From the IMG/VR virus record IMGVR_UViG_3300020420_000991, positions 1 through 26,591 of that record: a stretch of DNA of 26,591 nucleotides; one strand, given 5' to 3'. Origin of the DNA: a virus. The position numbers were made by a program, and so were the translations under genes. Each line of letters opens with the position of its first letter. Positions within the stretch are counted from its first letter, which is position 1. The notes beneath the pieces were generated by a model. That model searched no databases, was not told the origin of the DNA, and saw nothing but the letters and a program-made list of their open reading frames with translations. This document shows, one piece after another, positions 1 to 26,591 of this stretch.

Positions 1-48
1 CGCATTACACGCATGGAAGCCAAACAGGCTCTTGAGGAGGTTAAGTGA
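1..48 (+). CDS. C-terminal end of an upstream gene (partial)
   Basis: Frame 1 is open from the window edge and ends at TGA 46-48, giving the last 15 residues (RITRMEAKQALEEVK). Its stop overlaps the ATG of the next gene (TGATG), the tight coupling seen throughout this cluster, and its GAGGAG sequence supplies the ribosome site of that gene. Too little is present to assign a function. Confidence 0.6.
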   Translation, partial: RITRMEAKQALEEVK

Positions 49-743
49 TGAGTTATCTGGGAGTAAGTGACCAAGAAATACTTAGAGCGCTGCTGAAAGC
101 AGGGTATGGGACAAAAATTCCAACATCATCCGCTGTTGACCAGTTGATTGCTAAAAGCCGGCCAGAAGTATCAAATTTAATGAAAGAAGTTCCATTAGTA
201 ACAAGCGGGAATATAGGATATAGGGCGCAAACACCAAACTACAAGATTGACCCGCGAGGTAACGTTGTAGGAGATGCGATGCTAGATACTGCTGCTTTAT
301 ACGGCGAGGCATCGAATACATTTAGTGAGGCAATGAATCGACCTTTTCGCCAAGCCAGGGCGGGAGTTGGTCGAATGGTTGGGCCTGGTGGGCGAAAGAT
401 GGCAGGTAAAGCAGGATCTGTATTAGGGGCATTGCCTGGGATGGGTAAACTTGGGGCAGCTGCAAGAGTTCTTGGACCAGGGCTTGGCGCTGTTGGTGGT
501 GTAATGGGAGTTGGTGATCTAGTTCTGGGAGAAGAATCAGGAGTCAACAAAGGTATGGACGCTACTGCTATGGCTATTGGAGGGTTACTTGGAAGTGCTG
601 GAGGTCCACTGGGGGCCGCTGCGGGTGCCGGCCTGGGCAAGATGGGTAGTGATGCTCTGCAGTATTTGTTTGGCGATAAGTTGACACCAGAACAGCGTAA
701 AATGAGAGAAGCGCTGATGATGTTACAAGGAGGTAGATACTGA
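48..743 (+). CDS. Glycine-zipper virion-type protein, function unknown
   Basis: 231 residues from the ATG at 48. This ATG overlaps the preceding TGA and follows GAGGAG; an in-frame GTG at 45 is less likely. Residues 1-100 are soluble-looking and helical. Residues 106-200 are very rich in Gly and Ala with small-residue spacing (for example GAVGGVMGVGDLVLG and GGPLGAAAGAGLGKMG), a glycine-zipper pattern that can insert into membranes. The C-terminus is a charged helix. It heads a run of low-complexity genes just before the packaging genes. By inference it could be a virion protein ejected with the DNA or one that contacts the cell membrane; no family is recognised. The same kind of segment appears in the small protein at 18195-18545. 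Confidence 0.8.
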   Translation: MSYLGVSDQEILRALLKAGYGTKIPTSSAVDQLIAKSRPEVSNLMKEVPLVTSGNIGYRAQTPNYKIDPRGNVVGDAMLDTAALYGEASNTFSEAMNRPFRQARAGVGRMVGPGGRKMAGKAGSVLGALPGMGKLGAAARVLGPGLGAVGGVMGVGDLVLGEESGVNKGMDATAMAIGGLLGSAGGPLGAAAGAGLGKMGSDALQYLFGDKLTPEQRKMREALMMLQGGRY

Positions 744-1708
744 TGGAATTTCGGAAGTATTACGATCCCAAACCGCTACCAAAAGTTAGTAAAGAGATAA
801 CAACATTTAAAGGGGACGGTGAACAGGGAATCCCGAACACATACAGACTAGGTAATAGGACCGTCACAGGGATAGAGCTGGGACCAAAGCCAGTCGGTCG
901 TATCCAAACGAATGACAAGGGTGAGCTTGTATCAAATGTAGGTAAGCGGAAAGGATATAGCCTGCCAGGTGCGAACAAAGCAATACTGGGCTACATAAAG
1001 AAGCCTGAGCTAAAGACTGGAGGGACTAATCCCTATGGATGGGACAAGGATGATATTCACCCATTTGACAGGCTTAGGGGTGTAACCGTTCAAGATCTAG
1101 AAAATGCGGAAAATACTGACCATCTTCAGCGGCTACGGGAGAAATATAAAGGAAGAAGATTTGCAGGAGAAGCAATTGGACCACAGTTCGGGGACAGAAT
1201 CTATGAGAACGAGGATGGGATAGTAACAGATTCTGTACAAGAACGTATAAACATGATGAACGCTGTGGAGGCAAAGAAAGCCAGTGAACCAAAGCGTTTA
1301 AGGCAAGATCTAGAAGCTGCAAGTGACAAAGTTGATAGTATTAACTTACAAAGGCGAATAGAGGACAATCAGAATCTAAAATTTGGATATTTAGTTAATC
1401 AGCAAATTGATGCTGACAAACTAAGATATAGTGATGAGCAAACGCGAAAAGCTGAAAGGCAGGAAGATATCGAAAGAGAAGACCTTAGATATAAAGACAA
1501 AAAACTACAATATGAAGCGGAATTGCAGCGTCAACTTAGTAGAGATAAAGAACAACTTAATCGTCAAGAGCGGATGGACAATTTTATGATACGTGAGTAC
1601 GAAGATAGACAAGACCGTCTAGATCGTGCTGAAAAGCGTGAAGATCGTAGAGCGAATATGGAATTAGGTGGAGCAATTTTCAATGCCCTGGGCTCGTTCT
1701 TTTATTGA
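743..1708 (+). CDS. Coiled-coil virion-type protein, function unknown
   Basis: 321 residues. The ATG at 743 overlaps the TGA of the previous gene and follows AAGGAGG, so the start is firm. Residues 1-160 are mixed with several Gly/Pro turns. From about residue 170 to 305 the protein is extremely charged (Asp, Glu, Lys, Arg, Gln) with no Pro, as in a long single helix or coiled coil. The last residues are hydrophobic (GAIFNALGSFFY). The gene is comparatively A/T-rich, with many AGA codons, unlike the capsid genes further on. Its 3' end overlaps the convergent lysozyme gene by 7 bases. Function is unknown; the company it keeps suggests an internal virion protein. Confidence 0.8.
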   Translation: MEFRKYYDPKPLPKVSKEITTFKGDGEQGIPNTYRLGNRTVTGIELGPKPVGRIQTNDKGELVSNVGKRKGYSLPGANKAILGYIKKPELKTGGTNPYGWDKDDIHPFDRLRGVTVQDLENAENTDHLQRLREKYKGRRFAGEAIGPQFGDRIYENEDGIVTDSVQERINMMNAVEAKKASEPKRLRQDLEAASDKVDSINLQRRIEDNQNLKFGYLVNQQIDADKLRYSDEQTRKAERQEDIEREDLRYKDKKLQYEAELQRQLSRDKEQLNRQERMDNFMIREYEDRQDRLDRAEKREDRRANMELGGAIFNALGSFFY

Positions 1709-2685
1709 GTCTGCATAAGAGCCTTCTTTCTAGCATCGAAGAAGTTAGTCAGATCACTTAAGGACCTTGATGGTTGCGGAGTGCCATCATCCATGTTGTA
1801 TTGAGAGCGTCCTTCTGCTGTGGGGAAGCTTGCCCAGATACCAGCAAGATTAGAGGCCTGACTTGAGAAAGGTTTACTAAAGTCATATCCACCGCGCTCT
1901 GTTGCCAAGCGGATCGCCGCTGCATCCTGATTTGCAGGCGTCATGGGGGCATTGATGCCATCATTCATTTCACGCCAGGTATCAGGCATAAACTGTCCTG
2001 CCCCATGGGCTGACGAACTTACTTTGGCGCTGCCATAGACAGTTCCAGGGTGTGGTTTTGAATTATCGAACTGATTGTAGGCGAAGGCCGTGTCGTACAT
2101 GGGTGAGCCAGTTGCAGCATCCCCCTTCCAAGTACCCTCGCCAAAATAAATAGTATCTAGAAGAGCGCGTTGCTCAACATTCAGAAGATCAGCAGGCTTA
2201 CTAGAATTCGCAATACTAGAGCTATCTGTTTCTTTAGGATTTAGAAGTGACTCAGTGCGTGATCGTGACAATGCAAGCTGCTCGTCTATGGACTGTCTAG
2301 CTCCGGCGTAATCAAATTCAGGTAGCTTTGCACGCTCCTTACGATCCTTCTTATCCGCCTTACGACTAATAACATCACCAGCTAACACACCAGCAGCAGC
2401 TACTGCACCAGCCTTGCGTGTGGACTTAGCTGCCTCTGCCTTGCGCTTGTCAGAGTCAAGCAGCATTTCTGTTCCTTTAAGCAGAGTCTTTCCGCGCATA
2501 CCTGCCTGAACAATACCGGCAGAAGCTCTACGGGCAGCAATCTCAGACTGAATACGTTGCTTCTGAGCTTCCTGCGTGACTTTGCTGTAATCAGCCCCAC
2601 TACGGATCGCAGCGCCTTGGATGTTAGAAGTCTGGCGAGCTGCGATATTACCAGCAGCGATATAGTCTGATACGTTCGCGGCCAT
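1702..2685 (-). CDS. Virion-associated lysozyme-like protein
   Basis: 327 residues on the minus strand. Residues 1-130 are helical and basic (KADKKDRKERAK at about 110-120). Residues 168-310 look like a lambda-R/GH104-type lysozyme domain: LLDTIYFGEGT with a likely catalytic Glu183, then SSAHGAGQFMPDTW (about 224-237), then ANQDAAAIRLATERG. This pattern is typical of peptidoglycan muramidases, which cut the MurNAc-GlcNAc bond. The long non-enzymatic N-terminus and the place among virion genes favour a structural lysozyme that opens the wall at infection over a lysis endolysin. No holin is visible beside it. It is transcribed alone, against its neighbours, from a -10-like element at 2704-2714. 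There is no good Shine-Dalgarno before the ATG. An endolysin role remains possible. Confidence 0.85.
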   Translation of the reverse strand: MAANVSDYIAAGNIAARQTSNIQGAAIRSGADYSKVTQEAQKQRIQSEIAARRASAGIVQAGMRGKTLLKGTEMLLDSDKRKAEAAKSTRKAGAVAAAGVLAGDVISRKADKKDRKERAKLPEFDYAGARQSIDEQLALSRSRTESLLNPKETDSSSIANSSKPADLLNVEQRALLDTIYFGEGTWKGDAATGSPMYDTAFAYNQFDNSKPHPGTVYGSAKVSSSAHGAGQFMPDTWREMNDGINAPMTPANQDAAAIRLATERGGYDFSKPFSSQASNLAGIWASFPTAEGRSQYNMDDGTPQPSRSLSDLTNFFDARKKALMQTQ

Positions 2686-2703
2686 AATATACGTGCACTG
2701 TTC

Positions 2704-2714
2704 ACTCTATTCTA
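2704..2714 (-). promoter_or_regulatory. Putative phage promoter (-10 type) for the lysozyme gene
   Basis: On the minus strand the sequence reads TTAGAATAGAG, about 20 bases before the ATG at 2685. It matches the recurrent intergenic element of this window and mirrors the plus-strand copy at 2720-2730. No -35 box is apparent. This is a prediction from motif recurrence. Confidence 0.5.
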
Positions 2715-2719
2715 ACTTT

Positions 2720-2730
2720 GTAGAATAGAG
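2720..2730 (+). promoter_or_regulatory. Putative phage promoter (-10 type) for the 11-mer repeat gene
   Basis: The sequence reads GTAGAATAGAG. With the minus-strand copy it forms a perfect 8-base inverted repeat (CTATTCTA ... TAGAATAG), so two promoters would stand back to back. A transcript starting about 7 bases after TAGAAT would begin almost at the ATG 2734, giving a leaderless mRNA, or a roughly 22-base leader if ATG 2755 is used. Confidence 0.5.
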
Positions 2731-2733
2731 ACA

Positions 2734-3849
2734 ATGCGTAAGTCTTACTTGGAAATGGCAAAGGAAGATAAGGGACAGACAGCAAGTGGTTTGTTTGGTC
2801 TCGATAATTTGATGAAGGAGTTCTATGGTTACCAGCCAAAAGCGGATGATGACGAAGGAAGAGCCCTGAAGTATACATTCCAAGCAAATATGATCCAGTC
2901 AGCATTCAATGATATGCAGGCCACTGGTATGGCATATAGGAATGCTGAAATTGCTTCTGATGCAATGAAACAAGCGGCGGATCTAGAGCGAGCCAATCAA
3001 AGGCAGTACATGAAAGATCAGAATACCTATGACATGCAGCGCATGGGTGCAGAGTTCGACTTCCAAGCTCAATTCGCTAAAGATCAAGACAACCGCGAGC
3101 TGACCAGGATGGCTAAGGCAGGTGACATAGCGCAGAATCAGACGAAGCTGGAAGGTAAGGAGAATAGGTTAACTCTGGAATCTCAGGGTCGAATTGATCT
3201 AGGCAAGATTGGAGCTCAAGGAGAAATTGAGAAAGCACTGCTAAAAACAAGAGGTGAACAAGCAGAATCACAAATCGAAACTCAAGGAGATATCGACAAA
3301 GCATTGCTGAAAACAACAGGAGAGCAGGCAATCAGTCAGATTAAAGAAGCAGGTACACAGGACCTTGCACGCATCAAAGAACAGGGAAGTGTAGACGTAA
3401 CTAAGATCGGAGCACAAGGAGATATTGATAAGGCACTGCTAGGAACTCAAGGGGAGCAGGCGATCAGTCAAATCCGAGAGGCCGGAACACAAGATATCAA
3501 ACGTATCGGTGAACAGGGTAAAGTTGATGTCGCCAGTATTAAAGCTGGTGGTGCTGTCGACTTGGCAAATATTGGGGCACAGGGTAAGGAAGATCGTGCC
3601 AACATTGCAGCTGAGGGGACTGCAGACATTGGTCGTATTGGTGCCCAGAAGGAAGCAGACATTGCCAAGATCGGAGCACAGGGTGTGGCGGATGTCACAA
3701 AGATCGGCGCTCAAGGACGTGAAGATCGATCCAACATCGAGACGCAGGGAGGACAGGACCGAGAGACGCTGCAGATGGCTAATCGCCTGGAAGCCAAGAC
3801 GCGAGCTAACCAGTCGATGTATGCCCGTGGTTTAGCCGGTAAATTCTGA
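2734..3849 (+). CDS. Virion-type protein of tandem 11-residue helical repeats
   Basis: 371 residues from the ATG at 2734. A start at ATG 2755 (residue 8, MAKEDK) is also plausible, because the gene at 6343 opens with nearly the same bases. Residues 1-121 are helical and charged. Residues 122-341 are about twenty 11-residue units of the form D-x-x-x-I-x-x-Q-G-x-x (for example DVTKIGAQGRE and DIAKIGAQGVA), with Gly at position 9 in nearly all. Such hendecads form long amphipathic helices, as in apolipoproteins and synuclein, or coiled coils. The C-terminus is basic. It starts the rightward packaging operon and overlaps the next gene (TGATG). Function is unknown; a structural or ejected membrane-binding protein is an inference. 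Confidence 0.8.
   Translation: MRKSYLEMAKEDKGQTASGLFGLDNLMKEFYGYQPKADDDEGRALKYTFQANMIQSAFNDMQATGMAYRNAEIASDAMKQAADLERANQRQYMKDQNTYDMQRMGAEFDFQAQFAKDQDNRELTRMAKAGDIAQNQTKLEGKENRLTLESQGRIDLGKIGAQGEIEKALLKTRGEQAESQIETQGDIDKALLKTTGEQAISQIKEAGTQDLARIKEQGSVDVTKIGAQGDIDKALLGTQGEQAISQIREAGTQDIKRIGEQGKVDVASIKAGGAVDLANIGAQGKEDRANIAAEGTADIGRIGAQKEADIAKIGAQGVADVTKIGAQGREDRSNIETQGGQDRETLQMANRLEAKTRANQSMYARGLAGKF
3097..3756 (+). repeat. Coding tandem repeat, about 20 units of 33 bases
   Basis: Codons 122-341 of the gene at 2734 form consecutive 33-base units encoding 11-residue hendecads. Gly at repeat position 9 is missing only in DIGRIGAQKEA. A larger block (DIDKALL...GEQAISQI(K/R)EAGTQD) occurs twice, so the array grew partly by multi-unit duplication. 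Confidence 0.85.
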
Positions 3850-4394
3850 TGGCTAGTACTAAGACAAACGCAACAGGATCAAGGGTCTACCTGACTGTGG
3901 TGGACCAGTGGCTAGACACGCTACCTGCTGCTGATTCAGAGGACTTCAGAGAGTTTGCTGAGTACACCCCATCGATCATTGAGATCTGGGTGTTTGCTGG
4001 AATCCTGGGATATGAGGGGAAGTTCACTGACCTGTCGCGCTGGGTCAAGATGAAGTACAAGAAGCTAAACCGTAGGGAGATTCTGAACAGCGAGATTGCA
4101 GCTCTACACGCCGATATCCAAGAGCTTCGTATGGCGATCACATCTGGCGAGATCAAGGGAGATAACGGTGCACAGCGACTAGCTGCATTGGAGAAGGAGC
4201 TGCGGTCGCACATCGAATCCAGCGAGAAGATGAACCGCAACGCCGATAAGCGCGGTCTGATTCTGGCTGGCGCTGACCGTGTCATGCGTGAGATGACAGC
4301 GATCTTCAAGGACGATCCGCAGTTCTCAGAGCCAATCGAGAACGCGATCAACGCTGTCTGGGCCAAGCTGTCGAGTGAGCTGAGTAATGGTTAA
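3849..4394 (+). CDS. Candidate terminase small subunit
   Basis: 181 residues; the ATG overlaps the TGA of the repeat gene. Residues 10-75 are a compact helical region (WLDTLPAADSEDFREFAEY, then IIEIWVFAGILGY) that could hold a DNA-binding fold. Residues 78-130 are a long charged coiled-coil-like helix. The C-terminus is another helical pair. Size, helical layout and a position two genes before TerL fit a small terminase, which recognises packaging DNA and oligomerises through a central coiled coil. I see no diagnostic motif, so the call rests mainly on position. It overlaps the next gene by 8 bases. Confidence 0.5.
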   Translation: MASTKTNATGSRVYLTVVDQWLDTLPAADSEDFREFAEYTPSIIEIWVFAGILGYEGKFTDLSRWVKMKYKKLNRREILNSEIAALHADIQELRMAITSGEIKGDNGAQRLAALEKELRSHIESSEKMNRNADKRGLILAGADRVMREMTAIFKDDPQFSEPIENAINAVWAKLSSELSNG

Positions 4395-4776
4395 CGAAGG
4401 CATTCCAGAGATTCAGAAGACTGACGTCGACACACTGCGATTGCGGTCAAAGGTTGCTGCCGCACTGCCACCAATGGCAGATGTCAGTAGTGATCCGCTG
4501 ACCGGATACAGCACAAAAGCTGCGGATGCTGCACAGCTGGCCTACGAGACAGGTCTTTCGTATGACGAGACAAGAGCCAACCTCAAGCGCAACAAGATGC
4601 TGTCCAAAGCAGAGGACAGGATGATTGAGAGTGGTATGCGTCAAATGGGTAAGGATGCCGCGAAACGTCAGCGTGGACAGGCAAGAAACCGAGTGATGGG
4701 GCGCAATCGGTACATCAAGCGCTTCGCTGGCGAGGTAATGGGACTCGGCAACGATGTCTTTAAGGTATTAAAATAG
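4387..4776 (+). CDS. Small basic protein between the packaging genes, function unknown
   Basis: 129 residues; the ATG at 4387 overlaps the end of the preceding gene. The N-terminal half contains a short helical stretch (KAADAAQLAYETGLSYDETRA). Residues 75-117 are strongly basic (KDAAKRQRGQARNRVMGRNR), consistent with nucleic-acid contact. It lies between the candidate small terminase and TerL. It could itself be part of the packaging machine, or be the small terminase if the upstream gene is not. No family is recognised. Confidence 0.7.
   Translation: MVNEGIPEIQKTDVDTLRLRSKVAAALPPMADVSSDPLTGYSTKAADAAQLAYETGLSYDETRANLKRNKMLSKAEDRMIESGMRQMGKDAAKRQRGQARNRVMGRNRYIKRFAGEVMGLGNDVFKVLK
4768..4776 (+). 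promoter_or_regulatory. Putative phage promoter (-10 type) before terL
   Basis: TTAAAATAG lies in the 23-base gap region before the TerL ATG, with TATAAAAG following at 4780. It resembles the recurrent GTAGAATAG element with one change. No -35 box is clear. Confidence 0.35.
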
Positions 4777-4799
4777 CGGTATAAAAGTAATACATATTT

Positions 4800-6332
4800 A
4801 TGGCAATACCAAGTGCTGCTCTGGCATATCGCCGGAATGCTTTGATGTCGGCTACAAAGGTATCTTCAAAGCCGCCATCCAAAGAAGTACTGGAAGCACG
4901 GGATAACTTTGCCGATTTCTGTAGGTATATGGGTAAAGCCCCTGCGAGGCATATGCTCGAGTGGCATAACCAGTTATGTACAGGAGAGGATTCAGAATGT
5001 CTATTAGGAGTAGCAGGACCAAACACCTCAATTTTGGCACCACGGGGATCTGCCAAAAGTACTGTGCTTGGTTTGTTTGCAGCCTGGATGATTGGCCGTC
5101 ATGCAGCTGCCAAACAGATGCTACGGATTCTCTACATCGCCTACATGGTCGACATCAGCCGAGCAAAGAGCGCAACGATCAAGGGAATCCTCAGTAGCCC
5201 AAAGTATCGGGAGGTATTCCCGATGGTGCGGCTATCAAAGATCAAGAGATCAGATGAATACTGGAGTATTGATTATGAGTTTGCGGGAATTGATACAGCA
5301 GGTGAAGAGGCGTTTACCATTGCGTGTGGTGGTCTCAAGGGTGCGATCACGTCGAAAAGATCGCAGCTGGTACTTATCGATGACCCTATCAAATCCGCTG
5401 CATCCATCAACAACCCGGATATACGGCGTGAAATGGAAGCAACGTGGTCGAACGTTATCGCGCCTACGATGTTTCAGGGGGCAAGAGCCATCTGTTTGGG
5501 AACCCGATTCCACTTTGACGATATTCACGCCACGCTATTTATACCAAAGAATAATTGGAAGCAGATTATCCAGAAGGCGGTCATCACGGACAAGGAGGGG
5601 AGAATGCGGTCGTACTGGCCGGAATTCTGGTCGATGAAATATCTAAAGGAGCGGAAGGCAGAGGACCGAGTTGCGTTTGCCTACCAGTATCTCAATACCG
5701 CTGTGCAGTCCAGTGACGTGGGTATATCACCTGAACTGATTATCAAAGGAGAAGTCCCTGAGGACTATGACTGTATCGGCGTTGGTATTGACCTCAGTGC
5801 AGGCCTATCAGAGAAGAACGACTGGACCGTATTCACACTAGGCGGAATCAAGGATGGTAAGACTTACCTGATTGATCAGCGAAGGATCAGGGCGATGGGA
5901 AATATGGACAAGATGGACGTGCTGTGCGAGATGCTGGCAGATTGGCACATCCTTATTGAGAATGAGACGGGGCAGTACTTCCCGACGACATCACCGTGCG
6001 TGATATGGCCTGAAGCAGTTGCATATCAGACGTCATTTGAAGGTGACTTCAAGCGGATCATGTTTGACGAGCGATCACTATTCAACCTGAGCATATCTCC
6101 AGTGAAGGGATTTAGGGGTGACAAACTTGCACGTCTACGTGGAGTATTAGGGTTATATGAGCACAAAAAGATTGTGTGGAACAAATGGCGGAAGTGGGAT
6201 GTGCTTGAAGAGGAGTTGTTGAACTTTGGCCATGCCAGCCACGATGACGCAGTGGATTCGATGGTATTAACAATTGGAGGATTATTGCGTAGAGGAAGTT
6301 TACAAGTAGACTACAATAGTGAAAGCTTATAG
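4800..6332 (+). CDS. terL: Terminase large subunit (DNA packaging ATPase/nuclease)
   Basis: 510 residues, the usual TerL length. The N-terminal ATPase shows Walker A at 80-88 (APRGSAKST), Walker B at 190-195 (LVLIDD) and a coupling-type LGTR motif at 233-236. The C-terminal RNase H-like nuclease shows a first acidic residue at D331 (GVGIDLSAG), a Glu in VIWPEAV (about 405), and the terminal HDDAVDS cluster (481-487). The protein pumps DNA into the prohead through the portal using ATP and cuts the concatemer. It is preceded by a short gap with a promoter-like element and no strong Shine-Dalgarno. The portal gene follows one gene later. Confidence 0.95.
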   Translation: MAIPSAALAYRRNALMSATKVSSKPPSKEVLEARDNFADFCRYMGKAPARHMLEWHNQLCTGEDSECLLGVAGPNTSILAPRGSAKSTVLGLFAAWMIGRHAAAKQMLRILYIAYMVDISRAKSATIKGILSSPKYREVFPMVRLSKIKRSDEYWSIDYEFAGIDTAGEEAFTIACGGLKGAITSKRSQLVLIDDPIKSAASINNPDIRREMEATWSNVIAPTMFQGARAICLGTRFHFDDIHATLFIPKNNWKQIIQKAVITDKEGRMRSYWPEFWSMKYLKERKAEDRVAFAYQYLNTAVQSSDVGISPELIIKGEVPEDYDCIGVGIDLSAGLSEKNDWTVFTLGGIKDGKTYLIDQRRIRAMGNMDKMDVLCEMLADWHILIENETGQYFPTTSPCVIWPEAVAYQTSFEGDFKRIMFDERSLFNLSISPVKGFRGDKLARLRGVLGLYEHKKIVWNKWRKWDVLEEELLNFGHASHDDAVDSMVLTIGGLLRRGSLQVDYNSESL

Positions 6333-6342
6333 TTTAAGTAAA

Positions 6343-7449
6343 ATGGCCAAGGAAGATAAAGAAAAGAAGAAGGCCGCAAGAGCGGCTGCTAGGGAGAGAG
6401 TTACCAATAGATTGCAAGCAGGTAAAAACATTAGTGTGTCAGGTGTTGCAAAAAAGACGGGAGTTAGCGAGAAGAAGGCTCAAAAGATTATTAATCGAGG
6501 TGGGCTAACTAAGAAGGAATATAAAACTGCTAATACAGGTCCTCAACAGGAGTCATCAATCAATAATGATGGCCAGGTGTCAACAAAAATGAAGGACTAC
6601 GATCCGTCAAAAGCAGGTAACAAAAATTTCACCAAAGCAGACATTAGGTATCTGATGAGTGAAGAAGGTGGCGGCCATTCTATGGAAAAAATCCAACAAA
6701 AGATGGACAGCTACCAAAATGACACCAGCGTGAAGGTTGGCTTGGGAGCGCAAGACTTCCTTGACAAGAAAGTCGCGGAAATGAAGAGCAGTGATGACAT
6801 GCGGCTTGGATCAACAGACGAGCAGGCACCACCCGCACCACCAGCTGCAGAGACGCCACCCGCACCACCAGCTGCAGAGACGCCACCCGCATCACCAGCT
6901 CCTACACCGCCGGCCGATACTGAGCCTGTGAACACAGGTAATCAAGATGCTGCTCAGGATTTCCTAGACGGGAAAATTGAGGATGTAAAACAGCAAACAC
7001 CAGCTGAGACTGCCTCTACCCCATCGCGTACTTCAATCGGCGATAGTGACTTGACAAACAATGGACAGATATTTGGTAACGTCAACCAAGGCTCTGACTT
7101 CAGCGTAAATATTAGTGGTGGTGCATCAGATAACACGAAGAGTGCTGCCGATTATATGAAAATTAACGACAACGCATTTGATAAGTCACAATCGCAGATG
7201 AGTGGATTGGGACGCGCATCACAGGCAATCGCAGCGGCAGACGCACAGACAGGCGCTGCACAAGGTATCGCCAACACTGATTACGTCACAAGAATGAACT
7301 CGCTGTACATGGGTGCTAAGGCAACAGCAGCACAGACAGCTCTCTACGGCGACATATTCAAGTTCGAAGCACCTGAGTACAAGATGCCGAAGCCTGGTAA
7401 GAAGCCTGAAGATAAGCAGAAAGAAACAGCTGACATGTACAGCGTTTAA
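6343..7449 (+). CDS. Pro-rich virion-type protein with HTH-like N-terminus, unknown
   Basis: 368 residues from the ATG at 6343; an in-frame GTG at 6319 overlapping the end of terL is the alternative. Neither has a good Shine-Dalgarno. The start MAKEDKEKKK is followed by a short helix-turn-helix-like stretch (about 29-60, SGVAKKTGVSEKKAQKI). The motif AQDFLDxK occurs twice, on either side of a Pro/Ala/Glu linker built from a 27-base repeat. The C-terminal 100 residues (ADYMKINDNAFDKSQ onward) are helical and Ala/Gln-rich. The place between TerL and portal suggests a structural or head-assembly protein, but no family is recognised. Confidence 0.75.
   Translation: MAKEDKEKKKAARAAARERVTNRLQAGKNISVSGVAKKTGVSEKKAQKIINRGGLTKKEYKTANTGPQQESSINNDGQVSTKMKDYDPSKAGNKNFTKADIRYLMSEEGGGHSMEKIQQKMDSYQNDTSVKVGLGAQDFLDKKVAEMKSSDDMRLGSTDEQAPPAPPAAETPPAPPAAETPPASPAPTPPADTEPVNTGNQDAAQDFLDGKIEDVKQQTPAETASTPSRTSIGDSDLTNNGQIFGNVNQGSDFSVNISGGASDNTKSAADYMKINDNAFDKSQSQMSGLGRASQAIAAADAQTGAAQGIANTDYVTRMNSLYMGAKATAAQTALYGDIFKFEAPEYKMPKPGKKPEDKQKETADMYSV
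6829..6900 (+). repeat. 27-base tandem repeat encoding a Pro-rich linker
   Basis: Two perfect 27-base units (6829-6855 and 6856-6882) and a third partial copy with one change encode the PPAPPAAET linker of the gene at 6343. The near identity suggests recent expansion by slippage. Confidence 0.9.
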
Positions 7450-7480
7450 TTGATAGGCTAGATACAAGTGAGAATGATAG

Positions 7481-9739
7481 ATGAGCAGCAATAGTAATCA
7501 ATTCAATGAAATCCTAAGCGCAGCAAAAGAGCGCAGGGGTGACATGTCAGTCGACACGATGATCGTCGCGTCACACCTGGCACAGATGCGAACGTTCATT
7601 CTGCGTAGAGGAATTGAGTTTTACTGCGAGCAGGATTCCTATGGCAAGCGCAAGGAGTTTCTAGCCAAGCTGTTTGAGGACAACATGCTCGAGATGAAGC
7701 TCGACAGCATTGTTGACTACTTTCTGTGTGACGGTCAGGGACTCTTCTACTTCAGGCCATCCGGTGATTCGTACCAGATCCTGTACTTCCCCAAGGACAG
7801 CTACAGATGCTATCGGGATGCCAACAACGAGATCGAGAGCGTTGTGCTGATCTATAGCTTTGCTGTGCGTGAGCCAAGTCTGGTGGACTCGATGTCCAAC
7901 CCAGACGGCCGTGGTGGTAAGAAAAAGTACATCCGACTGAAGGTGTACAAAGACCGTATTGAGCAGCTGATATCTAGCGAGAAGATTGAGTTTGACGATA
8001 AGAGCAGTGGGATGCCGAACCTGGCTGAACCTGGTAACAGCACAACACTGACAAACAGTCTGGGCTTCATCCCTGCCATTGAAGTGTTCAACCACCTGGA
8101 TTGCACAGGTCAGGGAACAGGTCGCGGAGAGTTCGACTGGGTCAGTCATCAGATCATGTATCACGACGATCTGGTGCGGAACATCCGTAAGAACATGAAG
8201 TTCTTCGGCAACCCCACGCTGGTCTCGAGCCGTCCGAAGCACGACATCATTGAGAGTGGTGAGGAGAAGACCTTCCGGCCAACGATCAGCTCACAGGCAG
8301 GCTTCTATTCAGGGGAGTCAGCCAGTAGCCGGATGACAGCACCGTTTGGTGGTGCATCACCGCTAGATGGGCAGATCAAGGTGCCCAGGGTGATTGCCAA
8401 CCTGGAGCCAACAGACCGTGTCTCCTACATGACACCTGACAGTGTTTCAGGTGACCAGAACATGTACGTAAAGCAGTACAGGTCCGAGATCCGTCTAGCC
8501 CTGGGTGGTGTTGACGATATCGACTTCAACCTGGCCAGCACTGCGTATGAGATCAAGACCCTGTACGGACGGGTGGCAGCGACTGCAGAGAAGAAGGCGC
8601 GTGCACTGTTCACGTTTGGTCTGTGCCGACTGATGGCAATGATCGTGGCGCATGAGGAGTATCTGTTTGAAGAAAGTTTTGCTCAGGCGATTGGGCTTGT
8701 AAAACCTGCTATTCCGCTGATCGAACAATTCGATTCAGACGTAGAGGCCTACCAGAAGGCCATGATTAAATATCAGAAGACACAGTTAGCGTTCTTAGAA
8801 GAACGAGAAAAAGCCTTTCGTGCTAGACTTGAGGCAGGTAACATTCCTACGAACGTTGTTGGTCTTATCCCCGACGGCAGCACAAAAGTGTCCTGGCGGT
8901 GGATGGGAGAAGTTTTTGAAGACGACTCGCAAGACATTCTGAACAACAGTATTGTCGTACGAAATCTTCAAGAGCTGGGCGTCGACTCTATCGAAGCTCT
9001 GAAATATCTCTTCCCTCAAAAAACAGACGAGGAGAGAGCGGCAATGTTGAGCGGTTATCCGTTCAGAATGGTACAACAAACACAGCAATCTCTGAATTCG
9101 TTTATAGGACTACTTCAGAACCTATACGCAATTCCACATCCTCAGACGCCCAACATGCCGTTGGCCTCTGATCCGAATCTTGATATCACAGGATTCCTAT
9201 ATCGATCACTAGATTTTTTACGAAAGGAGTTAAGTTACAGTGGACAATACAAGCCAAGCAGTAGCGACAGCCGCCCCGACAAGCTCGACGACGCAGACAA
9301 GCGCCGCTCCGAACTTGGTCTCCCCGTTGCAGAGCAGCCCGTCGACTTACCAGGCGTCAGCACCCCAGGCGGCGCCACAGGCACCGGCACCTCTGCAGCA
9401 GCCCCAGGTTTACCAGGGGCAGGTGGCCCAGCAGGCTTCGGCGGCAACACCGGCCCAGACGGGCAATCCGTGGCAGGAAGCGTTCCAGGCACTATCCGCA
9501 AGCCTGAACGCGCCCAACCAATCCCTGGCCCAGGCACCGTACTCGGCTTACCAGACGCCGACACCTCAGGCCAATACCCCGGCGCAATGGGCTTCAACAG
9601 CGCCTCAAGCGTTGGCCCAACCGGCGCAGCAGACCTACTCAGCCCCAGCTTCAACCCCGGCTTATTCGGAGCAGCAACTGGCGCAGATGCTGGCCAGCCA
9701 ACAGGCCGCCGCCCCAAGCGCCGCACCAAGCGCTCCTGA
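7481..9739 (+). CDS. Portal protein with long C-terminal extension
   Basis: 752 residues, long for a portal. Residues 1 to about 586 look like a folded mixed alpha/beta portal body with an N-terminal helical region and a core around QIMYHDDLVRNIRKNMKFFG and VKQYRSEIRLALGGVDDIDF. Its place between TerL and a scaffold-like gene also fits the portal, the dodecameric ring through which DNA enters the head. Residues 587-752 are Pro/Gly/Ser/Ala-rich, look disordered, and end in a basic tail (GRRPKRRTKRS). All of this tail is encoded where the next gene overlaps in another frame. The ancestral portal may have ended near 9240, with the tail arising by loss of a stop. No classic Shine-Dalgarno precedes the ATG. 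Confidence 0.8.
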   Translation: MSSNSNQFNEILSAAKERRGDMSVDTMIVASHLAQMRTFILRRGIEFYCEQDSYGKRKEFLAKLFEDNMLEMKLDSIVDYFLCDGQGLFYFRPSGDSYQILYFPKDSYRCYRDANNEIESVVLIYSFAVREPSLVDSMSNPDGRGGKKKYIRLKVYKDRIEQLISSEKIEFDDKSSGMPNLAEPGNSTTLTNSLGFIPAIEVFNHLDCTGQGTGRGEFDWVSHQIMYHDDLVRNIRKNMKFFGNPTLVSSRPKHDIIESGEEKTFRPTISSQAGFYSGESASSRMTAPFGGASPLDGQIKVPRVIANLEPTDRVSYMTPDSVSGDQNMYVKQYRSEIRLALGGVDDIDFNLASTAYEIKTLYGRVAATAEKKARALFTFGLCRLMAMIVAHEEYLFEESFAQAIGLVKPAIPLIEQFDSDVEAYQKAMIKYQKTQLAFLEEREKAFRARLEAGNIPTNVVGLIPDGSTKVSWRWMGEVFEDDSQDILNNSIVVRNLQELGVDSIEALKYLFPQKTDEERAAMLSGYPFRMVQQTQQSLNSFIGLLQNLYAIPHPQTPNMPLASDPNLDITGFLYRSLDFLRKELSYSGQYKPSSSDSRPDKLDDADKRRSELGLPVAEQPVDLPGVSTPGGATGTGTSAAAPGLPGAGGPAGFGGNTGPDGQSVAGSVPGTIRKPERAQPIPGPGTVLGLPDADTSGQYPGAMGFNSASSVGPTGAADLLSPSFNPGLFGAATGADAGQPTGRRPKRRTKRS

Positions 9740-10274
9740 CGCATACCTGAGCCAGATCTCTGATGAGAGCCTCGAGGTGCTTGAGCACTTTGGTGCAGAA
9801 GCCCCCGCTCTGCTGAATCAGTACGCCTGCGCTGTTGAGGATGCCTTGATTGAGCAGGTGCAGCGTGGCCAGTCCATGCATCAACTGCTGAATGCAGCTG
9901 GTGAAGAGCGTGCAGCCATGAACGTGATGCTGACCGACCCCGACGTGCTTGCTGAGTACACCAACGAATTCTTCGGCCCTGAAGGTCCCTATCCGGTTGA
10001 GACAGCTGAAGAGACCGCAGCACGTGAAGATGCTGAGCGTCGTGAAGCCATCGAAGCTGACATTGCCCAGCAAGAGCAGCGCGGTGTGCCCTCCAACTTC
10101 CAACGTCCTCAGATGGATATGCCCACACCTGGTCAGCAGGGTGGATCTTCTGCAGCCAACTTCTGGGGCGACTTCAGCCAGCTAATGGATCAGAACCCTG
10201 AGCAAGCCTGGCAATACCTGGCACAAGCTCCCCAGGGAGCACTTCAAGCCAAGCAACTCATTCAGGACATCTGA
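9240..10274 (+). CDS. Scaffold-like capsid assembly protein
   Basis: 344 residues from a GTG at 9240, preceded by a clear AAAGGAG about 10 bases upstream. Residues 1-165 are Gln/Ala/Pro/Ser-rich and probably disordered. Residues 166-280 are acidic and helical (ISDESLEVLEHFGAEAPALL, later AEETAAREDAERREAIEADI). The end is a short amphipathic segment (DFSQLMDQNPEQAWQYLAQA), the kind of C-terminal helix scaffolds use to bind coat. Scaffolds guide capsid assembly and then leave the prohead. The call rests on composition and position after the portal. The first 500 bases lie inside the portal gene in the +1/-2 frame relation. The end overlaps the next ATG (TGATG). Confidence 0.7.
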   Translation: MDNTSQAVATAAPTSSTTQTSAAPNLVSPLQSSPSTYQASAPQAAPQAPAPLQQPQVYQGQVAQQASAATPAQTGNPWQEAFQALSASLNAPNQSLAQAPYSAYQTPTPQANTPAQWASTAPQALAQPAQQTYSAPASTPAYSEQQLAQMLASQQAAAPSAAPSAPDAYLSQISDESLEVLEHFGAEAPALLNQYACAVEDALIEQVQRGQSMHQLLNAAGEERAAMNVMLTDPDVLAEYTNEFFGPEGPYPVETAEETAAREDAERREAIEADIAQQEQRGVPSNFQRPQMDMPTPGQQGGSSAANFWGDFSQLMDQNPEQAWQYLAQAPQGALQAKQLIQDI

Positions 10275-10906
10275 TGTCTAAACGGCCAGCACGATTCACA
10301 AGAGAACAGATCATGAGCGATGATGAGCTCTTTGAGTCTGTTGGCCAATTTATTTTGGCCCACGAAATTGATAACAATTACGCTTATCTCAGGCATAAAA
10401 ATCTGTCCCATGAGGAGGCAACAATCAAATCAAGGCAGATGGCAGGTCTTGATGTTAAGGATGATTCACCCGTTGCCGCCCAAAATGCAGCAGACGCAGC
10501 GTTAGTGCAGCGCTACAAGAACGCCATAGAGGCCAGGAAAGTTCCAGACCTCGAAAAAGAGAATATGCGTATGGCGGGCCAGGTAAAGGGAATGATGAAC
10601 TACATCGATAAATTAGAAATTAAGTATGGAGAACTGCTCGATCAAACTGGCATGCCAGGGGATGTGTCATCCCTTGAGAAGCTATATAGAGATACGGAAT
10701 CTGCGCGAAAAACTTTGCTTGATAGAAACGCCCTATTAGAGCAGGATCTAAGGCGTGCCAACGCAGACGCAGAGTTCGGATCCAAAAAGCATTCTAAACG
10801 ACTAGCCGGAGTGGTACTTGCCGCATTAGCCGGTGGTGCAGGAACGAATGAGATTATTGAATATCTACAAGGTCCTACAATTGAGGAAACGGAGTATTAC
10901 AGATGA
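10274..10906 (+). CDS. Coiled-coil protein with hydrophobic segment, function unknown
   Basis: 210 residues; the ATG overlaps the scaffold stop. Residues 65-170 are mostly charged helix with coiled-coil character (DLEKENMRMAGQVKGMMNYI and LLDRNALLEQDLRRANADA). Residues 186-200 form a short hydrophobic Ala/Gly stretch (LAGVVLAALAGGAG), followed by an acidic end. Base usage is more A/T-rich than in the scaffold gene. It overlaps the next gene by 4 bases (ATGA). It might be a head-assembly or core protein; no family is recognised. Confidence 0.75.
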   Translation: MSKRPARFTREQIMSDDELFESVGQFILAHEIDNNYAYLRHKNLSHEEATIKSRQMAGLDVKDDSPVAAQNAADAALVQRYKNAIEARKVPDLEKENMRMAGQVKGMMNYIDKLEIKYGELLDQTGMPGDVSSLEKLYRDTESARKTLLDRNALLEQDLRRANADAEFGSKKHSKRLAGVVLAALAGGAGTNEIIEYLQGPTIEETEYYR

Positions 10907-11361
10907 ACGAAGCTTTTAGGCCCACTGATGTTATGCAGCAGGGCATGATGGACCCCAATCCTGGTATGCAGGGAATGAGCAACGCTATGGACAGCGGTGC
11001 AGATTCCAAGGTTGTGTTGAACAATCAACAACAGCGTGCACAACAGCTGCTAGCTCAGAAGCTTCGGGCCGATGTACAGACAGCTGCTCCCCAAGCTGCT
11101 GCTGATGCAATGCGTATGGAAGAGAAGACATTTACCGAAAACTCTGGCGCAGAAGCCAAGGCCATGATGCTGAAGAACGAGATGATGGCACAAGCTCTCG
11201 ACAGTCTCGGTGGTGGTAAGCATCTGATGGCATTGAACACAATGATGCAGAGCCCAGAGAGTGCACGCCTTAAGAATGACATGGAAGTTACACGAGCAAT
11301 GTTCTCAGGCGAGAGCCCAGATCTGGGTGCTGCAGATGCTCAAGCAGGTCAATACATGTAG
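10903..11361 (+). CDS. Methionine-rich helical protein, function unknown
   Basis: 152 residues with an ATGA overlap with the upstream gene. It contains 19 methionines (about one residue in eight), many in pairs (MM at four places), in a helical Gln/Ala/Met-rich chain. The N-terminus (DVMQQGMMDPNPGMQGMSNA) looks flexible. The rest (AKAMMLKNEMMAQALDSLGG) is amphipathic helix. It belongs to the portal-scaffold operon. The next gene follows after a gap with an inverted repeat. No function can be named. Confidence 0.75.
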   Translation: MNEAFRPTDVMQQGMMDPNPGMQGMSNAMDSGADSKVVLNNQQQRAQQLLAQKLRADVQTAAPQAAADAMRMEEKTFTENSGAEAKAMMLKNEMMAQALDSLGGGKHLMALNTMMQSPESARLKNDMEVTRAMFSGESPDLGAADAQAGQYM

Positions 11362-11371
11362 CAATAATTAT

Positions 11372-11402
11372 TTACTACAATTAAGAGATGTGGTTGTAGT
11401 AA
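11372..11402. promoter_or_regulatory. 9-bp inverted repeat in the leader of the next gene
   Basis: TTACTACAA at 11372-11380 is exactly complementary to TTGTAGTAA at 11394-11402, with a 13-base spacer containing AAGAG. It ends 4 bases before the GTG at 11407. As RNA it would form a stem-loop at the ribosome site; as DNA it could be an operator. There is no T-run, so a standard intrinsic terminator is unlikely. Confidence 0.5.
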
Positions 11403-11406
11403 TGTT

Positions 11407-11700
11407 GTGCGTAAAGCCTGTGATTGCACTTCTGACCCTGAGATTTTTCAGGCAATTTGGAAGCACCTAAAGACAGATGGTGTACCTGATCAAGCCGCCA
11501 ATCAAATGGCAGCAGAGATGGTGGTACATGGTGATGACTTTGAAAGCTCAATTGAGTTGTTCGAGAAGTACTTCGCCATGTACAAAGAGAAGGGATATAA
11601 CGAGCACGCTGCACAAGCCATGGCAGTAGAGGCTATGGAGGGCAGAGAAGAGCCCCCGGCTGAGACAACGAGATTTGCTGGAATCTATGGGGTTGAGTAA
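11407..11700 (+). CDS. Small acidic helical protein, function unknown
   Basis: 97 residues. GTG at 11407 is the only usual start codon in the frame after the stop at 11365-11367. The protein is helical and acidic (DFESSIELFEKYFAMYKEKG, then HAAQAMAVEAMEG), with two paired helices that loosely recall a small three-helix binding domain. The N-terminus carries two Cys (KACDCTSD). It is preceded by the inverted repeat at 11372-11402 and overlaps the peptidase gene (TAATG), suggesting translational coupling to it. Confidence 0.7.
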   Translation: MRKACDCTSDPEIFQAIWKHLKTDGVPDQAANQMAAEMVVHGDDFESSIELFEKYFAMYKEKGYNEHAAQAMAVEAMEGREEPPAETTRFAGIYGVE

Positions 11701-12473
11701 TGGAAGAAGAAGAGAAACGATATTCAATTGATCCGGCGCAGACCTTAGCAGCATTAGCTACAGGAGGTTTAGTTGTAGGGATGGATCCCCTAAGAAAATT
11801 TTTAGCAAAGGGACGCGGATATAACAAAAATAATCCAAATCCCACACCTGCTGCGCCAGCCGAAGAAGCGTTAAGCCAAGAGGTAGTTCGCAGAATAAAT
11901 GAAATTAAGCCGGGATATACAAGAGCCGATTTTCGTGTGGTTAAGCCGGATGAAGGTATAAAAATAGGTATACCTGCAGCCAGTGCCAATGCAGCCAATC
12001 TAAAGGTCGATAGAGCAAAGGTCAAACCTGATTCAATCTATAAGGATGTCAAAAATATAATTTCAGTAAATCCTTATACAGGTAGAGAGACACTTGCGCA
12101 TGAGTTGGGCCATTCAGTAATGCAAACAGGTAGAGTAAGGGATTTCAACCATGCTCTTAAACAAAGATTACGTGCAGGTGGACCAAATATAGAAGCGGCA
12201 AAAATCGCAGCTCCTATTATCGGATCAATGCTGGTACCAGGGTCCGATGATCTAGCAACTGCTATGGCTCTGTCATATGCACTTCATGCACCACTATTGA
12301 TTGATGAAGCAGGTGCATCATTAGAGGGTTTGGGCCTACTTAAGCGGGCAGGAATGCCAGCTAATAGCTCACAGAAAGCAAGATTAGCGGGGGCGTTACT
12401 AAGCTATATGGTTAAGCCGACATTGCTAGGACTAGCAGGATCTCAAATAGGCAATCTAGTTGACAAGCCATAA
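11700..12473 (+). CDS. YugP-like HELGH zinc metallopeptidase, candidate maturation protease
   Basis: 257 residues; the ATG overlaps the upstream stop. TLAHELGHSVMQ at 131-142 carries the zinc motif HExxH (H134, E135, H138). Further on, HAPLLIDEAGASLEGLGLL (196-214) offers E203 as a likely third zinc ligand. The order HExxH, hydrophobic helices, then (D/E)-x-x-AS...L and a final Ala-rich helix resembles the YugP/Zn_peptidase_2 membrane peptidases. Hydrophobic stretches flank the motif, so the protein may be membrane-linked. It lies between the scaffold and MCP genes, where many phages keep the prohead protease, so scaffold or capsid processing is a plausible but unproven role. The gene is A/T-richer than its neighbours. 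Confidence 0.75.
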   Translation: MEEEEKRYSIDPAQTLAALATGGLVVGMDPLRKFLAKGRGYNKNNPNPTPAAPAEEALSQEVVRRINEIKPGYTRADFRVVKPDEGIKIGIPAASANAANLKVDRAKVKPDSIYKDVKNIISVNPYTGRETLAHELGHSVMQTGRVRDFNHALKQRLRAGGPNIEAAKIAAPIIGSMLVPGSDDLATAMALSYALHAPLLIDEAGASLEGLGLLKRAGMPANSSQKARLAGALLSYMVKPTLLGLAGSQIGNLVDKP

Positions 12474-12474
12474 C

Positions 12475-12498
12475 GACCTCGTCTAGTCTTAGGAGGTC
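12475..12498 (+). promoter_or_regulatory. Hairpin holding a Shine-Dalgarno-like AGGAGG before the sigma gene
   Basis: GACCTC (12475-12480) pairs with GAGGTC (12493-12498). The loop adds a further CTA/TAG pairing, giving about 9 pairs with a 2-base bulge. The 3' arm contains AGGAGG, the best ribosome-binding sequence before the sigma ATG at 12513, although 16 bases is a long spacing. No T-run follows, so it is not a typical terminator. It may tune sigma-factor translation. Confidence 0.45.
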
Positions 12499-12512
12499 TA
12501 ACAGACAGTTAT

Positions 12513-13469
12513 ATGACACAAGTAAAGATCAACGGTGACAACGTCAGAGCATATTTGCGTGACATCGGCCGCATACCTTTGCTGGAACACGAAGAAGAAA
12601 TCCTGTTGGGCCGGAAGGTTCAGAGGTTGATGGAGATTATTGGCAAGCGAGAAGAGCTCAAGGAAGAGCTTGGCAAGAGCTACAGCGAAGCAGCACTAGC
12701 CCGTAAGCTGGGTATATCGGATAAGCAGCTCAAGCGACAGATCAAAGAAGGTGAGCGTGCCAAGAACAAGATGGTCACCTCAAACCTGAGGCTGGTCGTC
12801 AGCGTTGCCAAGAAATACACAAAGCGGAATATGGAGCTGCTGGACATTATCCAGGAGGGGACGATCGGCCTGGTGCGTGGTGTGGAGAAGTTTGATCCAC
12901 AACGCGGCTACAAGTTCTCGACCTACTCCTACTGGTGGATCCGCCAGGGCATCACCAGAGCCATCGCAGAGAAGTCCAGAGCCATCCGTCTGCCCATCCA
13001 TATCACTGAGAACCTAAACAAGTTCAAGAAGGCACAGAGGCAGCTTTCACAGCTCAGTGGACGGATGCCAACGATCCGTGAGCTATCTGATGAGCTGAAT
13101 CTGTCAATCGATGAGATCAAGGACCTGATGTGCAAGGCACGTCAACCGACCTCACTGGAGGTTCGGATCGGTGAGAACCGTGACACGTCACTGATCGATT
13201 TGCTTGAGGACGAAGGTCCAATGCCTGTTGAGCAGCTGGAGAATGAATACATCAAAGACAACCTGAAGGCGTTGATCTCCGAGCTGCCTGAGCAGCAAGC
13301 TGCAGTGATCAGCATGCGCTATGGCATTGGGGATGGGATCCTCGAGCCTCTGTCAATGACTGCGATCGGGCAGATTCTGCACATGAGTAGAGACCGTGTG
13401 CGTAATTTAGAGCACAAAGCACTGCGCACTTTGAAAGAGACGAGTGGAAGTGTGGAGGAATACTTGTAA
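12513..13469 (+). CDS. Sigma-70 family RNA polymerase sigma factor (cyanobacterial SigA/group 2 type)
   Basis: 318 residues with all primary-type regions. Region 1.2 is at about 8-40 (VRAYLRDIGRIPLLEHEEEI). Region 2 is at 87-157, including LRLVVSVAKKY, LLDIIQEG and the DNA-melting/-10 stretch YKFSTYSYWWIRQGITRAI (133-151). Region 3 is at 160-220. Region 4 is at 245-310, with a helix-turn-helix near 281-303 (SMTAIGQILHMSRDRVRNLE). The N-terminus is typical of cyanobacterial sigma factors. It lacks the large acidic region 1.1. It should bind host RNA polymerase and redirect it, probably to phage late promoters. Codon use resembles the capsid genes. Its leader contains the hairpin at 12475-12498. 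Confidence 0.95.
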   Translation: MTQVKINGDNVRAYLRDIGRIPLLEHEEEILLGRKVQRLMEIIGKREELKEELGKSYSEAALARKLGISDKQLKRQIKEGERAKNKMVTSNLRLVVSVAKKYTKRNMELLDIIQEGTIGLVRGVEKFDPQRGYKFSTYSYWWIRQGITRAIAEKSRAIRLPIHITENLNKFKKAQRQLSQLSGRMPTIRELSDELNLSIDEIKDLMCKARQPTSLEVRIGENRDTSLIDLLEDEGPMPVEQLENEYIKDNLKALISELPEQQAAVISMRYGIGDGILEPLSMTAIGQILHMSRDRVRNLEHKALRTLKETSGSVEEYL

Positions 13470-13476
13470 AATTAAA

Positions 13477-13484
13477 GTAGAATA
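13477..13484 (+). promoter_or_regulatory. Putative phage promoter (-10 type)
   Basis: GTAGAATA lies in the short gap after the sigma gene, 10 bases before the ATG at 13495. It matches the element at 2720 and 19030. A start about 7 bases downstream would leave a very short leader, consistent with the lack of a Shine-Dalgarno. Confidence 0.45.
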
Positions 13485-13494
13485 AGGCCCGTAT

Positions 13495-14169
13495 ATGGAT
13501 GTAACTCAAGAGATTCAACAACGGGCACAGAGCTACAGCACAGGCACTACGAATCCATCTGGGTTGGTAGCTAGCCGGTCGCTTCAGTTTGCGAAAGGTC
13601 CAACGCTGGAACGAGCTGTTGTCACACGGATCTCAGCCATCCCCCAGTCAGTGATCTATGAGGACACTGTGGGCCTCTTCGGGACTGAGAACCAATACGT
13701 CCGGTTTGAGCTGAATGCTGAGGACATCCGTCAGGGCGTCGACGTAGAGGACGCTGATGGCTACAGGACAGTGCTGCAGGACCGTGGGACGGATCTGTCA
13801 GTAGCAGGCAGCGATTACGAAGAGGCAGTATCGGATGACAGCGTGCAGGAGGATCAGTCCGTCTACGTCAAAGCCGTGCTGTCCAGCATCTTTGCTGATG
13901 TGCGCACGACTTTGATCAGCATAGATCTGACCAATCTGCGCACAGGAAATATGTATGTCGACAACTGGGTAGACGTACGGCTCTACGACAGCCATGGAAG
14001 GCCGCATGAGTACGACAAGCTCTACATCACACCACGCAGCAGCTTCACCCTAGGCATCCATGCACGCAAGGCCAACCGTCTGCCCTTCAGGCTGCAGATC
14101 GACATCGGCTTTGAGATCCTCTCAATCTTCGACGTGACAGAGGAGCAGCGGCGCTACATGCCTGGGTAG
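13495..14169 (+). CDS. Virion-type protein of unknown function
   Basis: 224 residues from the ATG at 13495. The first 45 residues look flexible. The rest is beta-rich with alternating hydrophobic residues (NMYVDNWVDVRLYDSHGRP and PFRLQIDIGFEILSIFD), like a compact structural domain. An acidic linker (DYEEAVSDDSVQEDQ) sits at about 100-120. Codon use matches the strongly expressed structural genes. It stands between the sigma factor and a minus-strand island and overlaps the convergent gene by 16 bases. No family is recognised; a head or neck protein is a guess from context. Confidence 0.75.
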   Translation: MDVTQEIQQRAQSYSTGTTNPSGLVASRSLQFAKGPTLERAVVTRISAIPQSVIYEDTVGLFGTENQYVRFELNAEDIRQGVDVEDADGYRTVLQDRGTDLSVAGSDYEEAVSDDSVQEDQSVYVKAVLSSIFADVRTTLISIDLTNLRTGNMYVDNWVDVRLYDSHGRPHEYDKLYITPRSSFTLGIHARKANRLPFRLQIDIGFEILSIFDVTEEQRRYMPG

Positions 14170-14558
14170 CTAGCAGCATCCATAGTCGTCACCCGCATGA
14201 TGCGGCCACCAGAAACACTGGGGAAGACGTACTCCTCGATGAACTTGTTGTCAGGGGTGAAGATGCCAACCCTGGGTACGTCCTTGCTTGCAGGCTTGAA
14301 GTTCCAGGTGCGGTTGCCGTCAAAGGCAATATCAAGCTGCGTTTCCTGGTGAGACGGCACCAAAATCACAACATCACCGCCTTTGCGCTTGACCTTGAAC
14401 TTGGTGCAGGCGATAAACACGCCTTTGTCCTTACTGTCACGCCACCAACGCTTGACGATGTGCTGATCACTTTCACCGTTGGGCGGAATGTATTGAAGCT
14501 CCTTACCTTTGTGTCGTCGAATGTGCTTGACACCAATAAGCTTCAGACTGTCAGCCAT
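14154..14558 (-). CDS. Small minus-strand protein, function unknown
   Basis: 134 residues from an ATG at 14558. It is Lys/Arg-rich in its first half (HIRRHKGKELQYIPPNGE and TKFKVKRKGGDVVILVP) and beta-rich in the second (DVPRVGIFTPDNKFIEEYVF). A promoter-like TTAGAATA lies 22-30 bases upstream on the same strand, which supports it being a real gene. With the HNH gene behind it, it forms a minus-strand island inside a plus-strand structural cluster, so it may have arrived as cargo. No family is recognised. Confidence 0.65.
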   Translation of the reverse strand: MADSLKLIGVKHIRRHKGKELQYIPPNGESDQHIVKRWWRDSKDKGVFIACTKFKVKRKGGDVVILVPSHQETQLDIAFDGNRTWNFKPASKDVPRVGIFTPDNKFIEEYVFPSVSGGRIMRVTTMDAASYPGM

Positions 14559-14579
14559 TATGTATTACATCGCTACAGA

Positions 14580-14588
14580 TATTCTAAC
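14580..14588 (-). promoter_or_regulatory. Putative phage promoter (-10 type), minus strand
   Basis: Reads GTTAGAATA on the minus strand, in the 44-base gap between the HNH gene and the 134-residue gene it would serve. It is the same element as at 2704-2714. Confidence 0.4.
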
Positions 14589-14602
14589 TTTCAATCACTG
14601 TA

Positions 14603-15088
14603 TTAGTGCTTACATTCAGATCGTTTTCGACGCATGTAATTCTTGTTTGATTCCCGCTGACGCTCCTTAGCTTGTGCAGCCTGATCAGGAGTATTTTTAG
14701 GACGTCTTTGGTATTTATATTTCGTGTTGTTATCCTTTCGACTAATCCAGCGAAGGTTAGACACACAACAATTCGACTTGTCCTCATCAATATGATCAAT
14801 CATCGTGCATCCCTTAGAGATTCCATAGGGGGTAGGGGGTAGACCTAGAAAAGCAAATGCAACTAACTTATGTACACATACGTATAAAGGCGGCTTTCTT
14901 CCAATTCGTTGAGTAAGGGTGACCATGGGATAGCCAGCCTTATGGCGTTTATGCTTCAAGATGCGGTCACGATTTCCTTTAGTACTGCGAACCTCGCCGT
15001 CGCGGTTGACGTAGTATTCGATGCAACATTCAAAACCAGGCAAGGTGTGTATGGGAACCCATACGGTTGGATCTATAAATTGTTCCAC
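14603..15088 (-). CDS. HNH homing endonuclease with NUMOD4-like domain
   Basis: 161 residues from a GTG at 15088; the frame stays open a little further upstream, so the exact start is uncertain. Residues 10-60 follow the NUMOD4 pattern (W..I..LPGFE.....VNRDGEVRS) and HKLVAFAFLG follows at 73. The HNH core comes next: IDHIDEDKSN (97-106) and SNLRWISRKDNN (110-121), with the conserved D98-H99, N106, N111 and N120. The tail is very basic. Such enzymes nick or cut DNA and drive homing of themselves or of nearby introns. It is free-standing and starts about 100 bases from exon 1 of the intron-split MCP gene, on the opposite strand, as expected for collaborative homing. Confidence 0.9.
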   Translation of the reverse strand: MEQFIDPTVWVPIHTLPGFECCIEYYVNRDGEVRSTKGNRDRILKHKRHKAGYPMVTLTQRIGRKPPLYVCVHKLVAFAFLGLPPTPYGISKGCTMIDHIDEDKSNCCVSNLRWISRKDNNTKYKYQRRPKNTPDQAAQAKERQRESNKNYMRRKRSECKH

Positions 15089-15141
15089 AATATTTTCGGG
15101 TAGGCCAGCAATAACTACAATCTAGCGTGTATTATTCAGAT

Positions 15142-15162
15142 AGTGAGACAGTCGAACTCACT
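15142..15162. promoter_or_regulatory. Inverted repeat upstream of the MCP gene
   Basis: AGTGAG at 15142-15147 pairs with CTCACT at 15157-15162 around a 9-base loop. It lies in the roughly 100-base region between the divergent HNH and MCP genes, which also has a TATTAT (15130-15135) that could be a -10. The role (leader hairpin or operator) is unknown. Confidence 0.35.
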
Positions 15163-15191
15163 TATATCATTAAGTTTACGGAGTTGTCCCT

Positions 15192-17033
15192 ATGTGGATT
15201 GACAACGATTAACAGACCGGTCGTTGTAAAACTGGGTGAATTGCTGGAACCCTAAGTCGAGAGATATGGCAATCAGCAGCGAAGCCTTAGGTACACCTAA
15301 GGAACGTTCACAGACTACCTGAGGAGTAAAGCCTCCTTAATAACAGGCACGAGCGCCCAGCCCTTATATAGGTGAAGATATAGTCGGAGCCCTGTGAAAG
15401 CAGAGGAATAACTCGTTCCCTAAACTTCTTGGTGCTGAGCTTTATCGTCCCCACCCGGCCTACATCATTGAGATGGCAGTTGAGCCTGTGGTGGTCCACG
15501 ATTTCTCTAAGCAGCCCGGTCAAACCGTGCAGCTGGACCGTTAACTCGATAGCGGTCTTTAAATTCCGTGAATTGCTGGAAAGCCCCCAAAAATTGGGTC
15601 AATCAGCAGCCAAGCCGTCTCACAGGATGGAAGGTTCAACGACTAGATCCCGAGAGGAAACTCAGTATTGGATCCACGAGCGCGGAACACTTTAATAAAG
15701 TGATGATATAGTCTGACCTACATCAATGGTAAAGATGTAGAACCTAGAGATAAAGAGCTCTAGGGATAACACTTGTATCGGTTCTGGGGAAAGCCTGGCA
15801 CTAAGGAGTCACGTGAGCGTACCGCAGATCAAACACTGGGTACAGCTTCCGCACGCAACATTGTGAAGGACAAGGTCCTCGTGTCGCTCAAAGAGTACAC
15901 AGGTCCTGCTGACACACGCGATGCAACTCAGCCTTCAACCTTTAAGGTTGCTCGCGAAACACTTATTACAGCGCAGCGTCTGCTGCTGGACACTGGAAAC
16001 CTCAACGTGTTCCACCAGTCCATTGGCTTAAAGAGTAGGCCCGCCTTTGCGTAAGCATTGAGCGATAACAGGGTGAATTGCTGGAAAGCCTCCAACTAAA
16101 GGCCAATCAGCAGCCAAGCCAGACCACAATCTGGAAGGTTCAACGACTAGATCCCGAGAGGAAACTCAGTAACGGATCCACGAGTGCCCTGCATCCCACC
16201 GGGATGAAGATATAGTCTGAACTACATCGATGGCAAAGATGTAGAACCAGAAGATAAAGAGCTTCTGGGATAACAACATTGCACTCACACTGCTGGATGA
16301 CTATCGCCGTTGGCGTGATCGCGTCTTTGCTAACGAACTGCTGAAAGCAGAAGCTAATGGCAAAGCCGATGAAGAGAAAGGTGGCTACTACCTGCCCGGT
16401 GGCAAAGAGAAGGGCGGTTCAGGCGGCACCCTGGGAGTTACATACTCAAACGGTGAGTCTGGAAAATTTGATGTAACCACAGACCTTCTGGGAGTGGTTA
16501 AGGACATGCGTAAGCGCAACGTCCCTACCTTCGCTGATGGTTATTACCGTTGCCTGGTTGATCCCACCGCAATGCTTCACCTTCGTCAGAATTCTGACTT
16601 CCGTGAGGTGGCACGTTATCCCGGTCAAGGTGTTGTGAACCCGATGCAACCGCATCTGGCTCCTAACGCTCATAACTACCTGGGCATGGGTCCTGCATAT
16701 GGTCAGGCCGGTTTCATCGCGGGCACTCCAGTAATGCCTTCGGGGTTCTTATTTGAGGGAGTTCGCTTCTTCGAATCCACCAACCTTCCGGAAACATCTT
16801 ACAACCTTGTGATCGCTGATGCCACTGCTGGCGCTGCTGATTACGGTGCTTCACAGATGATCTTCTTCGGACCTCAAGCCATCGGTGTTGGCATTGGTGG
16901 TAACAATGCTCAGATTCTTCTAAATAATAATGACGATTTTTCAAGATTTATAATAATGATCTGGTCCTTGTTTGCTGGTTTTGAAGTTCTCAATAAGGAC
17001 TTCATCACCGTTGGTTACTCTTTCGTATATTGA
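15192..17033 (+). CDS. Major capsid protein, split into four exons by three group I introns
   Basis: Exons 15192-15209, 15416-15541, 15776-16028 and 16282-17033 (18, 126, 253 and 752 bases) join in frame into 382 residues. The start MWIDND has a GGAG 8 bases upstream. The joins read MWIDND/FPKLLG, TVQLDR/YRFWGK and HQSIG(S)LTLLDDY. The last join splits a Ser codon. The protein resembles N4-gp56-like coats: an N-terminal HPAYIIEMAVEPVVV, a middle helix RETLITAQRLLLDTG, and GYYRCLVDPTAMLHLR with GFLFEGVRFFEST towards the end. It would form the capsid shell (HK97 fold expected). Introns 1 and 2 open with an in-frame TAA, so unspliced RNA cannot yield coat. The next gene, with a strong ribosome site, follows 16 bases later. 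Confidence 0.88.
15210..15415 (+). ncRNA. Group I intron 1 (206 bases)
   Basis: The 5' exon end ACAACGAT pairs with GTCGTTGT inside the intron (P1, with the splice-site U.G). The conserved core reads AATTGCTGGAA (P, about 15239), AATCAGCAGC (Q, 15271-15280), and GACTA (15313-15317) pairing with TAGTC (15381-15385) as P7. The last intron base is G15415, after which the coat frame resumes (TTCCCT). P10 is weak here, so the 3' end is fixed mainly by the terminal G and the frame. No ORF inside. It is diverged from introns 2 and 3. Confidence 0.85.
15542..15775 (+). ncRNA. Group I intron 2 (234 bases)
   Basis: P1 pairs exon GGACCGT with GCGGTC of the intron, with the U.G at the splice site. P10 pairs the 3' exon TATCG with CGATA just before that guide, five perfect pairs, which fixes the 3' end after G15775. 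Core: AATTGCTGGA at 15571-15580, AATCAGCAGC at 15601-15610, and P7 GACTA (15641-15645) with TAGTC (15709-15713). No ORF inside. It is very similar to intron 3. Confidence 0.92.
16029..16281 (+). ncRNA. Group I intron 3 (253 bases)
   Basis: P1 can form between exon GGCT plus the first intron bases and TAGGCC (6 pairs, U.G at the splice site). P10 pairs ACTC of the 3' exon with GAGT before the guide. Core: GAATTGCTGGAAAGCC near 16075-16090, AATCAGCAGCC near 16105, and P7 GACTA (16145-16149) with TAGTC (16213-16217). The exact 3' end (G16281) is inferred from alignment to intron 2, P10 and the reading frame. An earlier end near 16269 would also keep the frame but fits worse. Confidence 0.87.
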
Positions 17034-17049
17034 TAGGAGGTAACTAACA

Positions 17050-17655
17050 ATGTTTTATAACGATGTAACTCGTCGCCCTTGGAATAACATCATTTTCCCT
17101 GGCAACCAAGTCTGCCACCTGAATGCATATCGCAATCAAGGCGTTCAGGCTATCCCCGGAGTTAACTTCTTCCGGATCGTGGGTGCTGCCCTGCTCGATA
17201 CCGACGCAGCTGCTACAGCAACCCCTTATGAGCTGAAAATCCTGTCTCCCGACCTGCGTCAGGACGACAAGCCTCGGCTCGATCGTGCGTTCATCCTGCC
17301 TGCTGGTGCCGTTGTGTACCGCACAGCTGTGAACGTCGAGAACCTGAGCTCCGGTGCTGCTGAAACCATCCAGGTGTCTGGTGGTGTCACACCCGCTGCA
17401 ACCATGACTGCTGATGGAGCAGGTGCGTTCAGTGACGGTGGTGCTTTCACTGGGTTCGATCTGAGCGATGCGCTCACCGCCCTCGTAAGTGATACTGCTG
17501 TTACCGCTACTGCAAGTGGCGATCTGACAGTGGTCGATAAGGGATCCTGCTCAGCAATCATTGTTGAGGTGTGCTTCTACATGGATGCACCCGCACCTGA
17601 TGCTGGAGATCTTCATCTTCCCTACAAGACAGAGACAGGACAAAGCTCCTACTGA
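17050..17655 (+). CDS. Capsid accessory (decoration-like) protein
   Basis: 201 residues; TAGGAGGTAAC ends 10 bases before the ATG at 17050, one of the strongest ribosome sites in the window. It is beta-rich with little charge (RAFILPAGAVVYRTAVNVEN and TIQVSGGVTPAATMT), as in proteins that sit on the outside of capsids. It immediately follows the MCP gene and is followed by an intrinsic terminator, so the two form the end of a strongly expressed unit. Codon use matches the MCP. The decoration role is inferred from position and composition; a minor coat or fibrous head protein is also possible. Confidence 0.65.
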   Translation: MFYNDVTRRPWNNIIFPGNQVCHLNAYRNQGVQAIPGVNFFRIVGAALLDTDAAATATPYELKILSPDLRQDDKPRLDRAFILPAGAVVYRTAVNVENLSSGAAETIQVSGGVTPAATMTADGAGAFSDGGAFTGFDLSDALTALVSDTAVTATASGDLTVVDKGSCSAIIVEVCFYMDAPAPDAGDLHLPYKTETGQSSY

Positions 17656-17670
17656 TCAATAAGTACAAAC

Positions 17671-17697
17671 AAGGCGCTCACCATGGGCGCCTTTTTT
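17671..17697 (+). terminator. Rho-independent terminator after the capsid genes
   Basis: AAGGCGC (17671-17677) pairs with GCGCCTT (17887 minus 200, i.e. 17687-17693) around a short loop, and TTTTTT follows at 17692-17697. This is a canonical G/C-rich stem with a U-run, placed 16 bases after the stop of the accessory capsid gene. Confidence 0.9.
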
Positions 17698-17703
17698 AGT
17701 GCT

Positions 17704-17709
17704 TATAAT
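17704..17709 (+). promoter_or_regulatory. Putative -10 promoter element after the terminator
   Basis: TATAAT (in GCTTATAATTATGGGG) follows the terminator directly and lies 23 bases before the ATG at 17733. It would restart transcription for the connector genes. No clear -35 box is seen. Confidence 0.5.
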
Positions 17710-17732
17710 TATGGGGAGGATAGATATAAACA

Positions 17733-18164
17733 ATGTCAAACCTATTTCAAGATACGAAGACCGGAAGCCTGGTTGAGTTCATTAGTAAGCACGACAAAGA
17801 ATTTGCGATGGTGAGGGGTGCCAACGGTTCCATCTCTTACGTCACACTGGATCAGCTTGTGCCCTATGACGCAAAGAAGGGTCGGCTTGAGAAAGTCGTT
17901 GCTCCGCAGATTGAGCCACCGAAGGAAGAGAAGATTCCTGAGCGCGTCGTACCCCTCGAGGACACTCGCCTGAACCTCAATACCGCAGAGGCTGAACAGA
18001 TCGCCAAACGCCTGCCTGGAGTGGGTTACTCCACTGCGAAGCGCATCGTCGAGCTGCGTATGTCGCTGTCTGGCGAGCGGTTTAATAATCTCAAGCAACT
18101 GGAGAACATCCCCCGCGTGAACTGGGAACAGCTGATTGAAGATGACATGATCTTTATTAGTTAA
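17733..18164 (+). CDS. ComEA-like helix-hairpin-helix protein
   Basis: 143 residues. Residues 1-55 are a small beta domain with no clear match. Residues 79-143 follow the ComEA-type helix-hairpin-helix pattern: LNLNTAEAEQIAKRLPGVGY (80-99), then TAKRIVELR, then GERFNNLKQLENIPRVNWEQL. In this family the two hairpins bind DNA backbone without sequence preference. A DNA-binding protein right after the capsid genes could touch the packaged genome end at the head-tail junction, or help packaging; that is an inference. It is the first gene after the terminator and promoter-like TATAAT. Confidence 0.8.
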   Translation: MSNLFQDTKTGSLVEFISKHDKEFAMVRGANGSISYVTLDQLVPYDAKKGRLEKVVAPQIEPPKEEKIPERVVPLEDTRLNLNTAEAEQIAKRLPGVGYSTAKRIVELRMSLSGERFNNLKQLENIPRVNWEQLIEDDMIFIS

Positions 18165-18194
18165 ACTAGTTATAGTATTGGGCCAAAGTTGGCA

Positions 18195-18545
18195 ATGGAT
18201 ATTCAGGAATTACTGTTAGCAAAAGCGATTCGAGATTCTCAGTCCGGCCCTACAATGGCTGAGGCTGCTGGTGCTGGAGCATTAGCAGGTACAACATTAG
18301 GAACAATAGGTGGCTTGACTTCAGGGAAGCCCTTCCAACACGGTAGACGCTTTGCAACATCAGTATTAACGGGAGCCCTGCTTGGTGGTGGACTGGGAGC
18401 AGGTACCAAGGCAATGTTCCTGAGCGGGATGCCTAATAAAGCTGCCGACATGCTGTCAAAGATTCAAACCTCTCCTGAGGGATTGAGCGAGGCTGACCAG
18501 CTACAGCTGCGTGCAATCCTGCGTGAAGTTTATTCTGGACAGTGA
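18195..18545 (+). CDS. Small glycine-zipper membrane-type protein, unknown
   Basis: 116 residues from the ATG at 18195; an in-frame TTG at 18189 is less likely. Residues 20-80 hold two Gly/Ala-rich hydrophobic segments (AGAGALAGTTLGTIGG and VLTGALLGGGLGAGTKAMFL) split by a basic loop. The C-terminus is an acidic helix. The pattern suggests a helical hairpin in a membrane or in a packed oligomer. A TAGTATTGGG element 22 bases upstream resembles the recurrent promoter motif. Its stop overlaps the next ATG (TGATG). Confidence 0.7.
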   Translation: MDIQELLLAKAIRDSQSGPTMAEAAGAGALAGTTLGTIGGLTSGKPFQHGRRFATSVLTGALLGGGLGAGTKAMFLSGMPNKAADMLSKIQTSPEGLSEADQLQLRAILREVYSGQ

Positions 18546-19027
18546 TGGAACTAGATAGCAATCTCAAGTCCAAAGTTAGATGGCACCTGGGCTTCAATTC
18601 CGGTGCACAGATTCCAGCTGGTGACCGTGCTCGGCTGGAAGAGGCTATGGCAATGATTCCAGACGAATACTGGCATAACCAGATCGTCTATCACATTGCC
18701 CGCTGTGACAGGGCTTGGACAAACAGTGAGTACTTCCCCGACACAGCAGACGGTTCACCTAACTACAGCCGGTTAGAGCAGATTGCCGGTGACGTGCAGC
18801 GGACGATTGCAACGTCTGATCCACTGAAGGGTGACGAGTACTTCCGTGAGATCTACTTGCGGGAAGTCGATCGACTAGCTGAGTCACTGTATGTGCCTAA
18901 TTACCGCAGACCTGAGGTGAGACGCTATGCGTTTGATCGTTCTGGTGCTGAATTTATTATGGCTATCCCCGGTCCAGCTGATACAGCAGTTGGCTCACGG
19001 ATTCATTTATCACAGAACTGGAGATAA
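18545..19027 (+). CDS. Candidate head-tail connector protein
   Basis: 160 residues; the ATG at 18545 overlaps the TGA of the upstream gene. The protein is mostly helical in its first two thirds (GDRARLEEAMAMIPDEYWHN, then IYLREVDRLAESLYVPNYRR), followed by a short beta end. Size, helical content and position after the capsid block fit a neck or head-completion protein, but no family motif is visible. A promoter-like element follows directly. Confidence 0.65.
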   Translation: MELDSNLKSKVRWHLGFNSGAQIPAGDRARLEEAMAMIPDEYWHNQIVYHIARCDRAWTNSEYFPDTADGSPNYSRLEQIAGDVQRTIATSDPLKGDEYFREIYLREVDRLAESLYVPNYRRPEVRRYAFDRSGAEFIMAIPGPADTAVGSRIHLSQNWR

Positions 19028-19028
19028 T

Positions 19029-19038
19029 AGTAGAATAG
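19029..19038 (+). promoter_or_regulatory. Putative phage promoter (-10 type)
   Basis: AGTAGAATAG lies just after the stop of the connector gene and 24-34 bases before the ATG at 19063. It is an excellent match to the recurrent element (compare 2720 and 13477), with no evident -35 box. Confidence 0.5.
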
Positions 19039-19062
19039 GTGCAGGTGCATAGGTATTAAGTT

Positions 19063-19440
19063 ATGATCAGGCATGATGGAAATATTGTTTTCCGCAAAAA
19101 AGACGCATACGATCAGGAGGAGTACAACTCAGCCAAAGCGATCGTTGGTGCCGGTGAACGGGTAAGGAATTCCGTCAGCCCAAAGTATGGCAACCCCAAC
19201 GAGATGCCTGCTGAAGTACTTGATCCGCAAGCACCATTCAAGCCAGAAAACAATGCTGGCAACGTAGGAATTACAAATCCTGAGTACACTACAGGTAGTG
19301 TTCAGCTAAAGACTTCTCAGTCAGTATCACCACAACAGGATCCTGACGATAACGCTCGGATGGCTGCTTACCGCATGGCACAAAAAGTTCGTGGCGAGAA
19401 CACGAATATGAACGACCTAGACAAAGTAAACAGGGCATAA
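19063..19440 (+). CDS. Small, probably disordered protein, function unknown
   Basis: 125 residues, rich in Asn, Pro, Gln, Asp and Glu, with few hydrophobic residues beyond the first 35. It begins MIRHDGNIVFRKKD and ends in a short helix (NARMAAYRMAQKVRGEN). It sits in a neat run of structural genes downstream of a promoter-like element, 2 bases before the next start codon. No family is recognised; a virion linker protein is possible. Confidence 0.7.
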   Translation: MIRHDGNIVFRKKDAYDQEEYNSAKAIVGAGERVRNSVSPKYGNPNEMPAEVLDPQAPFKPENNAGNVGITNPEYTTGSVQLKTSQSVSPQQDPDDNARMAAYRMAQKVRGENTNMNDLDKVNRA

Positions 19441-19442
19441 CA

Positions 19443-20045
19443 ATGGCTGCATCAGAGAACGATTCACGGACAAAGCGCCGTAAAGCTGCGGGTGATGACC
19501 CGAACAAGATGAGCGTGAGTGCTCAGCCTCTGCCTGGTGCACCGCAAAACCAGAAGGCTGGCAACGTCATGAACTACCCGTTCAGTGACGTCAATGGTCA
19601 GATGTCTCAGTCCATGGGAACTGATGGCTACCAGTATCCGTATGGCGACGGCGGGCTGCCCCTCAACGACGGCAGACGCGGTGCTGTTGGTTTTGTTGCC
19701 AACTCAGGCCAGGCACAGAACCTGGTTCAGGGACGTGGTCAGAACCTGACGTACGGCTTGCCTCAGCTCGGAGCACCGGGTGAGAAAGCTGCCGGTCAGA
19801 TGGAGGTTGCCCATGCGGCCATGACAGCTCAGCGTGATGCACAGCGTGTAGCACCTCAGAACCCTGAGCCGAGCTACATGGTGACTCCGATGGGACCTGG
19901 CGGAAGGCCGACAACACCTGGAGGTGTGAACCCGGCAATGACCTATGTCACACCATCAAACCTCGGGCTTCAGGGCACACCAGATGTCGAAGCACGCGGC
20001 ATGAGCACCAAACGTGGCGGCGGCCGCAACAAAAAAGCAGGGTAA
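19443..20045 (+). CDS. Gly/Pro/Gln-rich structural-type protein, unknown
   Basis: 200 residues starting 2 bases after the upstream stop. It is rich in Gly, Pro, Gln and Asn, with a basic start (SRTKRRKAAGDD) and a basic end (TKRGGGRNKKAG). There is one short helix in the middle (GEKAAGQMEVAHAAMTAQRD). The composition suggests an extended protein that is held in a larger assembly. No family is recognised. The minus-strand opening across it is a composition shadow. Confidence 0.7.
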   Translation: MAASENDSRTKRRKAAGDDPNKMSVSAQPLPGAPQNQKAGNVMNYPFSDVNGQMSQSMGTDGYQYPYGDGGLPLNDGRRGAVGFVANSGQAQNLVQGRGQNLTYGLPQLGAPGEKAAGQMEVAHAAMTAQRDAQRVAPQNPEPSYMVTPMGPGGRPTTPGGVNPAMTYVTPSNLGLQGTPDVEARGMSTKRGGGRNKKAG

Positions 20046-20051
20046 TAAACA

Positions 20052-20546
20052 ATGGCATCCACATCCACTAATAAGCAGCCGCTTCTGATCGACCGCGTAT
20101 TCCACGAGGTCTATGAGATGTCGACTCAGACAATCCTCACCACCAAGGTGACGGGCACGAACTTTGCGCAGAAGATCCTCGACTGCACGACCAATGACGG
20201 TGCAATGATCGAGGACATCTATGTGATCTCTCAGGGGCCTGGAGACGACAGCGGCAGTCCGGTCCCCTATGCGATCAACTTGTATCTGACAACAGATTCC
20301 GACTTTCTGCGGGATAGCGCACGGTTCGTTGGTCAGGTCGAGGCGTCACTTACAGGCAATACCTGGACGCATATGACGGACATGCCGTATGTGTTGGCAC
20401 CCGTTGCCCAGGTCGGCACAGAGGCGCAGCTGAAGGCCTTCTACGTGCCGAAAGGGAAGGCACTGTGGGCCGCTCGGCAGACGACGAACCTGACAGACAA
20501 CATTTCAAACGCACCACTGCTTGGAGTCTCTGGCGGATTCTTCTGA
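20052..20546 (+). CDS. Tail or head-tail structural protein, unknown family
   Basis: 164 residues; the ATG follows a GGTAATAAACA leader. The protein is beta-rich (AMIEDIYVISQGPGDDSG, then YAINLYLTTDSDFLRD) with a Thr/Gly-rich character typical of virion beta-sandwich proteins. It ends GVSGGFF. Its stop overlaps the ATG of the large structural gene (TGATG), so the two products are probably made in fixed ratio and may be partners. Function is inferred from context only. Confidence 0.65.
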   Translation: MASTSTNKQPLLIDRVFHEVYEMSTQTILTTKVTGTNFAQKILDCTTNDGAMIEDIYVISQGPGDDSGSPVPYAINLYLTTDSDFLRDSARFVGQVEASLTGNTWTHMTDMPYVLAPVAQVGTEAQLKAFYVPKGKALWAARQTTNLTDNISNAPLLGVSGGFF

Positions 20547-22288
20547 TGCCGAGGAAGCAGAACGGCTTCGGGAGTACCGGGTCGTTCGGGATGAAGGGCG
20601 TCAATAGCAAGGTTGACAAGGGCAAGCCGATCGGCGCTGCGGGTTCATACCCCAGTGATCGTCGCTTTGGCTCAACGGTTCATCGCACCGTCATTGAGAA
20701 GTACGACTACGACAGTGACTGGACGCGGTGGCGCAAGGGTGTCGAATACTTCTATCGGGGAGCGTTCCTGGACTTCGACGACATCGAGACGATCCTGTAC
20801 CAGGGGTCAGTCGACGAGGTGCGTGTGCTCTTCGATGGCTTTGAGTTCGCTACACGAAACTCTGATAGCGCTAGCCACTTCACAGCAAAGCGCACAATGC
20901 TGGAAACAAAGGACCTAGGGACGATTGTCGATAAGTTCGTCGATAAGGAGGAGTACGCCTACAACTGGCTGAGGCATGAGATCTGGGTCGAGGTCCAGCA
21001 GCAGGAACAGACCGTCAGCTCAAAGCTCAGGCGGCTTGTGGGTGAGCGAATTACAGACGGGACCACCTCAGCAAACGTGGTCAACGTCTTAGCTGCGGAT
21101 CAGACACCGGCTGTGTACTTCGGCAAGAACACCAAGGAGGAGCAGTGCACCGTGCGTGTATCGGTGCCACTAGCGGAGATACAGGCAAGCCAGTATGTGC
21201 AGGACAACAACGGAGACCTCAACTGTCTGATCGGAGAGGTGGGCTACTACAAGCAGTTCCTGGTAGAGCGGGCGGTAGGAGCGGGAGACACCTTTGGTGA
21301 TGAGGACGAGTTCTTCACGGTGAGCGTGGACGACGACAACACAGGATTTGACTTCGAAATCCTCGACAACACCACGAACCTGCCGCCAGCTCTGCTTGAT
21401 ATCAACGGATTGAGCCAGCTGTTCAGCACAACGAATGCCACGACAAACCTGCAAGGCAAGTTCCTGTACCGCAAGTCCGACTACCAGCGGTTCTTTGGCA
21501 ACCAGTACCTGACCGGTCAGGTGGTAGAGGGCAAGGTCAGCGAGCTCTCCTATGCGCTGATGCCATTTGAGATTCGCTCAGTCGTAGTGATCGGCAATCA
21601 GCTGGAGATCCTGTCAGTCCCATTCCAGGCGTCACTGCTGCTATTCACGCCAGGTGAGCTAAGCAATTTCCTGGTGCTTGCTGACAACAGCTTTACCCGT
21701 ACGGTCGAAGACTTTGACGCGGATGGCAATTACCTGCATGCAGCACCGGGACCGAATGAGCAGATATGGAAGCGTCTGGAAACAGATGTCGATCCTTGGT
21801 ATGACCCAATCTTCGACAGCGGTCAGACATTGGACTACTCCGATGTGTTCTGCTGTAGCTGCCCGGACTACAGCCACGCAGTCATCCGGATGCCTGAGGC
21901 GGGAGGCAATAGACAGCAGAGGTTCCCGCTGCCGTCAGCAATGAGTGAGAACACGTACAACCAACTGGGCTTGCGCGAGGCTGCTGGTGTTGTGCAGAGC
22001 TGGGAAACACTGCGGCACAGGACCAGCTTCAAGATGTGCAAGCACTCTGTTGCGACGATGTTCCACCACAGGATCAAGGTGCAGGAGCCGAAGCAGTACC
22101 CATCGTTTGATAGCAGGGTCAAGTTCGAGGAGAAGCTAAATAAGGATATGAATCAGGTCGCTGAAGAGTTCAGATCACAGCTCAAGCGTTCAGAAATTAC
22201 GACGAAAGAGATCGTATACCTACTAGCCCAAGGCCTTAATTTGGATGAGATTGAGACTGCATATGTAATGCTAAATAGCCGATACTAA
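20546..22288 (+). CDS. Large virion protein with SWIM-like Cys/His motif
   Basis: 580 residues from the ATG at 20546 (TGATG overlap with the upstream stop); an earlier in-frame start at 20465 would lie inside the upstream gene. The first 400 residues are beta-rich with several aromatic turns (WTRWRKGVEYFYRGAFLDFD near 50). Residues 436-442 read CCSCPDY and residues 498-500 read CKH, the CxC...CxH spacing of SWIM-type zinc fingers. The end is helical (SEITTKEIVYLLAQGLNLDE). It sits between a small structural gene and tail-fibre genes, so a tail or baseplate-like role is likely. The motif may hold a structural zinc. Exact function is unknown. Confidence 0.8.
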   Translation: MPRKQNGFGSTGSFGMKGVNSKVDKGKPIGAAGSYPSDRRFGSTVHRTVIEKYDYDSDWTRWRKGVEYFYRGAFLDFDDIETILYQGSVDEVRVLFDGFEFATRNSDSASHFTAKRTMLETKDLGTIVDKFVDKEEYAYNWLRHEIWVEVQQQEQTVSSKLRRLVGERITDGTTSANVVNVLAADQTPAVYFGKNTKEEQCTVRVSVPLAEIQASQYVQDNNGDLNCLIGEVGYYKQFLVERAVGAGDTFGDEDEFFTVSVDDDNTGFDFEILDNTTNLPPALLDINGLSQLFSTTNATTNLQGKFLYRKSDYQRFFGNQYLTGQVVEGKVSELSYALMPFEIRSVVVIGNQLEILSVPFQASLLLFTPGELSNFLVLADNSFTRTVEDFDADGNYLHAAPGPNEQIWKRLETDVDPWYDPIFDSGQTLDYSDVFCCSCPDYSHAVIRMPEAGGNRQQRFPLPSAMSENTYNQLGLREAAGVVQSWETLRHRTSFKMCKHSVATMFHHRIKVQEPKQYPSFDSRVKFEEKLNKDMNQVAEEFRSQLKRSEITTKEIVYLLAQGLNLDEIETAYVMLNSRY

Positions 22289-22294
22289 ATATTA

Positions 22295-22305
22295 GTAAAA
22301 TAGAG
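22295..22305 (+). promoter_or_regulatory. Putative phage promoter (-10 type)
   Basis: GTAAAATAGAG lies in the gap before the GTG at 22327 and differs by one base from the element at 2720-2730. A GCGGAG ribosome site follows, so a start near 22308 would give a leader of about 19 bases. Confidence 0.45.
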
Positions 22306-22326
22306 GTATTATAAGCGGAGAGTGTA

Positions 22327-23454
22327 GTGACTGGGACCCCAACTAAGCCTACTTACGCACCATTTGAAGCCAACGTAGACGGAGCTATTGCAGCTGCAAA
22401 TTATTTAATGACGGTGCAGGGATACGGCATCCGTGATTATCCCTCAAACTTTGCGGGATTGGTAGCAGCGATTCTGAATCTAAACGTCGGCCAATCAAAT
22501 GTAGGTATCTCAACTCCTCAGTGGTCGCCAGTGGTTGATGAAGATGGCAACATCACTGCAGATAGCTTCAATCCACCACCGTCGAACGGGACACTTTGGT
22601 TCGACACACGTCAGGGGAAGCTGATGGTATGGGTCAACGATGGCTTCTACCAAGCCAACGGTACTGATCGCTTTTCATCGGTTGGCGAGAGCATCCCACA
22701 GGATCCGATTGAAGGTCAAACCTGGCTAGATACAGATAACTACATCTACTATATTTTTGACGGAAACCTGTGGATCGAACTTGCCTCGATGGCAGGATCA
22801 TCAAGCGGTGGCGGTGACGGAGTATCGGACGTAGTGATTGCCGACTTGCAGCAACAGATCGATAACATCACACTCGATGTGACGCCTGAGGAGATTGTTG
22901 CACTACAAACCCAGATCACGAACCTATCCACTGACACAACGACGCAGATAGGATCACTGCAAACTCAGATCACAGACATCGATAAGGATGCAATTGATGC
23001 CAAGTTGACTGAGCTAGAAGCACAGATTACCGTACAGTCAACAAACATCGCGACATTACAGACAACCTCTACTGATCACGGCACCAGGCTGACAGCTGCT
23101 GAGACTTCAATTAGCACGAATACAAGTAACATTGCAACAATCAATAGTGATCTGACGGCACTACAGACACAGGTATCGGACATCGATACGTTGTTAAACA
23201 CGACAGCATCGGAGCTTGCCTCACTGCGTAGGATTTACTATGGAGATTCAGCACCTTCGTATTCAGGACTCCAGAATGGTGACCTGTGGGTTGACTCGTC
23301 AGAGCTCCGATTGCTGGTGAGAAGTGTTGGTGCATGGTTTAATCCGGACAGAAATGCAACCGACGACGACTCTGCTGAAACACTTATAATTAACGCAGTG
23401 AACAACTCAACTACGTTTGATGAATTCAAAACGTTCATCAATGCAAATACATAG
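22327..23454 (+). CDS. Tail fibre-type protein with W-rich modules and coiled coil
   Basis: 375 residues from a GTG at 22327 with GCGGAG upstream. Residues 1-75 are a folded N-terminal domain. At least two W/Y-rich modules follow, GTLWFDTRQGKLMVWVNDGF and GQTWLDTDNYIYYIFDG, and a third lies near the end, GDLWVDSSELRLLVRS. Residues 165-300 are a Thr/Ser/Gln coiled coil with regular LQTQITD-like heptads, as in trimeric fibres. Such modules are common in cyanophage tail proteins. The gene opens a tail-fibre block of three genes. It is probably a fibre base or a short accessory fibre; the host ligand is unknown. Confidence 0.8.
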   Translation: MTGTPTKPTYAPFEANVDGAIAAANYLMTVQGYGIRDYPSNFAGLVAAILNLNVGQSNVGISTPQWSPVVDEDGNITADSFNPPPSNGTLWFDTRQGKLMVWVNDGFYQANGTDRFSSVGESIPQDPIEGQTWLDTDNYIYYIFDGNLWIELASMAGSSSGGGDGVSDVVIADLQQQIDNITLDVTPEEIVALQTQITNLSTDTTTQIGSLQTQITDIDKDAIDAKLTELEAQITVQSTNIATLQTTSTDHGTRLTAAETSISTNTSNIATINSDLTALQTQVSDIDTLLNTTASELASLRRIYYGDSAPSYSGLQNGDLWVDSSELRLLVRSVGAWFNPDRNATDDDSAETLIINAVNNSTTFDEFKTFINANT

Positions 23455-23465
23455 TGTAGATTGGG
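23455..23465 (+). promoter_or_regulatory. Weak promoter-like element
   Basis: TGTAGATTGGG lies in the 29-base gap before the ATG at 23484. It is a looser match to the recurrent element, similar to TAGTATTGGG at 18173. Confidence 0.3.
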
Positions 23466-23483
23466 TTATATGGAAAGCGATAA

Positions 23484-23753
23484 ATGGCCCCGTTTCAGTT
23501 TCCGGATCCAAATGTAGCGACTTCTGTTGTCAACTCGGAAACAGGTGAAACCTGGGTCTACGTTGATGGCGTTTGGGAAGTAGAGTTTGAAGATGAAGAC
23601 GGTGTAGTTATTGGGGACGATATCGACTTTACGCACATCAATAATCAACTGGCGCAACTGACCGCTGCAGTCACTTCTTTACAAACTTCTATAATAGAGA
23701 TGAACTCCAGGGTATCTACTTTGGAGGGCGATACTGTACTTATTATTGAATAA
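23484..23753 (+). CDS. Small tail-fibre accessory protein (one W-module plus coiled coil)
   Basis: 89 residues. The first half carries a single W-rich module (SETGETWVYVDGVWEVEF) of the kind repeated in the upstream gene. The second half (INNQLAQLTAAVTSLQTSII) is a heptad coiled coil, so the whole looks like a miniature of the preceding protein. It ends 2 bases before the next ATG. It may trimerise and join the fibre, or be a leftover of module duplication. Its exact role is unknown. Confidence 0.75.
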   Translation: MAPFQFPDPNVATSVVNSETGETWVYVDGVWEVEFEDEDGVVIGDDIDFTHINNQLAQLTAAVTSLQTSIIEMNSRVSTLEGDTVLIIE

Positions 23754-23755
23754 TA

Positions 23756-26591
23756 ATGGCTTCTATTCGAGTTAGTGAGCTAACGCCCACAGCTACAGCA
23801 GCCGCCGATAGTTTTCTGTATCTTGCTGATACAACTAATGGTGGTGTAGATTTTGATTCAAAGAAGATTACAGTTGCTAATTTCCTGAACGCCTACGCAA
23901 CAGAGACGTTCGTTAATACAGCAATTGAAAATCTGATCAACGGTGCCCCTGAGGCGCTTGATACACTGAAAGAAATTTCCGACGCGATCGGGGATTCTGG
24001 AGACATCGTAGGCAACCTGATTGGAATGATCAATGCCAACGAAGTCCACATGGACAACATGGCATCACTGTCTGGTGTTGCCAAGGATGAAACTGAACTG
24101 GGTTCATTTTCTGGCTCCACAATTGGTGATGGTAGCGATATTAAATCTGCTCTCCAAGCACTGGAGACATCACTGGAAACTAAAGCCAGCAGTGCTGCTG
24201 TAAACAGCAACGTTTCTAACACCAACGACCTGGTCTCCCTGTCTGGCATGGCCTCAGGTTCTGTGCACATGGGTCTGTTTGATGGTGACACACTCAGCGA
24301 CAACGCAACTTTGAAGGTTGTGCTGCAAAGCGCTGAAACTGCAATCGAAGCAAATGCATCTGCTATCTCACAAGAGGTTTCAGATCGCGCCGCTGCAGTT
24401 GCTGCACTGACAAACGGTGCAGTCGCTTCCAACACTTCTGCCATTTCGCAAGAAGTTACCGACCGTGCAGCTGCGATTACAGCGCTGACAAACGGCGCTG
24501 TGGCTACAAACGCTAATGGCGTTTCAACCAACGCCGCTGCGATTACAGCACTGACCAACGGCGCAGTTGCCTCTAACACAGCTGCTATTGCACAGGAAGT
24601 AACTGACCGCCAAGCTGCAGTCTCAGTTGAAGCAACTGCTCGCGCTGATGCTGACGCTCTGCTGATGCCTAAAGCAGGTGGAACATTCACAGGCCCCATC
24701 TCTGGTCCTGTCCCTACTGCTGATGCCCATCTTGCAACCAAGAAGTTTGCTGAAGATCTGGTTGCAGGTATTGACCTGTCCCAGATTGAAACAAACCGTC
24801 TGGACATCATCAGCGAGACAACTGCTCGTACTTCTGCAGACTCAGCACTGTCTGGTCGTCTGGATGTACTCGAGGCAGATCCGACAACTCAAACACTGCT
24901 GACAGCCGAGACAACTGCTCGTACTTCTGCAGACTCAGCATTGTCTGGTCGCCTGGACGTTCTCGAAGCAGACCCCACAACAGCAACAGCACTGTCATCT
25001 GAAGCAACAACCCGTGCAGCAGCTGATACAGCTCTGTCTGGTCGCTTGGACACCCTGGAGGCTGATCCCACGACAGCAACAGCTCTGTCATCTGAGGCTT
25101 CAACTCGTGCAGCTGCAGATACAGCTCTGTCAGGTCGCTTGGATGTTCTGGAAGCAGATCCGACTACACAGACACTTCTGGATGCAGAATCATCTTCTCG
25201 TACATCTGCTGATACAGCTCTGTCTGGTCGCTTGGATGTTCTGGAAGCAGATCCGACAACAGCAACCGCACTGTCATCCGAGGCATCAACTCGTGCAAGT
25301 GCTGACACAGCTCTGTCTAATCGTCTAGATACGCTGGAAGCTGATCCGACCACACAGACTTTGCTTGATGCAGAAACCGCAGCGAGAATCGCTGGCGACG
25401 CTCTGCTCCTGCCTTTGGCTGGTGGCACTATGACAGGTGCTATTAACCTCGGTTCGTCCGGAAGTGCTTATACATCAAACGTTTCTGTAACAGCAGCTAC
25501 TACTACACCAAGTTATCCAATTTCGTATGTTTTCGACGGAAACAACAGCGAAGTCATTGGTGAAAACTTCCGATTCACCGACTCTAACGCACCACACTAC
25601 GTTAGCTTCGAGCCACTGACAGTTACTTCAAGCTTGCGTATTTGGGTTGATACCAACAGATCCGGTATTGATTTGAACGTAGACCAAGGCGGAGCAAATG
25701 TTGTCAGTTTCACTGAAAACAATGGTGGCTCTAATAATGATCCGATTGCTTGGGTAACGCTTCCTGTTACTACTCCGTTTACGCTTACATCAATTGGTCG
25801 TAATTTCGGATATGGTTCCTGGATGTACCTTGGCGCCATTGAAGTTGATGGTGTAATAATTGCTGAAGGTGCAACCATTGGCGGCAGCGGCGGCGCTTCA
25901 GTTATTGATGTTGATGGTACTGCTTCATTCGGTGGAAACGTAACTGCTGCTGCAGTTCCTTCAGATGATGCCCACCTGGTAAACAAGCTTTATGTTGACA
26001 ATCAGGTTGCTGGTGTTGATCTGTCTGGTATTGCTACCAACGCAGCTGCTATCGAAGCACTGACTTCTGGTGCACCAGAGCTTCTCAATACACTGAGTGA
26101 GCTTGCTGACGCCATCAATGATGACGAGAACTTCGCCACCACGATTACAAACCAGATCTCCTCTGAGTCCACAACTCGTGCAGCTGCTGACACAGCTCTG
26201 TCAGGACGCTTAGATGTTCTGGAAGCTGACCCAACAACAGCTACAGCACTGTCATCTGAGGCTTCAACTCGTGCAGCTGCAGATACAGCATTGTCTGGAC
26301 GTCTAGACACACTGGAAGCTGATCCCACAACTCAAACTCTGCTTACAGCTGAGACAACTGCACGTACATCTGCAGATACAGCATTGTCTGGCCGTCTCGA
26401 CACACTGGAAGCAGATCCGACAACTGCAACTGCACTGTCCTCTGAAGCTTCAACACGTGCTGCAGCGGACACTGCTCTGTCAGGTCGCTTAGATGTTCTG
26501 GAAGCAGATCCGACTACGCAGACACTGCTGGATGCAGAGACAACCTCACGTGTTTCTGGAGACAATGCACTGTCTGGTCGCTTAGATGTTC
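23756..26591 (+). CDS. Long repetitive tail fibre protein (C-terminus beyond window)
   Basis: Open from the ATG at 23756 to the window edge: 945 codons with no stop. Residues 1-70 form an N-terminal attachment-type domain. INGAPEALDTLKEISDAIGD (about 62-81) recurs as GAPELLNTLSELADAIND near 26073. Ala/Thr coiled-coil repeats follow. The motif GGTFTGPISG...ADAHLATKKF (about 25 residues) recurs later as DDAHLVNKLYVD. Two blocks of 31-residue repeats (LSGRLD(V/T)LEADPTT) flank a beta domain at about 562-725 that ends LGAIEVDGVII, a cyanophage fibre module. It should trimerise and bind the host surface. It is the longest gene seen and is incomplete. Confidence 0.9.
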   Translation, partial: MASIRVSELTPTATAAADSFLYLADTTNGGVDFDSKKITVANFLNAYATETFVNTAIENLINGAPEALDTLKEISDAIGDSGDIVGNLIGMINANEVHMDNMASLSGVAKDETELGSFSGSTIGDGSDIKSALQALETSLETKASSAAVNSNVSNTNDLVSLSGMASGSVHMGLFDGDTLSDNATLKVVLQSAETAIEANASAISQEVSDRAAAVAALTNGAVASNTSAISQEVTDRAAAITALTNGAVATNANGVSTNAAAITALTNGAVASNTAAIAQEVTDRQAAVSVEATARADADALLMPKAGGTFTGPISGPVPTADAHLATKKFAEDLVAGIDLSQIETNRLDIISETTARTSADSALSGRLDVLEADPTTQTLLTAETTARTSADSALSGRLDVLEADPTTATALSSEATTRAAADTALSGRLDTLEADPTTATALSSEASTRAAADTALSGRLDVLEADPTTQTLLDAESSSRTSADTALSGRLDVLEADPTTATALSSEASTRASADTALSNRLDTLEADPTTQTLLDAETAARIAGDALLLPLAGGTMTGAINLGSSGSAYTSNVSVTAATTTPSYPISYVFDGNNSEVIGENFRFTDSNAPHYVSFEPLTVTSSLRIWVDTNRSGIDLNVDQGGANVVSFTENNGGSNNDPIAWVTLPVTTPFTLTSIGRNFGYGSWMYLGAIEVDGVIIAEGATIGGSGGASVIDVDGTASFGGNVTAAAVPSDDAHLVNKLYVDNQVAGVDLSGIATNAAAIEALTSGAPELLNTLSELADAINDDENFATTITNQISSESTTRAAADTALSGRLDVLEADPTTATALSSEASTRAAADTALSGRLDTLEADPTTQTLLTAETTARTSADTALSGRLDTLEADPTTATALSSEASTRAAADTALSGRLDVLEADPTTQTLLDAETTSRVSGDNALSGRLDV
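24848..25402 (+). repeat. Coding tandem repeat, six 93-base units (first block)
   Basis: Codons 365-549 of the tail fibre form six units of 31 residues (the last 30), each opening LS(G/N)RLD(V/T)LEADPTT. Two subtypes are distinguished by the second half, QTLL(T/D)AE (A) and ATALSSEA (B), in the order A B B A B A. Units differ at many third codon positions. Confidence 0.9.
26198..26591 (+). repeat. Coding tandem repeat, four and a part 93-base units (second block)
   Basis: The same 31-residue unit resumes after the beta domain in the order B A B A, with a fifth copy cut by the window edge at 26570-26591. The array therefore continues beyond the window. Confidence 0.9.

Follow-up and report, generated by a model that had tools for sequence, protein, structure and literature searches.

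The major capsid protein (MCP) gene of a phage that is, by its sequence, an S-EIV1-like cyanophage, a virus of marine cyanobacteria, was found to be divided into four exons by three compact group I introns. We consider it close to certain that these three ribozymes excise themselves, leaving the four exons joined as mRNA that encodes a 382-residue MCP, and that the introns are mobile elements that were acquired separately. The gene lies on the + strand of the 26,591-nucleotide stretch of viral DNA analyzed here (the window). Its first exon (15192 to 15209) has only six codons, encoding MWIDND, and a GGAG Shine-Dalgarno-like motif lies a short way upstream. Naming insertion sites by codon and phase, intron 1 (15210 to 15415; 206 nt) occupies site 6.0, intron 2 (15542 to 15775; 234 nt) occupies site 48.0, and intron 3 (16029 to 16281; 253 nt) occupies site 132.1. 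Exon 2 (15416 to 15541) carries codons 7 to 48, exon 3 (15776 to 16028) carries codons 49 to 132 and the first base of codon 133, and exon 4 (16282 to 17033) runs from the rest of codon 133 to the stop.

The joined MCP belongs to phrog_1357, major head protein (E, 1.6e-18), and among phage records a single relative was recovered by tblastn, Synechococcus phage S-EIV1, with 66% identity over 100% of the length. The S-EIV1 MCP is one continuous gene by tblastn (KJ410740.1, 60859 to 61989, +). The S-EIV1 record (L206; KJ410740.1, 60784 to 62010) splits this gene in its annotation, with the 5' part given as a hypothetical protein on the minus strand, AHV82227.1, and the 3' part alone on the + strand, also as hypothetical. 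In IMG/VR, at least 598 of the 600 stretches examined bear a related MCP, and in the best 80 of these the protein is approximately 85 to 92% identical to the joined MCP and unbroken except for a few N-terminal introns. Elsewhere in the window, a phage-encoded sigma-70 factor with regions 1.2 to 4 (12513 to 13469, +) sits among the structural genes that precede the MCP gene, and a long ORF with many near-identical repeats (e.g., ALSGRLDVLEADPTT) runs off the contig (23756 to 26590, +) and probably encodes a fiber-like protein.

All three introns are matched by the Rfam group I model RF00028, as an earlier note on this DNA had anticipated, at scores far above the gathering score of 50 bits: 15167 to 15406 (81.0 bits; E, 2e-19), 15532 to 15740 (78.6 bits; E, 1e-18), and 16020 to 16244 (79.3 bits; E, 7e-19), all on the + strand. 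The Rfam scan of the whole 26.6-kb window returned no match besides these three. A purpose-written spliced aligner, which scores codon matches together with a T before the intron and a G at the intron end, independently placed the boundaries exactly where that note had drawn them, with the same three lengths. Exact removal of the introns restores the 382-residue frame that had been proposed, identical in length and frame to the MCP that dozens of close relatives encode without interruption, the N terminus being MWIDND or MFIDND in most of these, and the empty sites of two relatives described below agree with it. The first junction (IDND/FPKL) is unbroken in 72 of the 80 nearest relatives and the other two (VQLDR/YRFW and HQSIG/SLTLL) in all 80; because the relatives' MCP reads without a break across the junctions, the three predicted joins are what these phages encode directly. 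The introns were also said to be free of internal ORFs, and none contains an ORF of note or a homing endonuclease. An in-frame stop occurs at the first codon of introns 1 and 2 (TAA in both) and at the ninth codon of intron 3, and unspliced RNA read from the MCP start codon would give at most a six-residue peptide.

The secondary structures are those of group I ribozymes. The P1 with its splice-site U.G and the GACTA/TAGTC pairing of P7 are present as described in the earlier note, and the covariance model aligns a P3-P8 core with the guanosine site of P7 in each intron. The 5' exons end in GAU, CGU, and GCU (introns 1, 2, and 3, respectively), with the terminal U paired to G in P1, and the introns end in CG, UG, and UG, the final base in each case being G. 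In intron 1, P1 is formed by ACAACGAU/gUCGUUGU and includes the U.G. P7 pairs 15313 to 15317 with 15381 to 15385 in intron 1, 15641 to 15645 with 15709 to 15713 in intron 2, and 16145 to 16149 with 16213 to 16217 in intron 3. The 5-pair P10 of intron 2 (CGAUA/UAUCG) and the 4-pair P10 of intron 3 were likewise recovered; no obvious P10 was seen in intron 1. Free folding of intron 1 with its exons is only 1.3 standard deviations better than that of shuffled sequences, too small a margin to be informative.

Covariation was computed from an alignment of 12 related introns of the family to which introns 2 and 3 belong, whose consensus comprises P3, P4, P5, P6, P7.1/P7.2-like, P8, P9.1, and P9.2 helices. 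At 31 of the 50 consensus pairs, at least one sequence has both sides changed with pairing kept. P7 is invariant in the 12 introns and is therefore uninformative in this respect. The hairpin between P7 and P3', the P7.1/P7.2 trait of subgroup IA, covaries in this family, and a hairpin also folds at that position in intron 1; the introns are thus IA-like, an assignment made from the P7.1/P7.2 insert.

In comparison with a close relative (L205), the MCP exons have 65 synonymous and 17 nonsynonymous differences, a dN/dS of 0.068, from which it follows that the protein is under purifying selection despite its three interruptions. Since the helices covary and the exon dN/dS is only 0.07, we infer that splicing in vivo is very likely. 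The opposite reading, in which the gene is decaying or misassembled and the introns stay unspliced, has to contend with that same dN/dS and an intact frame, with the covariation of the intron helices, and with the recurrence of the same introns in the independent metagenome contigs L204 and L205; we consider it highly improbable. In the mechanism that we favor, the MCP gene would be transcribed with the three ribozymes inside it, each intron would fold and leave by two GTP-initiated transesterifications, and the four exons would be joined into the mRNA for the 382-residue capsid protein. The early in-frame stops would bar ribosomes from unspliced introns, and unspliced RNA would yield short peptides only. 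It would then follow, as the earlier note argued, that virion production hinges on how efficient the ribozymes are.

L204 and L205 were found by a search with the exon 1/intron 1 junction and are mostly 92 to 94% identical to the window. L204 has intron 1 only, sites 2 and 3 being cleanly empty, and L205 has introns 1 and 3, with site 2 cleanly empty, so that L204, L205, and the window form a natural allele series of one, two, and three introns. Intron 1 is identical at 206 of 206 positions in both relatives, and the 289 nt from 15150 to 15438 contain no mismatch to either, with approximately 6 to 8% of positions differing elsewhere; at a random 6% mismatch, the probability of 289 clean positions is near 1e-8, for a patch chosen after the fact. 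Around intron 3, which is 98.8% identical in L205, there are 5 mismatches to L205 in 507 nt (15791 to 16297). Homing with co-conversion leaves such a pattern and would account for both near-identical patches, although part of the low mismatch may stem from selection on the ribozyme. The complete identity of intron 1 and its flanks in phages that are 6 to 8% different elsewhere suggests that intron 1 homed recently.

Were the introns instead old, vertically inherited, and immobile, the differences among relatives would be losses. The three introns have no ORF of note, as this reading would expect, and the site of intron 2 is common to distant relatives (L086, L090, L106, L186, and L203). Against it stand the complete identity of intron 1 between otherwise divergent phages, the intact empty sites in most close relatives, and the affinities of intron 3, which shares 82% identity over 210 nt with nrdB introns (L184 and L169; the flank matches phrog_6799) and 78% with a group I intron (L152, 5985 to 6237, - strand) that interrupts an unrelated phage's capsid gene (phrog_247, major head protein). 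We judge old, purely vertical descent to be improbable. Because the kin of intron 3 sit in nrdB and in an unrelated capsid gene, the intron family moves between genes and between phage families.

The introns of the window's MCP gene belong to two lineages, since the site-6.0 introns, intron 1 of the window included, form one clade (support, 100/100) apart from the family of introns 2 and 3. Introns 2 and 3 are 80% alike over approximately 205 nt, and the tree leaves both in an unresolved fan. An intragenic duplication of intron 3 into site 48.0 was considered as the origin of intron 2 and rejected, given this fan and the closer match (82%) of intron 3 to the nrdB introns. Site 132.1 holds another intron in L433. 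The window's introns would be mobile elements of at least two lineages that entered separately and, most likely, spread into empty MCP alleles of co-infecting phages via homologous repair.

The enzyme and the route of this mobility can be approached through related introns. Longer MCP introns at sites 36.1, 48.0, and 107 contain sense-oriented LAGLIDADG_2 genes, and in those at 285, 30.2, and 139 the ORFs lie on the opposite strand. Antisense LAGLIDADG_3 was found in the two of these that were scanned (L186, 9756 to 10869, and the L281 intron at codon 30), and the antisense ORF in the L465 intron at codon 139 is a putative, endonuclease-like one. The introns at site 48.0 in L086, L090, and L106 are endonuclease bearing; as it shares their site, intron 2 of the window may have arisen from such an intron by losing the ORF, or it may be a passenger there. 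None of the MCP introns found at sites 6.0 and 132.1 carries an endonuclease. For mobility, we infer that the window's introns would need an endonuclease from elsewhere, for example from LAGLIDADG-bearing sister introns or from an adjacent HNH gene.

That gene, a free-standing NUMOD4/HNH homing endonuclease gene (14603 to 15088, - strand; PF13392, E, 1.8e-7; PF07463, E, 5e-5), is oriented opposite to the MCP gene, lies approximately 105 bp upstream of its start, and is a candidate helper for the introns. Collaborative homing is an established proposal, made for F-CphI and for a cyanophage psbA intron (PMC3984707); on this model, the HNH enzyme would cut empty MCP genes near codon 6 and so spread intron 1 and possibly others. 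The gene adjoins intron 1, and the near-identical patch in L205 takes in both. However, the identity patch in L204 ends short of the HNH gene, and the co-occurrence test was unsupportive, the gene lying upstream of MCP almost throughout the window's clade, intronless members included. Because it is present with or without introns, the HNH gene is unsupported as the specific driver of intron 1, and we regard collaborative homing as possible but doubtful.

The window is one case of a wider pattern. A search of IMG/VR with an intron-core pattern found more than a dozen S-EIV1-like MCP genes among the 120 matching stretches listed. In a sample blind to intron status, collected by a C-terminal MCP motif, 20 of the 99 complete MCP genes carry at least one intron (about 20%, for one motif-defined sample in database order and not a random draw of phages). 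Rfam directly supports the intron-bearing loci, including most of the N-terminal ones; intron counts are lower bounds because Rfam misses some endonuclease-bearing introns. At least 13 sites are occupied: 2.2 (L186, by inspection), 4.0, 6.0, 30.2, 35.2/36.1, 48.0, 88.1, 107.0, 132.1, 139.1, 144.0, 234.0, 285.0, and about 350. Five introns were counted in L186: four exceed the gathering score, and the fifth, which bears an endonuclease, is a partial match of 30.9 bits. L203 and L433 have four each. The introns sit at conserved parts of the MCP, with a mean residue conservation of 0.92 at 12 sites versus 0.81 at random positions (P, 0.0015). RF00028 matched only within the MCP gene, both in the full set of 120 sampled contigs (2.51 Mb) and in 35 large S-EIV1-like genomes (2.45 Mb), of which a few had been picked for their intron-bearing MCP; no match was found outside MCP in either set.

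Insertions 8 to 18 nt after the MCP start codon are the commonest class. An intron of L186 (12571 to 12992) apparently lies 8 nt past a probable TTG start, between TTGTTCGT and CGACAATGAT, an insertion point inside the expected footprint of an initiating ribosome. With introns in or next to this footprint and an early stop, capsid synthesis could begin only after splicing, and the MCP gene might be a dedicated target in which such introns gate capsid synthesis; we think this unlikely. If true, when or how much capsid protein is made would depend on the conditions for splicing.

The earlier note had called three introns in an MCP gene unusual; their group I identity stands, and the claim of rarity is tempered by published cases of multi-intron genes and of MCP introns. 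One is the crAss-like Zeta-group phage OLRF01000054, in which the MCP gene is broken into five fragments and three of the four gaps hold group I intron domains (PMC7886860). It is an unrelated phage of gut Bacteroidetes, its introns were recognized through the endonucleases they encode, and introns or inteins also occur in many further core genes of the Zeta group (PMC7886860); the introns of the window are compact, ORF-less, and confined to MCP. Staphylococcus phage Twort also has a virion structural gene with three group I introns, the tail tube gene orf142 (cited in PMC11878797); gene and phage are different, and experiments showed exon skipping in that case. In Bastillevirinae, DNA polymerase and terminase genes have up to three introns per gene. 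Group I or probable group I introns in phage MCP genes include that of mycobacteriophage LittleE, for which splicing was demonstrated by RT-PCR and N-terminal sequencing, and one in the capsid gene of lactococcal phage Tuc2009; both are single, and that of LittleE is approximately 820 bp with an endonuclease ORF (PMC3706429). The Jug phages of the gut have many compact group I introns (average, approximately 206 nt), 37 of 76 being confirmed by metatranscriptome reads, but theirs are spread over many genes, at 18.5 per genome (PMC12363816), and those of the window are in MCP only. S-EIV1 itself (KJ410740), despite its homologous MCP, has an unbroken gene and no RF00028 match in its genome. A search of the open-licence literature turned up no earlier description of introns in the MCP genes of S-EIV1-like phages. 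The window thus adds a cyanophage family and compact, ORF-less introns to the known cases and is no new kind of element; what appears to be new is the restriction to MCP, the frequency of introns, the number of sites, and the natural series of one-, two-, and three-intron alleles.

S-EIV1-like phages are abundant, as the at least 598 MCP-bearing matches in IMG/VR indicate, and their MCP gene has been invaded repeatedly by ribozymes, as no other gene has in the sampled contigs. The MCP gene is expected to be among the most highly expressed genes of a phage. Gene callers and surveys that use MCP as a marker would miss or truncate the capsid gene in approximately one-fifth of S-EIV1-like phages. 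Natural alleles with one, two, three, and up to five introns offer material for studying why introns become established in essential genes that are highly expressed, and how costly their splicing is.
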